The translations under genes were made by a program, and so were the position numbers. From Chlorobaculum tepidum TLS (GTDB taxonomy: Bacteria; Bacteroidota; Chlorobiia; Chlorobiales; Chlorobiaceae), in NCBI RefSeq assembly GCF_000006985.1, contig NC_002932.3, forward strand, positions 1,165,109-1,229,108: a DNA stretch of 64,000 nt. Reading direction: 5' to 3'. Numbering within the stretch: the first letter of the stretch is position 1; each line of letters starts with the position of its first letter. The notes beneath the pieces are model-generated. The model ran no database searches. It saw only the letters and a program-made list of their open reading frames with translations, and was not told where the DNA came from. Shown here piece after piece: positions 1 to 64,000 of this stretch.

Positions 1-2029
1 CAACCTCGCTGTGGCATTCAAGATCGAGTCGCACAACCACCCTTCAGCAGTCGAACCTTACCAGGGCGCGGCCACGGGTGTCGGTGGTATCCATCGCGAC
101 ATCTTCACGATGGGCGCAAGGCCGGTGGCGTCGCTTGACTCGCTGCGCTTCGGCTCGCCGCGCGACCCTCGTGTGCGTTACCTCGTGGACGGCGTGGTGC
201 GAGGCATCGGCGACTACGGCAACTCGTTCGGGGTGCCGACCGTTGGCGGCGAAATCTACTTCGAGGATTGCTACACCGGCAACCCGCTGGTCAACGTCAT
301 GTCGGTCGGCCTCGTGGAGCATCACAAAACCGTGAGCGCCACGGCCTGGGGCAAGGGCAATCCGGTACTGATCGTCGGTTCATCGACTGGCCGCGACGGC
401 ATCCACGGCGCAACCTTCGCATCGGAAGACCTCAGCGAGGCATCGGAAGACAAGCGACCGAGCGTGCAGGTGGGCGATCCCTTCGCCGAGAAGCTGCTGC
501 TCGAAGCCACGCTCGAAGCGATCGCGACCGGCGCAGTGGTAGGCTTGCAGGACATGGGCGCAGCTGGGCTGACCAGCTCCACCTCAGAGATGAGCGCGCG
601 CGGCATCGAGAAAACCGGCAGCGGCGGCATCGAGATCGACCTCGACTTGACGCCCGCCCGCGAAAAGGGCATGACCGCCTACGAGCTGATGCTTTCGGAG
701 TCACAGGAGCGGATGCTGATCGTAGCCGAGAAAGGGCGCGAGCATGAGATCATCGACGTCTATAAAAAGTGGGATGTGAGCGCCGTGGTGATCGGACAGG
801 TGACGGACGACAACATGCTGCGCGTACGCCATCACGGCGAGGTGGTCGCAGAGATTCCGGCCACCTCACTCGTACTCGGCGGCGGCGCGCCGGTCTACAT
901 CCGCGAGGCAGTCGAGAAAAAGCCTGACACTCCGGCGGCAGACCTCGTGGCCGACGACTCGCTCGACTTCAAGGCGCTCTCGCTGCAACTGCTCTCCCGC
1001 CCGAACATCGCCAGCAAGGCGTGGGTCTACCAGCAATACGACTCGATGGTGCAGACCAACACCGTCACCCCGGCGGGCCAGACCGACGCGGCGGTCATCC
1101 GCATCAAGGGCACCAAAAAGGGTCTCGCAATGAAGACCGACTGCAACTCGCGCTACGTCTATCTCAATCCGAAAGCGGGCGGCGCGATCGCCGTGGCCGA
1201 GTGCGCGCGCAACATCGCCTGCACCGGCGCAAAACCGCTCGCCGTGACCAACTGCCTGAACTTCGGCAATCCCTACAAGCCGGAGGTTTACTTCCAGTTC
1301 AAAAGCGCCGTCGAAGGCATAGGCGATGCCTGCCGCATGTTCGACACACCCATAACCGGCGGTAATGTAAGCTTCTACAACGAGACCTCGCTTGGCGGTG
1401 GACGCACGGCGATCTATCCGACACCGACCATCGGCATGATCGGTCTGCTCGACAATATCGACAATCTGGTGGAATCGACCTTCCGAAAGGCGGGCGACGC
1501 CATCGTGCTGCTCGGCGCTCCGGAACTCTCGCTCGACGGCTCGGAGTACCTCGTGATGCAATACGGCACGCCGGGCACAGACTCTCCCGCTGTCGATCTG
1601 AACCATGAGAAAAACCTTCAGGAACTGCTCGTCACGCTCGCCTCAAAGAAGCTCATCAACTCTGCGCACGACGTTTCAGATGGTGGTCTTGCGGTCACGC
1701 TTGCCGAAAAGTCGATCATGAACCGCGAGCGGATGCTCGGCTTCGAGGTCGATCTCGAATGCTCCTGCAAGGAGGGCACGGCCATCCAGAAGCAGCTCTT
1801 CTCTGAGGCGCAGGGGCGCGTAGTGATCTCGGTCGATCCCGGCAGGGTCGGGGCGGTCATCGAAGAGGCCGACCGCCTGAACATACCAGGACGTGTTATC
1901 GGCAAGGTGACGCCAGAGGGCGCAAGCATCGCCGTAAACGGCAAGCCTGTGGCGGAGTTTATGATTGACGAACTGCTGCACGCTTACGGGCATGCGCTTG
2001 AATCGGCGTTGCATCTCGAAGAATTGTAA
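1..2029 (+). CDS. purL: Phosphoribosylformylglycinamidine synthase II, 5' end missing
   Basis: Catalyses the ATP- and glutamine-dependent conversion of FGAR to FGAM in de novo purine synthesis, in the cytoplasm. The open frame runs into the left window edge: codons before position 11 (Asn-Leu-Ala) are in frame, so the GTG at 11 is internal rather than the start. The N-terminal [20 protein letters not shown] stretch and the following [13 protein letters not shown] are hallmark PurL ATP/substrate-site sequence; a second AIRS-like half follows (for example [14 protein letters not shown] and [10 protein letters not shown]). About 675 residues are visible, against roughly 740 usual for the small PurL that works with PurS and PurQ, so only some 60-70 residues are lost. 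The next gene starts 12 bases after the stop and is probably co-transcribed. Assignment is very secure. Confidence 0.96.
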
Positions 2030-2041
2030 AAGAGACAAAAA

Positions 2042-3625
2042 ATGAATCCGGTATTAACGGCGCGGGAAATGAGCCTTGCAGATCGGGCGGCCATCGAGGA
2101 GCTGCGCACCGGGGAAACCCGGCTGATGGAGCTTGCCGGGCGCGAAACCGTGAGGATGATCGCCGAGCGGTTCGAGAGCGGGCGAAGCCTCGACGGGCTT
2201 TCGGCGTTCGTCGTCTGCGGCAAGGGCAACAACGGCGGCGACGGCTTCGTCGTGGCGCGCCACCTCCTGAACAAAGGCGCGCGGGTCGATGTGCTGCTCG
2301 TCTGGCCGGAGGATGATCTGGCCGGAGTAAACCTCGAAGGGCTGCACATCCTCAAGGCATACCGGCGCTACAACGAGGGCCTCAGAATTTTTGCCGGCAT
2401 TGACGAGGCTCGCACAGCTGTTGGGGCAACCGAATACCAGGTCGTCGTGGACGCCATTTTCGGTACCGGCATCAGGATCGATCCTGACAACCCGCAACTT
2501 CCGGAACCGGCAAAATCGGCCATCGAACTCATCAATTTTGTCAACACCCACTCTAAAGCCGTTACGGTGGCAGTCGATATTCCCTCTGGACTCGACGCAA
2601 CGAACGGACGTTGCGCCAATCCCTGCGTCAAGGCGGACATGACCGTCACCATGGCCTTCCTCAAGACCGGATTTTTTCAGAATTCTGGCCCATCGCTCTG
2701 CGGAGAGATTCAGACCGCAGAAATCTCGATACCGGAGTTCCTGGTTGAACCAACCTCCTGCCTGCTGGTGGACGAAACCTTCGCGGCGGAAAGCTATCTG
2801 TTGCGCGACCCGTCGAGCGCCAAGCATCTGAACGGGAAGGTACTGCTCGTCACCGGCTCGGCTGATGGCGGCGGCTCGATGCTCGGCGCAGCCCTGCTCG
2901 CGTCCCGCGCGGCCGTCAAAACCGGGGCAGGTTACGTCTGCTGCTCGCTGCCGGACGGCCAGGCATCGGTGATGCACAGCTTCGCCCCAGAAGTCGTGGT
3001 GATCGGGCGAGATATGATTTCCATCATCGAAAAGGCGAAATGGGCTGATGCGATTGTTATCGGCTGCGGCCTGGGGCGCAGCGAAGAGGCGCAGGAGCTG
3101 GTCGAAACACTGCTCTGCACACCCGAGATCGCTAGCAAAAAGCTGGTGCTTGACGCCGACGCACTCTACGCCATCGCCGAGCGAAATCTGTTCAACAGAG
3201 TAACCGCCCTCGAAGACGCTGTGCTAACGCCACACGCGGGCGAATGCAGCCGGTTGTCCGGCCTGTCGGTCGAGGACATCATGCTCTCACCGATCGACAC
3301 GGCGCGGATGCTCGCCGAGGAGTGGAACGCCAACCTGCTCCTCAAAGGCACACCGACCTTCGTCGCTGCGCCGTCGGGCATGGTGCTTATCTCGAACAGC
3401 GGCACCGAAGCGCTTGCTTCGGCAGGCACGGGCGACGTACTCTCCGGCATGATCGGCGCGCTGGCCGCAAAAGGCCTCGACACCCACGAAGCCGCAGCCG
3501 CAGCCGCTTGGCTGCACGGCAGAGCCGGAGATCTCGCATCGAACGTTTCAAGCCTTGTATCATCAGTGGATGTGCTACAGGCCATCCCCCAGGCTGTACT
3601 GGAGTTGTTCGAAAGCGAGGAGTAA
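2042..3625 (+). CDS. nnrDE: Bifunctional NAD(P)HX epimerase / ADP-dependent NAD(P)HX dehydratase
   Basis: Repairs hydrated NADH and NADPH: the N-terminal YjeF_N domain epimerises R- to S-NAD(P)HX and the C-terminal ribokinase-like carbohydrate kinase domain dehydrates it using ADP. The first half carries GKGNNGGDGFVVARHL (about residue 60) and VDAIFGTG; the second half carries LTPHAGECSRL, LLKGT.T and the anion-hole motif GTGDVLSGMIGAL near residue 465. At 527 residues it matches the fused bacterial form (about 500). The ATG at 2042 follows purL by 12 bases. A symmetric terminator lies 15 bases after the stop, so purL-nnrDE ends here. Confidence 0.93.
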   Translation: MNPVLTAREMSLADRAAIEELRTGETRLMELAGRETVRMIAERFESGRSLDGLSAFVVCGKGNNGGDGFVVARHLLNKGARVDVLLVWPEDDLAGVNLEGLHILKAYRRYNEGLRIFAGIDEARTAVGATEYQVVVDAIFGTGIRIDPDNPQLPEPAKSAIELINFVNTHSKAVTVAVDIPSGLDATNGRCANPCVKADMTVTMAFLKTGFFQNSGPSLCGEIQTAEISIPEFLVEPTSCLLVDETFAAESYLLRDPSSAKHLNGKVLLVTGSADGGGSMLGAALLASRAAVKTGAGYVCCSLPDGQASVMHSFAPEVVVIGRDMISIIEKAKWADAIVIGCGLGRSEEAQELVETLLCTPEIASKKLVLDADALYAIAERNLFNRVTALEDAVLTPHAGECSRLSGLSVEDIMLSPIDTARMLAEEWNANLLLKGTPTFVAAPSGMVLISNSGTEALASAGTGDVLSGMIGALAAKGLDTHEAAAAAAWLHGRAGDLASNVSSLVSSVDVLQAIPQAVLELFESEE

Positions 3626-3639
3626 CGGCACAAAAGATA

Positions 3640-3675
3640 AAAGCAAAAAGGGAGCGAGTGCTCCCTTTTTGCTTT
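3640..3675. terminator. Bidirectional rho-independent terminator
   Basis: A 15-bp perfect stem (3641-3655 with 3660-3674) around the loop GAGT, flanked by A-rich sequence on the left and T-rich on the right. It sits between two convergent genes, nnrDE and the aminotransferase, so it can stop both. Confidence 0.9.
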
Positions 3676-3704
3676 ATGCCTTTGCCGACAAAATCTGCAA
3701 ACGC

Positions 3705-4919
3705 TCACGACCCGGCGTTATTCTTCAAAAAGCGTTTGATATTTCTCGCGGCCTGACGGATTCGCTCTTCGTTCTCGATCATCGCCACACGAACATACTC
3801 ATCGCCATAAGTGCCGAAGCCAATACCGGGGCTGACCGCAACCTTGCCTTCGATGAGCAGCTTTTTACTGAATTCGAGGCTGCCCATGGCGCGCATCTGT
3901 TCGGGAATTCTCGCCCAAACGAACATCGATGCCTTCGGAGAAACAATATCCCAACCTGCATTGGCGAAGCTTGAAATGAGCACGTCACGCCGTTTGCGAT
4001 ACACCTCCCTGATCTCCCGGACGCAGCTCTGGTCTCCGGTGAGCGCGATCGTCGCGGCAACCTGGATCGGCGTGAAGGTGCCATAATCGAGCCAGCTCTT
4101 GATTTTTTCGAGAGCACCGACAAGCTTGGCGTTACCGACCATGAAGCCCATGCGCCAGCCGGCCATGTTGTAGGTCTTTGAAAGCGTGTAGCTTTCGACA
4201 GCCACATCTTTCGCCCCCGACACCTGGAGGATAGAGGGAGTCACATAACCGTCGAAGGTAATCTCGGCATAGGCAATGTCACTGATAATGTAAAATCGCT
4301 CTCTGCGCGCCAGCTCGACCAGACGCTCGTAAAACGGGAGCTCAACCGTAGCCGTCGTCGGGTTGTTCGGGAAGTTGACCACGAGATACTTCGGCTTGGG
4401 CGACGATTCGCGAAGAGCGGTTTCGACATTATGAAAAAAGGCCTCCTCGTCGAGCGTGTAGTCCTCGTTCATCTCCAGCTTCATGCGATGCACGTTGCCG
4501 CCAGCGAGAATGAACGCCTGCGAGTGAATAGGATAGCAGGGATCGGGTACAATGGCCAGATCGCCCGGATTAGTGATCGCCTGCACCAGATGAACGTAGC
4601 CCTCTTTCGAACCCATCGTTACCACCACCTCGCGGTCGAGATCGAGATCGACATTGTACTTGTCGCGGTACCAGCCGCCGATAGCTCCGCGAAGCTTGTA
4701 AATCCCCTTCGAAACCGAATAGCCATGCGTCTTGGGTTTGCTAACACTCTCGACAAGCTTGTCAACAATGTGCTGGGGTGTCGGTCCGTCAGGATTGCCC
4801 ATCGAAAAATCGATAACATCCCTCCCTGCCCGACGTTCAGCCATTTTCAGCTCGTTGACGGCGGCAAACACATATTTTGGAAGTCTCTTGATCCTGTCAA
4901 ATTCTATCTCGTCGAACAT
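3705..4919 (-). CDS. alaC: AlaC-like pyridoxal-phosphate aminotransferase
   Basis: Class I/II fold type I aminotransferase, about 404 residues, closest in pattern to glutamate-pyruvate aminotransferase AlaC and to LL-diaminopimelate aminotransferases. Visible marks are FSMGNPDGPTP near residue 40, NFPNNPT near 175, SDIAYAEITF near 215, and the PLP-lysine motif SYTLSKTYNMAGWRMGF near 245. The probable role is alanine synthesis from pyruvate and glutamate; a DapL-like or methionine-related substrate cannot be excluded from motifs alone. It reads toward purL-nnrDE, shares its terminator and has no operon partner. Confidence 0.85.
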   Translation of the reverse strand: MFDEIEFDRIKRLPKYVFAAVNELKMAERRAGRDVIDFSMGNPDGPTPQHIVDKLVESVSKPKTHGYSVSKGIYKLRGAIGGWYRDKYNVDLDLDREVVVTMGSKEGYVHLVQAITNPGDLAIVPDPCYPIHSQAFILAGGNVHRMKLEMNEDYTLDEEAFFHNVETALRESSPKPKYLVVNFPNNPTTATVELPFYERLVELARRERFYIISDIAYAEITFDGYVTPSILQVSGAKDVAVESYTLSKTYNMAGWRMGFMVGNAKLVGALEKIKSWLDYGTFTPIQVAATIALTGDQSCVREIREVYRKRRDVLISSFANAGWDIVSPKASMFVWARIPEQMRAMGSLEFSKKLLIEGKVAVSPGIGFGTYGDEYVRVAMIENEERIRQAARNIKRFLKNNAGS

Positions 4920-5075
4920 GGTTTCTGGTTTCGGAATATCGTTGAAACAGCTACACTAAATTTTTATTAAAGCAAACCCAATCATAAACAAAATGCTGTT
5001 GATCTCCATAGAAGAACTACCAAAAAAAACCTGCCGTTTGTTACCAGACCAGGAAGCTCCCGACTCATCCGTTTT

Positions 5076-5531
5076 TTACAACTGCGACGTGCAATTCGGG
5101 CACCGCACAGCTTTGAGCGGGATAATCGAGAAGCAGAAAGGGCACTCTTTGGTCTGAGGTGCGACGGCTGGAGCGGCTGACTTTTCGCTCAGGCTGCGAA
5201 GCCTATTGATCGACCGGACAAGGAGAAACACGGCAAAGGCCATGATCAGAAAGCCGATAAGCGCATTGACGAACAGGCCGTAATTGAGCGTGACCGCGCC
5301 GGCGGTTTTGGCGTCAGCCAATGCGATATAGGGCCCTGGTGGAGTACCCTCTTTCAGGACGACAAAAAGATTTGAAAAATCAACCCCTTTCAAAAGAAGG
5401 CCAAGCGGCGGCATCAGAAGATCGTTCACCAGAGAATTGACCAACGCCCCAAAGGCGCCACCAATGATGATGCCAACAGCCATATCAACTACATTGCCCT
5501 TGAGGGCAAACTCTCTGAACTCTTTCAGCAT
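5076..5531 (-). CDS. mscL: Large-conductance mechanosensitive channel with C-terminal zinc ribbon
   Basis: Pore protein that opens under membrane tension and releases solutes on hypo-osmotic shock. The start [20 protein letters not shown] is the classical MscL N-terminal helix plus first membrane helix; the second membrane segment ([20 protein letters not shown]) follows near residue 90. At 151 residues it is slightly longer than E. coli MscL (136). The extra tail is a CPFC...CPNC zinc ribbon instead of the plain cytoplasmic helix bundle. It stands alone between the aminotransferase and the divergent Hdr cluster. Confidence 0.95.
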
Positions 5532-5616
5532 AGTCGTCTTTGTTTGTTGTTTATCCGATTGTACATGTTACACTGATACGACATTCCGGGAAGGCCAAAA
5601 AATAAACCCCCTTAAT

Positions 5617-5644
5617 TGGACATTAGTGTATTTTTTGTTACAAT
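5617..5644 (+). promoter_or_regulatory. Putative sigma-70-type promoter of the Hdr/Flx cluster
   Basis: TGGACA (5617-5622), 16-base spacer, TACAAT (5639-5644), in the AT-rich gap between the divergent mscL and hdrCB genes and pointing at hdrCB. It lies about 165 bases before the hdrCB start, leaving a long leader. Prediction is by eye only. Confidence 0.4.
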
Positions 5645-5809
5645 TAAAACTCATGTCTTTGCAGAACCCGCACGAATTCATCCAAAAACAGCAGGCACTC
5701 CCGAAACCTTGACGTAGAATCTTACTGTATCACCGCAGCCAAACGGCTCACCGGCGTTCGAAACGTCAGGCAGTTTCCAGGATACCATAACATCAGCAGT
5801 CATCAATCG

Positions 5810-7312
5810 ATGGAGCATACTATCCGTACAGATTCATTGAAGCGGCAGCTCGAACAAACGACAGGCAACCATTACGCCTGCTGCTATCAATGCGGCAAAT
5901 GCACCGCGGGATGTCCCGCCGGGGGCTTCATGGACAACCCGCCAGCCAGAATCATGCGCCTCGTGCAGGCCGGCTACGTCGAGGAGGCCATGCAGAGCGA
6001 TTCTCTCTGGTATTGCATCGGCTGCATGACCTGTACAGCCCGTTGCCCGCAGAACATGGAGATCGCCGGCACAATGGATGCCGTCAGGGAAATGGCTCTA
6101 AAAAGCGGAATCATCTCCTCCGATAAGGCCAAAAAGCTGGTCACCGCCTTCCATACCTCGTTCCTCAACACGGTACGCAAGAGCGGCCGCTTGCAGGAAC
6201 TCGCGCTCGTCAACAGCTACAAGCTGCGCACCCGCACCTTTTTGCAGGACGCCGGCGCTGGCCTCAAAATGATAAAGCAGGGCAAAATCAATCCGGTGAC
6301 GGCTATCACGGCAAAAGAGACCGTCGAACAGAAGGGGCAGATTGAGAAAATTTTCAAGATTGCTGAACAGGAAAGTCATACGGCTGCGCCAAAACGCAAG
6401 CCTGTCAAGCGCACCTTCAAAGCCAACGAACCGGTCAGGATCACTCCCGGCATGACCATCGGCTACTATCCCGGCTGCTCGCTCTCCGGCACAGCCAAGG
6501 ATTACGACATCTCCATCCGCAAGATGTGCGACCGGCTTGGCATAAGGCTCCATGAAATCGAGGACTGGAACTGCTGCGGCGCGAGTTCGGCTCACGCCAC
6601 CAACCACAAGCTCTCAGTGCTTCTGCCTGCGAGAAACCAGGCGCTGGCCGACCAGCAAGGCTTCGACTACGTACTCGCCCCCTGCGCCGCCTGCCTGAAC
6701 CGCCAGGTGACTGCCCGAAAAGCGCTCATGGAGTCAGAAGAGCTGCGCAACGAGCTGAAGAGCATAATGGGACGCGACACCGAATGCAAGGCGCAGTTCA
6801 TCGGCATCATGCAGGTGCTCGAAGGCATGGATCCCGAAGAGATCAAAAAACGGGTCACCCACCCGCTCAAGGATATGCCGCTGGCCTGCTACTACGGCTG
6901 CCTGCTGGTGCGTCCTTTCGATGCGATGGGTTACGACGACCCGGAAAATCCGACCAAGATGGAGGCAATCATCGAGGCGCTCGGCGCCAAGCCGGTTGAC
7001 TGGGCCTACAAGGTCGAGTGCTGCGGCGCGGGCCTGACGATGGCCCAGCAGGAGATGATCGAAGATCTGACCCACAAGATCGCCAAAAACGCAACCGTCA
7101 ACGGTGCGGGCGGTTTCGTCGTGGCCTGTCCGCTCTGCCACACCAACCTCGACATGCGTCAGGAAGGAATGCGCAAACGGTACAACGACGTCGGCGAGAT
7201 GCCGGTGTACTACATTTCCGATCTGGTCGCGATGGCTTGCGGCGCGAGTCCTGAAGAGGTCGCACTCGACAAACACTTCGTTCCGGCAACCGGCATGGTC
7301 AGAAACCATTAA
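5810..7312 (+). CDS. hdrCB: Fused heterodisulfide-reductase-like protein HdrC-HdrB
   Basis: One 500-residue polypeptide joins the two thiol-side subunits of soluble heterodisulfide reductase. Residues 1-190 are HdrC-like with two [4Fe-4S] motifs (C25/C28/C31/C35 and C69/C72/C75/C79). Residues about 215-460 are HdrB-like with two CCG domains: C223, C255-C256, C292, C295 and C364, C404-C405, C440, C443, which in the methanogen enzyme hold the noncubane clusters that cleave disulfides. Residues 190-212 form a Lys/Pro-rich linker. In Desulfovibrio and methanogens HdrB and HdrC are separate chains. The gene leads a cluster with hdrA and flxDCBA, so the likely role is the disulfide (or other thiol acceptor) site of a cytoplasmic bifurcating complex; the acceptor is unknown. 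Confidence 0.88.
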   Translation: MEHTIRTDSLKRQLEQTTGNHYACCYQCGKCTAGCPAGGFMDNPPARIMRLVQAGYVEEAMQSDSLWYCIGCMTCTARCPQNMEIAGTMDAVREMALKSGIISSDKAKKLVTAFHTSFLNTVRKSGRLQELALVNSYKLRTRTFLQDAGAGLKMIKQGKINPVTAITAKETVEQKGQIEKIFKIAEQESHTAAPKRKPVKRTFKANEPVRITPGMTIGYYPGCSLSGTAKDYDISIRKMCDRLGIRLHEIEDWNCCGASSAHATNHKLSVLLPARNQALADQQGFDYVLAPCAACLNRQVTARKALMESEELRNELKSIMGRDTECKAQFIGIMQVLEGMDPEEIKKRVTHPLKDMPLACYYGCLLVRPFDAMGYDDPENPTKMEAIIEALGAKPVDWAYKVECCGAGLTMAQQEMIEDLTHKIAKNATVNGAGGFVVACPLCHTNLDMRQEGMRKRYNDVGEMPVYYISDLVAMACGASPEEVALDKHFVPATGMVRNH

Positions 7313-7637
7313 TGCGCTCGCAGTGTATGAGAAAAAAAGCTGTTTGAATCGTACATTAAGAGTTCTAATCAGGTGGTTTTTCCGACCGGCTCCGGCAACA
7401 TCCCGTCATCCAGCGGGATACTCCCCTGACCAGGCGATACCTGCGTCAGCGTCCTGCTCGCTCAGGATGAACATCTGAACAAACAGGAGAGAGAAGCCGG
7501 AAAGGGAATTTCAATACGCAAAGCTTGAACTGCACTGCTGAAAACAGCGGTATTCGGGGCTGATTGTCCCCATAGTCTGGCGGCATGCGGTGCTTTTCGC
7601 TCCGATGCCGGAAACAATATCAACTCAGGGCTTCAGG
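7313..7637. other. 325-base gene-free gap inside the Hdr/Flx cluster
   Basis: No convincing open frame. It holds several small potential hairpins: CCCG/CGGG near 7412, GCTG-AAAA-CAGC near 7540, GGGG/CCCC near 7560, plus a TACATT hexamer at 7352 that could be a -10 box. AGGG seven bases before the ATG at 7638 could serve as hdrA ribosome-binding site. It may be an internal promoter/leader or a decayed gene; nothing decides between these. Confidence 0.35.
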
Positions 7638-9611
7638 ATGGCAAAAATAGGAGTCTTTGTTTGTCACTGCGGTGAAAATATCGCCTCGAAGGTCGATACG
7701 GGCAACCTTGTCAAGGCATTGTCCGACCATCCCGGCGTGGAAATCTGCAACGAGTATAAATATTTCTGCTCCGATCCCGGGCAGGAAACGGTCAAACGCG
7801 CGATCCGGGAGAACAACCTGACGGGCGTCGTGGTGGCAGCCTGTTCGCCGAGGATGCACGAAACGACCTTCCGCAAGGCGTGTGCCGAGGCCGGACTCAA
7901 CCCGTATATGCTCGAACTGGCCAACATCCGCGAGCAGTGCTCATGGGTGCATTCGGACAAGGATCAGGCTACTAAAAAGGCGATCGAGATCACCCGCTCG
8001 CTGGTCGAAAAGGTCAAGCGAAACAACGAGTTGAAGCCGATCTCCGTGCCGATCACCCGACGCGCTCTGGTCATCGGCGGCGGCATCGCGGGCATCCAGG
8101 CCGCGCTCGACATCGCCGGAGCCGGACGCGAAGTGATTCTGGTCGAACGTGAGCCATCGATTGGCGGCCACATGTCACAACTCTCCGAAACCTTCCCGAC
8201 GCTCGACTGCTCACAGTGCATCCTGACGCCGCGCATGGTCGAGGCGATCCAGCATCCGAACATCACGGTACTGACCTACTCCGAAGTCGAAGAGGTTGAC
8301 GGCTATATCGGCAACTTCAGGGTAAAGGTGCGCAAGAAGGCGCGCTACGTCGATATAGACAAGTGCACCGGCTGCGGCGACTGCATCCAGAAGTGCCCGG
8401 TCAAAAAGATTCCGAGCGAGTTCGAGTGCGGCCTCGGCAACCGCACGGCGATTTATACGCCATTCGCGCAGGCCGTGCCGAACGTGCCGGTGATCGACAA
8501 GAACCGCTGCACCTACTTCAAAAACGGCAAGTGCAAAATCTGCCAGAAGACCTGCCAGATCGAGAACTGCATCGATTTCGAGATGCAGGACACCTTCGAG
8601 GAGTACGAGGTTGGCGCGATTGTCGTAGCCACCGGCTTCCAGATTCAGGACACGAGTGTGTACGGCGAATACGGTTACGGCAAGTACAAGGACGTGATTA
8701 CCGGCCTCAGCTTCGAACGGCTCGCCTCGGCCAGCGGCCCGACTGCCGGAAAGATTCTGCGCCCGTCGGACGGCAAGGAACCGGAGACCGTGGTCTTCAT
8801 CCAGTGCGCCGGTTCGCGCGATCCGTCGAAAGGCGTCAAATACTGCTCCAAGATTTGCTGCATGTACACGGCAAAACACGCCATGCTCTATGCGCACAAG
8901 CACCATGGCAGCAACAGCAAGATTTTCTACATGGACATCCGCGCCGCGGGCAAAGGGTACGACGAGTTCACCCGCCGTGCCATCGAAGAGGATGAGGCCG
9001 AGTACCTGAGGGGCCGTGTCAGCAAGGTGTTCGAAGAGAACGGCAAGCTGATCGTGCGCGGCGTCGATACGCTGCTCGGCAAGCCGGTCGAGGTGGCTGC
9101 CGATATGGTGGTGCTCGCCACGGCCATCGTCCCGCAGCCGGACGCAAAGGAGTTTGCCAAACGCATCGGCATCGGCTACGACGAGTACGGTTTCTACAAC
9201 GAAGCGCACCTGAAGCTGCGCCCGGTCGAAACCGCCACCGCCGGCATCTACCTCTGCGGTGCATGCCAGTCACCGAAAGATATTCCCGATTCGGTCGCTC
9301 AGGCTTCAGCGGCAGCAGCCAAGGTGCTCGGCCTGTTCAACCGCGAACAGCTCGAACGCGAGCCGGTAGTGGCTGCTGTCGGCGAATCGACCTGCGCCGG
9401 ATGCTGGGGCTGCGTCTATGCCTGTCCGTACAACGCTATCGAGCAGAAGGAGATCAGGGACCGCAACGGCAACCTTATCAAGGAGGTCGCCAGCGTCAAT
9501 CCGGGCCTCTGCCAGGGATGCGGCACCTGCGTGACCTTCTGCCGATCGAACAGTATCGATCTGGCGGGATTCACCGAAAAGCAGATATTCGCCGAAGTGA
9601 TGGCGCTCTGA
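7638..9611 (+). CDS. hdrA: HdrA-like flavin/iron-sulfur subunit
   Basis: FAD-bearing subunit at which flavin-based electron bifurcation occurs in Hdr complexes; 657 residues, the usual HdrA length. Visible: N-terminal HdrA domain starting MAKIGVFVCHCGENI, the Rossmann FAD motif VIGGGIAGIQAALDIA near 146-160, a conserved Cys pair CSQC at 191-194, a ferredoxin motif CTGCGDCIQKCP at 243-253, further cysteines C291/C299/C302/C306/C311, and two C-terminal [4Fe-4S] motifs (CAGCWGCVYACP and CQGCGTCVTFC). The ATG at 7638 is preferred over an upstream GTG at 7590 because family similarity begins there. It lies between hdrCB and flxD and should be the electron-splitting centre of the complex. Confidence 0.93.
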   Translation: MAKIGVFVCHCGENIASKVDTGNLVKALSDHPGVEICNEYKYFCSDPGQETVKRAIRENNLTGVVVAACSPRMHETTFRKACAEAGLNPYMLELANIREQCSWVHSDKDQATKKAIEITRSLVEKVKRNNELKPISVPITRRALVIGGGIAGIQAALDIAGAGREVILVEREPSIGGHMSQLSETFPTLDCSQCILTPRMVEAIQHPNITVLTYSEVEEVDGYIGNFRVKVRKKARYVDIDKCTGCGDCIQKCPVKKIPSEFECGLGNRTAIYTPFAQAVPNVPVIDKNRCTYFKNGKCKICQKTCQIENCIDFEMQDTFEEYEVGAIVVATGFQIQDTSVYGEYGYGKYKDVITGLSFERLASASGPTAGKILRPSDGKEPETVVFIQCAGSRDPSKGVKYCSKICCMYTAKHAMLYAHKHHGSNSKIFYMDIRAAGKGYDEFTRRAIEEDEAEYLRGRVSKVFEENGKLIVRGVDTLLGKPVEVAADMVVLATAIVPQPDAKEFAKRIGIGYDEYGFYNEAHLKLRPVETATAGIYLCGACQSPKDIPDSVAQASAAAAKVLGLFNREQLEREPVVAAVGESTCAGCWGCVYACPYNAIEQKEIRDRNGNLIKEVASVNPGLCQGCGTCVTFCRSNSIDLAGFTEKQIFAEVMAL

Positions 9612-9668
9612 CAATATGCCAAACGCCGTAACAGCAACCTGAACTCAACCAAGCGACCGAATCAGCCG

Positions 9669-10118
9669 ATGAGCGAACCATTCGAACCGAAAATCGTGGC
9701 TTTTGTCTGCACCTACTGCACCTACGCGGGCGCTGACCTCGCGGGCACGAGCCGTCTGAACTATGCGCCAAACGTCAGAATCGTGCGTCTCCCCTGCACG
9801 GGACGCATCAGCCCGATGTTCATCCTCAAAGCGTTGCAGAAAGGAGCCGATTCAGTGCTCGTGAGCGGCTGCCACCCCGGTGACTGCCACTTCACCGCGG
9901 GCAACTACCACGCCCGCCGCCGCTGGACGGTCTTCCGCGCCCTGCTCTCCTTCACCGGCATCCCGGAAGAGCGCATCCGCTTCTCGTGGATCAGCGCCGC
10001 CGAGGGGGCCAAGTTCGCCGAACTCATCAACGAAATCACTGACGACACCCGCAAGCTCGGGCCGTTCACGCAGTACCAGGAGCTGCAGAAAGTCATCGAA
10101 ACCCAGTCGACGTATTAA
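9669..10118 (+). CDS. flxD: MvhD/FlxD-type [2Fe-2S] electron-transfer subunit
   Basis: Small cytoplasmic iron-sulfur subunit (149 residues) that passes electrons into HdrA. Family marks: CTYCTYAGADLAGTSRL near residue 15, PCTGRISP near 42, and SGCHPGDCHF near 65, whose cysteines bind the cluster. In methanogens the partner is the Mvh hydrogenase; here no hydrogenase subunit is nearby and the following three genes are of Flx type, so NAD(P)H rather than hydrogen is the probable electron source. It sits 57 bases after hdrA and 3 bases before the next gene. Confidence 0.9.
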   Translation: MSEPFEPKIVAFVCTYCTYAGADLAGTSRLNYAPNVRIVRLPCTGRISPMFILKALQKGADSVLVSGCHPGDCHFTAGNYHARRRWTVFRALLSFTGIPEERIRFSWISAAEGAKFAELINEITDDTRKLGPFTQYQELQKVIETQSTY

Positions 10119-10121
10119 TCA

Positions 10122-10952
10122 ATGGGAATACAGGAACAATACAGAAGTGAAGCGGCAGCGCTGCTCTCGTCGGGCGAAGTGAAGCTGGTCATCGGCTTCA
10201 GCGCGGGTTCGACCGCCGACCGACGACGTCCGTTTTTCGCCCGCACGCCCGAAGAGGCCGAAAAGTTCGTGCTCGACGCGGCCTGCATCGCCAACCTCTC
10301 GACCTACCTGGTCGCCGAAGGGCTGCTTTCGGACGGCAAGAAAGTCGGTGTTTTCCTCAAGCTGGACGGCATCCGCAGCGTCAATATTCTCATCTCCGAA
10401 GCCCAGCTCAAGCCGGAGCAGGTCGTGATTCTCGGTTACGCCATCGAAAACGGCAAGGATGTCGTACCTCTCGAAGGCCGTAACATTTCCGATTTCAACA
10501 TTGGCGAAAAAATCCGGAGCCATACGCCACCCCCACACGTCATCGAGGCCGCTGAAAAGATTGAAGCGATGAGCGCACAGGAGCGGTTCGAGTTCTGGAA
10601 AGAGGAGTTCGCGAAGTGTATCAAGTGCTACGCCTGCCGTCAGGTCTGCCCGATGTGCTACTGCCGCCGCTGCATCGTGGACGTCAACCAGCCGCAGTGG
10701 ATCAGCACCTCGTCGCACACCCTCGGCAACTTCGAATGGAACCTCGTCCGCGCCTTTCATCTGGCCGGACGCTGCGCGGCCTGCGGCGCCTGCGACCGAG
10801 CCTGCCCGGTGAACATCCCGCTCCGGCTCCTCAACTACCGCATGGGCAAGGAGGTGCGCAGCGCCTTCGATTACGTCGCTGGCGAAAACAGCGATCAGAA
10901 ACCGGTGCTCGCGAGCTTCAAGCAGGACGATCCCGAGACCTTCATTCTTTAA
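10122..10952 (+). CDS. flxC: FlxC-like 4Fe-4S dicluster protein
   Basis: 276-residue cytoplasmic iron-sulfur protein. The N-terminal half has no cysteine cluster (GFSAGSTADRRRPFF, EAEKFVLDA...LSTYL) and resembles the N-terminal part of hydrogenase/sulfite-reductase-associated beta subunits. The C-terminal half has CIKCYACRQVCPMCYC near residue 167 and CAACGACDRACPVNIP near 218, enough for two [4Fe-4S] clusters. Named by position: the order D-C-B-A is the reverse of flxABCD in Desulfovibrio. Probably wires NAD(P)H-derived electrons from FlxA toward FlxD/HdrA. The ATG follows flxD by 3 bases. Confidence 0.72.
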   Translation: MGIQEQYRSEAAALLSSGEVKLVIGFSAGSTADRRRPFFARTPEEAEKFVLDAACIANLSTYLVAEGLLSDGKKVGVFLKLDGIRSVNILISEAQLKPEQVVILGYAIENGKDVVPLEGRNISDFNIGEKIRSHTPPPHVIEAAEKIEAMSAQERFEFWKEEFAKCIKCYACRQVCPMCYCRRCIVDVNQPQWISTSSHTLGNFEWNLVRAFHLAGRCAACGACDRACPVNIPLRLLNYRMGKEVRSAFDYVAGENSDQKPVLASFKQDDPETFIL

Positions 10953-10966
10953 GCATCCGGACAAGC

Positions 10967-11980
10967 ATGACCAGAATACTTCTCAGGAACAAACTCGACG
11001 AGTGCCTTGCCGCGTGGCAAAAAGCCGGATTCAGCGTGCTGGCGCCCGTGAAGCGCCACGAGATGAGTTGCTTCGGCGAGGTGCAGAAGTCGGGCGACAT
11101 GGCCCTCGACCTCGTTCTAACCGAGCGCACCATCAAGGATCAGTTCTTCCCGCAGACCGAGCCGCTCATCAAATACAGGATTGGCAAACAGCAGATCGAC
11201 AGCGAAACCATGACGCCGCCCGAAAAGAAGCGCGTCTTCTTCGGCGTGCGTCCGTGCGATGCGTCAGGCCTCGCCATCGACGACCCGCTCTTCGGCTGGG
11301 ACTACAAGGACGACTACTGGTTCCGCCGCCGCGAAAAATCGGTAATCGTCACCATCGCCTGCGCCCAGGCGGACGACTTCTGCATGTGCACCTCGGTGAA
11401 ACTCTCGCCCGATAGCACCAAAGGCGCGGACGTGATGCTCCGCCCGCTCTCGGACGGCAGCGGCTGGCAGGTCGAAGCCGTCTCGGATCGAGGCACTGCG
11501 CTGGTGGACACCGTTTCGTCGCTCCTGCAGGAAAGCTCAGCCGAAGCTGCGCCCGTGCCGCAGGTCGCTGAAAAGTTCGATGTCGAAAAGGTGATGGAGT
11601 GGCTCGCCGACAAGGAAAACTTCGAAAGCCAGTTCTGGAAAGATATCGCCCTGCGCTGCGTCGGCTGCGGAAGCTGCACCTTCCTCTGCCCCACCTGCCA
11701 CTGCTTCGACATCCAGGACGAGGGCGACACCTATCAGGGTATCCGTCGCAAAAACTGGGACAGCTGCTCCTTCCCGCTCTTCACGATGCACACCTCCGGC
11801 CACAACCCGCGGAACACGCAATCGACCCGGTGGCGGCAACGCATCATGCACAAGTTCAACTACTACCGTGGCAAGTTCGGCGTCAACAGTTGCTCCGGCT
11901 GCGGCCGCTGCACCCGCCAGTGCCCGGTGGACATGGGTATTACTGAAACTCTGCAAGCGATTACAAATTTACCGAGGTGA
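10967..11980 (+). CDS. flxB: FlxB-like (AsrA-related) 4Fe-4S protein
   Basis: 337-residue iron-sulfur subunit resembling anaerobic sulfite reductase subunit A and hydrogenase electron-transfer subunits. Seen: FFGVRPCDASGLAIDDPLF near residue 90, CAQADDFCMC near 130, then CVGCGSCTFLCPTCHCFD near 227 and CSGCGRCTRQCPVDMG near 310. An open frame extends upstream through flxC, but similarity begins at the ATG at 10967, 14 bases after the flxC stop. It overlaps flxA by four bases (GTGA), a sign of translational coupling. Likely relays electrons between FlxA and the HdrA side; it binds no sulfite itself in this setting as far as can be seen. Confidence 0.75.
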   Translation: MTRILLRNKLDECLAAWQKAGFSVLAPVKRHEMSCFGEVQKSGDMALDLVLTERTIKDQFFPQTEPLIKYRIGKQQIDSETMTPPEKKRVFFGVRPCDASGLAIDDPLFGWDYKDDYWFRRREKSVIVTIACAQADDFCMCTSVKLSPDSTKGADVMLRPLSDGSGWQVEAVSDRGTALVDTVSSLLQESSAEAAPVPQVAEKFDVEKVMEWLADKENFESQFWKDIALRCVGCGSCTFLCPTCHCFDIQDEGDTYQGIRRKNWDSCSFPLFTMHTSGHNPRNTQSTRWRQRIMHKFNYYRGKFGVNSCSGCGRCTRQCPVDMGITETLQAITNLPR

Positions 11981-12843
11981 CACAAGACCGATACCATACC
12001 CACGACATGATCTACAGCCCGTTTCCGATGCGGGTTGTGTCAAAGCGCGCTGAAGCTCCCGGCGTCAACACCCTCAAGCTCGAATTCGTCAAACAGGAAG
12101 ATCACGAGTTTTTCAAGGCTAATTACCGGACCGGTATGTTCGGCCTCTACGGTGTCTTCGGCGAGGGCGAAAGCACCTTCTGCGTCGCCAGCCCGGAGAC
12201 CCGAAAGGAGTACATCGAATGCACCTTCCGCCAGTCGGGGCGCGTCACTTCGACGCTCGCCAACACCGACGCGGGCGACATCGTAACCTTCCGCGGCCCC
12301 TACGGCAACCGCTTTCCGATCGAAGAGTTCGAGGGCAAGAACCTGCTCTTCATCGCCGGCGGCATCGCCCTGCCGCCGACGCGCAGCGTCATCTGGTCGT
12401 GCCTCGACCAGCGGGAGAAGTACCGCGACGTGACCATCGTTTATGGCGCGAGAACCGTAGCCGACCTCGTCTATAAAAACGAGCTCGACGAATGGAAACA
12501 GCGCGACGACGTGCGTCTCGTGCTGACGGTCGATCCCGGAGGCGAAACCCCCGACTGGCAGGATCACGTCGGCTTCGTGCCGACGGTGCTCGAACAGGCC
12601 GCCCCGTCGCCGGAGAACACCATCGCCGTGCTCTGCGGCCCGCCGATCATGATCAAATTCACGCTAACCGCGCTCGAAAAGCTTGGCTTCACGGCGGAGA
12701 ACGTTTACACCACGCTGGAGAACCGGATGAAATGCGGAATAGGCAAATGCGGCCGCTGCAACGTCGGTTCGATCTACATCTGCAAAGAGGGACCGGTGTT
12801 CACAGCAGCCGAAGTGCAGGCCATGCCGCAAGCTGATCTGTAA
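11977..12843 (+). CDS. flxA: FlxA-like NAD(P)H-binding flavoprotein (AsrB/PyrK family)
   Basis: Ferredoxin-NADP reductase-like subunit that would take electrons from NADH or NADPH. Seen: FAD-binding barrel sequence (TFRGPYGNRFPIEEF about 105-120), nucleotide-binding GKNLLFIAGGIALPPTRS, AVLCGPPIMIKFT near 215, and a C-terminal cysteine group MKCGIGKCGRCNVG...YICKEGP typical of the [2Fe-2S] site of PyrK/AsrB proteins. The GTG at 11977 overlaps the flxB stop; an ATG at 12007 is a possible alternative start. It is the last gene of the cluster, followed 20 bases on by a terminator. Confidence 0.8.
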   Translation: MTQDRYHTHDMIYSPFPMRVVSKRAEAPGVNTLKLEFVKQEDHEFFKANYRTGMFGLYGVFGEGESTFCVASPETRKEYIECTFRQSGRVTSTLANTDAGDIVTFRGPYGNRFPIEEFEGKNLLFIAGGIALPPTRSVIWSCLDQREKYRDVTIVYGARTVADLVYKNELDEWKQRDDVRLVLTVDPGGETPDWQDHVGFVPTVLEQAAPSPENTIAVLCGPPIMIKFTLTALEKLGFTAENVYTTLENRMKCGIGKCGRCNVGSIYICKEGPVFTAAEVQAMPQADL

Positions 12844-12862
12844 GATATTTGAAAATGGACAC

Positions 12863-12892
12863 AAAAAGGGGGCGGAAACGCTCCCTTTTTTT
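12863..12892 (+). terminator. Rho-independent terminator of the Hdr/Flx cluster
   Basis: A 12-bp stem with one G-T pair (12863-12874 with 12879-12890), GAAA loop and run of T, 20 bases after flxA. Confidence 0.92.
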
Positions 12893-12989
12893 ATGCAAAT
12901 CATTTCTGATTCTTCATGATTTTCCCCACCCCAACATCATTCTTATATTCCGGCACCATTGAAGACACTGAACACTTCAGATACGCGCC

Positions 12990-13553
12990 ATGAAACTTAT
13001 CGTCGGCCTTGGCAACCCGGAACTTCGGCACGCGGCAACGAGGCATAATATCGGATTCGACGTCATCGACCATCTTGCAGGAAGCTCGACATTCTCATCG
13101 GGCAAGGGAAATTACCGGTTCACAAAGATCACCGCACCGGGCGGGCCGCTGATTCTGGTCAAGCCGATGACCTACATGAACCTTTCGGGTCATGCCGTCG
13201 TTGCGGCGATGAATTTCTGGAAGATCGAACGCGAGAATTTGCTCGTGATTTGCGACGACGTGAACATTCCGCTGGGGACGATCCGGATTCGGGCGAAAGG
13301 TTCGGCGGGAGGTCAGAACGGGCTGAAACACATTATCCAGAGCCTCGGTAGCGAGGAGTTCGCGCGGCTGCGCGTCGGGGTTGGGGGGGAGAACATGCCT
13401 GCGTCGCTCTCGTCGTTCGTGCTGTCGAAGTTTACCGCAGAAGAGCGCAAATGCATCGACAAGGTGATTCCGGTGTGCGCCGACGCGGTACTCGACTTCG
13501 CCTCGCTGGGCGTCGAACATGCAATGACAAAATATAACGGGCAGGTCTGTTAA
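12990..13553 (+). CDS. pth: Peptidyl-tRNA hydrolase
   Basis: Releases tRNA from prematurely dropped peptidyl-tRNA. The start KLIVGLGNPELRHAATRHNIG contains the family glycine-rich motif and the catalytic His of TRHNIG (residue 20); PMTYMNLSG and VICDDVNIPLGTIRIR.KGSAGG.NG follow with the conserved Asn and Asp. Length 187 is normal. Its stop codon overlaps the stop of the convergent hydrolase gene (TTAA at 13550-13553). Confidence 0.97.
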   Translation: MKLIVGLGNPELRHAATRHNIGFDVIDHLAGSSTFSSGKGNYRFTKITAPGGPLILVKPMTYMNLSGHAVVAAMNFWKIERENLLVICDDVNIPLGTIRIRAKGSAGGQNGLKHIIQSLGSEEFARLRVGVGGENMPASLSSFVLSKFTAEERKCIDKVIPVCADAVLDFASLGVEHAMTKYNGQVC

Positions 13554-14383
13554 ACAGCGGCGAGTTGAGGCATGGTGTCAACGCTTTCAGGCAGAGACTG
13601 CAAGCTGACGTTACAGAGGAATTTGATCGCGCGTGAGTTGAACTCCTGGGGCTGGTCAATGTTGCAAACATGCCCCGAATTGCTGATGACCTCAAGGTAG
13701 GAGTTGGTGTGACGCTTGACAATATACTTGACCGCAGGCAAGAACATGTAATCCTCGTCGCCCATGAGATAGAGCGTCGGAATGCCGGTATCCTTCTCTT
13801 CGAAATATTTGAGCAGCGGATTCAGTTCGTAGGTGAGCGTGAACCAGCGCATGAACTCCTTCTGCGCAACCTTCTTGGCTTCGTTCACGAACATGATGCG
13901 GGACTTGCGGTGACGGGCTTTCGGCATGATGATCCACGCGAAGAAACGGTAGAGCCACATATAGGGCACCAGACTTTTGAAAAAATTGCCGACAGCCACC
14001 AGCACCTTGGCCCGCACATTGAGGCGGATGATCGCGCCCCCCATCACCATCGACGCTACTCGCTCCGGGGCCAGTTCGCCGAGATTTCTGATAATGATGG
14101 TGCCAAGCGAGATACCGATGAAATGCGCCTGCTGGATTTGCAGGTCGTCAAGCACCTCAATGATGTCGCGCGTGATCACCTCGAAGTTGTAATGCCGCAC
14201 CTCTTTGGATGTGGTGATATGCTTGGAGCGGCCGTGGCCGCGAAGATCGACCAGAAGGACGTTGAAGTGTTTGACGAACTCCTTGATCTGCAAAAACCAG
14301 ATGGCGGAGCTTCCTCCGGCGCCATGCACGAACACCACCCACGGGGCATCTTCGGCAATCACATGTTTTTTGTAGTGTAGCAT
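13550..14383 (-). CDS. Alpha/beta-fold hydrolase
   Basis: Probable cytoplasmic serine hydrolase, 277 residues from the ATG at 14383. Seen: oxyanion region VVFVHGAGGSSAIW near residue 17, LLVDLRGHGRS near 43, nucleophile elbow GISLG near 90, an acid within LMGDEDYMF and the late His in SNSGHVCNIDQP. The frame stays open to a TTG at 14422, but family similarity begins about at the ATG. Substrate is not predictable; MenH-, lipase- and haloperoxidase-type enzymes share these motifs. Convergent with pth with overlapping stops. Confidence 0.8.
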   Translation of the reverse strand: MLHYKKHVIAEDAPWVVFVHGAGGSSAIWFLQIKEFVKHFNVLLVDLRGHGRSKHITTSKEVRHYNFEVITRDIIEVLDDLQIQQAHFIGISLGTIIIRNLGELAPERVASMVMGGAIIRLNVRAKVLVAVGNFFKSLVPYMWLYRFFAWIIMPKARHRKSRIMFVNEAKKVAQKEFMRWFTLTYELNPLLKYFEEKDTGIPTLYLMGDEDYMFLPAVKYIVKRHTNSYLEVISNSGHVCNIDQPQEFNSRAIKFLCNVSLQSLPESVDTMPQLAAV

Positions 14384-14504
14384 GGCGAGGTTACAGATAA
14401 GGAACAGTAATGGAGGGAACAACCGGGAAAAAGATCAGAAATACTAAAATCCGTCCTGAATATACCACAAATAAAAAGAAGAAGCCCGTAACGGCCATAA
14501 AAGT

Positions 14505-15047
14505 TCAACCATTCTTCCTGAACACCCGAACGCACTCGAAAAGCGCCACTCCGGCAGCCACCGCCACGTTCAGTGAATGCTTCACGCCATATTGCGGAAT
14601 CTCGATCACGCCATCACAGTGGCTGAGCAGCGCATCGCCGATCCCCTCAACCTCGTTGCCAACGATCAGCGCCAGCGGAAAATCGCCCGCCGTCAGCGAA
14701 CTGTAGCTTCGGCTGTTCTCGGCGATTTCGAGTCCGAAAATCTTTTTGCTCTCCCTTTTCAGCACCGTGATGGCCTCGACCGGATCGGCAAAGTGTCGCC
14801 AGGGCACTGTCTCCTGCGCGCCAAGCGCGGTCTTGTCGATCTCCTTGCGGGGCGGCGTGGCCGTGTAACCAGTGATGACAATTTCATCGATGCCCGCCGC
14901 GTCGGCTGTCCGGAACATGGCGCCGACGTTCCACATGCTGCGGATATTGTACAGCATGAGCGTCACCGGATGCCGCGCTGAATCAGCATAGGCCTCGGGC
15001 GTCAGCCGCCCCATCTCGTCTCCCGTCAACTGCCTGAAACCCGACAT
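14505..15047 (-). CDS. SpoU/TrmH-family RNA 2'-O-methyltransferase
   Basis: SPOUT methyltransferase of 180 residues acting on the ribose of a tRNA or rRNA nucleotide with S-adenosylmethionine. The three SpoU motifs are visible: LYNIRSMWNVGAMFRTADA near residue 33, LIVGNEVEGI near 128, and IPQYGVKHSLNVAVAAGVAL near 152 (trefoil-knot SAM site). It lacks the N-terminal substrate domain of RlmB, so TrmH-like or TrmL-like action on tRNA is more likely. It begins one base after the hisC stop and is co-transcribed with it. Confidence 0.87.
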   Translation of the reverse strand: MSGFRQLTGDEMGRLTPEAYADSARHPVTLMLYNIRSMWNVGAMFRTADAAGIDEIVITGYTATPPRKEIDKTALGAQETVPWRHFADPVEAITVLKRESKKIFGLEIAENSRSYSSLTAGDFPLALIVGNEVEGIGDALLSHCDGVIEIPQYGVKHSLNVAVAAGVALFECVRVFRKNG

Positions 15048-15048
15048 C

Positions 15049-16116
15049 TCAGAGCTTTTTCAGCAGTTCCAACAGGCGGTCGTTCTCCTCCCTGAGACCA
15101 ACATTGAAGCGGAGGCAGTTCTCCATAAGCGGGTATCCCGACACGTTCCGAACCAGCACTCCGGCATTTTTGAGCTTCCTGAACACCTCGGATGCGTTGG
15201 CGACGCGAATGATGAGGAAGTTGGTGTCGCTCTCGAAGGTATGGATGCCAGGAATTTCTGTCAGCTCCGCCTCGATGCGCCCGCGCTCGGCGAGGATGTA
15301 CTGCACGGCGTCGGTCACGAGTGAGTAGTTTTCGAGCACAGCCATGAGAGTGATTTCCGCCAGTCGGCTCGACGCGAAGGGAATCTTCGGCTTGGAGATT
15401 TCGGCCAGCAGCTCCGGATTGGCAATCGCAAAGCCGATACGCATTCCGGCCAGCGCAAGCGCCTTGGACATGGTGCGCAACACGATCAGGTTCGGGTAGC
15501 GGTCGATCAGGTCGAGCGCCGATTGCTCACGCGAAAACTCGACATACGCTTCATCGACCAGCACAATGGCGTCGGCAGCTTCGACAATGCGTTCGATCTC
15601 GTCGTGGGACAGCGACTTGCTGGTCGGATTGTTCGGCGTGGAGAGCACGATAAAATCGACCTTCTCGCGCCTGGCGGCTTCGATGATCGCATCGACGTCA
15701 AAGGAGAGATCGTCATGCATCGGCACCTCGACAACCCCAGCCTGCTGAAGACGTGCAAGCTTGTCGTAAAGCGAAAACGAAGGCTCTGGAATAAGCACCT
15801 TGCGACCAGCGCCGAGGCAGGCCATGAAGATGGTGTAGAGCATCTCGTTCGAACCATTGCTCATGATCACCAACTCCGGCTTCACGCCGAGAAACGATGC
15901 ATAGGCCGCCATGCCCCGGTACGGCAGAATATCCGGATAGCGGTTCCAGGGCTCATGGCGGAACTGGTCGAGAATCTTGTCCTTGAGCCACGAGGGCAGA
16001 TCGAAGGGGTTCTCGTTCTGGTTCAGCTTGACCTCAGCCTCCTGGCCACCCTCGACCTTATAAGTCTCGATATGCTCCAGGGCAGGATTGAGCATGGTCC
16101 TGAGATCTCTTTTCAT
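15049..16116 (-). CDS. hisC: Histidinol-phosphate aminotransferase
   Basis: PLP enzyme of histidine synthesis, converting imidazole acetol phosphate to histidinol phosphate with glutamate. Seen: KLNQNENPFDLP near residue 30, NGSNEMLYTIF near 88, STPNNPTSKSL near 157, VDEAYVEFS near 190 and the PLP-lysine motif TMSKALALAGMRIGF near 217. The ATG at 16116 gives 355 residues, normal for HisC; the frame extends to a TTG at 16188 with no family similarity, and a second ATG lies seven codons inside. Other his genes are not nearby, as expected for the scattered his pathway in this group. Confidence 0.9.
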   Translation of the reverse strand: MKRDLRTMLNPALEHIETYKVEGGQEAEVKLNQNENPFDLPSWLKDKILDQFRHEPWNRYPDILPYRGMAAYASFLGVKPELVIMSNGSNEMLYTIFMACLGAGRKVLIPEPSFSLYDKLARLQQAGVVEVPMHDDLSFDVDAIIEAARREKVDFIVLSTPNNPTSKSLSHDEIERIVEAADAIVLVDEAYVEFSREQSALDLIDRYPNLIVLRTMSKALALAGMRIGFAIANPELLAEISKPKIPFASSRLAEITLMAVLENYSLVTDAVQYILAERGRIEAELTEIPGIHTFESDTNFLIIRVANASEVFRKLKNAGVLVRNVSGYPLMENCLRFNVGLREENDRLLELLKKL

Positions 16117-16222
16117 GATGCTTGATTTACCGGTTTTCGACGTCTTAAGAGGTGGTGCCAGTATAAAACTGGTCGCAACACCATCCAAGAAACGATTTTT
16201 TGCATTTTTCGTAAAAAAAAAC

Positions 16223-16250
16223 TGGACAGGGAATTTTTTTTCACTACATT
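16223..16250 (+). promoter_or_regulatory. Putative promoter of the sigma-like gene
   Basis: TGGACA (16223-16228), 16 bases, TACATT (16245-16250), within a very AT-rich 110-base gap between divergent hisC and the gene at 16300. A clear AAGGAG ribosome-binding site lies just before that gene's ATG. Confidence 0.5.
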
Positions 16251-16299
16251 AAAAAAGGACAAAAATTATCCTCTTTATCCAAACAAACAAGGAGCGACC

Positions 16300-16719
16300 A
16301 TGATAGAGATCAAGAAAACCCCGATGGACCTGATCGATGACATCTACAGCCTTGCCTACTGGATGACCGGCAGTGAGAAGGCATCCAGCGAACTGCTCAA
16401 CACCACGTGCCTGAATGCAGACCTGAAAGCACCGGAAACCGAGGTGCTCAAGACTTTCCGCGAATGTTATCTCGATACGTATGGCCAGCATGCCGATCTC
16501 GACATGCACGAAACGACGAAGGAGAGTGTCAGCCTGATCGATTCACTGAAGCAGTGGACGGCAGACATCAAGCTTTCGGTGCTCCTGTCAGAACTGACCG
16601 GGTTGAAACACGCGCAGATCTCTGATATCATCGGAAAACCCGTCGATACAGTCAGACTCTGGCTCTTCTGGGGTCGCAAGTTTTTCGCTCACGACAATCT
16701 CATGAGAGCTTCCGCCTGA
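16300..16719 (+). CDS. Small ECF-sigma-factor-like protein
   Basis: 139 residues, no known symbol. The N-terminal part (DDIYSLAYWMTGSEKASSELL) looks like the first helices of sigma region 2, and the C-terminal part (LSVLLSELTGLKHAQISDIIGKPVDTVRLWLFWGRKFF) aligns by eye with sigma region 4: a helix, LSELTGL, a helix-turn-helix with I.DIIGKPVDTVR. The middle is acidic and far shorter than in working ECF sigma factors (about 180 residues), and the region 2 promoter-melting motif is not recognisable. It has its own promoter-like sequence, a good ribosome-binding site and a terminator, so it is a monocistronic, expressed-looking gene. It may be an ECF sigma derivative that no longer directs transcription or an anti-sigma-type partner; this is inference. 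Confidence 0.7.
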   Translation: MIEIKKTPMDLIDDIYSLAYWMTGSEKASSELLNTTCLNADLKAPETEVLKTFRECYLDTYGQHADLDMHETTKESVSLIDSLKQWTADIKLSVLLSELTGLKHAQISDIIGKPVDTVRLWLFWGRKFFAHDNLMRASA

Positions 16720-16741
16720 CGTCACTCCACATACTCCTCGG

Positions 16742-16776
16742 TAAAGGGCCAGCTCGTTTACGGGCTGGCCTTTTGC
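16742..16776 (+). terminator. Rho-independent terminator
   Basis: GGGCCAGC/GCTGGCC stem (roughly 16745-16752 with 16764-16770), then TTTTGCTTTT, 25 bases after the sigma-like gene. Confidence 0.85.
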
Positions 16777-16832
16777 TTTTCCGGCGAGACGGACGTATAT
16801 TTTTTCGCCTGTCAACCATTTGACCTTTTTGC

Positions 16833-17831
16833 ATGATTATCATCACCGGCGGCGCGGGGTTCATCGGCAGCGCCATGCTCTGGGAACTCAACCGCAACGG
16901 CACCGATGAGGTACTCATCGTCGATGACCTCGGAAGAGCGTCCGAGGGGAGATGGCTCAACCTCCGGGGCCTACGCTACACCGATTTCATTCACAAGGAC
17001 GACCTGCCCGACCTGCTCGAACACGACCGCCTGCCCAAAATCGACGCCGTGATTCACATGGGAGCCATCAGCTCCACCACCGAACAGGACGCCAACCTTC
17101 TGCTGCGCAACAACTACGAATACTCGAAGATGCTCGCCTCGTGGTGCGCAAAAAAGGGCGTGCGTTTTATCTATGCGTCAAGCGCGGCAACCTTCGGCGA
17201 CGGCTCCGAAGGATACAGTGACGGCATCGAGGTGCTCGACCGGCTAAGACCACTGAACATGTACGGCTACTCGAAGCATCTGTTCGACTGCTGGGCGCTG
17301 CGCAACGGCATCCTTGAAAAAGCGGCGGGGCTCAAGTTCTTCAACGTCTACGGGCCCAACGAATACCACAAGGAGGACATGACCAGCGTCGTCTTCAAGG
17401 CGTTCCACCAGATCGGCGACAATGGCAAGGTAAGGCTTTTCAGATCGCACAATCCACAGTACGCCGATGGCGAGCAGCTGCGCGACTTCGTCTATGTGAA
17501 GGATTGCACGAAAATCATGCAATGGCTGCTCGAAACGCCCTCGGCGACGGGACTGTTCAACATCGGCACCGGGCAGGCGCGCAGCTTCAGGGATTTGGTC
17601 ATAGCAACCTTCACGGCGATGGATCGCCCCGTCAGCATCGAGTTTATCGATATGCCCGAAACGATTCGGGACAAATACCAGTATTATACCTGTGCGGACT
17701 CTGCCCATCTCAGGCAGGCTGGCTACACCGGCCAGATGACGCCGCTCGAAGAGGGAGTGCGAGATTATGTGCAGAACTATCTGAGCAAACCCTCGCCGCA
17801 TCTTGATACATTGGCTTTTGAACGGCAATAA
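16833..17831 (+). CDS. hldD: ADP-L-glycero-D-manno-heptose-6-epimerase
   Basis: Last step in making the activated heptose for lipopolysaccharide inner core. Short-chain dehydrogenase/epimerase fold: NAD(P) motif TGGAGFIGS at residues 5-13, VIHMGAISSTTE near 74, FIYASSAATFG near 112, catalytic YGYSK near 147, and FFNVYGPNEYHKEDMTSVVF near 169, which is diagnostic for HldD. Length 332 is slightly longer than E. coli HldD (310). It is followed 18 bases later by the phoH-like gene. Confidence 0.92.
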   Translation: MIIITGGAGFIGSAMLWELNRNGTDEVLIVDDLGRASEGRWLNLRGLRYTDFIHKDDLPDLLEHDRLPKIDAVIHMGAISSTTEQDANLLLRNNYEYSKMLASWCAKKGVRFIYASSAATFGDGSEGYSDGIEVLDRLRPLNMYGYSKHLFDCWALRNGILEKAAGLKFFNVYGPNEYHKEDMTSVVFKAFHQIGDNGKVRLFRSHNPQYADGEQLRDFVYVKDCTKIMQWLLETPSATGLFNIGTGQARSFRDLVIATFTAMDRPVSIEFIDMPETIRDKYQYYTCADSAHLRQAGYTGQMTPLEEGVRDYVQNYLSKPSPHLDTLAFERQ

Positions 17832-17849
17832 CAAACCGGGAAAAAACTT

Positions 17850-18839
17850 TTGACTGAAAAAACGATCGAATTCGAAGGGATCGAACCCGTCATCATTTTC
17901 GGGCCATACGACAGCTATCTAAAAAAAGTTCGTGAAGCGTTCCCCGACATTCGGATCAACGCGCGAGGCGCGAAAATCACCATCGGCGGTGACGAACCTG
18001 ACCTGACGGCCATCGAAAAGATTTTCAGGGAGATCATCTTCCTGGCCGACCAGCACGGTGAAGTGCTGGAAAACGATGTCAACGCACTCGTCAGTCTGGC
18101 GCTCTCACCAGTCTCCCACCCTTCCGCAGCCCTTTCCGGAGACAAGGACGTAATTGTCGAAACAAAAGATTACGTCGTCAAGGCCAAAACCGACGGGCAA
18201 CGTCGGATGGTCGCCGAAGCCGCCGGAAATGATATCGTCTTCGCCATCGGCCCGGCAGGCACGGGAAAGACTTACACTGCTGTCGCCATCGCGGTGGCCG
18301 CGTGGAAAGCGAAAAAAATCAAACGCATCGTGCTTGCGCGCCCGGCGGTTGAGGCAGGCGAGAGCCTTGGATTCCTGCCCGGCGACCTTGCCCAGAAGAT
18401 CGACCCGTACCTGAGGCCGCTCTACGACGCGCTCCAGGACATGCTGACCGCCGAAAAGCTCAAGTTCCTCACTGAGCGCCGGGTGATCGAAATCGTGCCG
18501 CTTGCCTACATGCGCGGACGCACGCTGAACAACTCGTTCATCATCCTCGACGAGGCCCAGAACGCTTCGAGCAAGCAGATGATGATGTGCCTGACAAGGC
18601 TCGGGGTCAACTCGAAAGCGATCATCACCGGCGACGTCACCCAGGTTGACCTGCCGAAAGAGATGGAGTCGGGACTGATGAACGCCCAGAAAATCCTCAA
18701 GGGGATCAAAGGCATCAGCTTCGTTTTTCTCGACAAGTCGGATGTGGTACGCCATCGCCTCGTCAAGGATATCATCAACGCCTACGAACATCACGAAGAG
18801 GGGCTGCGAAAGGGCGCTCCAAAAGAGGCGGAACTTTGA
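17850..18839 (+). CDS. phoH: PhoH-like ATPase
   Basis: Cytoplasmic P-loop ATPase of the PhoH/YbeZ family, associated elsewhere with RNA metabolism and ribosome maturation next to YbeY. Seen: Walker A AIGPAGTGKTYTA near residue 132, LARPAVEAGESLGFLPGDL near 163, Walker B SFIILDEAQNAS near 230, and ITGDVTQVDLP near 258. The N-terminal 100 residues form the KH-like region of the YbeZ subgroup. Translation probably starts at the TTG at 17850; there is no better ATG in frame upstream. Neither ybeY nor hflX-type partners are adjacent. Confidence 0.9.
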   Translation: MTEKTIEFEGIEPVIIFGPYDSYLKKVREAFPDIRINARGAKITIGGDEPDLTAIEKIFREIIFLADQHGEVLENDVNALVSLALSPVSHPSAALSGDKDVIVETKDYVVKAKTDGQRRMVAEAAGNDIVFAIGPAGTGKTYTAVAIAVAAWKAKKIKRIVLARPAVEAGESLGFLPGDLAQKIDPYLRPLYDALQDMLTAEKLKFLTERRVIEIVPLAYMRGRTLNNSFIILDEAQNASSKQMMMCLTRLGVNSKAIITGDVTQVDLPKEMESGLMNAQKILKGIKGISFVFLDKSDVVRHRLVKDIINAYEHHEEGLRKGAPKEAEL

Positions 18840-18875
18840 CTTTCACGCTCAGGTTTTAACAGTTGCAGAGTAATC

Positions 18876-18889
18876 CCTCCTTCGGGAGG
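18876..18889. other. CCTCC-TTCG-GGAGG hairpin
   Basis: A five-pair GC stem with a TTCG tetraloop 36 bases after phoH and 80 bases before the first ferredoxin. No T run follows, so it is more likely a transcript-end protector or leader element than a terminator. Confidence 0.4.
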
Positions 18890-18969
18890 TATCTGTTCAC
18901 AATGGTACAGATAAAAAAATCTACTCTGATTTCATTACGAATAGCTCATCAACTAAAACCCGAGATACC

Positions 18970-19158
18970 ATGGCACACCGTATTACCGATGAATGCACCT
19001 ACTGTGCAGCCTGCGAGCCGGAATGTCCGGTCAGCGCGATCTCCGCTGGCGACTCTATTTACGTGATCGACGAGAATGTATGCGTGGATTGTATCGGCTA
19101 TCACGACGAGCCTGCCTGTGTGGCCGTCTGCCCGGTGGACTGCATTATCAAGGTATAG
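18970..19158 (+). CDS. 2[4Fe-4S] ferredoxin, Chlorobium type (first copy)
   Basis: 62-residue low-potential electron carrier. Two cluster motifs: CTYCAACEPECP (residues 9-20) and a second one with a long insertion, CVDCIGYHDEPACVAVCP, the pattern seen in Chlorobium ferredoxins and in pyruvate-ferredoxin-linked phototrophs. It accepts electrons from the type I reaction centre and feeds the reductive TCA cycle enzymes. It is separate from the second copy by 209 bases that include a hairpin and an AT-rich stretch, so the two are probably transcribed separately. Confidence 0.96.
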   Translation: MAHRITDECTYCAACEPECPVSAISAGDSIYVIDENVCVDCIGYHDEPACVAVCPVDCIIKV

Positions 19159-19174
19159 CCACCGCTTCTTCAGA

Positions 19175-19211
19175 CCCGCCGTTCAGAGCAAAAACCATTT
19201 TGCACGGCGGG
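19175..19211 (+). terminator. Bulged hairpin after the first ferredoxin gene
   Basis: Outer stem CCCGCCGT/ACGGCGGG (19175-19182 with 19204-19211), a five-base bulge TCAGA, inner stem GCAAAA/TTTTGC and an ACCA loop. The T-rich tail is weak, so this may stop transcription inefficiently or stabilise the messenger 3' end. Confidence 0.5.
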
Positions 19212-19367
19212 CCTGATCTTCAACATCTTTTTCTCCAGCCCTTTAGCCAGCATTTTTATTCAAATAATCATCACTTTTTTGTTTTCGGGCTTGTAAAAAA
19301 GCTTATATTAAAAGAATTGATCAAAATTGTTCTTTTTTTCTCATAACTATCAAAGCACGTCGTCAAT

Positions 19368-19556
19368 ATGGCACTGTATATCACCGAAGAATGCACCTAC
19401 TGCGGTGCTTGCGAACCCGAATGCCCGACCAACGCTATCTCCGCTGGCAGCGAGATCTACGTTATCGATGCCGCATCCTGCAACGAGTGCGCCGGTTTTG
19501 CTGACTCTCCTGCTTGCGTTGCTGTCTGCCCGGCAGAGTGCATCGTTCAGGGCTGA
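19368..19556 (+). CDS. 2[4Fe-4S] ferredoxin, Chlorobium type (second copy)
   Basis: 62 residues, clearly paralogous to the copy at 18970. Motifs CTYCGACEPECP (9-20) and CNECAGFADSPACVAVCP give two [4Fe-4S] clusters. Differences concentrate around the second cluster loop, which may tune potential or partner choice. It is preceded by a 100-base AT-rich stretch with TATATT at 19304 as a possible -10 box, and followed by a strong terminator. In C. tepidum two ferredoxin genes are similarly adjacent (memory, not checked). Confidence 0.96.
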   Translation: MALYITEECTYCGACEPECPTNAISAGSEIYVIDAASCNECAGFADSPACVAVCPAECIVQG

Positions 19557-19579
19557 TTCACCCCCTCTGTTTTCCAGAT

Positions 19580-19613
19580 AAAAAAAGAGGCCGTTGAAAG
19601 GGCCTCTTTTTTT
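19580..19613 (+). terminator. Rho-independent terminator of the second ferredoxin gene
   Basis: 13-bp perfect stem (19580-19592 with 19601-19613), eight-base loop, A and T runs on both sides. Can also act on leftward transcription. Confidence 0.93.
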
Positions 19614-19703
19614 ATTGGTTGTAAAAGCAATCCAAGAAGAGACAAAAACGCTTTTTCATGCAACCGAGGCAACAGCTTCTCGCCGTTTTCTGCACGTCAT
19701 AAT

Positions 19704-20006
19704 TCAGCACTCGTAATCCACCAGTCGCCGTTCGCGCGTTGCTCCTCCAATAAAGGGCTTGAGGGCTTCGTGTTCGGGATGACTCTGGTAAGTTTCAAGA
19801 GCTGCCTTGTTGGCAAATTCCGAATAGAGAACCACGTCTGCAGAACTGTCGGTACAGCTGAAGTCGAGTCCCACTTCGATCGAAAGCAGTCCGGGAATTC
19901 TGCCGGATAGCGCTTCGAGCTTTTCCTTCATGAGGCGGGCATTAACTTGAGCACTATTACCGTGCGCCTCGTCGCAGAGACGCCACATCACGATATGCTT
20001 AACCAT
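19704..20006 (-). CDS. Dabb (stress-responsive A/B barrel) domain protein
   Basis: 100-residue ferredoxin-fold protein of the Dabb family, from the ATG at 20006: MVKHIVMWRL at the start, LSIEVGLDFSCTDSSADVVL in the middle and LETYQSHPEHEALKPFI toward the end, all family marks. Members form dimeric barrels; some are polyketide cyclases or heme/small-ligand binders, most are uncharacterised. The frame is open to 20216 but that stretch overlaps the thioesterase and has no similarity. Third gene after dacA and the thioesterase. Confidence 0.85.
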   Translation of the reverse strand: MVKHIVMWRLCDEAHGNSAQVNARLMKEKLEALSGRIPGLLSIEVGLDFSCTDSSADVVLYSEFANKAALETYQSHPEHEALKPFIGGATRERRLVDYEC

Positions 20007-20055
20007 GACTCGATATTTGACTGGAAATTGACATAAACTGCGGTCGGAAACTGAA

Positions 20056-20520
20056 TCAGCTTGCTGAATCGGACGCTTTGCCGACGATACGAAGCGCTTC
20101 GGCCTCGCCACCGACAACCAGCTCAAAAGCCTGAATGAAGTCTTCCGGCACCCGTTTCGGGCGTCCTGACTCCGGGTCGACACACACCCAGAGGGTTTCA
20201 GCTCTGGCGAGGGCACGCACGTCTCCCTCTCTGGTCAACAAATAGCGGCGCACCGACTGACAATCCCTGACCCACTCGATCCAGGTGTGCAGATCGAGCC
20301 GGTCACTGGCATATGCGGGCATGAGATAATCAATGGAATGGCGGCGCACAACCCAGATGGCCCGGCTTTGCCGGTAACGGTCGAGCGTCCAGCCTTCGGA
20401 AGCAGTATGAGCGGTAGCTCCATCCTGCATCCACCGGAGATATTCGATATTGCTGACATGCCCATATCCGTCGATCGACGATCCGGGAACTTCAAAGGTA
20501 TGGATGAACACTCTTCTCAA
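20056..20520 (-). CDS. Acyl-CoA thioesterase (4-hydroxybenzoyl-CoA thioesterase-like hotdog)
   Basis: 154-residue hotdog-fold protein of the YbgC/FadM type. Seen: YGHVSNIEYLRWMQDG near residue 20 (the usual catalytic Asp of YGHVNN..Y is replaced here by His-Val-Ser spacing, so the exact active residue is unclear), WVVRRHSIDYLMPA near 55, and LHTWIEWVRDCQSVRRYLL near 76. It may hydrolyse fatty-acyl or aromatic acyl-CoA esters. Starts 13 bases after the dacA stop, so likely co-transcribed. Confidence 0.82.
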   Translation of the reverse strand: MRRVFIHTFEVPGSSIDGYGHVSNIEYLRWMQDGATAHTASEGWTLDRYRQSRAIWVVRRHSIDYLMPAYASDRLDLHTWIEWVRDCQSVRRYLLTREGDVRALARAETLWVCVDPESGRPKRVPEDFIQAFELVVGGEAEALRIVGKASDSAS

Positions 20521-20532
20521 ATGCAGCTCCCC

Positions 20533-22014
20533 TCAACCATTCGGAGAACGAACGGCTCTCTCCGACAGAGAAAGCCCCTCTTTCCAGCTGCGGCTTTTTG
20601 CCGATTTTGCATCGGCAGTCGAACGCTTTACCGCTCCCTTTCGGGCAGTTTTGATAGAGCGCTGAGCCTTGTTATGCGACTTGAGAGCCACATTGCCAGA
20701 AGCATTTTTCTTTGCAGACTTCAGGACGACCCCGTTTTTGTGGTTACGTTGCCGGGCCATTGCGAGCTGTTGCTTCCTCCTGGCCGAAGCGTTCTTGCCA
20801 GCCCTGAGCGCTATCCTGTCAGCACGGCTTGACTTGCCGCGCAATTTGATGACCGCAGAAGCTTTCCGCTTTTCCATGCGGGCTTTTACCGAAGAGTCCG
20901 CGCCTGACGACCGAACATTCATGCTCATTCCGCGAATCTCCGTTACTGCGGATTGGCCGCGGCGGCTCTCGACCTTGAGCCTCAGTGCCTCAAGCGCCTG
21001 GGCGCGCCTGACGCTCACGCTTGAATGAGGAGCCTCCGGAGCGTCAACAGCAACCCTGCGGGGAGATTTCTCAGCAGTTTCCGCAACCTGAACCGGGCCT
21101 GCATCAAGCCCGAAACCCTGATCGAACATGGTAGACGCCAGTGACCAGCGATCCGTCCGGGCAGAAAGCATAATGACAAGCATATCCTTGCCATTCCTCA
21201 ACGCCCTTGCAATAAGGCATGGGCCTGCCATTGAGGTATAACCGGTCTTGATACCAACGGAATAGGGGTAACGTTCAAGGAGCTTGTTGTGAGTGCGAAG
21301 ACTGTAAATCTTACCGGTGGAAAGCTCGTTGAAATCCACCCTGTCCAGCTTTGCAATCGCGTTGAATTCTGGAAACCTGATCGCACGTTCGGTCAGAATT
21401 ACCAGGTCCCTTGCCGTCGTGCGATTACCAGCATAAATACCCCGATCGTAACCGGCAGGATTGGTGAAGACGGTATGGCTCATCCCGAGAGCGCGGGCAC
21501 GAGCATTCATCATTGCTACAAAAGCATCGAGACTGCCACCGAGGTGAATGGCAATGGCAAAAGCGGCATCGTTACTTGAATTGACCATGGCAGCCTTCAC
21601 CAGATCTCGAAGCCTGAACTGCTCTCCCGGCTTGAAACCGGCTCGCGTCGGTTCGACCTGCGTCGCCTCAAGAGGAATCGTCACCACATCATTCATGCGG
21701 CCACTTTCGATAGCCAGCAGGCAGGTCATGATCTTGGTCAGGCTCGCAGGCGAACGCGGTGTATCAGCATTCTTCGATTTCAAAAATTCCGGACTGCCGG
21801 TCTCCTTGACGATATAGGCCGCAACCGCATCTTCGCCCTCCGGGGCTGGCCGCCTTTTGGCAGAAGCGGTGAGCGGAATCAACGTGAGAACAAAAAAGGC
21901 AAGAAGTGTAAAAAGCACTTTTCTTGTGGCATAAAAACGACCATGCGGCCGCCCCATTTCACTGCCTGCACCCCGCTTCCAGGGCTCATAGGAGTCTAAC
22001 ATACGTGCTGACAT
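20533..22014 (-). CDS. dacA: D-alanyl-D-alanine carboxypeptidase with long basic tail
   Basis: Penicillin-binding S11 peptidase that trims the terminal D-Ala of peptidoglycan pentapeptides in the periplasm. A signal peptide (hydrophobic VLFTLLAFFVLTLIPLTASA at about 33-52) precedes the catalytic domain. Motifs: SPASLTKIMT (SxxK) near residue 88, SSNDAAF (SxN) near 142, and KTGYTSMAGPC (KTG) near 258. Length 493 exceeds a plain DacA (about 400). The last 170 residues are rich in Lys, Arg, Ala and Ser and have no evident fold; they could bind anionic cell-wall or nucleic-acid polymers. The usual membrane-anchoring amphipathic helix is not visible. First gene of a dacA-thioesterase-Dabb operon. 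Confidence 0.92.
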   Translation of the reverse strand: MSARMLDSYEPWKRGAGSEMGRPHGRFYATRKVLFTLLAFFVLTLIPLTASAKRRPAPEGEDAVAAYIVKETGSPEFLKSKNADTPRSPASLTKIMTCLLAIESGRMNDVVTIPLEATQVEPTRAGFKPGEQFRLRDLVKAAMVNSSNDAAFAIAIHLGGSLDAFVAMMNARARALGMSHTVFTNPAGYDRGIYAGNRTTARDLVILTERAIRFPEFNAIAKLDRVDFNELSTGKIYSLRTHNKLLERYPYSVGIKTGYTSMAGPCLIARALRNGKDMLVIMLSARTDRWSLASTMFDQGFGLDAGPVQVAETAEKSPRRVAVDAPEAPHSSVSVRRAQALEALRLKVESRRGQSAVTEIRGMSMNVRSSGADSSVKARMEKRKASAVIKLRGKSSRADRIALRAGKNASARRKQQLAMARQRNHKNGVVLKSAKKNASGNVALKSHNKAQRSIKTARKGAVKRSTADAKSAKSRSWKEGLSLSERAVRSPNG

Positions 22015-22046
22015 GGCGATACATTCTTCTGTTGGCAGTCACTCCA

Positions 22047-22065
22047 GCCGTTGAGGGCTGGCATT
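22047..22065 (-). other. Leader hairpin of dacA
   Basis: CCAGCC/GGCTGG stem with a short loop in the 157-base leader between the antitoxin gene and dacA, about 35 bases before the dacA ATG. AT-rich sequence with TTGTCA and TATTATAG upstream of it suggests a promoter there. Confidence 0.35.
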
Positions 22066-22171
22066 ACATATACGGCACTAAGTAACTATAATACAAAGAG
22101 AACATGACAATTCACCAGAAAAAACGATTTCACAAGGCTTTAAATAATACCTCGAAAAGCGGCCAAGCGCG

Positions 22172-22414
22172 TCACGACTTTTCGCCACCTGTTAGAACCG
22201 AAGCTTCAGCACCGCTTTGCAACCCATGCATTTGCTCGAAAGCCGATAGCATCGACTGGTAATGCCGCACGTCCAGCAACACCACCGCGCTTTTCCCGTG
22301 CTGGGTCAGCACCAGTGGACGCCCTGTTTTTCTGACCTGCGTAATCAGAGCCGCCGTATTGGCCCTGAACTCCGAAAGTGGTCTGATATCGCTAACAAGA
22401 TCGATCTTGCTCAT
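22172..22414 (-). CDS. Solitary Phd/YefM-family antitoxin
   Basis: 80-residue DNA-binding antitoxin-like protein from the ATG at 22414. Seen: SDIRPLSEFRANTAALITQV, then TGRPLVLTQHGKSAVVLLDV, the Phd/YefM signature, then YQSMLSAFE. Such antitoxins repress their own operon and neutralise a RelE/ParE/Doc toxin encoded next to them. No toxin can be fitted: only 157 bases separate it from dacA, and upstream lies a LysE gene. A preceding GGGAAAGAG serves as ribosome-binding site. It is either a regulator that outlived its toxin or acts on a toxin elsewhere. Confidence 0.87.
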   Translation of the reverse strand: MSKIDLVSDIRPLSEFRANTAALITQVRKTGRPLVLTQHGKSAVVLLDVRHYQSMLSAFEQMHGLQSGAEASVLTGGEKS

Positions 22415-22464
22415 GCACACTCTTTCCCAACGAATCATTGACAGTATCAAATAGCGCACTTTTT

Positions 22465-22493
22465 ATTGTACGTTTTTTTGTACAGAAAAACAA
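22465..22493 (-). promoter_or_regulatory. Antitoxin promoter with inverted repeat
   Basis: On the minus strand TTGTTT (22493-22488), 17 bases, TACAAT (22470-22465). The inverted repeat TGTAC-N8-GTACA (22467-22484) sits across the spacer and -10, where a self-repressing antitoxin would be expected to bind. The ATG is about 50 bases downstream. Confidence 0.5.
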
Positions 22494-22533
22494 AAAGCCC
22501 CCCCCATAATCACCACCGATGAGAGAAGGTTAT

Positions 22534-23157
22534 TTAGCGTTCGGTTATGGCCAGTTTTATGGCAAGTCCGGTAAAAATCATGGCAGCGGCGCGGTTGACC
22601 AATCTGAGTGCGGCAGGTGAACGGCGGAAGCGCTCTCCAAGCCCACCGGCAACCATACTCAATCCGGCGAAAACGATCAGGGTGGCAAGAATGAAGAGGG
22701 CCCCCAGTTCGATGAACTGCATGGTCATCGAACCGTGGCGTGGATCGGTAAACTGGGGAAGAAAGGCGAGGAAAAAGAGCGAAACCTTCGGGTTGGTGAG
22801 ATTCATCACCATCCCCCGCCGGTAAAGCTCGATCCCGCTGAGGGCATGCGCGTTCGACTCGCCGACCTCACCGCCTGCCCGCCATGCCTGCCAGGCGAGC
22901 CAGAGCAGATAAAGTGCTCCTGCAATCTTCAACACCGTGAAAGCAAGCGCCGATGCCTTGACGACAGCCGCAAGTCCAAACGCCACGGCGAGAGTATGGC
23001 CAATCAGACCCGTGCAAAGCCCAATGGTCACGGCAAAACCGGCAGGTCTGCCATGCTGTGCGGATTGCGCAAGCACAAACAGGTTGTCCGGCCCCGGCGA
23101 GAGCGCCAGCAGCAGGGCCACCGGGAAAAAGAGAAAAAACGTCTGAAAATCGATCAT
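22534..23157 (-). CDS. LysE/RhtB-family amino-acid exporter
   Basis: Inner-membrane protein of 207 residues with about six hydrophobic segments. Family marks: ALSPGPDNLFVLAQSAQHG near residue 18 and MNLTNPKVSLFFLAFLPQF near 118. It probably exports homoserine lactone, threonine or a similar small solute by proton exchange; the substrate cannot be read from sequence. Last gene of a leftward group with the GNAT enzyme and a membrane protein (34-base and 4-base spacings). Confidence 0.9.
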   Translation of the reverse strand: MIDFQTFFLFFPVALLLALSPGPDNLFVLAQSAQHGRPAGFAVTIGLCTGLIGHTLAVAFGLAAVVKASALAFTVLKIAGALYLLWLAWQAWRAGGEVGESNAHALSGIELYRRGMVMNLTNPKVSLFFLAFLPQFTDPRHGSMTMQFIELGALFILATLIVFAGLSMVAGGLGERFRRSPAALRLVNRAAAMIFTGLAIKLAITER

Positions 23158-23191
23158 GGCAAAACTGTTTATTTAGCTCTTCACCGAAGAT

Positions 23192-23686
23192 TCAAAACGT
23201 CTTCTGGAGATAGATGACATCGAAGCACCGCCCATTTCTCGATCCGATGCCAACCAGCCTTCCCTGTTCAACGAATCCTCGGGCGAGGTGGAAACGCAGG
23301 CTCTCTTCATTGAGCGACGAAACCGTCGCCACGATGGTCTCGATCCCCAGCTCCACCGCCTCGGATTCAAGAGCTTGCAGAATGGCCGAGCCAATCCCCC
23401 TACCCGTATTTCCTTTCGAGAGAAAACAGGTCAGTTCAGCGGTGCGATCAAACGCCGGAATCGGGCTGTAAGGGCGCAGCAATCCAAACCCCGCCAGCGC
23501 GCCATCGGAATCACGCGCTACGAATGCGGGATAGCCGGGGCTGAAACACATGAGCGATACGAAGCGCTCGACGCTGACTGGTGTTTCGGTATAAGTCGCC
23601 AGAGTGTGTTCGACGTAGTAATTGAATATACCAGCCATCTCATCAAGATCGTCCGCGCAAACCGGAAGCAATTCGATGGGGATCAT
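23192..23686 (-). CDS. GNAT N-acetyltransferase, phosphinothricin-acetyltransferase-like
   Basis: 164-residue acetyl-CoA-dependent acetyltransferase. Seen: I.NYYVEHTLATYTETPVS near residue 20, the PAT/MnaT subgroup pattern, the acetyl-CoA loop LSKGNTGRGIGSAILQALE near 90-108, and SLNEESLRFHLARGFVEQG near 123-141. Probable substrates are methionine-sulfoximine-like or other amino acids. Overlaps the preceding gene by four bases (ATGA). Confidence 0.88.
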   Translation of the reverse strand: MIPIELLPVCADDLDEMAGIFNYYVEHTLATYTETPVSVERFVSLMCFSPGYPAFVARDSDGALAGFGLLRPYSPIPAFDRTAELTCFLSKGNTGRGIGSAILQALESEAVELGIETIVATVSSLNEESLRFHLARGFVEQGRLVGIGSRNGRCFDVIYLQKTF

Positions 23687-24150
23687 CGAAACCTCTCGGA
23701 ACGCTGTCCGGCGGCGAGCTTGCCGCCGTGATGGCCGAGAAGGACAACCGTGGGCAACATGACAAGCAGAGTTGCCACATACAACCAGGACAGCGGGCCG
23801 CCCTCATGCATCACGTCGGGAACTGCAAGACGAATCGCGGCGGCAAGAATGCCCGCCACCAGAAGCAGAATCGAAAGCCTGATCTTGGTCTGAAATACCG
23901 GAGCCTTGGCTCCCTTGTATTTGGTTTTCCAGTCCCGGATGCCAGAATAGAACGAAAACGGCACAGCGAGAAGGGAAACAAGAAGCAGATGGACAACCGT
24001 ATGTTCAAAAAACGGATTGCCGGTCGGAAGAAACAGCACAAGATAGAGAACGGCGACAGGAATCACTCCGTTACTGAAGTGGGCTGCAACAGGATGCAGC
24101 ATGAAGCTCTGCTTCATCTCTTTGATAAACCTGAAAAACGGCACTGGCAT
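23683..24150 (-). CDS. DUF2231-like membrane protein
   Basis: 155 residues, about four membrane segments. The start of the first segment, LHPVAAHFSNGVIPVAVLYL, and the late LLGHHGGKL are typical of the DUF2231 family, in which the conserved histidines suggest heme or metal binding; function unknown. First gene of the group read with the GNAT and LysE genes; divergent from bchG. Confidence 0.72.
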   Translation of the reverse strand: MPVPFFRFIKEMKQSFMLHPVAAHFSNGVIPVAVLYLVLFLPTGNPFFEHTVVHLLLVSLLAVPFSFYSGIRDWKTKYKGAKAPVFQTKIRLSILLLVAGILAAAIRLAVPDVMHEGGPLSWLYVATLLVMLPTVVLLGHHGGKLAAGQRSERFR

Positions 24151-24350
24151 AAAGGGTTAGGGGATTCATCTGAAACTTTCCGCTAAAATGTACGCCCCAC
24201 TCTTCTGCCATGCAAGTGATCCCGAAAATGACGAGGATACTCATGGCGCTAAATGCAAAGAGATCAGCCGTTTTGCCGCATGAAGTTTTATTCCTTGGAT
24301 TTACATGTTATTTTCAGGCTTTGAGTTTTGACCAACCGAATACCTCACGG

Positions 24351-25346
24351 GTGAGCAACAATTCTCCGGACAACATCCCTTTCGATACAACGCAGGAACG
24401 CGCGTCCTCCGGAATGAGCCGACGCAAACCCTTCGTTCAGGGGCGCCGCTCATTCGAACCGGTTTCAAGCCTCGCCCTCTTCGTGCGGTTCCTGAAGCCA
24501 GTCACCTGGATTCCGGTCGTCTGGAGCTTCATCTGCGGCGCAATCGCCAGCGGCGCGTTCGGCTGGCAGCAGATCGGCGAAATCAAATTCTGGCTCGCCG
24601 TGCTGCTCACAGGCCCGCTGGCCACCGGCACCTGCCAGATGCTCAACGACTACTTCGACCGCGACCTCGACGAAATCAACGAACCAAACCGCCCGATTCC
24701 CGGCGGCGCGATTTCGCTCAAAAGCGCCACGCTGCTCATCGCGCTCTGGTCGCTGCTTTCAGTCGTCGTCGGCTGGCTGGTGCATCCGCTCATCGCACTC
24801 TACGTCGTCGTCGGCATCATCAACGCGCACCTCTACAGCGCCAACCCGATCAAGCTGAAAAAGCGGCTCTGGGCGGGCAACATCATCGTCGCGGTGTCGT
24901 ACCTCATCATTCCGTGGGTAGCGGGCGAAATCGCCTACCGAAGCGACTTCTCGCTGCACGCCATCACGCCGTCGCTCATCGTGGCCACGCTCTACACCAT
25001 CGCCAGCACCGGCACCATGACCATCAACGACTTCAAGTCCATCGAGGGCGACCGGCAGGTCGGCATCCACACCCTTCCGGCAATCTTCGGCGAACGCAAG
25101 GCGGCGCTCATCGCGGCGATCCTGATCGACCTCGGCCAACTCATGGCGGCGGGCTACATGTTCATGATCGGCAAAGCGGTGTACGGATGGGTAACGGCGG
25201 CGCTCGTCGTACCACAGTTCCTCCTGCAATTCAGCCTCGTGCGTTCGCCGCGAACGATGGACGTGCGCTACAACGCCATCGCCCAAAACTTCCTCGTCGC
25301 GGGCATGATGGTGTGCGCCTTCGCCATCAAATCGATCAACCCGTGA
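24351..25346 (+). CDS. bchG: Bacteriochlorophyll a synthase (UbiA prenyltransferase)
   Basis: Membrane enzyme that esterifies (bacterio)chlorophyllide with geranylgeranyl or phytyl diphosphate. The two prenyl-diphosphate/Mg sites are plain: NDYFDRDLDEINEPNRPIPG and NDFKSIEGDRQVGIHTLP; these longer forms are characteristic of chlorophyll synthases rather than MenA/UbiA. About eight membrane helices. Start uncertain: GTG at 24351 (331 residues) is chosen, ATG at 24414 (310) is possible, and the frame stays open to 24210 with an ATG at 24243 that has a GAGGAT site, but the codon use there looks non-coding. Green sulfur bacteria also carry paralogues for bacteriochlorophyll c (BchK) and chlorophyll a; this one fits BchG best. 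Followed by a glycosyltransferase gene. Confidence 0.85.
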   Translation: MSNNSPDNIPFDTTQERASSGMSRRKPFVQGRRSFEPVSSLALFVRFLKPVTWIPVVWSFICGAIASGAFGWQQIGEIKFWLAVLLTGPLATGTCQMLNDYFDRDLDEINEPNRPIPGGAISLKSATLLIALWSLLSVVVGWLVHPLIALYVVVGIINAHLYSANPIKLKKRLWAGNIIVAVSYLIIPWVAGEIAYRSDFSLHAITPSLIVATLYTIASTGTMTINDFKSIEGDRQVGIHTLPAIFGERKAALIAAILIDLGQLMAAGYMFMIGKAVYGWVTAALVVPQFLLQFSLVRSPRTMDVRYNAIAQNFLVAGMMVCAFAIKSINP

Positions 25347-25423
25347 TTTACGGCGATCACACCAACCACCCCCGCTCGCGCGAAATTTTCGTGCAGCTCG
25401 TCGGCGAGCCTTGAAAATCGCCC

Positions 25424-26077
25424 ATGCTGACGCCACGCTTCGACATCCAGCCCGCTGTGTCGGTCATCCTGCCGACCTTCGACCGCGCCCCGCTGCTCGC
25501 CTCGGCCATCGAGAGCGTCGTCGCCCAGAACTTTGCAGAGTGGGAGCTGATCGTCGTCGATGACGGCAGTTCGGACGAAACCTTCGAGATCGTAGACGGA
25601 TACCTCAACCAGCACGCCAACATCCGCTACATGAAGCACCGGAACCGCAAGGCGGCCCTGTCGCGTAATGCCGGAATCCAGGCCGCTTTCGGGCGATACA
25701 TCACCTTCCTCGACAGCGACGACCTCTACCTGCCGGAGCACCTCGAATCGCGACTCCACCTGCTTGAATCGATGCCGGAGGTTCGTTTGATTTCGGGAGG
25801 ATTCGTTTGCGAGGGCGACCCGTGGGTGCGGGATCGCGACGATCCCGAAAAACTGATTCACGTCAGCGAGTGCATCGCCGGAGCGACGATGTTCGGGCGG
25901 CGCGAGCTGTTTCTCGACATCGGCGGATTCCGGGCGCTCGACTATGCCGAGGACACCGACCTCTGGGAGCGCGCCGCGCGAAGTCACAAAGTCCTGAAAA
26001 TCGACCAGCCGGTGAGCTACATCTACCGCCGCTCACCCGGCAGCATCACCAGAACCTACAAACCAGCCAAGCCATGA
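25424..26077 (+). CDS. Family 2 glycosyltransferase
   Basis: 217-residue GT-A enzyme transferring a sugar from a nucleotide donor. Seen: VSVILPTFDRAPLLASAIES at the start, IVVDDGSSDETFEI near 43 (nucleotide-binding Asp pair), and the metal-binding FLDSDDLYLPEHLE near 90. No membrane helix, so it is a soluble, short enzyme. Acceptor unknown; cell-envelope polysaccharide is the usual role. The stop overlaps the LOG gene by four bases (ATGA). Confidence 0.9.
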   Translation: MLTPRFDIQPAVSVILPTFDRAPLLASAIESVVAQNFAEWELIVVDDGSSDETFEIVDGYLNQHANIRYMKHRNRKAALSRNAGIQAAFGRYITFLDSDDLYLPEHLESRLHLLESMPEVRLISGGFVCEGDPWVRDRDDPEKLIHVSECIAGATMFGRRELFLDIGGFRALDYAEDTDLWERAARSHKVLKIDQPVSYIYRRSPGSITRTYKPAKP

Positions 26078-26628
26078 TCCGCTCAGTCACCGTCTATTGC
26101 AGCTCCAGCAACCTTGCTCCGGAACCCTATTTCAGCGAAGCCGAATCGCTTGGCCGCGGCCTTGCCGAACGCGGAATTGATCTGGTCTTCGGTGGTGGGC
26201 ACGTCGGGCTGATGGGACGCACCGCCGACGCAGCTCTGAAGGCTGGCGGCACGGTGAAGGGCATCATCCCGCGCTTCCTCGAAGAGCGCGAGGTAGCTCA
26301 CCCCGGACTGACCGAGCTGCACGTGGTTGAAACCATGCACCAGCGCAAAATGCTGCTCACCGACTGGGCGGACGCCTTCGTGATTTTGCCGGGCGGACTC
26401 GGCACACTCGATGAGTTGATGGAAATCCTCACCTGGAAGCACCTCGGCCAGCACCGAAAACCGATCATCCTGCTCAACACGGAGGGCTTTTGGAATCAGC
26501 TCCTACAGTTCTTCGAACGCATCGCCGCCGAAAAGATGGTCAAGCCTGGTTACGAAAGCTACTACGACATCTGCAACTCCGCCAGCGACGTGCTTGCGAT
26601 GATCGACCGCCAAAACACCAGCGTCTGA
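26074..26628 (+). CDS. LOG-family nucleotide phosphoribohydrolase
   Basis: 184 residues from the ATG at 26074. Motifs: YCSSSNLAP near residue 8, FGGGHVGLMGRTADA near 45, and the catalytic PGGLGTLDELMEILTWKHLG near 105, diagnostic for the cytokinin-activating/'lysine decarboxylase-like' LOG family. Bacterial members cleave nucleoside 5'-monophosphates to base plus ribose 5-phosphate; a role in nucleotide salvage is probable. Translationally coupled to the glycosyltransferase, followed by a terminator. Confidence 0.92.
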   Translation: MIRSVTVYCSSSNLAPEPYFSEAESLGRGLAERGIDLVFGGGHVGLMGRTADAALKAGGTVKGIIPRFLEEREVAHPGLTELHVVETMHQRKMLLTDWADAFVILPGGLGTLDELMEILTWKHLGQHRKPIILLNTEGFWNQLLQFFERIAAEKMVKPGYESYYDICNSASDVLAMIDRQNTSV

Positions 26629-26648
26629 AAAAATTCAAAGCGAAAAAA

Positions 26649-26684
26649 AGAAAGGCCGGAACGTCAACTCCCGGCCTTTTCTGT
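26649..26684 (+). terminator. Rho-independent terminator of bchG-GT2-LOG
   Basis: AAAGGCCGG / CCGGCCTTT stem (about 26651-26659 with 26671-26679), ten-base loop, T-rich tail. Shared with the convergent hydrolase gene. Confidence 0.88.
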
Positions 26685-26706
26685 TTCAAGCTGTCCGCAC
26701 TCAGCG

Positions 26707-27948
26707 CTAAGCCGGCGGCACGTTGTCGATGTAGCCTCCGCCCGGCATTGGCATCAGATTGAGATCGCAGCACGGGCTTTGCCGGTTCAGCCAGGTGATG
26801 AACTCGCTGCCAATCCAGTCGTTGAAACCGCCCTCGAATCCGCCGCCATTCGGATAAAGATTGATGAACTTCCCAAGCATCTCCGCTGTAAAGGCCGTTT
26901 CCGCGCCCATCGGCTTGTACACCTCGACGCCAGGGCAGCGTTTGCACTGGCTCGGCAGTTCAGCCACGCTGCACAGCGGGCTCTTGTTGGTCAGGTAACC
27001 GCAATGGCTGCCGCGCTCAACCTGCGAAGCCACGACCCAGGAACCGTCGCCGGTGAGCTGGCTGAACTGGCTTTCGACACCGGGAGTGCCCGACCAGGCG
27101 GGCGGCTGGGACATATCAAGACACGCGCAATCGCACTGGCCGACAACCATCGCCATCGGCATCTGGCGGGATGCGAGCGCCGCGCGGTAGTCGCTCATGC
27201 CGGGCATGAAGATCGGCACATGCTGGTCAACCGGTGAGAGCATCAGGAGGCCGACCGGATTGGCCCGATCCGCTTCAGGCCAATCGGTCATCGGCATACT
27301 GAACGTCGGCAGAAGCTCCCGGTTGTAGATCACCGGATTGAAGGGGCGACACTGCTGGCGCCCGATCTGACTGAGGGTATCGAAGCCGCACGCCGCGGCC
27401 TGCGCATGCGCGCCGCCAACCGAGTGCCCGGCGAAAATGACGTTGTTGGAGACCAGAAACTTCGCCTTGCTGGCGAGCTGGGCATCAAAATTCTTGCTGT
27501 TATGTCCCCTGGACTCGGCCAGCCAGAAGAATTCGGTCAGGCCATAGCGGATCAGATATGATGCGGCGGCAAAGGTCTCCTGCCCAACCCTCGGATTGCC
27601 GCCGATGTCGGTCCACGGCATCCAGTCAACCTGCGCATGGCTGGCGCTGACGAATGCCATCGCCCAGTTCTTCTCGACAATCGCCTCGCTGTAATTGTAG
27701 TAAGCGGACGGATTGATGCCAAAAAGCGGATTGTCGTCGAGCAGCATACCGGCAATCTTCTTGGGATACCAGAGCAGGTCGTTGCCAATCAGGAAGCCGT
27801 GGTTGAACATCACCAGACCATTGGCCTTGCGGTTCGCCGGATAAAACACCTCGATCACCATCTCGATAAACTCGGGCACGAAAGGGTCGTACTGCAACCA
27901 GAGATGGATACGGTCGAAACAGTAATCGTCAATGCGGATGGGCTTCAT
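26707..27948 (-). CDS. Chlorophyllase-like alpha/beta hydrolase
   Basis: 413 residues, not a recognised named gene. It has the fold marks of a serine hydrolase: GLVMFNHGFLIGN near residue 45 (oxyanion strand), nucleophile elbow FAGHSVGGAHAQA near 170, MLSPVDQHVP near 235 as possible acid, and SHCGYLTNKSP near 320 with a candidate His. GHSxGG spacing and the overall order resemble chlorophyllases and PET-hydrolase-like enzymes. The last 130 residues hold many cysteines (CDCACLD, CKRCPG, SPCCDL) that could form disulfides, yet no signal peptide is visible. Near bchG, a pigment-linked role is conceivable but unproven. Confidence 0.68.
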   Translation of the reverse strand: MKPIRIDDYCFDRIHLWLQYDPFVPEFIEMVIEVFYPANRKANGLVMFNHGFLIGNDLLWYPKKIAGMLLDDNPLFGINPSAYYNYSEAIVEKNWAMAFVSASHAQVDWMPWTDIGGNPRVGQETFAAASYLIRYGLTEFFWLAESRGHNSKNFDAQLASKAKFLVSNNVIFAGHSVGGAHAQAAACGFDTLSQIGRQQCRPFNPVIYNRELLPTFSMPMTDWPEADRANPVGLLMLSPVDQHVPIFMPGMSDYRAALASRQMPMAMVVGQCDCACLDMSQPPAWSGTPGVESQFSQLTGDGSWVVASQVERGSHCGYLTNKSPLCSVAELPSQCKRCPGVEVYKPMGAETAFTAEMLGKFINLYPNGGGFEGGFNDWIGSEFITWLNRQSPCCDLNLMPMPGGGYIDNVPPA

Positions 27949-28207
27949 AACGATAGGGGGAAGAGCGTTTAGAACTATCGTGAACAGAAAACCGTGGCAG
28001 GAAAAAGATTGGCCGTTAACACAATTTGCTACGGCATTTTCATAAAGTAGAGATTTTCATTCGATATGCGAACCACGAGGCGCGGCCAGCCTGCGTCGAT
28101 GTTTCTGGCGTTGCGCGACCGGCACAGGTAGCCAATCCTGAACGGATCGTTTCCGCAATCGCAGGCGTTACCCGAATAGACAGATCAAGAAACAGCGAAC
28201 AGCTGCA

Positions 28208-28345
28208 ATGGCATACATCATGGCAACGTCACTGATTTTCATCTACAGCACCGACAGCGGAGCGGTCAGCACATTGCTCGATACCGGGCACAAAATGCTC
28301 AGTCCGTCAACCACTGTCGGAATGGAGGTTGCCAAAACCTCCTGA
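28208..28345 (+). pseudogene. Short 45-codon frame, probable gene remnant
   Basis: ATG at 28208 to TGA at 28343-28345, in a 397-base gap. The product starts with a hydrophobic stretch and contains FIYSTDSGAVSTLLDTGHK. This resembles, from memory, the start of a family of uncharacterised small proteins beginning with an asparagine/serine-glycine motif and LLD..HK..SPS; the later cysteine part of that family is absent. Its stop abuts the end of the convergent alcohol dehydrogenase gene. The rest of the gap (27949-28207) holds no gene I can support. Confidence 0.3.
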
Positions 28346-29374
28346 TTATGGAATGAGTACCGCAGCACCGCGGGCTTTTCCGTGACGCAGATCGAGCAGC
28401 ACACGGTTGGCCTCTTCGAGCGGATAGCTCCGCACCTCCGGCTTCAGCCCCATGCGGGCGGCGATGTCGAGGAACGCCGACACATCGGCCCGCGTAATGT
28501 TGGCCACGCTTTTGATCTCCTTCTCCATCCAGAGGTGCCGTTCGTAGGAAATGCCCGCGAGCAACTCGCTATCGTGCGACTCCTTGCGGATCGCATTGAT
28601 GACGAGCCGTCCGCCGGGCCGAAGCCGTTCGAGCGCCGAAAGCACTGGCAACCAGGCGGGCGTCGTATCGATAATGGAATCACAGGGCGACGGCGAGTTG
28701 TCTGTGGTACCGCCAGCCCAGTCCGCGCCAAGCGAGCGGGCGAAATCGCAGTCTTTTTCGCTTCGGGCGAAGACGAAGACCGGAGATTTTGGATAGAGAT
28801 AGCGAGCGAGTTTGAGCACCTGATGGCCCGATGCGCCGAACCCGGTCAGGCCGAGAATCTGACCATCTTTGAGGTTTGCGAGCATCAGCGAACGGTAGCC
28901 GATCGCGCCGCCGCAGAGGAGCGGAGCGGCCTCGGCGTCGGAGAACACATCGGGAATGGAATAGGTGAAGGCCGCCGGAGCCACCATATACTCCGCGTAG
29001 CCTCCATCGGCGTCGCGGCCTGTCGCGCTGAACTCCGCGCAGAGGTTTTCGTTACCGGAGCGGCAGAGGTCGCAGTGACCACACGAAGAGTAAATCCACG
29101 CCACCCCGCGTCGACTGCCGGTTTCGATGCCCGCGACGCCATCGCCGCAGGCAACAACCCGCCCAATGACCTGATGTCCCGGAATCACCGGAAATCGCGG
29201 CGGCGGCGTGCGCCCCTCGATTTCGTCAAGCTCCGTGTGGCAGACGCCACAGGTGGCGACCCTCAACAGAATCTCCCCCGGCCCCGGCTCGGGAACGGGC
29301 AACTCCCGCAGAACCAGCGGTTGCGTCTCGTGCAAAAGATCGACAACCCGCTCCAGCACCATCGCGTTCATCAT
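28346..29374 (-). CDS. Zinc-dependent alcohol dehydrogenase
   Basis: Medium-chain dehydrogenase, 342 residues. Catalytic zinc ligands in CGVCHTELDEIEG (near 38) and IPGHQVIGRV; structural zinc in CGHCDLCRSGNENLC near 96. Nucleotide-binding segment LGLTGFGASGHQVLKLARYL near 178. Subfamily resembles AdhP/YjgB-like enzymes that act on short alcohols or aldehydes with NAD(P). In a strictly photolithotrophic organism the role may be aldehyde detoxification. Second Met codon is an equally good start. Confidence 0.9.
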   Translation of the reverse strand: MMNAMVLERVVDLLHETQPLVLRELPVPEPGPGEILLRVATCGVCHTELDEIEGRTPPPRFPVIPGHQVIGRVVACGDGVAGIETGSRRGVAWIYSSCGHCDLCRSGNENLCAEFSATGRDADGGYAEYMVAPAAFTYSIPDVFSDAEAAPLLCGGAIGYRSLMLANLKDGQILGLTGFGASGHQVLKLARYLYPKSPVFVFARSEKDCDFARSLGADWAGGTTDNSPSPCDSIIDTTPAWLPVLSALERLRPGGRLVINAIRKESHDSELLAGISYERHLWMEKEIKSVANITRADVSAFLDIAARMGLKPEVRSYPLEEANRVLLDLRHGKARGAAVLIP

Positions 29375-29420
29375 GGCTCTCCCTTTTCCGCAAATTCACA
29401 AAAGCCATGCAAAAAAGCAA

Positions 29421-29444
29421 AGGGCGGACACAAAAGTCCGCCCT
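29421..29444 (-). terminator. Terminator of the NifX-like/DUF134 operon; repeated inverted repeat
   Basis: Nine-bp perfect stem AGGGCGGAC/GTCCGCCCT. Read on the minus strand it is followed by TTTGCTTTTTTG, the expected T-rich tail, 27 bases after the NifX-like stop. A second small inverted repeat (ATTGAA/TTCAAT) lies at 29445-29458. The same stem recurs at 46792. Confidence 0.8.
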
Positions 29445-29470
29445 ATTGAATCTTCAATTCATAATTCTCT

Positions 29471-29839
29471 TCACCCGCATCCGTGACCCTGGCAGGTTTG
29501 CTGCACGTCGAGTTTGTTGAGGATACCGCTGCCGAACTGTTCGATCACATCGGCCAGCGTCCGGGCTGACCCAGCCATGTACGCATCCATACCGAGGCTC
29601 TGCATTTTCGCTGCCGCTCTCGGGCCGATGCCCTTGACCACGATGGCGCTGGCCCCCATATCCGCCAAGCTGTCGGCCGGGGTGCACTGGCCGTGGTCGT
29701 GATGCGCGTTCTGGTTGTCGATGATACTGACTTCGCCCGAAACCATATCGACAGTCGCGAAAAATGGCGCGCTACCGAAATGATCGCACACTTGCGAACC
29801 CGGGCCGCTGTACTCGTCGAGCGGAATGATGATCTTCAT
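29471..29839 (-). CDS. NifX/NifB-type (dinitrogenase iron-molybdenum cofactor) domain protein
   Basis: 122 residues: MKIIIPLDEYSGPGSQVCDH start, FFATVDMVSGE, GQCTPADSLADMGASAIVV and GPRAAAKMQSLG.DAYM are the family pattern of stand-alone NifX/MTH1175-like proteins that bind Fe-S-type cofactors or metal clusters. The C-terminal Cys/His-rich end (CQGHGCG, plus HHDHGQC inside) may bind metal. No nif genes are nearby, so nitrogenase itself is not implied. Four-base overlap with the upstream DUF134 gene indicates co-translation. Confidence 0.88.
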   Translation of the reverse strand: MKIIIPLDEYSGPGSQVCDHFGSAPFFATVDMVSGEVSIIDNQNAHHDHGQCTPADSLADMGASAIVVKGIGPRAAAKMQSLGMDAYMAGSARTLADVIEQFGSGILNKLDVQQTCQGHGCG

Positions 29840-30429
29840 ACCTCACCTCCCTCTTGCTGATTGCGGCGCATCCGGCCCTGTCCATTGCCGTTGCCATTGC
29901 CATTACCGTGTCCTTCACCCTGGCAGCGTCCTTCGCCGTGGCCCGGCCCCCGGTCAAGCCCGCTTCGGAAGCCACGACACTTTCCTCCGCCGCGCCGTCC
30001 GCCGCCAAAACCACCGCCTGGCGACATGCGATGAATGTTCTGACTCGAACAGGACGGGCACTCCACCGGTCGCGCAATGCCATATGGCAGCGACCACTGG
30101 TGACCGCAGGCGGCGCATCCGAAAATTCTTTCCTCTTGTGAAATCATAATATTTCCTCCTTTTACGTTTAACATTTTTCCCAGCACAAGCATCTCGCCCA
30201 GTTTTTTCCTCGCCGAAGCGAGGATATTGCCAAAGGTCTGGCGTGAAATCTGCATTTGCCGGGCAGCCTCCTCCTGATACAACCCCTCCACGTCGGCTAG
30301 CCGGATCGCCTCGAACTCGTCGAAGCTCATCACCAGCGCCTCATCCTCGCGTTTTCCGACGCAAAACGGCCCGAAAACGCGATACTCCGGATCTTGGGCG
30401 ATAGCCCTGCATTTCTGTGGTCTGGGCAT
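29836..30429 (-). CDS. DUF134 (UPF0251) helix-turn-helix protein with zinc ribbon
   Basis: 197 residues. N-terminal DUF134: MPRPQKCRAI, F.PFCVGKREDEALVMSFDEFEAIRLADVEGL and a sigma-4-like helix-turn-helix AARQMQISRQTFGNILASAR. A central zinc ribbon follows (FGCAACGHQW...ECPSCSSQNI). The tail is unusual: a Gly/Arg/Asn/Gln-rich low-complexity stretch (GGGFGGGRRGGG, then GNGNGNGNGQGR). DUF134 proteins are predicted DNA-binding regulators often paired with NifX-like proteins. A near-palindrome lies 16 bases upstream of the start. Confidence 0.88.
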   Translation of the reverse strand: MPRPQKCRAIAQDPEYRVFGPFCVGKREDEALVMSFDEFEAIRLADVEGLYQEEAARQMQISRQTFGNILASARKKLGEMLVLGKMLNVKGGNIMISQEERIFGCAACGHQWSLPYGIARPVECPSCSSQNIHRMSPGGGFGGGRRGGGKCRGFRSGLDRGPGHGEGRCQGEGHGNGNGNGNGQGRMRRNQQEGGEV

Positions 30430-30444
30430 TTTTTTTAGTCAGCA

Positions 30445-30466
30445 ATTATTAGCATATGCCAATAAT
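30445..30466. promoter_or_regulatory. 22-bp near-palindrome, candidate operator for the DUF134 regulator
   Basis: ATTATT-A-GCATATGC-C-AATAAT; only the pair beside the central eight bases is mismatched. It is 16 bases upstream of the DUF134 start codon, in AT-rich DNA, in the place of an autoregulatory operator. Confidence 0.55.
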
Positions 30467-30536
30467 TTAACAAAAAAAAGCGGGATGTCAAGCCCACAAA
30501 AAAACAGGGCAGCCACAAGAGCCGCCCCTAATCACC

Positions 30537-31514
30537 TTAAAACCGCTTCTGATAAATATGGCAGTAGGGCTTATGCCCTGTCTTTTCGTAATAATCCTGA
30601 TGGTAGAGCTCCGCCGGCCAGAACTCCCCCCCTTTTTCCACACTGGTTACCACGTCGTACCCCCGTTTTTTAAGCTGCTCGATCAGCGCCTCGGCTATTT
30701 TTTTCTGCTGGTCGTTCTGGTAAAAGACCGCTGAGCGGTACTGTTCGCCAACATCGGGGCCTTGCCGGTCAACCTGCGTCGGGTCGTGAATCTCGAAAAA
30801 GAGCTTTGCCAGCTCCTCGTAGCTGACAACGGACGGATCGAACTCCACCTCGATCGCCTCGGCATGACCGGTGCGACCGCTGCACACCTGCTCATAGGTG
30901 GGATGAGCGGTTTTGCCGCCCGTGTAGCCAACCGTAGTCGAAAGCACTCCTTTCATCTTCTTGAAATGGTACTCGACGCCCCAGAAGCATCCGCCCGCGA
31001 ACACCGCCTTTTCGGTTGCCGTAGCAGGCTTGTCCGAAGGCTCGAAGGAGAGCGACACCGAGTTGACGCAATAGCGGGCGTTTTTTGAGGTAAAACCTTC
31101 ATTGTAGAAAACATGCCCCAGGTGCCCTCCGCAATTGGCACAGAGAATCTCGATCCTCATTCCGTCCCGGTCGGTCTCCTGCCTGACCGCACCCGGAATG
31201 GCATCGTCGAAACTCGGCCAGCCGGTGCCCGAATCGAACTTGGCATCCGACCGGAAAAGATCCGCACCGCACTGTTTGCACTGGTACACCCCCTTCTCCT
31301 TGGTCAGGTAGTACTTGCCACTGAATGGTCTTTCGGTGCCCTTGTCGATGATAACCCGCTTCTCTTCAGGGGTGAGCGTCTTGTATTTCATTGAAGCCTC
31401 CTTCTGGGTTGTTGTTGCTGGCGCCGTAACAGTCTTGTCCACAGACCCGGCACTACAGCTCGCCAGGAGTAAAACCAAAATGATGGATAAAATTCTGAAC
31501 GGCATCGATTTCAT
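30537..31514 (-). CDS. msrAB: Lipoprotein methionine sulfoxide reductase, MsrB-MsrA fusion
   Basis: Reduces both S- and R-methionine sulfoxide in proteins. From the ATG at 31514: lipoprotein signal with lipobox LLASC near residue 18, then MsrB ([27 protein letters not shown] zinc sites QCKQCG and [10 protein letters not shown], catalytic [12 protein letters not shown]), then MsrA ([15 protein letters not shown] with catalytic Cys, [31 protein letters not shown]). The MsrB-first order is the reverse of the neisserial PilB arrangement. Export as a lipoprotein implies repair of envelope proteins. Divergent from the DUF255 gene. Confidence 0.93.
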
Positions 31515-31688
31515 AATAAAAAGATCATTGTTCCGAGCGGACAAGCCACCGAGCGGCTCTCCACATTCATCATGCATCGTTCACACCTCTCTTCAACCCT
31601 CTTGCGTGGCAGATTGTTTCCAGCTTGTGAACGCTCAGGAGAAGAACGCGCGTTGTACAAACAACGAACGCAATCAAACCTGCCCGTT

Positions 31689-33821
31689 ATGGAAAAGCAG
31701 CCGAACAAGCTCATTCGCGAGAAAAGCCCCTACCTCCTCCAACATGCGTGGAACCCCGTCGATTGGCATCCGTGGGGCGAAGAGGCATTCAGCAGAGCAC
31801 GGGAAACCGGACGCCCGATCTTCCTCTCCTCGGGCTACTCCACCTGCCACTGGTGCCACGTCATGGAGCACGAGTCGTTCGAAAACGCCGAAACCGCCGC
31901 GCTGCTCAACCGCCATTTTGTGCCGGTCAAGCTCGACCGTGAAGAGCATCCCGACGTCGATCATCTCTACATGATGTTCGTGCAGGCGACCACCGGCAGA
32001 GGTGGCTGGCCGATGTCGGTGTGGATGACGCCCGACCTCAAGCCCTTTTTCGGTGGCAGCTACTTCCCCGCCACGGAGCGCTGGGGAATGCCGTCGTTCC
32101 GTTCGGTGCTCGAACATCTCGCGAACTTGTGGGAGCACGACCGGCCTCGGCTTCTGGCCTCCGCAGGATCGATCATGGATCAACTCTCCGGCCTCACCCG
32201 CCCGCAGGAGGGAACGGACGAAGTGACGGACGCCCACGCGAGCGCTTGCCTTGCGGCGCTGGAACGGGGCTTCGACGCCGAATGGGGCGGCTTCGGCGGA
32301 GAGCCGAAGTTCCCGCGGCCGGCGGTGCTCTCATTTCTCTTCAGCCACGCCGTCGCGACCGGCAACCGCCACGCGCTCGACATGGCGCTTCTGACGCTGC
32401 GCAAGATGGCGGCGGGCGGCATTCACGACCATCTCGGCGTTGCCGGACTCGGCGGCGGCGGATTCGCCCGCTACTCTACCGACCGCTTCTGGCACGTGCC
32501 CCACTTCGAGAAGATGCTCTACGACAACGCCCAGCTCGCCGCCTCGTACCTCGAAGCCTATCAGGCAAGCGGCGATGAGCTGTTCGCCAACACCGCCCGC
32601 GACATTTTTCATTACGTGCTCTGCGACATGACTTCCCCCGAAGGAGCGTTCTGGTCGGCGGAGGATGCAGACAGTCTTGATCCCTATGGAAGCGGCGAAA
32701 AGCGGGAAGGGGCTTTTTACCTCTGGACTGAACAGGAGATCACCGGATTGCTCGACCCCGAAGAGGCAACGCTGTTCATCGCGACGTACGGAATTCGGAG
32801 CGACGGCAACGCTCCATTCGATCCGCACGGCGAGTTCACCGGCAAAAACATCCTCATCCGCACAATGTCGGATAACGAGCTGGCTGGAACATTCGAAATT
32901 CCGATTGAGACAGTCGGAAAACGACTCAACAGCGCCCGAAAGAAGCTGTTTGAAGCGAGGAAAAAACGACCAAGGCCAGGCCTCGACGACAAAATTCTGA
33001 CCTCATGGAACGGCCTCATGCTCTCCGCGCTGGCCAAAGGCTCGCTCGTTCTCGGCGATACAACGCTGCTCGAAGCCGCTGAACGCGCGGCGCGATTCAT
33101 TCTCGACACGCTCTGCGACTCCAAATCCGGCAAACTGCTTCGACGCTACCGCGACGGCCAAGCCGCCATCGAGGGCAAGGCCGCCGACTACGCCTGCCTG
33201 ATTCTGGGGCTGCTCGACCTCTACTCGGCATCATTCGACTCGGATTGGCTCCGCGCCGCTATCAAGCTGGCCGAGGCGCAGATCGAGCGGTTTTTCGACC
33301 AAGAGGCAGGCGTGTTTTACAGCACGGCGGTTGAAGACCACAGCGTGCCGCTGCGCATGATCGAGGACAACGACAACGCCGAGCCGTCGGCAAATTCGGT
33401 CAACGCGCTCAACTATCTGCGCCTCGCCGCCATCACCGGGCGCGACGAATTTCGCACCATCGCCCTGCGCACGATACGCCACTTCAGCGGCACGCTCGAC
33501 GCGAACCCGTCGGCCCTCCCGCTGCTGCTTGTCGCCAGGCAAATCGCCACCGCATCGCCAGTTCAGATCATCTTCGCGGGCAAGCGCGGCAATCCTGCGT
33601 TGGCGAAGCTCGTCGCAACAGCCTTCCGCCACAACCGGCCCGAGCTGACGGTGATCCATGCTGATGAAACGTGTGAAGCGTTGCTGCCTGAAGCGGCAGC
33701 GATCGGAAAGATGCACAAAGGTGAACCTGCGGCATACCTCTGTGCCGGCGGAAGCTGCCAGCCCGCCATCCGTAATGCGGAATCACTCGATGCCGCGCTG
33801 GGCAGCTTTGCCTTTGACTGA
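31689..33821 (+). CDS. DUF255/YyaL thioredoxin-domain protein (SPATA20-like)
   Basis: 710 residues from the ATG at 31689. N-terminal thioredoxin-like domain with [19 protein letters not shown] and the CxxC motif [15 protein letters not shown]; the middle and C-terminal parts have the (alpha/alpha)6 glycosidase-like pattern of this family ([41 protein letters not shown]). Function is unknown, possibly redox-related or sugar-processing. The frame continues to 31572 but without family similarity. Convergent with the tiny gene at 33826. Confidence 0.9.
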
Positions 33822-33825
33822 AAAA

Positions 33826-34062
33826 TCAGAGGAAAGGTGAATCCTCCTCTTCCTGCTGTGGTTTGGATTGACCAAACCCGCTGGAGATCATTTCGCCGAC
33901 CTTCATGGCGGCGGTTCCGGCAGCAAAGATGCCGAGACCGACAACGGCGATACCGGCAATCCCCTGCAAAATCGGCAAACCGGCAGGTGACAACAGTGCC
34001 CCAGCCCCCGCGACGGTCGCGGCGGTCTTCAGCACATTGCCCTGGATTGGTTCCCGTTCCAT
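33826..34062 (-). CDS. Small glycine/alanine-rich membrane protein A
   Basis: 78 residues, unnamed. One or two hydrophobic segments (VAGAGALLSPAGLPILQGIAG and then a Gly/Ala-rich helix), ending in an acidic QQEEEDSPF tail. A related protein is encoded at 35520: both have KT..TV, SP.G(L/M)P(I/L)L and an acidic Gln/Glu tail. The gene is conserved in codon use with its neighbours. Possibly a small membrane-associated or toxin-like peptide; no function can be stated. Confidence 0.6.
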   Translation of the reverse strand: MEREPIQGNVLKTAATVAGAGALLSPAGLPILQGIAGIAVVGLGIFAAGTAAMKVGEMISSGFGQSKPQQEEEDSPFL

Positions 34063-34183
34063 ATTTGAGTGGTTTGGTTTAGACGTTGGAAGTGAAATAT
34101 CTTTTCACGCATTTCTGAAGTCATCTTCATCGACCCGGGTCAGCAAAAAACAGCGCTGATCACCTTAAAAATCACACAAGCCG

Positions 34184-34212
34184 TTGCAAAAGTGGTCACC
34201 AAATCCTACATT
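34184..34212 (+). promoter_or_regulatory. Promoter of tRNA-Val
   Basis: TTGCAA (34184-34189), 17 bases, TACATT (34207-34212), ending 16 bases before the tRNA 5' end. Confidence 0.55.
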
Positions 34213-34228
34213 ACCTCCTCATTTTTGA

Positions 34229-34305
34229 GGACAATTAGCTCAGTTGGTTAGAGCGTTCGCTTCACACGCGAGAGGTCGTAGGTTCGAATCCTACATTGTC
34301 CACCA
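34229..34305 (+). tRNA. tRNA-Val (CAC anticodon)
   Basis: Complete cloverleaf of 77 bases with encoded CCA. Acceptor GGACAAT pairs with ATTGTCC; D arm GCTC/GAGC; anticodon stem TTCGC/GCGAG with loop TTCACAC, anticodon CAC; T stem GTAGG/CCTAC with TTCGAAT loop. A single gene, not in a tRNA cluster. Confidence 0.96.
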
Positions 34306-34753
34306 CTTCTCCCATGCCTTTTCAGCCGATCTCAACACTCAGCTCCTCCCTCGATCATTCTGAACGCCGCAATCCTGTACGCCAGTCCCGACAACTATCG
34401 GAAAAGGATCCAGTTTCTTCGAGACTTACCTGCCCCCCTTCAACTGCTGCGCCAGACACGCTACAATATTTTTAAATATAACGAAAAAAGCCACCGCCAA
34501 AGGAAATTAGCTCTCACCAGTCCGGATTCAGCGCCGGGTGACGGCAAGCAAAGAGAGTTCAGCTCAAAGACGGCACGTCAAGAGCACTCTGGTTGACGAC
34601 GAAAAGCCGACGATCGAGGTGATGGCAGCTGATTTGACCATGCCGGAGACGAGCAAATAAATACTCATGCAGATCAACATCCAATCCCATCAAGCTTTCA
34701 AATGAAAGTTGCAAACGCATGACGAAAAAGAAACATGCCAAAGTTTGGCGCTT
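34306..34753. other. Gene-free stretch after tRNA-Val
   Basis: About 450 bases without a supportable gene. A promoter-like pair TTCAAC-17-TACAAT lies at 34439-34467, so an unrecognised RNA or a lost gene is possible. A 60-codon leftward frame at 34559-34741 has no similarity I recognise and looks like chance. Confidence 0.4.
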
Positions 34754-34796
34754 AGAAAAAAAGAGGCTGTTTCAGCGTCAGTACCGGAAAAGCCTC
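34754..34796 (-). terminator. Terminator of the DUF4410-like lipoprotein gene
   Basis: On the minus strand, GAGGCTTTTC...GAAACAGCCTC followed by TTTTTTTC (stem 34763-34768 with 34791-34796, inner TTTC/GAAA pairing, 12-base loop). Confidence 0.8.
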
Positions 34797-34870
34797 AAAT
34801 CGATCAATAAAAAAAGCTCATCATCGCCATCAGGATAATAATCCGGAAAAAAGCGATGAGAAAAAGGATT

Positions 34871-35440
34871 TTATTTTGTTTCTGTCTGAGCTGATGTGTT
34901 TGGTTCACAGTGATAATTTTTTGCATCGGCCAGCTCTTTAGCGATTTTTTTCGCGGCTTCATTCATATACCCATCAACAGTTTGTGTCGATGCTGCAATA
35001 CCCCCCAAAGCCCAGCTTTGTTTGTCAACAAAAACTTTTCCCAGTTCCTGTTGATTTAACGAATCGGTAAAATGTACATTGGCATTGAAATAAGAGCTTC
35101 CGGCACCAAAACCAATCAACAGACGAAGAGCACCGTTGCCCTCCTCATATTTTGTGATAGTTCCTGACACAACAATGCTTTTGTCAGCCAGCGGCTCCCT
35201 TGACACTACCTTGAACACACCTTTTTCCTTTACACTGGCAGCAATCCGGTCAGCAAAATTTCTGCCTGCAAAAGCTGGCATGTTGTGTTTCTTTGTTGCG
35301 TCAGTAAAATCGAGAATCACGACATTGTCATACATTGACAAATCGATCTTGGTACTTTTTCCTTCCTTGTCCTGAATACTGCTGGTAGAGCCACAGGCAG
35401 CAAGGAAAACAAATGCGAACAGAATAAACAGTTTTTTCAT
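34871..35440 (-). CDS. DUF4410-like lipoprotein
   Basis: 189 residues. Signal peptide with lipobox LAACG (Cys about residue 16). The rest has the DUF4410 features: VVILDFTDATKK near residue 45, FADRIAASVKEKGVFKVVSRE near 64, then VSGTITKYEEGNGALRLLIGFGAG near 92, and a late alpha-helical segment. Such proteins sit on the periplasmic face of a membrane; their role is unknown. It carries its own terminator. Confidence 0.8.
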   Translation of the reverse strand: MKKLFILFAFVFLAACGSTSSIQDKEGKSTKIDLSMYDNVVILDFTDATKKHNMPAFAGRNFADRIAASVKEKGVFKVVSREPLADKSIVVSGTITKYEEGNGALRLLIGFGAGSSYFNANVHFTDSLNQQELGKVFVDKQSWALGGIAASTQTVDGYMNEAAKKIAKELADAKNYHCEPNTSAQTETK

Positions 35441-35519
35441 GTTAACCTCTCTGAATATTTAAGTTTATGTTATTTCAGGCACTACGGTACTACAAAACTG
35501 AAAAAAGAAAATAACCGGT

Positions 35520-35735
35520 TCATTCCGGCTCTTCGTCCTGCTGCCGGTCGCTGGGTTTGCTCATCTCTTTTTGCAAAATGTCTCCAGCGCTCTTGACATC
35601 GTTGATAACACCGTTGAGCAGGTTCAGACCAACGGCTCCAACAAGCAGCCCGGCGGCGCCATGCACAAGGAGCGGCATTCCGAATGGCGAAAATACAAAC
35701 GCCGTTCCGACGGTCTTAACAGTTTTTCGTATCAT
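35520..35735 (-). CDS. Small hydrophobic protein B (paralogue of A)
   Basis: 71 residues: a hydrophobic Gly/Val/Leu segment (VFSPFGMPLLVHGAAGLLVG) then a polar helix and acidic tail (QQDEEPE). Its start, KTVKTVG...SPFGMPLL, and tail resemble the 78-residue protein at 33826. Unnamed. The pair flanks tRNA-Val and the lipoprotein gene on the same strand. Confidence 0.55.
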   Translation of the reverse strand: MIRKTVKTVGTAFVFSPFGMPLLVHGAAGLLVGAVGLNLLNGVINDVKSAGDILQKEMSKPSDRQQDEEPE

Positions 35736-35838
35736 TTCCGTACAGTTTGGATTCGTTTGTCAGCAACAACAAACCGCATTTCTACATCTGCGCTAAAATA
35801 TACCACAAAAGTAACCGCCTATTGCAAGCATCGGCAGG

Positions 35839-36270
35839 TTACTTTTCCTCAACAATGGTTTCCAGCGCACGGTTCATCGCCTCGTAACTTTGCCGGACAA
35901 GCCCCGACATCAACGCCAAAAACGGGGATGCCAGAACACCGCTGAAAGTCTCGCAATGAACGAACAATGTACGTCCGGCGTCGAGCGGATGCAGCTCGAA
36001 CCAGTGGCGGCCCTCCAGAAATCCGAAAAGAAATGAGGCTCGCCAGCCAAAAATTGTATCCCGGCTGAAGCAGTCAATCCGCGCCCTGAAGCTGATTGGT
36101 GGCAGCCATCCAAACCGGATGGCAATGTGAAGGATTTGATTCACCCCGGCATTTCCATCAATTCTCCGAACACACGGATTCCACGCACCATAACTGCCGA
36201 AGCCGGTCAGCGCCGCCCAGACCTGCTCCGGCAACGCATCGATAACGATTTCCGTACGGATGGTCGTCAT
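35839..36270 (-). CDS. SRPBCC-family (START-like) protein
   Basis: 143 residues of the helix-grip fold: starts TEIVIDALPEQVWAALTGFGSY, with WNPCV and the later WRASFLFGFLEGRHWFELHPLD strand pattern, and a long C-terminal helix. These bind hydrophobic ligands; the ligand here is unknown. It begins 15 bases after the outer-membrane channel gene and is likely the last gene of the efflux operon. Confidence 0.85.
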   Translation of the reverse strand: MTTIRTEIVIDALPEQVWAALTGFGSYGAWNPCVRRIDGNAGVNQILHIAIRFGWLPPISFRARIDCFSRDTIFGWRASFLFGFLEGRHWFELHPLDAGRTLFVHCETFSGVLASPFLALMSGLVRQSYEAMNRALETIVEEK

Positions 36271-36285
36271 CTGACTTCCCCGCCA

Positions 36286-37713
36286 TCACTCCCGCCAGCC
36301 GCCGCCAACCGCACGGTACAGGTCGGCAATCGCGGAGAGGCGGCTGCGCTGGACGTCGGCAAGTTCCAGCTCCGACTGAAGCAGCGAGCTTTCGGCGGCG
36401 ATCACTTCGAGGTAGGTCGCCATGCCGCTGTTGAAGAGCAGGCGCGAATTGCCCGCCGCCTTGCGCAAGGCAGCCACGCGAGCCTTGGCGAACGTCTCCT
36501 GCTCGCCGGTTTTCTCGACCTGCGCAAGCGCATTCGAGACCTCGCCCACGGCGACCAGGAGCGTTTTGCGGAAGGTCAGCTCGGCCTGGTCGCGTTTGAT
36601 CTTCGACTGCTCGTACTGCGCCTTGAGCTGGCCGTGCTGGAATATCGGCTGCAAAAGCGAACCCTGAAGCGCGTTGAAGAGCGAGCCGGGCGTCGAGAAC
36701 CACTTGCTCGACTCGATGGCATTCAGCCCGCCCTGCGCCGTAATGGTGATCGACGGGTACATCATCGCCTTGTTGACACCGGTGAGCGCGTGCGCCTCCA
36801 TGAGCGACTCCTCGGCAGCGCGAACGTCGGGGCGGTTCGAAAGCAGCGCGAGCGGCACGCCCGCACCGAGGGAATCGGGCATCACGAAGGGCGCGTATCC
36901 GGTACTCCGCCTGATCGGCGTGCCAGGCATCCGTCCGGCGAGAATCGAGAGCGCGTTCTCCTGTGCGGTGCGCGATGCCTCCAGCTTCGGGAGGGTGGCC
37001 TTCGCCGAGAGCAACTGCGACTCCTGCTGATCGACGGCAAGGCTGGTGACGTTGCCCGCGTCGAACTGCAAGCGCATCATGGTGAGCGTCGTGTCGGCCA
37101 GCGCGATATTGCGCTTTGTGATATCAATCTGCTCGTCGAGCATCTTGAGGTTCCAGTACCCCTGAGCGACATTCGAAACGAGGGTTGTGCGCACGGCCCG
37201 CGCCACATCGGCGCTGCGGAGATACTCGGCGACGGCGGCCTTTTTGGCGTTGCGCAGCTTCGCCCAGATGTCCGCCTCCCACGAGACGTTGAGCTGCGCC
37301 GTATAGTTCCGGCTGGTGCGAGCCTGCCCCTTCAGAGCCGAAGCGCTGTTGCGGGAGCCCCGCGAGTAGTCGTAGGTGGCGCTCAGATCGACCTCCGGGA
37401 GAAACCACAACTTCGCCACATCGAGCGTTTTACCCGCGTAATCGATGTTCTTCATCGCGATCAGCAAATCGTGGTTATTCTCCACGGCGCTATCGATCAG
37501 TTCGAGCAGATCGGGATCGGCGAAAAACTTCCGGTAGGGCACCGCCGCCATCTCCTTGCCCGCTGCCGTCTGCCCCGGATAGCTCTCCGGAAGCCTGACT
37601 TCGGGACGGCGATACTCCCCGACCGGGCTGCACGCCGTCAGGCCGATGGTGGCGAGAAGCGTCATCAACAACAGCGGCACCGCGCGTTTCATCACTTGAT
37701 TGCGTTTTTTCAT
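36286..37713 (-). CDS. RND efflux outer-membrane channel lipoprotein (NodT/OprM family)
   Basis: 475 residues. Lipobox LLATIGLTACSP near residue 24, then the NodT-family start GEYRRPEVRLP. Two repeats of outer-membrane efflux protein domain with coiled-coil character; DLLIAMKNIDYAGKTLDVAKL and SWEADIWAKLRNAKKAAVAEYL mark the first, LEVIAAESSLLQSELELADVQ the second. It forms the trimeric channel through which the pump exports its cargo. Overlaps the pump gene by four bases. Confidence 0.93.
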   Translation of the reverse strand: MKKRNQVMKRAVPLLLMTLLATIGLTACSPVGEYRRPEVRLPESYPGQTAAGKEMAAVPYRKFFADPDLLELIDSAVENNHDLLIAMKNIDYAGKTLDVAKLWFLPEVDLSATYDYSRGSRNSASALKGQARTSRNYTAQLNVSWEADIWAKLRNAKKAAVAEYLRSADVARAVRTTLVSNVAQGYWNLKMLDEQIDITKRNIALADTTLTMMRLQFDAGNVTSLAVDQQESQLLSAKATLPKLEASRTAQENALSILAGRMPGTPIRRSTGYAPFVMPDSLGAGVPLALLSNRPDVRAAEESLMEAHALTGVNKAMMYPSITITAQGGLNAIESSKWFSTPGSLFNALQGSLLQPIFQHGQLKAQYEQSKIKRDQAELTFRKTLLVAVGEVSNALAQVEKTGEQETFAKARVAALRKAAGNSRLLFNSGMATYLEVIAAESSLLQSELELADVQRSRLSAIADLYRAVGGGWRE

Positions 37714-40700
37714 TCGTGCGAACCATCCTTCTTCAACTGCTTTTCAAGCAAGGTTCCGGCTTCGACAATCTCCGCCGCCGGGCCGGTGAAGCGCTCCTGC
37801 AAGCCCTGGAAGGCCACGAAAAGCACCGGCACCACCATGATGCCGAGTACCATGCCGACGAACATGCCGCCGATGGCCGACGCACCAATCGAGTGGTTGC
37901 CCATCGCTGCCGGGCCGGTCACAAAGAGCAGTGGAATCAAACCCGCCACAAAGGCCAGCGAAGTCATCAGAATCGGGCGCAGCCTCGCTTTCGCGCCTTC
38001 CATCGCCGCTTCGACGAGCGGCATACCAGCCACGCGCCGCTGGAGCGCGAACTCGACAATCAGGATTGCGTTCTTGGCCAAAAGACCGATGAGCATAATG
38101 ATGGCCACCTGCACGTAGATATTGTTCTCGATCCCCGCCAGCTTGATGCCGAGAAAAACGCCGAGCAGGCCGGTCGGAATGGAGAACATGACGGCAAACG
38201 GCAAAAGGTAGCTCTCGTAAAGCGCCGAAAGCAGGAAATAGACAAACACCACCGAGAGCAGGAAAATGAAAAAAAGACCGCCGGAGGATTCGATCTCCTC
38301 GCGGCTCTGCCCCTTCCAGTCGTAGGTGAAACCCGCCGGAAGACTGGTGCGCGACACCTCGTCCACCGCCTGGATCGCCTGACCGGTGCTGTAACCAGGA
38401 GCAGGCATGGCGTTGATCGATATGGCGTTGAAGAGGTTGAAGTGATCGACGGCGTCCGGGCCATAGACGCGCTTCAAACTGATGATCGAGCTGACTGGCA
38501 CCATTTCGCCACTGGCATTCTTGACGAAAATGCCATTCAGCGAATCGGGCGTCCGGCGATCACCCCGCTCGGCCTGCATCACGACACGGAAATACTTGCC
38601 AAAACGGTTGAAATCGGAGGCCTGCTGACTGCCGTAGTAGGCCTGCAAGACCGTCATCAGCTCTTTGACGTTCACGCCGAGATCGGCGGCCTTGACGTTA
38701 TCGACCACCAGCTCATACTGCGGATAGCTCGCCTTGAAGGTGGTGAAAGCCACGGCAATTTCGGGCCGCTGCATCAGTGCGCCGATGAAGCCCTTGGCCA
38801 CATCCTCGAACTTGTGCAGGTCGCCGCCGCTACGGTCTTGCAGCACCATTTCCAGACCACTCACCGTGCCGAAACCGGGCACTGTCGGCATGGAGAGCAC
38901 GAAAAAGTTGGCATCCTTGATCGGCGCAAGCTTTTCGTTGACCTGCCCGAGAATCGCCTTGATGTCTCGAACCTTGCCTCGCTCCTTCAGATCGTTGAGC
39001 TGAATGAACATCAGGCCAGCCGAGGGCGACGAGCTGCGGGTGAGAATGTTGATGCCGGTCACGGAGATCACCTTCTTGATCGCGGGCATAGTGCGCAGAA
39101 TGTTGTCCGCCCGATCCGTCACCGCCTGCGTACGAGCCATCGACGCGCCGGGCGGCGTGGAAACCGATACGATCACGAAGCCGTTGTCTTCGTCGGGAAT
39201 GAAGCCGGTCGGCGTGGTTTTGAACATCCAGAACGACACGGCGGTCACCAGCGCAAGACCGATGAATGCCACCTTCCGGTTGCGCATAAAGTAGTCGAGA
39301 ATACCGGTGTAGCGCTGGCGCACCGCATCAAACCCGGCGTTGAAGCCCTTGACAAAGCGCCCGCCGAAACCGCCGAAGCGCGAGTGCTTCTCTTTCGAAT
39401 GCTTGTGCAGGTCTGTCAGGAAAATCGCGCAAAGCGCCGGGCTGAGGGTCAGGGCGTTAACCGCCGAGATGAGGATCGCGATGGCGAGCGTGAAGGCGAA
39501 CTGACGGTAGAAGACGCCAGTCGAACCTTCGAGAAATCCCACCGGCAGGAAGACCGAGGCCATGACGAGCGTAATGGTCACGATGGCCGTTGTGATTTCG
39601 CGCATCGCCGAGACCGTGGCGATCTTGGCCGGCCACTGCTTCTCCTCGATCTTGGCGTGCACCGCCTCGACCACCACAATGGCGTCGTCAACAACGATGC
39701 CGATGGCCAGCACCAGGCCGAAGAGCGTCAGCACGTTGATCGAAAAGCCGAACAGGTTCATGAAGAAGAAGGTGCCGATGATCGCCACCGGCACGGCGAT
39801 GGCAGGAATCAGGGTCGAGCGGAAATCCTGCAAGAAGAGGAACACCACGAGAAACACGAGCAGGAACGCCTCGATCAGCGTGTGCTGCACCTGCGCGATG
39901 GACTCATCGACCACCTTTTTGGAGCTGAACGGAATCGAATACTCGATGCCGGTCGGAAAGTTCTGCGACGCCTTTTCGAGCACCTTGCGCAGTTGGGTCT
40001 CGACCTCGTTGGCGTTGGAGCCGGGAGACTGATAGACCGCCATCACCACGCCCGGCTTGCCGTTGACCTTGGAGTTGACCGTGTAGCTGTACGCGCCGAA
40101 CTCGACGCGGGCAATGTCCTTGAGGCGAAGCAGCGAGCCATCGGGGTTGGCGCGAATCACGATGTTCTCGTACTCCTCCGGGCGCTGGAACTTGCCGCGG
40201 TACTTCATTACGTACTGCATCGGCTCGCCGCTCATCTCGCCAAACTGACCGGGAGCGGCTTCAAGGTTCTGGCTCTGGATCGCCGCCGACACCTCCTGCG
40301 GTGACAAGCCGTAAGCAGCCATCTGCGCCGGACGCAGCCAGACGCGCATGGAGTAATCCATCTTGCCATAGACCGACACCTGCCCGACCCCCGGCACTCG
40401 GGCCAGGTCATCGACGATGTTGATTTTGGCATAGTTCTGCAGGAAGGTCGCGTCGAAAGCCTTGACATTACTGGCCAGATTGATGAGCATGATCTGGCTG
40501 TTCTGGCGCTTGATGGTTGATATGCCGATCTGGTTCACCTCGGTGGGAAGCTGGCTGGTAGCCTGCGCCACGCGATTTTGCACGTTCACCGCCGCCTGAT
40601 CGGGATCAGTGCCCTGCTTGAAGAAAACGTTGATGGAGAGCGAACCGTCGTTCGACGAAGTCGAGGTCATGTAGGTCATGTTCTCGACGCCGTTGATCGC

Positions 40701-40901
40701 CTCTTCGAGCGGCGGAGCCACCGTACGGCCGACGGTTTCGGCGTCCGCGCCGGGATAACTCGCCGTCACCGAAACGCTCGGCGGAGCGATGTCAGGGAAA
40801 CGGGTGATCGAAAGCTGCCTCATGCTGACCAGACCGAGAATCACGAGGATGACCGAAATGACGGTCGCCAGCACAGGGCGGGAGATGAAACGTTCAAACA
40901 T
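37710..40901 (-). CDS. RND multidrug efflux pump (HAE1/AcrB family)
   Basis: 1063-residue inner-membrane proton antiporter that exports hydrophobic compounds. Starts MFERFISRPVLATVISVILV, a family-typical first helix, followed by LSITRFPDIAPPSVSVTASYPGA (periplasmic start) and the proton-relay helix GLVLAIGIVVDDAIVVVEAV with the Asp-Asp pair. The expected 12 helices and two large periplasmic loops are present. Length is normal (about 1040). Operon order adaptor-pump-channel; no TetR-type repressor is beside it. Confidence 0.96.
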   Translation of the reverse strand: MFERFISRPVLATVISVILVILGLVSMRQLSITRFPDIAPPSVSVTASYPGADAETVGRTVAPPLEEAINGVENMTYMTSTSSNDGSLSINVFFKQGTDPDQAAVNVQNRVAQATSQLPTEVNQIGISTIKRQNSQIMLINLASNVKAFDATFLQNYAKINIVDDLARVPGVGQVSVYGKMDYSMRVWLRPAQMAAYGLSPQEVSAAIQSQNLEAAPGQFGEMSGEPMQYVMKYRGKFQRPEEYENIVIRANPDGSLLRLKDIARVEFGAYSYTVNSKVNGKPGVVMAVYQSPGSNANEVETQLRKVLEKASQNFPTGIEYSIPFSSKKVVDESIAQVQHTLIEAFLLVFLVVFLFLQDFRSTLIPAIAVPVAIIGTFFFMNLFGFSINVLTLFGLVLAIGIVVDDAIVVVEAVHAKIEEKQWPAKIATVSAMREITTAIVTITLVMASVFLPVGFLEGSTGVFYRQFAFTLAIAILISAVNALTLSPALCAIFLTDLHKHSKEKHSRFGGFGGRFVKGFNAGFDAVRQRYTGILDYFMRNRKVAFIGLALVTAVSFWMFKTTPTGFIPDEDNGFVIVSVSTPPGASMARTQAVTDRADNILRTMPAIKKVISVTGINILTRSSSPSAGLMFIQLNDLKERGKVRDIKAILGQVNEKLAPIKDANFFVLSMPTVPGFGTVSGLEMVLQDRSGGDLHKFEDVAKGFIGALMQRPEIAVAFTTFKASYPQYELVVDNVKAADLGVNVKELMTVLQAYYGSQQASDFNRFGKYFRVVMQAERGDRRTPDSLNGIFVKNASGEMVPVSSIISLKRVYGPDAVDHFNLFNAISINAMPAPGYSTGQAIQAVDEVSRTSLPAGFTYDWKGQSREEIESSGGLFFIFLLSVVFVYFLLSALYESYLLPFAVMFSIPTGLLGVFLGIKLAGIENNIYVQVAIIMLIGLLAKNAILIVEFALQRRVAGMPLVEAAMEGAKARLRPILMTSLAFVAGLIPLLFVTGPAAMGNHSIGASAIGGMFVGMVLGIMVVPVLFVAFQGLQERFTGPAAEIVEAGTLLEKQLKKDGSHE

Positions 40902-40913
40902 ATGCCCTGCGGT

Positions 40914-42104
40914 TTAGCGTGCGTTCGGAGTCTGCGCCGCCGGTGCGGGTGCGCCCGGCGCAGCTGCGGAGAGCGGCTTGATGACCATGCCGTCCTGCAA
41001 CCGCTCGATACCCGCGGTCACGATCACGTCGCCCGGCTTAAGCCCCTCGCTGACGATGTAGTTCGGGCCGCTCCGCCCCGCGACCGAAATCACCTGCTTC
41101 ATCACCTTGTTGCCCGGCTTCAGCAGCGTCACCATCACCTTGTCCTGCAACTCGACCGTGGCCGACTGCGGCACGAGGATAACATGATTGTAGTTGGAGC
41201 TAAGGCTCACCGTGCCGGAGTTACCACTACGCAGAAAGCCTTCCGGATTGGGAAACGACACGCGCAAGCGGATCGAGCCGGTCGAGGCGTCGAAGTCGCC
41301 GCTGATCGATTCGAGCTTGCCGTCATGCTGATAGACGGTTCCATCGGAGAGTGTCAGTTTGACCGGTGGCACGGCGTCGATTTTCTGCTGGAGCGTCGCG
41401 CCGGGATAGAGTTTCTTGAAGTCGGCGAAACCGGCCTCACTGATGCTGAAGACCGCATACATGCGGTTCACGTCCGAAAGTGTCGTCAGCGCGGCGGCCT
41501 GATTTTTGGTGAGCAGATTGCCCTGCCGGTAGGGAATGCGACCGATATAGCCGGCCACCGGGGCCTTGATCACCGTATAGTCGAGATTGATCGCCGCCGA
41601 CCGTGCCGAAGCCGCCGCCTGCGCCGCCAGCGCTCTTGCCGCCTGCTCCTGTGCTTTGGCTGTGGTGAGCTGCACCGGTGCAACCACCTTGTTCTCGACC
41701 AGCGGCACCAGCTTCTCGGCGTTCACCTTTGCCACTGCCGCCTGCGCCTCGGCGGCGCGTTGCGCGGCCAGCGCCGTGTTGTACTGCTCACGATAGACCG
41801 AATCGTCGATCTTGAAAAGCGGCTGCCCCTTTTTGACCAAATCGCCCTCTTTGACCAGAATCGCTTGCAACATTCCATCCACCTGCGGCCTGATCTCCGC
41901 GTCGGCCAGACCTTCGAGCCTGACGGAGTAGTCGGTGGTGACAGAGGCGGAAGAAAGCTCGACTTTCATCGCAGGCAGGGCAGGAGGCATCTGCTTCGGG
42001 CCGTCCTGCTTCTTGCCGCAACCCGGCAGGAGCAGAAATGAACCGAGAAGCGCGCCAAGCGCCAGCAGGGAGAAGCGGTTGCGAAGAGCGGGAATCGTGT
42101 TCAT
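40914..42104 (-). CDS. RND periplasmic adaptor lipoprotein (MFP/AcrA family)
   Basis: 396 residues. Lipobox LLLPGCGKK near residue 29. Order: barrel-sandwich half (VRLEGLADAEIRPQVDGMLQ), alpha-helical hairpin (YREQYNTALAAQRAAEAQAAVA), lipoyl half (VIKAPVAGYIGRIPYRQGNLL) and beta-barrel and membrane-proximal domains (GSIRLRVSFPNPEGFLRSGNSG). It bridges the pump and the outer channel. Gap to the pump gene is 12 bases. First gene of the efflux operon. Confidence 0.94.
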   Translation of the reverse strand: MNTIPALRNRFSLLALGALLGSFLLLPGCGKKQDGPKQMPPALPAMKVELSSASVTTDYSVRLEGLADAEIRPQVDGMLQAILVKEGDLVKKGQPLFKIDDSVYREQYNTALAAQRAAEAQAAVAKVNAEKLVPLVENKVVAPVQLTTAKAQEQAARALAAQAAASARSAAINLDYTVIKAPVAGYIGRIPYRQGNLLTKNQAAALTTLSDVNRMYAVFSISEAGFADFKKLYPGATLQQKIDAVPPVKLTLSDGTVYQHDGKLESISGDFDASTGSIRLRVSFPNPEGFLRSGNSGTVSLSSNYNHVILVPQSATVELQDKVMVTLLKPGNKVMKQVISVAGRSGPNYIVSEGLKPGDVIVTAGIERLQDGMVIKPLSAAAPGAPAPAAQTPNAR

Positions 42105-42137
42105 GGAGTATCAGTATGACTAAAAAAACCGAATAAA

Positions 42138-42160
42138 AGAAAGGTTGAGAGCCAACCTAT
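42138..42160 (-). terminator. Weak terminator-like hairpin between ogt and the efflux operon
   Basis: AGGTTG/CAACCT stem with a five-base loop, T-rich on its minus-strand 3' side. It would separate ogt transcription from the efflux genes. Confidence 0.5.
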
Positions 42161-42245
42161 ATAACGAAAAAATCAAAAGAGGATTTAACATTTGTGAAAA
42201 AAACGAAGAGGATTCCAGCCCGCGAAGTCACCGGCAAGATGTTAC

Positions 42246-42743
42246 TTACCCGGAATTCCTGCGTTCGAAATCGAGCAGCCACCGTTTCATTTCCGTACCG
42301 CCTCGATACCCACCAATCCGGCCTCCCGCTCCAAGTACCCGGTGACATGGCACGATAACCGGCAGCGGATTGCGTCCGCACGCCGCGCCTACCGCCCGCG
42401 CAGCACCCGGCGAGCCAATCGCTGCCGCCAGTTCGCCATACGAAGCCGTCTGCCCATACGGAATGGCAAGCATCGCCTCCCGAACTCGCCGCTCGAATGC
42501 GGATCGAGGCTCGACCAATGGCAATGCAAACTCCCGCAACCGTCCCGAAAACCACGCTTCGAGCTGCTGAAAAGCCTCATCGATCAACCGCGAGCCCGGA
42601 GCGCTAAGAGCCGTTGACGGCTCTACGTGCATGAATAATAGATCAGTAACCCGCCCTCCATGCGCCCTGATTCCGATCAGCCCCACAGGCATACGCCGGC
42701 AGGAAAACGAACTGTAATTGGTCAGTATGGACTCTTGCTGCAT
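42246..42743 (-). CDS. ogt: Methylated-DNA-protein-cysteine methyltransferase
   Basis: 165 residues. Removes alkyl groups from O6-alkylguanine to its own active-site Cys. The active-site motif is PVIVPCHRVLGAGGRIGGYRGG near residue 128, preceded by IPYGQTASYGELAAAIGSPGAARAVG, the helix-turn-helix. Only the C-terminal catalytic part and a short N-terminal domain are present, like Ogt/AdaB. Its stop is 140 bases from the efflux operon start. Confidence 0.93.
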   Translation of the reverse strand: MQQESILTNYSSFSCRRMPVGLIGIRAHGGRVTDLLFMHVEPSTALSAPGSRLIDEAFQQLEAWFSGRLREFALPLVEPRSAFERRVREAMLAIPYGQTASYGELAAAIGSPGAARAVGAACGRNPLPVIVPCHRVLGAGGRIGGYRGGTEMKRWLLDFERRNSG

Positions 42744-42916
42744 TTGTGGTGTCCGTTAATTGGCATTGCATAAATTCTTTTCATCCTCCTCCATCCCTCT
42801 GACAGCATCAACAACCCGCCCGAAACCGGGATGTAGCTGCCGGTCACAAAGCACCAGAGTGGTCAGAGGCTGCGGCAAATACCGCTCCAGCAACCGCTTC
42901 CGGAAGGGCCACCCGT

Positions 42917-43291
42917 TTGAGCGGATCCATCTGGCCGATCATCGTTTTCTGCTCCTCAGGCAACCATGCGGCGGATGCGCTCGACGTCGAGGGCGACCGA
43001 AGAACCGGCTCCCGTTCGCTCGCCATCATTTTCGGAGCCAGGCAGGCGATGCGCATTTCCGCAAGTGTTTTCGCACTGGTGATCGCTGGCAGCGCCGTGC
43101 CATTCGCCGCCGGATGGTTCGGCTGGCTCTGTCTCTTGCCGATCATCGCCTTTGATGCCGTTGTCATCTGGTCGGTTTTGCAATTGCTCGACTCACGAAC
43201 GCAGCAGAAACTCCGGTACATCCACAGCATCTACCTCGCCGGAACCGCAACGGTACTCGCGCTGATCGTCATCCGGCTGGTCACGGGATGA
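42917..43291 (+). pseudogene. C-terminal fragment of a UbiA-family prenyltransferase
   Basis: About 125 codons. ADALDVEGDRRTGSRSLAIIFG matches the second Asp-rich motif of UbiA enzymes, and the remaining 90 residues are hydrophobic helices as in the family's C-terminal half. The first Asp-rich motif and the N-terminal half (about 150 residues) are missing; upstream frames show no membrane helices. Probably a decayed gene. Codon use still looks like neighbouring genes, so the loss may be recent. Confidence 0.65.
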
Positions 43292-43315
43292 CGCTATTGT
43301 TGGATATGGTCTTAG

Positions 43316-43390
43316 GGGCAGCATGATCTGATAGCTTCCCCCAAGACAACTGGACTTTACGATGCCAACCCAGACAAGATGAGAACATGA
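43316..43390 (+). pseudogene. C-terminal remnant of a tyrosine integrase
   Basis: A 24-residue frame ending in TGA at 43388-43390, read GQHDLIASPKTTGLYDANPD and a few more. The pattern H..x.SPKTTGLYD(R) is what I know from the end of tyrosine recombinases/phage-type integrases (catalytic Tyr in GLYD). It is directly followed by a terminator and the serine tRNA genes, a typical place for an integration event. A short stretch, hence moderate confidence. 43309-43345 also folds as an imperfect inverted repeat. Confidence 0.42.
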
Positions 43391-43394
43391 AACA

Positions 43395-43427
43395 AAAAAA
43401 GCTTCCAGGGTGGCCGGAAGCTTTTTC
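43395..43427 (-). terminator. Terminator of the serine tRNA cluster
   Basis: GCTTCC/GGAAGC stem flanked by A and T runs (43395-43406 with 43416-43426); downstream of the three minus-strand tRNAs. Confidence 0.85.
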
Positions 43428-43434
43428 TATTCAG

Positions 43435-43524
<90 letters not shown>

Positions 43525-43536
43525 TGAACTTTGGTG

Positions 43537-43619
43537 CGGAGGATGAGGGACTCGAACCCCCAAGGGCGCAAACCCGGCAGTTTTCAAGACTGCTGCCTTA
43601 CCAATTAGGCTAATCCTCC
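43537..43619 (-). tRNA. tRNA-Ser (UGA anticodon)
   Basis: Acceptor GGAGGAT/ATCCTCC, short D arm GCC..GGC, anticodon stem GCAGT/ACTGC with loop CTTGAAA (TGA), long variable arm CGGG..CCC, T arm around TTCGAGT. Read as serine because of its variable arm. CCA is not directly encoded. Confidence 0.88.
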
Positions 43620-43693
43620 ATCGTATGTAAAGAACGGGTAAGAAGATAGTGATTTACCCGAACATTGCCAGCAGAAAATCACAATCATTTTCC

Positions 43694-43784
43694 TGGCGGA
43701 GAGAGAGGGATTCGAACCCTCGAGGGCTGTTACACCCTACCCGCTTTCCAGGCGAGCGCACTAGACCAACTATGCGATCTCTCC
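43694..43784 (-). tRNA. tRNA-Ser (GGA anticodon)
   Basis: Acceptor GGAGAGA/TCTCTCC, D arm with GCGCATAGTTGGT-like loop, anticodon stem CTCGC/GCGGG with loop CTGGAAA (GGA), long variable arm, T arm GAGGG/CCCTC, and encoded CCA. Most promoter-proximal of the three; TACATT (minus strand, 43805-43800) lies 15 bases upstream. Confidence 0.93.
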
Positions 43785-43960
43785 GTTTATAAAGCACGTA
43801 ATGTACAACTCGTTTTCGTTTTTTAAAACTCCACACCCCTTTTCAGGCAAAGAAAAATCACCTGCCACACACTTCTCATGCTCCTCAGCGTTGTCAATCC
43901 GTGCTCACTTTCGTAAATTGGCGGATTCATTTTTGCCGCAATCTCTTAACCAGGCACCCC

Positions 43961-45445
43961 ATGGACAAAATCCTCTATGATGCGCTGACCTTCGATGACG
44001 TGTTGCTCGTACCCGCATATTCCAACGTACTACCCAAAGAGACGGTCGTCAAGTCGCGTCTGACCCGCCAGATCGAAGTCAACATTCCGCTGGTGAGTGC
44101 CGCCATGGACACGGTCACCGAAGCCGAACTGGCCATTGCTCTCGCCCGGGCAGGCGGTATCGGCATCATCCACAAGAATCTCTCCATAGACGAACAGGCA
44201 CGGCAGGTTGCAAAAGTCAAGCGTTTCGAGAGCGGCATCATCCGCAATCCCATCCATCTGTTCGAGGACGCGACTATCCAGGATGCTATCGACCTGATGA
44301 TCCGTCACTCGATTTCAGGCATTCCGGTCGTCGAGCATCCGACCCCCGAAGGCTGCCTGTTGCTCAAAGGCATCGTCACCAACCGTGACCTGCGCATGAC
44401 TGCATCATCCGACGAGAAAATCACTACCATCATGACGACTAACCTCGTCACGGCCAAAGAGGGTATCGACCTGTTGACCGCCGAGGATATTCTCATGCGG
44501 AACAAGATCGAGAAACTCCTCATCATCGACGATAACGGCTATCTCAAAGGCCTCATCACTTTCAAAGACATTCAGAAGCGCAAGCAGTGCCCCGACGCCT
44601 GCAAGGACTCGCAGGGTCGGCTCCGGGCGGGCGCGGCAGTCGGCATCCGCGCAAACACGATGTCGCGCGTCGATGCGCTGGTCGCAGCGGGGGTGGATGT
44701 CGTGGCGGTCGATACAGCGCACGGCCACAGCCAGGCAGTACTCGACATGGTGGCTACCATCAAGCAGAAATATCCGGAACTCCAGGTGATCGCGGGTAAC
44801 GTGGCGACGCCGGAAGCGGTCAGGGATCTGGTCAAGGCCGGCGCCGACGCCGTCAAGGTGGGCATCGGGCCGGGCAGTATCTGCACCACGCGCATCGTGG
44901 CTGGCGTCGGAATGCCGCAGCTCACAGCTATCATGAAGTGCGCTGAAGAGGCGAAAAAAACCGACATTCCGCTCATCGCGGACGGCGGCATCAAGTACAG
45001 CGGCGACATCGCCAAAGCACTCGCGGCTGGCGCGGATTCGGTGATGATGGGCAGCGTCTTCGCGGGCACTGACGAAAGCCCCGGTGAAACCATCCTTTAT
45101 GAAGGCCGCCGCTTCAAGGCGTACCGCGGCATGGGTTCACTGGGTGCGATGTCCGAACCGGAAGGCAGCAGCGACCGCTACTTCCAGGATGTTTCGGCGG
45201 AGACAAAAAAGTATGTTCCCGAAGGCATCGAAGGCCGCATTCCGGCCAAAGGGAAGCTCGACGAGGTGGTTTATCAGCTCATCGGCGGCCTGAAATCCGC
45301 GATGGGCTACTGCGGCGTCAGAACCATCACGGAGCTAAAAGAGAACACCCGTTTCGTACGCATCACCTCTGCTGGCCTCCGCGAAAGCCACCCGCACGAT
45401 GTGATGATAACCAAAGAAGCACCGAACTACTCGACCTCTGCATAA
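43961..45445 (+). CDS. guaB: Inosine-5'-monophosphate dehydrogenase
   Basis: Converts IMP to XMP with NAD, the committed step to GMP. From the ATG at 43961: [13 protein letters not shown] at residue 9, a tandem CBS pair in 95-205 ([33 protein letters not shown]), the catalytic-Cys loop [19 protein letters not shown] near 300, the IMP site [14 protein letters not shown], and the catalytic flap region [13 protein letters not shown]. 494 residues is normal. The frame is open further upstream to 43901 without similarity. Terminator follows closely. Confidence 0.97.
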
Positions 45446-45466
45446 GAATCCAGCACACCACACTCG

Positions 45467-45496
45467 AAAACCCCGGTTCAATGCCGGGGTTTTCTG
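45467..45496 (+). terminator. Rho-independent terminator of guaB
   Basis: AAAACCCCGG/CCGGGGTTTT stem with loop TTCAATG, 21 bases after guaB. Confidence 0.92.
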
Positions 45497-45634
45497 GTTT
45501 TGGCGAAAAAAGATCGCCAATATCTGCCGGATCAGTCTAATCGGAAAAATGATTATTTTGAAAGAGGTAACGCCTTTTCGACGAAACAGCGAAACCCGTT
45601 TTTTACCAACTCTCTCCAGTCAAGAAGCCAAATC

Positions 45635-46741
45635 ATGCTCAGAGCCAACCGCCTGACTCCCATCATGCTGATACTTGCCCTCATCCTGTCGGCCTGTTCG
45701 GGAATTACCGATTCCGGTTTGTCAGAAAAGCAGGTCGAAAAACTGGTGCGTGCATCGAGACCAAACAACCCTTCGCCCGACATCTGGGCCAGAGCGATAA
45801 AAGAAAGCCTTGAAGAGCTGGGGCAGCCAGTGGACAAGGAGCATGTCAGTGCTGTTTGCGCCGTCATTTCGCAGGTCAGCGCCTTTTCGATCTCGCCGAA
45901 AAACTCACGCATGGCGAGCATTCTGCGTAAAAAGATCGAGGCAGCCGAATCGAACGAGGTGCTGAGGCTCCTGATCGAAACCAGGCTTGATCAAACCGCC
46001 TCAAACGGACGAACATTTCGCGAAAATATCGACTCGATCCAGAGCGAACTCGATTTCGAGAAGTGGTACGACGAGTTCACCTCGGCAAGCGTCACCAAGC
46101 CGATTTTGCTCGTGCTCAAAAAGGATGCGAGTGATCTGATCACCACCGCCGGTTCGATGCAGGTGTCGGTGAAGTTCGCCGAAGAGTACCCGAAAAAACC
46201 CCGGAACGCCGGTGGCGGCAGCGTGCGCGACATGCTTTACACCTGCAAGGGAGGCGTCTTTTATGGCACGGCCTACCTGCTCGACTACAAACACAACTAC
46301 GACGACTGGAAATATGTGTTCGCCGATTTCAACGCGGGCCACTACACCAGCAGGAACGCCGGATTCCAGAAGATGCTTGGCCGGCTGACACACAGAATGG
46401 TCGATACGGACGGCGACCTGCTAAGCTATGAAAACGGCAATGCAACGCCGTCGGTCACGTATGTCACCTTCATCAATTTCTTGAAAGACAAGGGCATCGG
46501 GTTCGATGAAAAAAAGGTGATGAAAGATTTCCAGCAGGAAAAAAGCTATGATTTCGAGGAGACCTGGTCGTACAAAACGCTCTCGGAACTGTACAAGAAA
46601 AAATATGGCCACCCGATCTATGCCGTGCTGCCCGACATCCCGCTCAACAGCCCAAAATTCGTCAGCAAGAACCTCTCCACGAAATGGTTCGCCGAACGGG
46701 TGAAGTCAAGGTACAATCACTGCATGAGAACGAGCATTTGA
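45635..46741 (+). CDS. DUF1615-like lipoprotein
   Basis: 368 residues from the ATG at 45635, with lipoprotein signal (IMLILALILSACSG, lipobox Cys about residue 20). PDIWARAIKESLEELGQP and HVSAVCAVISQVSAFSI near residue 60 match the start of the DUF1615 periplasmic family; later GVFYGTAYLLDYKHNYDDW and FNAGHYTSRNAGFQKML are also family-like (the N-AGxYxSRNAAFQ pattern). Function unknown; a cell-wall lytic role is suggested by the lysozyme-like Glu/Gln arrangement in some members, but that is uncertain here. It stands alone and converges on bchH. Confidence 0.75.
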   Translation: MLRANRLTPIMLILALILSACSGITDSGLSEKQVEKLVRASRPNNPSPDIWARAIKESLEELGQPVDKEHVSAVCAVISQVSAFSISPKNSRMASILRKKIEAAESNEVLRLLIETRLDQTASNGRTFRENIDSIQSELDFEKWYDEFTSASVTKPILLVLKKDASDLITTAGSMQVSVKFAEEYPKKPRNAGGGSVRDMLYTCKGGVFYGTAYLLDYKHNYDDWKYVFADFNAGHYTSRNAGFQKMLGRLTHRMVDTDGDLLSYENGNATPSVTYVTFINFLKDKGIGFDEKKVMKDFQQEKSYDFEETWSYKTLSELYKKKYGHPIYAVLPDIPLNSPKFVSKNLSTKWFAERVKSRYNHCMRTSI

Positions 46742-46791
46742 GGCGACCAGGAATATCGGACAGATCAGATAACGCGCGGTATTACGCTCTA

Positions 46792-46815
46792 AGGGCGGAC
46801 ACACAGGTCCGCCCC
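46792..46815. repeat. Inverted repeat GGGCGGAC/GTCCGCCC (second copy)
   Basis: Eight-bp perfect stem (46793-46800 with 46807-46814), loop ACACAG; the same stem as at 29421. It lies between convergent genes. AT-rich imperfect repeats with CAATTATC units follow at 46816-46846. Confidence 0.7.
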
Positions 46816-46846
46816 TAATTATCCATTATCAACTGTCAATTATCAA

Positions 46847-49800
46847 TTACTCGTCGGCCATGCCTTCCAGCCTGTCCTCCAGATCAGCATAGATCTCCTG
46901 AAGCTCGTCGATCATGCTCTGGTCGGCTTTCCACATGCCGCGTCCGTGCGCTTCGAGCATCCGGCCCACGATGTTCTTGATCGCTTGCGGGTTGAGCGTG
47001 GCGAGGCGTTCGCGCATTTCGGGGTCAAGGGCGTAAGTTTCGGCAGTCTTTTTATAGACCCAGTCGTCCACGCTCTTGGTGACGGCGTCCCAGCCGAGCA
47101 TGTAGGTAACACGATTGCTGATTTCGCCCGCGCCGCTGTGGCCGTGCTTGAGCATCCCCTCGAACCACTTCGGGTTAAGCAGCTTGGAGCGGTACTCGAC
47201 GCGTAGCAATTTGTCAGCCTCGTCGAGCTTGATGTCCGAGGTGAACGACTCGACGTAGTTGAGCTTGATGTCCGAGGTCTTTGTGTTGCGGCGTCTGGCG
47301 GCGAGCTGGAGCGAACCCGACGACGAAAAGTAGTGGTCGATATCGGAAATACCGAACTCGGTGGAGTCCACCTGATGCACCACGCGATCGACCGAGCCGA
47401 GCAGTTTCTGCAGAATCTCGGGCTGCTTTTCGCCCTTGCGCCCGCCGCCATACGCGCTGCTGTTGCGGCGAATGAAGAGATCGTCGAGGTCACCCTCGTT
47501 TTCCCACGCCGAATCCTCGATCATGTCATCGACATAGGTTCCGTAAGAACCCGGAGCCTGCGTAAACTGGCGGGCGGTAGCGGCTTCGAAATCCATCCCC
47601 TCGGCCAGCGCTTCATCAACGTGCTTTTTAATGTAGTTCATCTCGTGCGGCTCGTCAGCCTTGGCGGCGTCCTTGACAAGGCGGTCGAGCTGATCCATCA
47701 GAATGCCGAAAGCGTCGCGGAAGATCGGGCTGAGCTGCATCAGCACATCGATGCGCGGACGGCCGAGCTTGTCGAGCGGCGTAAGGCTGTAGTGGCTGAT
47801 CTTGCCAAAAGCGTCGTAGGCCGGTTCCGCGCCCATGAGCCGAATCACCACGGCCACCGCTTCACCCTTGGTCTTGATGGTGTCGAGACCCCAGATCACC
47901 TCGGCAATGGTTTCGGGATACTGCCCGTCGTTCTCGGCGATATGCTTGGCGATCAGGCCATCGGCAATCAGGGTGCCTCGCTTGAAGGCGGTCTCGGACG
48001 GGATGCGCCACGGGTCGATGGAGTGGATGTTGCGACCAGACGGCAGCACGTTCATGCCGTCGCGCACCAGGTCGCCGCCGGGGCCAGAGGAAATGTAGCC
48101 GCCTTCGAGCACCTTGACGAGCGAGTTCATTTCGCTGCTGTTGTCGCTGAGCGCCTGAATCATCATCGCGCCCTCCTGAATGATGCGCTGGATGAAGGGC
48201 TTGTCTTCCTCCGGCATCCGGCTTCCACCAGTCACCAACTCGAACGCCTGTAGCGGATTCTTGCGGTCGAACATCGTCTGCTTGACGAACTCGCGGCAGG
48301 CGTTCTCGGCCCACTCGCGAAGTTTGATCGCGGCTTCGTCGCCCTTGCGCGACAGGCTCGAAATCTCCTCGTAACTGCCGTAGTGGCCGTTTTTGCCAGA
48401 GGTATCGATAAAGATGTAAGGCAGCGAGCGGCCGTTTTCGCCGCGATTCTTGATGGTCTCGGTGATCGTGATGATCTGGGATTCGAGCGGCCCCGCCTCA
48501 CCGAAGACATGCAGCGAGTTGGAGATGAGGCGGTTTTCCAGCTCGACGATGTAGATGTAAAGGCGGCTGACAAAGTCACTGAACGGCTCGTCGGGACGGC
48601 GCGGACAGTCGTCGGTCAGGTTGAGCAGCTCAGCTTTGGTCATGATCGCCTCCTGCACCTGTTCGACATCCTCACCCTGAGCCTGGTTGCGCTCGCGATA
48701 GTCGGCAAGCAGCTCCTTCAGCGCAGGCAGCTCCTTGTACAAGCCGGCGCGGGCCAGCGGCGGTACCACGTGCGAGACCATCGTGGCCAGTCCGCGGCGC
48801 TTGGCGATGGTCGATTCGCTCGGGTTGTTCACCGGATAGATGTAGAAATGTGGCACCTCGCCGAGCAGCGCGTCGGGCCAGCACTCGCCGGTCAGGCCGG
48901 TCTGAAGGCCTGGCATCCACTCGACCGAGCCGTGCATTCCCACATGAACGAGCGCGTGCGCGTCGAACTCGCGGCTGATCCAGCGGTAGAAGGAGATGTA
49001 CTGATGGTGAGGCGTGTTGGCCTTGTCAAAAATCAAGCGCATCGGGTCGCCCTGCACGCCGAGACGCGGCTGCACACCGATGTAGATGTTACCGAGCCGC
49101 AAGCCGCCGAGGAACACCTCGTCGGAGCCAATCGGCGCGATCTCGCCGGGGAAGGCCTGCCAGCGCTCCTCGATGCGCTCGCGCTCGTGGTAGGTGACCA
49201 GCTCATTGTACTTCTCGCGGCTCACCTTGATGGCTTCCGGCTTGTTCTGCATGATCTGGTAATCGGTCGCGCGATCAAGCATCTCGAAAAGTTTCTCGGG
49301 CGACTCGGGCAGCGTACCGACGTTGTAGCCCTCTTTCTTTAGACGCTCCAGAATCCGCAGAAGCGTGGTCGGCACGTCGAGCAGGGCCGCCGTCGCCTTC
49401 TTGCCGAGGCCTGGCGGATAGTCGTACACCACCAGCGCCACTCGCTTGTCGCGGTTTGGGGTGGCCCGCAGGCGCATCCATTTTTTGGAAAGAATCGCCA
49501 GCCGGTCGAGCCGCTCCTGCACGGTCTCGACCTTCCCGTCCTGCAACGCGCCGAGAATTACCGGTGCCACCGCGCCGTCCATCTCAGGAATCGAGTAGGT
49601 GAAGGTCACCTGCATCGGCGAAACGCCAAGTTCGTGCCACGACTCGAAATCCTGCACCAGCAGCGGCTGGGCAACCATGTAGGGCACATCGAGACCGGTC
49701 AGAATCTCGTGCCGCGCCTCGGCTGCCGTGCCGGGTTTGGTCGAACCTGCCGGGCCACCGACGAGACCGAACCCCATCATGTTCACCAAGAGGTCGATCT

Positions 49801-50662
49801 TCTCTTTCATCAACCAGTCGCGCACGAGAACGTGCCCCTCGACGCCCATTACGAAAGCCGGGAACACGTTCAAGCCATGCTTTTCGAGTGTGCGGATGGT
49901 GTTATCGATATAGGTTTTTTCCTGCAACAGATGCTTGCGGAAGAAGAGCAAGGCCATCTTCTGCGACTTGTCAAAGTTCACGCCACGCTTCTTCGACCAG
50001 CTTTTGAAGCTCTTCACATCCTTGAAGTACTCCTTCGCGTCGGGATGGTAGAGTCCCATGTTTGGCACATCGACAATAGGCTCCACCTTGACATTCGAGT
50101 CAAAATACTCGCGCAAAATCAAGCGGAACATGTTGACGATATTCTCCGGCGTCGGCTGGAGCCAGTAGGAGTAGACCATCAACCAGTTCTTGAAATCCTT
50201 CGCCTTGTTCGGCACCAGCGGCAGGATGGTGCGCATGATCTTCATCAGCTTCATGTAGCCGTAGAGCGCATCCTCGTCGCGCCCCTTGACCAGCATCTTG
50301 GCGATCTTCTTCACCATGTCCGGCATACCCGACTTCCCTTCTGTGACCTGATAACTCCCAACCTTGGTGAGCGCCATCGCCTCAGGCATCGACTCGAAGA
50401 TGAAGATGGTCTTCTCGTTGGTTCCCTGATTGAGCTGCTCCTTGAACCAGTCGACCTGCTCCTTGAAGTTGATCATGCTCATAAACACGCAGTCGGCCTC
50501 CCGGATGGCCTTGGCCGCCTCGGGATTCTGCTTTTCGAGATCGACATCGCTCAACTGAACCAGCTCGGCATCTTTGTCGAGCATGCTCTTGATTTTCCTC
50601 CAGAGCCCGGCATTGTACTGCTCGAGACCCACAATCGCCGTGATTTTACGTCTTTGTGCCAT
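46847..50662 (-). CDS. bchH: Magnesium chelatase large subunit (BchH/BchS/BchT family)
   Basis: 1271-residue porphyrin-binding subunit that takes protoporphyrin IX and receives Mg2+ from BchI/BchD ATP-driven action. CobN/Mg-chelatase features: N-terminal DUF3479-like domain (AIVGLEQYNAGLWRKIKSML), LYHPDAKEYFKDV near 205, VNMMGFGLVGGPAGSTKPG near 290, EPAYDAFGKISHYSLTPLDKLGRPRIDVL near 925 and the C-terminal WFEGMLKHGHSGAGEI. Green sulfur bacteria have three such subunits; from memory the one next to bchI-bchD in C. tepidum is BchT, so the exact paralogue is uncertain. It is the last gene read from this cluster. Confidence 0.9.
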   Translation of the reverse strand: MAQRRKITAIVGLEQYNAGLWRKIKSMLDKDAELVQLSDVDLEKQNPEAAKAIREADCVFMSMINFKEQVDWFKEQLNQGTNEKTIFIFESMPEAMALTKVGSYQVTEGKSGMPDMVKKIAKMLVKGRDEDALYGYMKLMKIMRTILPLVPNKAKDFKNWLMVYSYWLQPTPENIVNMFRLILREYFDSNVKVEPIVDVPNMGLYHPDAKEYFKDVKSFKSWSKKRGVNFDKSQKMALLFFRKHLLQEKTYIDNTIRTLEKHGLNVFPAFVMGVEGHVLVRDWLMKEKIDLLVNMMGFGLVGGPAGSTKPGTAAEARHEILTGLDVPYMVAQPLLVQDFESWHELGVSPMQVTFTYSIPEMDGAVAPVILGALQDGKVETVQERLDRLAILSKKWMRLRATPNRDKRVALVVYDYPPGLGKKATAALLDVPTTLLRILERLKKEGYNVGTLPESPEKLFEMLDRATDYQIMQNKPEAIKVSREKYNELVTYHERERIEERWQAFPGEIAPIGSDEVFLGGLRLGNIYIGVQPRLGVQGDPMRLIFDKANTPHHQYISFYRWISREFDAHALVHVGMHGSVEWMPGLQTGLTGECWPDALLGEVPHFYIYPVNNPSESTIAKRRGLATMVSHVVPPLARAGLYKELPALKELLADYRERNQAQGEDVEQVQEAIMTKAELLNLTDDCPRRPDEPFSDFVSRLYIYIVELENRLISNSLHVFGEAGPLESQIITITETIKNRGENGRSLPYIFIDTSGKNGHYGSYEEISSLSRKGDEAAIKLREWAENACREFVKQTMFDRKNPLQAFELVTGGSRMPEEDKPFIQRIIQEGAMMIQALSDNSSEMNSLVKVLEGGYISSGPGGDLVRDGMNVLPSGRNIHSIDPWRIPSETAFKRGTLIADGLIAKHIAENDGQYPETIAEVIWGLDTIKTKGEAVAVVIRLMGAEPAYDAFGKISHYSLTPLDKLGRPRIDVLMQLSPIFRDAFGILMDQLDRLVKDAAKADEPHEMNYIKKHVDEALAEGMDFEAATARQFTQAPGSYGTYVDDMIEDSAWENEGDLDDLFIRRNSSAYGGGRKGEKQPEILQKLLGSVDRVVHQVDSTEFGISDIDHYFSSSGSLQLAARRRNTKTSDIKLNYVESFTSDIKLDEADKLLRVEYRSKLLNPKWFEGMLKHGHSGAGEISNRVTYMLGWDAVTKSVDDWVYKKTAETYALDPEMRERLATLNPQAIKNIVGRMLEAHGRGMWKADQSMIDELQEIYADLEDRLEGMADE

Positions 50663-50736
50663 GACGGGGTTTGTCTGTACACATTAATGGTAAGCGTGCG
50701 ACCACAGGCAAACTCCTGCCCTGTCGACGCTCATTT

Positions 50737-50765
50737 AATGTATAAAAGCAGGAATTAATTCCTAA
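50737..50765 (-). promoter_or_regulatory. Putative bchH promoter with AGGAATTAATTCCT palindrome
   Basis: Minus strand TTAGGA (50765-50760), 17 bases, TACATT (50742-50737). A perfect 14-bp palindrome at 50750-50763 overlaps the -35 and spacer. It lies 75-100 bases upstream of bchH. Confidence 0.45.
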
Positions 50766-50900
50766 GCGCCACCATCTATATTTGTTCGTGATGGAGTACA
50801 GGTTTGACGCGATACAGACTGATAAGCAATGAGGCTATTGAGTTAAAAGAGGATGGCGGGGTACTACAAAGTTCCGATTCGGAGTAAAAGAAGCCATCAT

Positions 50901-50926
50901 GCCGTCCCGCTTTACAGCGAGACGGC
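50901..50926 (-). other. Hairpin after bchD
   Basis: GCCGTC/GACGGC plus inner CGCT/AGCG around TTAC, 20 bases after the bchD stop. Without a real T run it may be a weak terminator or a processing site that separates bchID from bchH. Confidence 0.5.
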
Positions 50927-50945
50927 AAATGACAAAGAAGACAGG

Positions 50946-52808
50946 TCAGCTCAACGCAGCTTCGACGATCTGTTCAGCTTTGGCGTTGGGAAGGTAGAAG
51001 TACCGGCCACCGAGTTTCTGCGCGAGCTTGGGTGCTTCGCCTCGTGACAAGTAGTTCATCTGGGTATCGACCACAATCGAGGCGATGCCATCGGCCTGGA
51101 TGGAGAGGGCTAATGCTTCGACCTCTTTTTCAAGCTCCTCCTTGGACGCTTTGGTCGCGTTGGGATCGTATGCAGCACCCAGCGGAATATTGCCGCGACC
51201 GTCGGTGATCATGACGAACATGATTTGCGTGATACCTTTGGCGCGCGCCTGCTTGGCGGTTTCCCAGCCGGTAAGCAAGGCCGAGGCAAGCGGAGTTCCG
51301 CCCCCAGTCGGCAGCACGTCAAGCTCTCGTTTGGCGCGATCCACGCTCTGCGATGGTGGCAGGAGCACCTGCGCCTGCTTGCCACGGAACGAGATCAGCG
51401 AAACCTGGTCGCGATGCACGTAAGCGTTCTGCAACAGGCTCGCCACCGCGCCCTTGGCCTGGCGCATGCGGTTCAGCGCCATCGAGCCGGACGCGTCCAC
51501 CATGAAGATGAAGAGCGTGCCGGACTTGTCGCGGAAACGCTTGATCTTGATGTCATCCTTGCCGATGATGAGTGCAGCCGTAGACTTAATGCCCTTTTTT
51601 GCCTGCTCGGCTTTTCTCGATGCCTGCCACGGTGCGGCGGAAATCAGCGTCGGAATCAAGGCGACCTTGCCGCTCTTGATTTCGCCCGGCTGCGAACGCA
51701 CGAAGCGGCCTCGCTTGTTGTTCAGCGCCTCGCCTCGACTGCCGCTTTTTGCCTTCTTCTTGGAAGCGAGCGAGATGTTGAGGATGTTGTCGGGCAGTTC
51801 GGTCTCAACGGCATCCATCATCAACTCCTCGATCATGTCGGGAGTCTCCTCCTGCTCCTCGTCGGCATCGGAGTCGGCCTCGTCCGGCGGTGCGTTCTGA
51901 TCCTCGGCTTCGTCCTGCGGCTGCTCCTCCTGCGGCGGCGGCTCGTCCTGGGCCATCTCCTCGGGGTTGGGTTCGCGCTCGGGCATACGGGTCGCCCTCG
52001 GCACCAGCACCAGCTTCATGGCGAGCTTCAGATCTTCGTCGTCCACCTCGGTACGCTGGTTGAGCGCAGCGTTGGCGATGGCAGCACGGATCGCGAAAAT
52101 ATCGACGCGGTTGCCCTCGACGCCAAGGCTGATGGCGGTCTGGATAAGACCCTTGATCTGCTCGTTGGTAATCGAGACGTGATGCAACTGCTCCCTTGCC
52201 GCGCCGATGATGCCGCGAAGCATGCGCAGTTCATCCTGCGTATCCTCTTCGTTACGCGTGCCCATCACGAGACTGACAATCTGCTTGCGGGCGCGATAGT
52301 CGTTCACCGGTGTGAACGGCACAATAATACCGATGCGGTCGAGCAGGCCCATGCGCACCTCGCCATCACTCGGGTCGTAGGTGCCAACCAGCATGAAGTC
52401 CGCCGGATGCACCTCGCTGAGTCCCTCGCGCTCAACGATCACCGCGCCACGGCTCATGGCGTCCATGATGTGCGACACGGCGGAGCTGTCGAGCAGGCTG
52501 AGCGAATCGACATAGAGAACGCCCTTGTGCGCCTTTGAAAGCACACCGTGCTGCACGACACGCTGGCCTGAAGCAAGGGTGGCTTCGAGATCGACGCCGC
52601 CGATGAGACGGTCTTCGGTCACGTTCAGCGGCAGCTCCACAAAGGGAGTGCCTTCAGGCAGAATGTCGGCAAATGCCCTTGCGAGCGTCGATTTTCCCGA
52701 ACCTACGGTCGAAGGAATCACGACACCGCCAAGGGAGGGATCGACGGCCAAGAGCATGAGCGCCTGCTTGGCCAGATCCATTCCTACAATGTCGGTAAAT
52801 GCTATCAT
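50946..52808 (-). CDS. bchD: Magnesium chelatase subunit D
   Basis: 620 residues. AAA+ module at the N-terminus, a long acidic Pro/Glu/Asp linker near residue 280-345 (PEEMAQDEPPPQEEQPQDE), and a C-terminal von Willebrand A domain with the metal site FMVDASGSMALNRM near 440. The BchD AAA+ domain is usually taken to be inactive: here the P-loop STVGSGKSTLAR is intact, but the Walker B acid pair reads VLYVDSLSLLD, with Ser for Glu. It forms the platform with BchI hexamers. Four-base overlap with bchI. Confidence 0.95.
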   Translation of the reverse strand: MIAFTDIVGMDLAKQALMLLAVDPSLGGVVIPSTVGSGKSTLARAFADILPEGTPFVELPLNVTEDRLIGGVDLEATLASGQRVVQHGVLSKAHKGVLYVDSLSLLDSSAVSHIMDAMSRGAVIVEREGLSEVHPADFMLVGTYDPSDGEVRMGLLDRIGIIVPFTPVNDYRARKQIVSLVMGTRNEEDTQDELRMLRGIIGAAREQLHHVSITNEQIKGLIQTAISLGVEGNRVDIFAIRAAIANAALNQRTEVDDEDLKLAMKLVLVPRATRMPEREPNPEEMAQDEPPPQEEQPQDEAEDQNAPPDEADSDADEEQEETPDMIEELMMDAVETELPDNILNISLASKKKAKSGSRGEALNNKRGRFVRSQPGEIKSGKVALIPTLISAAPWQASRKAEQAKKGIKSTAALIIGKDDIKIKRFRDKSGTLFIFMVDASGSMALNRMRQAKGAVASLLQNAYVHRDQVSLISFRGKQAQVLLPPSQSVDRAKRELDVLPTGGGTPLASALLTGWETAKQARAKGITQIMFVMITDGRGNIPLGAAYDPNATKASKEELEKEVEALALSIQADGIASIVVDTQMNYLSRGEAPKLAQKLGGRYFYLPNAKAEQIVEAALS

Positions 52809-53983
52809 GCTGCTGCTTCGGCCTCTCCCAGTACTTTTGCGAGTTCGCGATCGATCTTCTCTCCCGCATCGACGGTTTCGAGCGGATCCTTGCGAAGGCG
52901 GTGGCGAAGGCAGAGACCGGCGATTTCGCGAACGTGCTTCATGGTCACCTTCTTGTCACCCTCCCAGGCGGCATAGGCGTGAGCGGTACGGGTGATGGTC
53001 AACTCGCCGCGGTGACCGTCGATACCGAGGTTCATGCAAAGCTTCGCAATGTCGGTAAGCACCGCGTCGTCCATCGTAACCTGCGGAAGAAGCTGCTGGG
53101 CGGCGACGATCTTTTTCCGGAGTTTCTGCTGCTCACGAGAGACCTTCTTCATGAAGGCTTCCGGATCCTCGTCGAACTCACGGCGGAGCTTGACGATCTG
53201 CACCCTCTTGGCAACGTCGTTGATGGTGGTGATGCGGGCGTGGAGACCGAAACGGTCGAGAAGCTGCGGACGAAGCTCGCCCTCTTCCGGGTTGCCCGAA
53301 CCGACCAGCACGAAACGGGCGGGGTGGCGGATACTGATACCTTCGCGTTCAACCACGTTCTTGCCGCTGGCGGCCACGTCGAGCAGCACGTCAACCAGGT
53401 GGTCATCGAGAAGGTTGACCTCGTCGATATAGAGGAAACCGCGGTTGGACTGGGCAAGCAGACCAGGCTCAAAAGCCTTGACGCCGCTGGTAAGCGCCTT
53501 TTCGATGTCGATGGTGCCGCAAACGCGGTCTTCGGTAGCACCAAGCGGAAGGTCAACCACCGGCACGGGAATCAGTTCTGTCTCGACATCCTCGGGCTTG
53601 ATGGCCGGAGCGCCTTTTCCGGCAGCCTCCATCTCGATATACTGTTCGACGGTGCGGTTGTAAATATCACCCTTGACGCGCGGAATGAGCGGAAGCACCT
53701 CGGCCAACGCGCGAACGGTCGTGCTCTTGCCGGTACCGCGATGACCCATAACTAGAACGCCGCCGATCCTCGGATCGATGATATTGAGAATCAGACTGAG
53801 CTTCATCTCCTCCTGCCCGACAATGGCAGTGAAGGGAAATGCCAGGGCACTTTTCTTTTTTGCAGCCGGCTTCTTGACTTCAGTCACAGCCTTTTCTTCT
53901 GCAGTTACCTTTACCTTGGCTTCCTTGGCGGCCGATGCCTTGGTTGAAGTGGTTTTTTTTGCGGCGTTGGCAGTCTGGGTCAT
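52805..53983 (-). CDS. bchI: Magnesium chelatase AAA+ ATPase subunit I
   Basis: 392 residues. Walker A MGHRGTGKSTTVRAL near 80, DLPLGATEDRVCGTID near 150, Walker B GFLYIDEVNLLDDHLV near 186, sensor GSGNPEEGELRPQLLDRFGL near 235. Drives Mg2+ insertion with BchD and BchH. The first 48 residues are an Ala/Lys/Thr/Glu-rich extension (AAKKTTSTKASAAKEAK) absent from usual BchI of about 340-350 residues. Its own promoter-like sequence with an inverted repeat lies about 100 bases upstream. Confidence 0.96.
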   Translation of the reverse strand: MTQTANAAKKTTSTKASAAKEAKVKVTAEEKAVTEVKKPAAKKKSALAFPFTAIVGQEEMKLSLILNIIDPRIGGVLVMGHRGTGKSTTVRALAEVLPLIPRVKGDIYNRTVEQYIEMEAAGKGAPAIKPEDVETELIPVPVVDLPLGATEDRVCGTIDIEKALTSGVKAFEPGLLAQSNRGFLYIDEVNLLDDHLVDVLLDVAASGKNVVEREGISIRHPARFVLVGSGNPEEGELRPQLLDRFGLHARITTINDVAKRVQIVKLRREFDEDPEAFMKKVSREQQKLRKKIVAAQQLLPQVTMDDAVLTDIAKLCMNLGIDGHRGELTITRTAHAYAAWEGDKKVTMKHVREIAGLCLRHRLRKDPLETVDAGEKIDRELAKVLGEAEAAA

Positions 53984-54081
53984 AGTCGATTGGTTGGTTA
54001 GTACCCGACCCGGGCTTCGCCGATCACGGTTTTCCCGGCAGGGCTGGCTTGGTTAAGACGAAAATCAAATAATGAACTTTG

Positions 54082-54110
54082 AATTTATGCTTTTAGCATA
54101 GAGATAACAA
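54082..54110 (-). promoter_or_regulatory. Putative bchI promoter with inverted repeat in the spacer
   Basis: Minus strand TTGTTA (54110-54105), 17 bases, TAAATT (54087-54082). The spacer is filled by the perfect 15-bp inverted repeat TATGCT-TTT-AGCATA (54086-54100). Leader to the bchI ATG is about 95 bases. Confidence 0.5.
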
Positions 54111-54159
54111 ACGCTTTTCACGAATGCGACACGATAAAAAACTCACAAAAAACCAGGTT

Positions 54160-55569
54160 TTACCCCATGCTTTGAAGCGCATCAAACGCCGCCTCCCTGA
54201 CCGTTTCCGACAGGGTCGGATGGGCGTGAACCGTATTCACGAGGCCTCCCGCCGTCACGCCATAGCGGCACGCCAGTCCAAGTTCGCCAATCAGCTCAAC
54301 CGCATCGTGGCCGATGAGATGGCCGCCGAGCATCTTGCCGGTTGCAGCGTCAAACACCAGCTTGACGAAGCCTTCGAGCTGCCCATAGGCGTTGGCTTTG
54401 CCCGAGGCGGCGAACTGCGAGCGGCCTACCGCGACCTGATACCCGGCGTTGACCGCGGCCTCCTCGGTCAGGCCAACCGAAGCCACCGACGGCTGGGCAT
54501 AGACACAGCGCGGAATAAGCGGCTCCGAAAGCGGCTCGGGCGATTTTCCGGCAATGGCTTCGACCGCGATGGCCGCCTCCGCCGACGCCTTGTGCGCCAG
54601 CAGCATCCCGCCTCGAACGTCGCCGATAGCATAGATACCCGGCGCGGAGGTACGGCACTGCCCGTCGGTACGAATGAATCCGCGCTCCGTTTCGACGCCC
54701 ACTGCATCGAGGCCGAGCCCATCGATCGCGCCGGTCACGCCGACAGCCACAAGCAGGCACGACGCATTGAGCGTCTGCGGCGCCGAGCCTTCGACGACCA
54801 GTTCGGCGGATACGCCGGACTCGCTGACAGCAACATTATCGAGCTTCGCGCCACAGTGCACCGTGATGCCCGCCTTCTCGAACGAGCGCTTCAGCGCCTC
54901 GGAAACCTCCGCCTCTTCGGCGGGTAGCATGCGCGGCATCAGCTCGACAATCGTCACCTTCGAGCCCGCCTTGGCGTAGAACCAGGCCATCTCGACGCCA
55001 ATCGCGCCACCGCCGACCACGATCATCGACTTCGGCACCTCTTTCAGAATCAGCGCCTCGCGGCTGGTGATGATCTTTTTGCCGTCCGGCTCCAGCCCCG
55101 GAATCACGCGCGGCGTCGATCCCGTCGCAACAATGATGTTTTTCGCTCCGAGCATGCGCACAGAACCGTCCGGCATGGTGACCATCACGCCTGCGCCGCC
55201 GGTCAGCACCGCCTCGCCCGCCAACACCTCAACAGCAGCCTTCTTGAGCAGATACGCCACGCCCTTCGAGCTTTTCAGCGCCACATTCCGGCTGCGCTTG
55301 ACCGCCTGCGCGAGATCGAACGATACGTTGCCGACATTGACGCCAAAAGTCTCTGGATTCTTTGCCAGATCAAACACCTCTGCACTCCGAAGCAGCGCTT
55401 TGGTCGGAATGCAGCCCCAGTTGACGCAAACACCGCCAAGCACCGCCTTTTCGACAATGCAGGTCTTCAGGCCGTAACGCGCGGCATGAATGGCCGCCTC
55501 GTAACCGCCGGGGCCGGAACCGATGACGGCGACATCGAATTGCGCTGCGAGAGTATCTGCCTGCTGCAT
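54160..55569 (-). CDS. lpd: Dihydrolipoyl dehydrogenase
   Basis: 469 residues from the ATG at 55569. Reoxidises dihydrolipoyl groups with NAD and FAD. Seen: FAD motif VAVIGSGPGGYEAAIHAARYG at residue 10, redox-active disulfide GGVCVNWGCIPTKALLRSAE near 39, NAD motif MIVVGGGAIGVEMAWFYAKAG near 175, second FAD site YAIGDVRGGMLLAHKASAE near 305, and catalytic HAHPTLSE at the C-terminus. The frame stays open to 55623. No acyltransferase or lipoate genes are adjacent. Divergent from the RluA-type gene. Confidence 0.95.
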   Translation of the reverse strand: MQQADTLAAQFDVAVIGSGPGGYEAAIHAARYGLKTCIVEKAVLGGVCVNWGCIPTKALLRSAEVFDLAKNPETFGVNVGNVSFDLAQAVKRSRNVALKSSKGVAYLLKKAAVEVLAGEAVLTGGAGVMVTMPDGSVRMLGAKNIIVATGSTPRVIPGLEPDGKKIITSREALILKEVPKSMIVVGGGAIGVEMAWFYAKAGSKVTIVELMPRMLPAEEAEVSEALKRSFEKAGITVHCGAKLDNVAVSESGVSAELVVEGSAPQTLNASCLLVAVGVTGAIDGLGLDAVGVETERGFIRTDGQCRTSAPGIYAIGDVRGGMLLAHKASAEAAIAVEAIAGKSPEPLSEPLIPRCVYAQPSVASVGLTEEAAVNAGYQVAVGRSQFAASGKANAYGQLEGFVKLVFDAATGKMLGGHLIGHDAVELIGELGLACRYGVTAGGLVNTVHAHPTLSETVREAAFDALQSMG

Positions 55570-55646
55570 AACGTAACTGGTTGTGTGAAGCGCATCACCC
55601 CCTGAATCGGCAGCGATGGACATTCACGGTTGCACGAGACGATTCT

Positions 55647-55684
55647 TTGACTATAATAACTTTCACATATAATGACTTTCACAA
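55647..55684 (+). promoter_or_regulatory. Promoter with tandem 16-bp repeat upstream of the pseudouridine synthase
   Basis: TTGACT (55647-55652), 15 bases, TATAAT (55668-55673). The -10 falls in a tandem repeat: ATAATAACTTTCACAT (55653-55668) and ATAATGACTTTCACAA (55669-55684), two differences. Confidence 0.5.
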
Positions 55685-55707
55685 GTCATGACCGAAGCCG
55701 CCACAAA

Positions 55708-56763
55708 ATGCAAAAAGAGCCGCTAAAAACCGAATCCCCGAAGGAGCTTCAGCCCGAAGCCGCACCGAAAACCATGACCCTTCAGGTCAGCAAGGTGCAG
55801 ACGCCGATGCGCATCGACCGCTACCTCACGCAGCAGGTTGAAAACGCCACGCGCAACAAGGTGCAGAAGGCGATCGAGGAGCAGCGCGTGCTGGTCAACG
55901 GCAAGCCGGTCAAGTCAAATTACCGCATCAAGTCGTGCGACCACATCCACATCACCTTCCTGCGTCCACCCGCTCCGGAGCTCGCTCCGGAGGATATTCC
56001 GATCAGCATCCTTTACGAGGACGACGACCTGATGGTGATCGACAAGGAGGCCGGCATGGTGGTGCATCCGGCGTTCGGCAACTGGACGGGCACACTGGCC
56101 AACGCGATCCTGCACCATCTCGGCAAGGATGCGGACGATCTCGACAAGACGGAGATGCGCCCCGGCATCGTGCACCGGCTCGACAAGGACACCTCGGGCC
56201 TCATCATCGTCGCCAAGAATCCGGTGGCGCTGCACAAGCTCGCCACACAGTTCGCCCGGCGGCAGGTCGAAAAGGTCTATAAAGCCATCGTCTGGGGCGT
56301 GCCCAATCCGCCATCCGGCACGATCAAGACCAATATCGGGCGGTCGCACAAAAACCGCAAGGTGATGGCCAACTTCCCGTTCGAGGGTGCTGAAGGCAAG
56401 CACGCCATCACGGACTACCTTGTTGTCGAAGACCTCGCGTACTTCGCGCTGATGGATATGACGCTGCACACGGGCCGTACCCACCAGATTCGCGTCCATC
56501 TGCAACACCTCGGCCACCCGATTCTCGGCGACCAAACCTACGGCGGCGCAACGCCTCGCACGCTCCCCTTCAGCAAGAGCGAACCGTTCACGCACAACCT
56601 GCTGGAGCTGATGGGCCGACAGGCACTGCACGCCGAAACCCTCCGTTTCCGCCAGCCCACCACCGGCGAACCGCTCGCCTTCACCGCACCCCTGCCAGAG
56701 GATATGAAGACCGTACTCGAAAAAATCCGAAGCGTGATGAAACGAACCACACAAACGCTTTAG
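55708..56763 (+). CDS. rluD: RluA-family pseudouridine synthase (RluD-like)
   Basis: 351 residues from the ATG at 55708. N-terminal S4 RNA-binding domain (RIDRYLTQQVENATRNKVQK...VLVNGKPVK), then the catalytic domain with GIVHRLDKDTSGLIIVAKN near 155 (catalytic Asp), the DYLVVEDLAYFALMDMTLHTGRTHQIRVHL near 230 and HPILGDQTYGG. RluD modifies 23S rRNA helix 69; RluC is possible. The initial 35 residues are Lys/Glu/Pro-rich. Confidence 0.9.
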   Translation: MQKEPLKTESPKELQPEAAPKTMTLQVSKVQTPMRIDRYLTQQVENATRNKVQKAIEEQRVLVNGKPVKSNYRIKSCDHIHITFLRPPAPELAPEDIPISILYEDDDLMVIDKEAGMVVHPAFGNWTGTLANAILHHLGKDADDLDKTEMRPGIVHRLDKDTSGLIIVAKNPVALHKLATQFARRQVEKVYKAIVWGVPNPPSGTIKTNIGRSHKNRKVMANFPFEGAEGKHAITDYLVVEDLAYFALMDMTLHTGRTHQIRVHLQHLGHPILGDQTYGGATPRTLPFSKSEPFTHNLLELMGRQALHAETLRFRQPTTGEPLAFTAPLPEDMKTVLEKIRSVMKRTTQTL

Positions 56764-56862
56764 ATCACTCCGGTGTTACTTCTCTGAACTTATCGCTTAT
56801 ATTGCCGCTATATTTTTTGAATTCTCCGGACAACGATTCTCCATCCGGAACAGCGCGAAACC

Positions 56863-57441
56863 ATGAAAGTCATTGGCATCAACGGCAGCCCGCGCCGGGC
56901 GGGCAACACCTCGATCATGCTCAAGACCATCTTCGAGGTGCTCGAAGATGAAGGCATCGAAACCGAACTGATCCAGGTCGGCGGCACAAACATCAAAGGA
57001 TGCCGCGCCTGCTACGCCTGCATCAAAAACAAGAACAGCGAGTGCTCAACCAAGGGCGACGGCTTCAACGAAATCTTCGCGAAGATGGTCGAAGCGGACG
57101 GCATGATCCTCGGCTCACCCACCTACTTCGCCGACATCACGCCCGAACTGAAAGCGCTCATCGACCGCGCCGGCTTCGTGTCGCGCACCAACGGCCAGCT
57201 GTTCCGCCACAAGGTCGGCGCGTCGGTGGTCTCGCTCCGGCGGGGCGGCGGCATTCACGCCTACGACAGCATTAACCACCTCTTCCAGATCTGCCAGATG
57301 TTCATGGTCGGCTCGACCTACTGGAACCTCGGCTTCGGTGGACGTGACGGCGGCGAAGTCGTCAACGACACCGAAGGCATGGAAAACATGCGCGACCTCG
57401 GCCACTCGATGGCCTTCCTGTTGAAGAAACTGCACAACTGA
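56863..57441 (+). CDS. Iron-sulfur flavoprotein, NADPH-dependent FMN reductase-like
   Basis: 192 residues. Flavodoxin-fold start MKVIGINGSPRRAGNTSIML and the compact motif CRACYACIKNKNSEC at 47-61 (C47, C50, C53, C61: CX2CX2CX7C), the [4Fe-4S] site of iron-sulfur flavoproteins (ISF). GSPTYFADITPELKALIDR follows. Such proteins carry FMN and a cluster and can scavenge oxygen or peroxide in anaerobes. A ribosome-binding site is not obvious. Followed by the prolyl oligopeptidase gene. Confidence 0.9.
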   Translation: MKVIGINGSPRRAGNTSIMLKTIFEVLEDEGIETELIQVGGTNIKGCRACYACIKNKNSECSTKGDGFNEIFAKMVEADGMILGSPTYFADITPELKALIDRAGFVSRTNGQLFRHKVGASVVSLRRGGGIHAYDSINHLFQICQMFMVGSTYWNLGFGGRDGGEVVNDTEGMENMRDLGHSMAFLLKKLHN

Positions 57442-57478
57442 TTCGAAACCGATACCTACACTGTTGACACACCGATAC

Positions 57479-59671
57479 ATGAATTACAGAACCATGCTCG
57501 CCGGGCACACCCCGGCCATCCTGTGCCTCTCAGCCCTCCTGTTTTCCACGCCAATTCCTGCCCGTGCAGATAACAAGGCAAACATGGATGCGCCTTCCGC
57601 CAATGTCGTCGAAACCGTCTGCGGCGAACGCATCGCAGACCCATACCGTCCGCTCGAAAATCTCAAAGACCCGAAAGTCGCCGCCTGGTACCGGCGCGAG
57701 TCGGATCACGCCCGCCAGGTGCTCGACGCCATTCCGGGCCGCAACGAACTCATCGAAAAGATGAAGGAGTTCGACCAGCGCAGAAAAGAGAAGGTTTTCG
57801 ATCTTTCCATTACGGATAACGACCACTACTTCTACCTCAAGCAGACGCCCGTGGACGAAACCGGCAAACTCTACACCCGCAAGGGATACAAAGGTCAGGA
57901 GCGATTGCTTTTCGATCCGACAACATACAAGGACGGAAGCGGCAGCACCTTCGTCATCAGCGAAGTCGCACCGAATATCGACGCCTCAAAGGTGATCGTC
58001 ACCGTCTCGCCGAACGGTTCGGAAAATTCCGTCATGCTGATCATTGACGTCAGGGACGGCCACATCTGGCCCGAGAGGATTGACCGCTGCTGGTTCGCTT
58101 CGCCGTCGTGGCTTCCAGACGGCAAGTCGTTTTTCTACAACCGGATGAACACCGCCGATCTGCACGACAAAGCACGTGAGCTCGACAGCAAGGTGTTGCT
58201 GCACGTGGTTGGCACCGATCCATCGACCGACCGCGAAATCTTTTCACGCACCCACAATCCCGCCCTGCCCATCAAGCCTGAGGACATTCCGTCGGTCATA
58301 TACGACCGGAAAAGCGAGAAAATTTTCGCCTTCGTCGGCAGCGTCGATCCCAGAGTCACCGCATGGTATGCTCCTGCCAGGTTCTGGAACGAAAAAACCA
58401 TCCCCTGGAAAACGCTCTTCCGCCCTGAAGACGATGTTTACGATTTTGCCGCGACCAAACACAATCTCTACGTCTTCACACCGAAGAACGCGCCGCGCTT
58501 CAAAGTACTGAAAACCTCGCTCGACCACCCCGATCTGGCGACCGCCGAAACGGTCATTCCGGAACCGGCGGAGGGCACCCTTACCGCCCTGGCGCTGACC
58601 AACGAAGGACTCTTCTACACCATCTCCACCAACGGCGTCCGGGAGGAGTTGTATCATCTGAACTACGGCAGCACAAAGCCGGAAAAGATCGAGACTCCGT
58701 TCGAGGCGGGCACGATGTCGATCGGTTCAAAGGGATTCGACAGGCCTGAACTGTGGACGGTCATAGGCGGCTGGAACCACGACTATCGCCGCTACCGCTA
58801 CGATGCGAAGCACAATCGTTTCATCGACGAAACGCTCTCGTCGAAGGCGAGCTACCCCGAATACGACAACCTTGAAGTCAAGGAGGTAATGGCGACCTCC
58901 TATGACGGCGTCAAGGTGCCGCTGTCGCTGATCTACAATCGCGGCATCAGGATGGATGGCAAAAATCCCGTGCTGATCTACGGTTACGGCGCGTATGGCA
59001 ACTCGATGACCCCGTTCTTCAACCCCTCGTTCCTGCTCTGGACCTACAAGGGCGGCATCCTCGCCGTGGCCCACGTACGCGGCGGCGGAGAGCTGGGCGA
59101 CGCCTGGCACAAGGCGGGCATGAAATCGACCAAGCCCAACACCTGGAAAGACCTCATCGCCTGCGCCGAATATCTGATTCATGAGGGCTACACCTCGCCC
59201 GAACACATCGCCATCAACTCGGCCAGCGCAGGCGGCATTCTCATCGGGCGCGCCATAACCGAGCGCCCCGACCTCTTCGCCGCCGCCATGCCGCAGGTCG
59301 GCGTGCTCAACGCGGTGAGAGGCGAATTCAGCCCCAATGGCCCGGTCAACGTGCCCGAATTCGGCACCGTCAAAAACCCCGAGGAGTGCAAGGCGCTCCT
59401 CGAAATGGATGCCTACCTGCACATCCGCGACGGCGTAAAATACCCCGCAGTGCTCATCACAGCAGGCATGAACGACCCGAGAGTCCCCGCCTGGCAACCG
59501 GCCAAATTCGCCGCAAGGTTACAGGAAGCCACCACCTCCGGCAAACCGGTGCTTTTTTTCACGGATTACAAAGCCGGCCACGGCATCGGCGACACGAAGA
59601 CGAAGCAGTTCGAATCGCTCGCCGACATGCTGAGCTTCGGATTGTGGCAGACCGGCGGAGCCGCCCAATGA
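57479..59671 (+). CDS. Secreted prolyl oligopeptidase (S9A)
   Basis: 730 residues. Signal peptide at the start (hydrophobic ILCLSALLFSTPIPARA ending about residue 29) places it in the periplasm. N-terminal beta-propeller part (DPYRPLENLKDPKVAAWYRRE is the S9A start), C-terminal hydrolase domain. Catalytic triad candidates: Ser in NSASAGGILIG near 580, Asp in AGMNDPRVPAW near 665, His in KAGHGIGDTK near 700. The nucleophile elbow has SAS where GxS is usual. Cleaves short peptides after proline. A TTG at 57464 could be used instead of the ATG. ISF gene lies 37 bases upstream. Confidence 0.92.
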   Translation: MNYRTMLAGHTPAILCLSALLFSTPIPARADNKANMDAPSANVVETVCGERIADPYRPLENLKDPKVAAWYRRESDHARQVLDAIPGRNELIEKMKEFDQRRKEKVFDLSITDNDHYFYLKQTPVDETGKLYTRKGYKGQERLLFDPTTYKDGSGSTFVISEVAPNIDASKVIVTVSPNGSENSVMLIIDVRDGHIWPERIDRCWFASPSWLPDGKSFFYNRMNTADLHDKARELDSKVLLHVVGTDPSTDREIFSRTHNPALPIKPEDIPSVIYDRKSEKIFAFVGSVDPRVTAWYAPARFWNEKTIPWKTLFRPEDDVYDFAATKHNLYVFTPKNAPRFKVLKTSLDHPDLATAETVIPEPAEGTLTALALTNEGLFYTISTNGVREELYHLNYGSTKPEKIETPFEAGTMSIGSKGFDRPELWTVIGGWNHDYRRYRYDAKHNRFIDETLSSKASYPEYDNLEVKEVMATSYDGVKVPLSLIYNRGIRMDGKNPVLIYGYGAYGNSMTPFFNPSFLLWTYKGGILAVAHVRGGGELGDAWHKAGMKSTKPNTWKDLIACAEYLIHEGYTSPEHIAINSASAGGILIGRAITERPDLFAAAMPQVGVLNAVRGEFSPNGPVNVPEFGTVKNPEECKALLEMDAYLHIRDGVKYPAVLITAGMNDPRVPAWQPAKFAARLQEATTSGKPVLFFTDYKAGHGIGDTKTKQFESLADMLSFGLWQTGGAAQ

Positions 59672-59811
59672 TGAATTTTGAATGAAGAATTGCAGGGGCC
59701 ACCAAGTCCACGACGTCTCTCCAGTCCACAATTTCCGAAGCCTCTTGGCTGCCCACTCAAAACGTGAAGCATTCGGCTCCACTACCAGGCTGAGGCATGG
59801 CGCTCCGAGGA

Positions 59812-60510
59812 TCAACGCCGCTTTAACCACCCCTTTCGCTCATCCTCCGGGAAGCGCTCGATGGCGTAGCGCAGCATCGTACGGGGCATGGCGATAGCGT
59901 AGTGCTCAAGGAAGGCTTCGAGCAATGGCTGATCGCGTTTGCCAACTTCGCGGAGCATCCATCCGGTGGCTTTGTGGAGCAGCTCTTCGGGGTCGGTGAG
60001 CAGGCGTTCGGCCAAGGCAAGAGTGTCGGAGAAGTCGTTGTTACGAATGAAGTGGAAGGTCGAAACGATAGCGATGCGGCGCTCCCAGAGGCTGGACGAT
60101 TCGACGAAGCGGTAAAGCCGCGAGCGGTCGCGAGTGTGGAGATGGCGGCCAACGATGCAGGGTGCGGAAAGATCAACCAGGTCCCAGTTATTGATACGGC
60201 CGGTTAGCGTGCAGTAGAACTCGTACAGCGCCTCCCTGCCGCTCTCGCTTGACGACTGGTAACGCTCGATGAGCAGCAGCAACGCAAGCATCCGGTCTTC
60301 GTGCCACGGCGAGTCAAGCAGCTCCGAGATCACCTCGACGCCCGCGTGCAGGAACTCGCGGCAGAGCTTGCGAAGTACCGGCACACGAATGCCGCGAAAC
60401 CGGTCGCCCTCGCCATACTCACCGGGACCGGTCTTGAAAAAGCGACGGAGAATTCCCGCCGTTGGCTCGTCGGCGAGAGATTCGAGACGGGATTGAATTG
60501 TTTTGATCAT
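59812..60510 (-). CDS. AlkD-like DNA alkylation repair protein
   Basis: 232 residues of HEAT-like repeats. Seen: FFKTGPGEYGEGDRFRGIRVPVLR near 25, LLLLIERYQ, INNWDLVDLSAPCIVG near 113 (base-excision pocket pattern), SLWERRIAIVSTFHFIR near 140, LLHKATGWMLREVGKRD near 180. Removes N3/N7-alkyl purines from DNA without base flipping. Starts 20 bases after the ABC-F gene stop and is read with it. Confidence 0.9.
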   Translation of the reverse strand: MIKTIQSRLESLADEPTAGILRRFFKTGPGEYGEGDRFRGIRVPVLRKLCREFLHAGVEVISELLDSPWHEDRMLALLLLIERYQSSSESGREALYEFYCTLTGRINNWDLVDLSAPCIVGRHLHTRDRSRLYRFVESSSLWERRIAIVSTFHFIRNNDFSDTLALAERLLTDPEELLHKATGWMLREVGKRDQPLLEAFLEHYAIAMPRTMLRYAIERFPEDERKGWLKRR

Positions 60511-60529
60511 CGGGTTCTCTGCTCAAGGT

Positions 60530-62434
60530 TCACGCCAGTTCGGCCAACTCCGCCCAGCGCTCCATGTCTTTGTCGAGCTTCGTCTGAATTTTGTGCAGTT
60601 CGTCGCCCAACTTTTGCACCGCATCGAAATCCGAACCGGCGGCGGCAAGTTCGGCGTTGATCGCTTCCTGCCGCTCTTCGGCTTCGGCGATGGCCTGTTC
60701 GAGCTGCTCAAGTTCGCGCTTCTCCTTGCTGTTGAGTTTGCGCTGTTTCGGCGACAATGTCGGCTTCGGCGCTTCGGACGCGGGTTTGGCTGCGGGCGCA
60801 GGTTTCTGCTTGGCGGCTTGCTCTTCGGCGGCGATTGCGGCTTTCATTTCGAGATAGACGCTGTAGTTGCCAGGGTAACGGCGCACGATGCCGTCGCCCT
60901 CGAAGGCGAAGATGTGCTCGACGGTGCGGTCGAGGAAGTAGCGGTCGTGGCTCACGACAACGAGGCACCCCGGAAAGGTGTCGAGGTAGTCTTCGAGCAC
61001 GCGCAGGGTTGGAATGTCGAGGTCGTTGGTCGGCTCGTCGAGCAAGAGCACGTTCGGCGCACCGATGAGCTGGCGCAACAGATAGAGCCGACGACGCTCG
61101 CCGCCCGAAAGATTGCCGATGGGGTTGTACTGCGCTGCCCCTGAAAAGAGGAACCGTTCGAGCATCTTGGCCGCGGAGACCAGCGTGCCATCCTTGGTCT
61201 TTATCTGCTCGGCCTCCTCCTTGATATACTCGATCACGCGCTTCGAGTCGTCGAGGTGACGGCTCTCCTGGTCGTAGTAGCCAATCTTGACCGTAGGGCC
61301 GATCTCGATGCGCCCGGTGTCGGGCTTCGTGCGCCCGGCAATCATTTCGAGCAGCGTGGTCTTGCCGGAGCCGTTCGGGCCGATGATGCCGATGCGATCG
61401 CCCTTTTCGAGCAGGTAGTCGAACGAGCGAAGCAGCTTTTTCTGGCCCCACGATTTCGAGACGTCGTGGAACTCGACGATCTTGTTGCCGAGCCGCTCCG
61501 CGCCGAAGCCGATCTCCATCTCCTGCTTCTCTGCCTTTTTCGGCGCATAGACCAGCGTTTCGGCTCGCTGCAAGCGTGCCTTCTGCTTGGTGGTGCGCGC
61601 CTTCGCGCCAGTGCGCATCCATTCAAGCTCCTGCTTTGCCAGGGCGTTGCGCTTGCGCTCGTCGCGAATCTCCTGCGCCTCCTCCGCCTCCTTCTGGACG
61701 AGGTAGCTCGCGTAGCCGCCGGTGTAGGTTTTGGCTGTTTTGCCGTCGAGTTCGATCATACGGGTGGCAACACGGTCGAGGAAGTAGCGGTCGTGCGTGA
61801 TGAGAATCACCGCCCCGGCGTAGCGGCGGATGTAGCTTTCGAGCCACTCGACGCTGTCGGCATCGAGGTGGTTGGTCGGCTCGTCGAGAATCAGCGCATC
61901 GCTCGGCACCACGAGGGCGTGAGCAAGCGCCACACGCTTGCGCTGGCCGCCGGAAAGCGTGCCCATCTTCGCCGTCAGGTCGTTCAGGCCGAGTTTGCCG
62001 AGCACCGCCTTGGCGTTCGACTCCAGCTCCCACGCGCCGCTCACGTCGAGTTCGTGCGACAGGTGCGTCACCTTCTCGATCAGCGCGGTCTGGTCGCCCT
62101 CTGCATGGTCAAGCGCCTCAAGAGCCAGTTCGTACTCGCAGATGAGCGCCATCACCTTGTCGCCCGACTTGAGCACCGCTTCGAGCACCGTGTCGTCCGC
62201 GTCGTACGGCGAGACCTGCGGCAGGTAGGAGATTTTCTTTTCCTTCGACACCATCACCCTCCCGGTGTCGGGCGTCTCGCTCCCGGCGAGGATTTTCATC
62301 AGCGTGCTTTTGCCGCTGCCGTTCGCACCGATGATGCCAACCTTGTCGCGGTCATCGATGCCGAACGACACCTCCTCGAAAAGCGTTTTCAAACCATACC
62401 TCTTGGTAATCCCCTCAACCGTCAGTAATACCAT
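60530..62434 (-). CDS. uup: ABC-F ATPase (Uup-like translation factor)
   Basis: 634 residues: two ABC modules in one chain without membrane domains. Walker A GANGSGKSTLMKIL near 36 and GPNGSGKTTLLEMI near 350, ABC signatures LSGGQRKRVALA and LSGGERRRLYLL, Walker B LILDEPTNHLDADSVEWLE and LLLDEPTNDLDIPTLRVL. The inter-domain linker is Lys/Arg/Glu-rich. A C-terminal coiled coil (RELEQLEQAIAEAEERQEAI) is typical of Uup, distinguishing it from EttA. Acts on ribosomes or structured DNA. Confidence 0.9.
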   Translation of the reverse strand: MVLLTVEGITKRYGLKTLFEEVSFGIDDRDKVGIIGANGSGKSTLMKILAGSETPDTGRVMVSKEKKISYLPQVSPYDADDTVLEAVLKSGDKVMALICEYELALEALDHAEGDQTALIEKVTHLSHELDVSGAWELESNAKAVLGKLGLNDLTAKMGTLSGGQRKRVALAHALVVPSDALILDEPTNHLDADSVEWLESYIRRYAGAVILITHDRYFLDRVATRMIELDGKTAKTYTGGYASYLVQKEAEEAQEIRDERKRNALAKQELEWMRTGAKARTTKQKARLQRAETLVYAPKKAEKQEMEIGFGAERLGNKIVEFHDVSKSWGQKKLLRSFDYLLEKGDRIGIIGPNGSGKTTLLEMIAGRTKPDTGRIEIGPTVKIGYYDQESRHLDDSKRVIEYIKEEAEQIKTKDGTLVSAAKMLERFLFSGAAQYNPIGNLSGGERRRLYLLRQLIGAPNVLLLDEPTNDLDIPTLRVLEDYLDTFPGCLVVVSHDRYFLDRTVEHIFAFEGDGIVRRYPGNYSVYLEMKAAIAAEEQAAKQKPAPAAKPASEAPKPTLSPKQRKLNSKEKRELEQLEQAIAEAEERQEAINAELAAAGSDFDAVQKLGDELHKIQTKLDKDMERWAELAELA

Positions 62435-62499
62435 GTCCGCCCTTGTTTAGCCCTGAAAAAGCCTCAATATACCATTCCTCTTTCCAGCCGGAGCTTCGT

Positions 62500-62528
62500 T
62501 TCCATATCATCATTTTTTTCCATACAAT
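62500..62528 (+). promoter_or_regulatory. Putative promoter of the hypothetical gene at 62604
   Basis: TTCCAT (62500-62505), 17 bases, TACAAT (62523-62528), 75 bases before the start. Confidence 0.35.
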
Positions 62529-62603
62529 AAAATCGACACCAACGGTTCTTACGACCCTTCTTAACCCCGGCACTGCAGCTCCGGACAATCAAGCTCAAAC
62601 GCG

Positions 62604-63161
62604 ATGGCCACTCTCGAAGAAACGCTCGCCTGGACCGAAATTCCTCTGCCCGAAGCCCTCAAAAACCTCAAACAGGAGCAGCAGCTGGCGCTCACCAGTT
62701 ACATCAAAGCTGTGGTTGACAATAAGACCGACGGTTTCGACGAGCTGTACCACGCCATCGGCTCGATCGTGCGGTTCATTCCCCACTTTATCGTTGTGCC
62801 GCTCATGGTCGAACATATCCGCCCGCAGATTTCCGCCGGCGTCTGCCGGACGATGGGCGTCGATCAGGCGGTGAACTACGCCAACGACCTGCCACTCGAA
62901 TATTTCAGCGAAGTCTCGCGCCATCTGGACAACGACCTCATGGCGCGCATCCTCGAAAAGATGAAACGGAACCAGGCAGAGAAAGTGATTCTGTTCGAGC
63001 TGCTGCACCACCGTTCGCACATGCTCGGCATTGCCGAACACCTCGACCGCCGGCTGCTTGAATTCGTGGCCAAAAACCTTGAAATCAACGGGTTCTCCGA
63101 AAGTGATCCGGAGCTTGCAAAACACAAACTGCTGCTGGAAAAAATACGCAATCTGCGCTGA
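62604..63161 (+). CDS. Hypothetical alpha-helical protein
   Basis: 185 residues, no name. Fully alpha-helical look with repeated helices (ALKNLKQEQQLALTSYIKAV, DNDLMARILEKMKRNQAEK, ILFELLHHRSHMLGIAEHLD). The middle part, LEKMKRNQAEKVI, has the feel of the flagellar-motor FliG/MgtE-N helical repeats (ILE.M....A..IL), but similarity is weak. No signal peptide or membrane helix. It has its own promoter-like sequence and a terminator. Confidence 0.75.
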   Translation: MATLEETLAWTEIPLPEALKNLKQEQQLALTSYIKAVVDNKTDGFDELYHAIGSIVRFIPHFIVVPLMVEHIRPQISAGVCRTMGVDQAVNYANDLPLEYFSEVSRHLDNDLMARILEKMKRNQAEKVILFELLHHRSHMLGIAEHLDRRLLEFVAKNLEINGFSESDPELAKHKLLLEKIRNLR

Positions 63162-63172
63162 GCAGAAATGGC

Positions 63173-63218
63173 GAAACAGGGGATCCCGGCCTGACTGGAC
63201 CTGCCTGTTTTTTTTCTT
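63173..63218 (+). terminator. Terminator of the hypothetical gene
   Basis: AACAGG...CCTGTT pairing around a GC-rich middle and a T run at 63209-63216. Confidence 0.6.
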
Positions 63219-63355
63219 GCTGATTGTTGAAAGATTTACCGGTTGACAACGTCTCAATTATTGAACAGGACGGATTTCGGCACCCGCTGCTTTTTTATCA
63301 GGGCATCGCGATTCCGGCCAGTGAGGTTTACCATACAAGTCAAAGGAACCGATCC

Positions 63356-64000
63356 ATGAAAAAATCACTCTTTCTCGCCACTGCCGGATTTGCAGGATTG
63401 CTGCTCGGCACACCCCAGAACAATGCCCAGGCTGAAGTCAATTTGAATATCAACATTGGCGGCCCTCGTTATGTCGGGAACTATGGCCCGGATTTCATCT
63501 ACCTCGACGATTACGGTTTTGCCGTCTCTTGGGGCTGGGACTACGACGTCATCAGGCTTGGCAATTTCTACTTTATCTACCGCGATGGCTACTGGTTCCG
63601 CTCACCAAGCTACCGCGGGCCGTGGGCTCGTGTCAGATATTGGGAGCTCCCCTACCAGCTCAGGAGATATAGCTGGAACGACATCAGACGCCGCCGTGAC
63701 CGTGAATACAGAAGGTACGACCGCGCTTACTGGGACAGGTACTTCAGGGATCAGCGTGCCCGGTATGGCGACGGCCCATTGTATGCCGGAGACTATGGCC
63801 CGGATTTCATTTATCTCGACGATTACGGTTTTGCCGTCTCCTGGGGCTGGGACTACGACGTCATCAGGCTTGACAATTTCTACTTTATCTACCGCGATGG
63901 CGACTGGTTCCGCTCATCGAACTACCGCGGGCCGTGGGCTCGTGTCAGATATTGGGATCTCCCCTACCAGATCAGAAGGCATGACTGGAACGACATCAGA
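63356..64000 (+). CDS. Secreted Tyr/Trp/Arg-rich repeat protein, 3' end outside the window
   Basis: At least 215 residues, running off the right edge. AAGGA is well placed before the ATG. Signal peptide (FLATAGFAGLLLGTPQNNAQA) then two copies of a 104-residue unit. Each contains NYGPDFIYLDDYGFAVSWGW-type or DYGPDFIYLDDYGF sequence, FYFIYRDG.WFRS, YRGPWARVRYW and a W.DIR end; a basic Arg/Tyr/Asp linker (YRRYDRAYWDRYFRD) joins them. YRGPW-type modules occur in secreted proteins of unknown role in delta-proteobacteria and GSB (memory). Export to periplasm or surface is likely. Confidence 0.8.
   Translation, partial: MKKSLFLATAGFAGLLLGTPQNNAQAEVNLNINIGGPRYVGNYGPDFIYLDDYGFAVSWGWDYDVIRLGNFYFIYRDGYWFRSPSYRGPWARVRYWELPYQLRRYSWNDIRRRRDREYRRYDRAYWDRYFRDQRARYGDGPLYAGDYGPDFIYLDDYGFAVSWGWDYDVIRLDNFYFIYRDGDWFRSSNYRGPWARVRYWDLPYQIRRHDWNDIR
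63470..64000 (+). repeat. In-frame 312-bp tandem duplication
   Basis: The segment from 63470 recurs from 63782, period 312 bases (104 codons). Over the 210 best-aligned bases I count roughly 15 differences (about 93% identity), many silent or clustered near 63610 and 63900. The second copy reaches the window edge, so more copies may follow. Confidence 0.88.

Follow-up and report, generated by a model that had tools for sequence, protein, structure and literature searches.

What enzyme is encoded by the hdr and flx genes of Chlorobaculum tepidum TLS, and with which disulfide might it react? We analyzed this locus within a 64,000-nucleotide stretch of the genome (the window). Our results indicate that the genes probably encode a soluble, flavin-based electron-bifurcating enzyme of the FlxABCD-HdrABC type, in which HdrC and HdrB are joined in one chain.

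Gene content and cofactor sites

Open reading frame calls placed hdrCB (fused), hdrA, flxD, flxC, flxB and flxA at 5810-12843, every gene on the plus strand (Table 1). Subunit homology confirmed this gene content, which had been read correctly in the preliminary description; the end proposed there, at 12892, agrees with a terminator-like stem-loop and its run of seven T. The hdrA frame opens at a GTG at 7590, yet all homologues start at 7638. No conserved extra gene was found inside the operon, and the flanks downstream of flxA are variable. An upstream aminotransferase gene is a conserved neighbor in 28 of 31 cases, and NNR-type and purL genes are also conserved beside the operon; none has an evident link to it. 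A search of the gap between hdrCB and hdrA for a terminator-like site or a plus-strand promoter-like site found none, and no RNA element with an Rfam match was found there. The length of this gap, here and in relatives, means that hdrCB may be separately controlled, a point against the favored reading of the locus.

Table 1. Features of the hdrCB-hdrA-flxDCBA locus (window positions).
Feature	Position	Strand	Description
Promoter-like site	5617..5644	+	TGGACA-16-TACAAT, TG before -10; upstream of hdrCB; consensus match only, number of such sites in the region not above chance
hdrCB	5810..7312	+	500 aa; HdrC (about 1-120)-linker-HdrB (about 215-497); two 4Fe-4S and two CCG motifs
hdrCB-hdrA gap	7313..7637	+	325 bp; 85-355 bp in relatives
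hdrA	7638..9611	+	657 aa; predicted FAD and Fe-S bifurcation subunit, by homology
flxD	9669..10118	+	MvhD-type [2Fe-2S] linker; PF02662 1.5e-50; 5odc_D 1.1e-42
flxC	10122..10952	+	Two 4Fe-4S clusters; C-terminal part resembles Fdh-Hdr FdhB; 7bkb_E 5.8e-19
flxB	10967..11980	+	4Fe-4S protein like sulfhydrogenase beta / AsrA; 9nez_B 1.1e-40
flxA	11977..12843	+	Sulfhydrogenase gamma- or PyrK-like subunit; FAD/NAD(P)H and [2Fe-2S]; 9nez_C 4.7e-55
Intrinsic terminator-like stem-loop, then T7	12867..12891	+	Fold -18.7 kcal/mol

The subunit identities and cofactor sites can be read directly from the sequence. HdrA matched 5odc_A (3e-207) with 51% identity over 639 aligned positions. HdrA conserves the cysteine motifs that bind the Fe-S clusters in 5odc_A and, by alignment, the lysine at 5odc position 409, which we take to adjoin the FAD; three isolated cysteines of 5odc_A (C23, C83 and C326) are not conserved. 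HdrA scored 787 bits against NF040770, below the cut-off of 1100, because MvhD is a separate gene here. In the tree, HdrA is nested with the FlxABCD-HdrABC systems of anaerobes. FlxA carries PF00175 and PF10418 domains. The locus therefore has the sequence features of an FlxABCD-HdrABC complex: the NAD(P)H module FlxA; FlxB, FlxC and an MvhD-like FlxD adjoining HdrA; the FAD and all Fe-S sites of HdrA; two CCG motifs in HdrB and two 4Fe-4S motifs in HdrC.

The fused HdrCB chain and its distribution

Two HdrC-type [4Fe-4S] motifs and two complete CCG domains (C223/C255-256/C292/C295 and C364/C404-405/C440/C443) had been described in one chain. The CCG cysteines were found at those positions, and the HdrC-type motifs are CYQCGKCTAGC at 25 and CIGCMTCTARC at 69. 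Consistent with this, Pfam assigned two CCG domains and one 4Fe-4S dicluster domain to the single chain. The HdrB half matched 8rvv_B (3e-36), the HdrC half matched 5odc_C (4e-14), and in an AlphaFold2 model (pLDDT 85.5) the HdrB half reached a TM score of 0.90 to 5odc_B. Loss of the HdrB clusters in homologues had been named as an observation that would count against this reading; however, 60/60 Chlorobiaceae sequences share all ten CCG-motif cysteines and all eight cysteines of the HdrC clusters, which are hence not a matter of chance. HdrCB was also considered as the SdhE anchor of 8-methylmenaquinol:fumarate reductase and rejected, with 175.6 bits against an equivalog cut-off of 500. An SdhE-like CCG protein of the same genome is 34% identical and lies far away in the tree.

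The fused HdrCB was present in 55/55 Chlorobiaceae genomes searched, one of them with a homopolymer frameshift, and hdrCB always lies 5' of hdrA-flxDCBA (58 named loci, as far as contigs reach); both the fusion and the operon extend to all genomes searched. The preliminary account of the gene order, as reversed relative to Desulfovibrio, was accurate, but the implied novelty was not: an unfused hdrC-hdrB-hdrA-flxD-C-B-A order occurs in Bacteroidota, Planctomycetota, Bacillota (Thermosyntropha among the hosts) and Desulfovibrionaceae, so the order is shared with four other phyla. The fusion was seen together with Flx in Chlorobiaceae only. It is not strictly exclusive to them, since five loci of Thermodesulfobacteriota carry HdrC-HdrB fusions without Flx. 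An apparent Planctomycete fusion runs across an N gap and was set aside. The HdrD of methanogens is likewise an HdrC-HdrB fusion with the same domain order. Judged by sequence, the operon encodes a version of a known complex that is conserved throughout the Chlorobiaceae.

Predicted electron path, role and disulfide partner

A bifurcating NAD(P)H:ferredoxin:disulfide oxidoreductase had been proposed for the locus. This identity is upheld by the homology of the subunits, by synteny and by the conserved cofactor sites, and the activity is a predicted one. We infer the electron path, bifurcation and direction from solved homologues. Hydride from NAD(P)H would be transferred to the FAD of FlxA, and electrons would leave FlxA by its [2Fe-2S] cluster, cross FlxB and FlxC by their 4Fe-4S clusters and FlxD by its [2Fe-2S] cluster, and arrive at the HdrA FAD. 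At this flavin the electrons would be split: one would go to ferredoxin by way of the 4Fe-4S clusters in the C-terminal part of HdrA, and the other would cross the HdrC half and reach the two noncubane clusters in the HdrB half, where a disulfide would be reduced. The complex may also operate in reverse.

Why these organisms would need an enzyme that makes ferredoxin is not obvious, since reaction centre I supplies ferredoxin in the light. The Complex1_51K (NuoF/RnfC) domain is missing in 75/86 Chlorobiaceae; each of the remaining 11 has one Complex1_51K protein of 441 aa, which is RnfC-sized. Because the Chlorobiaceae lack a NuoF-type NADH module, the complex is probably a main NADH-ferredoxin link, and its likely role is in keeping the pools of NADH and ferredoxin in balance, for instance by reoxidizing NADH in the dark or in low light.

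Possibly, though with less than even likelihood, the complex is mainly confurcating and uses a thiol together with reduced ferredoxin from photosynthesis to form NAD(P)H. Bifurcating enzymes are reversible and reduced ferredoxin is plentiful in the light, but Chlorobiaceae already have a ferredoxin:NAD(P) reductase, and the sequence itself sets no direction.

For the bifurcating enzyme that we favor, a doubtful candidate partner is the disulfide of N-methyl-bacillithiol, in which case the complex would keep the thiol reduced and couple its redox state to the NADH and ferredoxin pools. All Chlorobiaceae synthesize this redox-responsive thiol, but mutants without it grow only about 20% slower (PMC6282198). 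The bshC gene was found in 7/7 Chlorobiaceae tested, including 6 without dsrC. By contrast, bshC is missing from close unfused relatives (Dysgonomonas, a further genome designated G156, two Planctomycetota and Thermosyntropha), which argues against bacillithiol as a general partner of the clade.

DsrC is the known partner of FlxABCD-HdrABC in sulfate reducers, and was the partner first named for testing at this locus. A DsrC-linked enzyme, whose HdrB half would reduce or oxidize a DsrC trisulfide or disulfide and so tie sulfur oxidation to NADH and ferredoxin, seems improbable in Chlorobiaceae. Ferreira et al. (2023), cited in PMC10504309, describe an interaction of the D. vulgaris complex with DsrC. 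The remark that dsrC is absent holds for the locus, whereas two dsrC genes lie elsewhere in the C. tepidum genome. Co-occurrence nevertheless disfavors DsrC: full HdrCB is kept in 12 Chlorobiaceae genomes, at least 94% complete, that yielded no match to DsrC, nor any to DsrA above the cut-off, and the genome of Chlorobium ferrooxidans likewise lacks a DsrC match. DsrC is also missing from the unfused relatives among Bacteroidota, Planctomycetota and Thermosyntropha, hence it does not define the FlxABCD-HdrABC family as a whole. DsrC is thus unlikely to be the obligate or sole partner in Chlorobiaceae, and retention of the enzyme without it bears on which disulfide Flx-Hdr enzymes use more widely.

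It is very improbable that the fused chain instead serves a quinone-linked or some other enzyme as an HdrD-like subunit, with hdrA-flx as a separate unit. The domain order shared with HdrD and the gap ahead of hdrA favor this, but the adjoining genes include none for a membrane protein or cytochrome b, hdrCB keeps its place before hdrA-flxDCBA, and unfused relatives have hdrC-hdrB at the same place in one operon.

Returning to the bifurcating Flx-Hdr enzyme, a broader reading, for which we hold only slender expectations, is that all Chlorobiaceae depend on it, independently of DsrC, as a main soluble hub linking NADH, ferredoxin and thiol, whose acceptor would be N-methyl-bacillithiol disulfide or a protein disulfide; thiol redox state and photosynthetic electron supply would then be directly coupled. 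The universal enzyme offers a concrete candidate, in a genetically tractable organism, for how NADH is balanced against reaction centre I ferredoxin, and the fused HdrCB offers a single-chain handle for Flx-Hdr biochemistry.

Comparison with known systems

As far as PMC6315080 and PMC5296606 relay Ramos et al. (2015), FlxABCD-HdrABC of D. vulgaris and other anaerobes has the same subunit set, a single operon and the same predicted reaction; the Chlorobiaceae system differs in its fused HdrC and HdrB, its hdrCB-hdrA-flxDCBA order and its retention without DsrC. We found no open paper on this cluster in Chlorobi, and Ramos et al. (2015) may already list Chlorobi. The Escarpia symbiont, an autotroph using the reductive TCA cycle, also has Flx-Hdr, but there flxABCD-hdrABC is interspersed with korABCD and tfrAB (PMC6315080), and no such genes adjoin the C. 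tepidum operon.

HdrA, HdrB, HdrC and MvhD are homologous to those of methanogen HdrABC-MvhAGD (5odc) and Fdh-Hdr (7bkb), with conserved cluster cysteine motifs; the input here is an NAD(P)H module, whereas there it is a hydrogenase or formate dehydrogenase. Unlike for methanogen HdrABC, we know of no CoM-S-S-CoB in the Chlorobiaceae system. QmoABC, which has two HdrA-like subunits and a membrane subunit, QmoC, was rejected as an identity; HdrA-like repeats at 823230-826277, beside a QmoC-like match at 826865, form a separate locus of the same genome. HdrD of HdrDE and the Thermodesulfobacteriota fusions also unite HdrC and HdrB in one chain, but they are not in a Flx operon and their HdrB halves fall outside the Chlorobiaceae clade; HdrE, the membrane cytochrome b partner of HdrD, was not found in or beside the operon. 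Lastly, the unfused systems of Bacteroidota, Dysgonomonas and Planctomycetota, whose HdrA proteins are 63-67% identical and are tree neighbors, share the gene order, but have HdrC and HdrB as separate genes in hosts outside the Chlorobiaceae.

Gene layout and subunit composition of the Flx-Hdr cluster

The cluster lies in the window, which spans 1165109-1229108 in a genome assembled as one contig (2,154,946 bases), with flxD through flxA closely packed, a spacing of 325 bp between hdrCB and hdrA (85 to 355 bp in relatives), and a stem-loop with T7 at its 3' end. The cysteine positions that the preliminary description had given for the fused HdrC-HdrB chain were exact when re-checked against the sequence. 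Both halves of this chain matched methanogen subunits in sequence. In an AlphaFold2 model of fused HdrCB (pLDDT 85.5), the HdrB half superposed on 5odc_B, the HdrB chain of the methanogen HdrABC-MvhAGD structure, with a target-normalised TM of 0.90, while the HdrC half gave a weaker match (TM 0.51-0.59). Elsewhere in the genome, we noted two strong CCG domains at 2028322-2028951 on the minus strand (L001, L002); the open frame that contains them is listed with a length of 3932 aa.

HdrA was matched along its full length by 5odc_A, the HdrA chain of the same structure. All of its Fe-S cysteine motifs were conserved in the alignment, one of them with a short insertion between its cysteines 1 and 2; the isolated cysteines C23, C83, and C326 were not conserved. 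Sequence matches also identified FlxD as MvhD, and likened the C-terminal part of FlxC to FdhB, a subunit of Fdh-Hdr complexes, FlxB to the beta subunit of sulfhydrogenase 1, and FlxA to its gamma subunit. Collectively, these parts would form an unbroken wire from NAD(P)H through HdrA to a disulfide site.

Positions of the cluster genes (in the window) and of in-frame TGA codons in HdrA or FlxD/MvhD frames (in each related locus)
Feature	Sequence	Positions	Strand	Type
hdrCB	window	5810-7312	+	ORF
hdrA	window	7638-9611	+	ORF
flxD	window	9669-10118	+	ORF
flxC	window	10122-10952	+	ORF
flxB	window	10967-11980	+	ORF
flxA	window	11977-12843	+	ORF
HdrA or FlxD/MvhD	L097	12351-12353		in-frame TGA
HdrA or FlxD/MvhD	L097	13964-13966		in-frame TGA
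HdrA or FlxD/MvhD	L152	6636-6638		in-frame TGA
HdrA or FlxD/MvhD	L153	6192-6194		in-frame TGA
HdrA or FlxD/MvhD	L105	9238-9240		in-frame TGA
HdrA or FlxD/MvhD	L109	11835-11837		in-frame TGA
HdrA or FlxD/MvhD	L110	15035-15037		in-frame TGA

Distribution of the fused and unfused forms

The kin of the window are Chlorobiaceae. A phylum search recovered fused HdrCB from 55/55 Chlorobiaceae genomes at 66-100% identity (93% in Chlorobaculum thiosulfatiphilum). The gene order and fusion seen in the window held across the family, with hdrCB-hdrA-flxD-C-B-A present in 58 named loci as far as the contigs extend. In one otherwise complete Chlorobaculum genome (G052), the hdrCB frame is broken by one base missing from an A-homopolymer near codon 108 (L122, G052:C1:760000-772000), which is either a sequencing error or a recent frameshift. 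No full-length HdrCB was recovered from Chloroherpetonaceae or from the remaining families searched in the order, where the best FlxA match reached only 37%.

Loci with separate hdrC and hdrB genes, ordered hdrC-hdrB-hdrA-flxD-C-B-A, came from Bacteroidota (L132-L136, L103), Planctomycetota (L100), Thermosyntropha (L097), and Thermodesulfobacteriota, both Desulfovibrionaceae (L112, L113, L115) and others (L152-L154, L163). In the HdrA tree, Chlorobiaceae form one clade (100/100) nested in a Bacteroidota-Planctomycetota group (100/99). Across ~590 genomes of Thermodesulfobacteriota and Planctomycetota, the best full-length matches carry stops that separate the HdrC and HdrB halves. Fused chains of 484-674 aa, five in number, occur in Thermodesulfobacteriota without a Flx cluster (L155, L156, L158, L159, and L160); their HdrB halves fall outside Chlorobiaceae in a tree whose backbone is unresolved. 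An apparent Planctomycete fusion (L149) was discarded as an assembly artefact, the chain spanning an N gap. We also noted several loci in which the codon for a cluster cysteine in HdrA (DCAA*, DCSA*) or FlxD/MvhD (SG*HPGEC) is an in-frame TGA that probably encodes selenocysteine.

Candidate disulfide partners

DsrC (PF04358) was absent from 24/86 Chlorobiaceae genomes. Twelve of the family's genomes that are near-complete (completeness of at least 94%) have neither a DsrC match nor a DsrA match above the TIGR02064 cut-off (G083, G094, G141, G149, G161, G165, G189, G201, G213, G217, G221, and G245), and all 12 encode full-length HdrCB; the CCG cysteines are invariant in these dsr-less lineages also. 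G221 shares its locus with Chlorobium ferrooxidans DSM 13031, in whose genome no DsrC match was found. DsrC matches were missing from nine of ten genomes with relatives of the cluster, including those of Bacteroidota, Planctomycetota, and Thermosyntropha with the unfused form; the genome with a match belongs to Desulfovibrionaceae. That Chlorobiaceae and relatives without DsrC keep the cluster argues that DsrC is unlikely to be an obligate partner of the enzyme.

In the C. tepidum genome itself, dsrC (810860, 2113431) and dsrA (811373, 2112090) each occur twice, as they do in G052; in the genome G169, the second dsrA is split. Dsr-less Chlorobiaceae carry weak sulfite-reductase-like frames of ~300 aa (e.g., G165:C5:44173-44997), which score 80-100 bits to dsrA, below the cut-off, and probably represent another siroheme sulfite reductase.

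A second candidate, N-methyl-bacillithiol, occurs in all Chlorobiaceae and responds to redox state (PMC6282198). The gene bshC was present in 7/7 Chlorobiaceae tested and in four of five Bacteroidota with the unfused cluster; among the cluster-bearing genomes tested, it was not found in G156, Dysgonomonas, two Planctomycetota, or Thermosyntropha. Neither thiol, DsrC or N-methyl-bacillithiol, accounts for the whole clade.

Proposed physiological role and relation to known enzymes

The Complex1_51K domain, carried by NuoF and RnfC, was not found in 75/86 Chlorobiaceae genomes, including C. tepidum; the remaining 11 encode a 441-aa Complex1_51K protein, which is RnfC-sized. The known NADH entry into complex I is thus missing, and the Flx-Hdr enzyme is plausibly a main NADH-ferredoxin link. 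For a tubeworm symbiont, a published proposal is that its flxABCD-hdrABC genes supply the reductive TCA cycle (PMC6315080). Both the direction in which the Flx-Hdr enzyme would run and its physiological use are matters that we infer.

That the enzyme is kept without DsrC is a more useful result than the HdrC-HdrB fusion, which is a minor structural novelty. The cluster is real and represents a variant, conserved throughout Chlorobiaceae, of an enzyme type that is already known.
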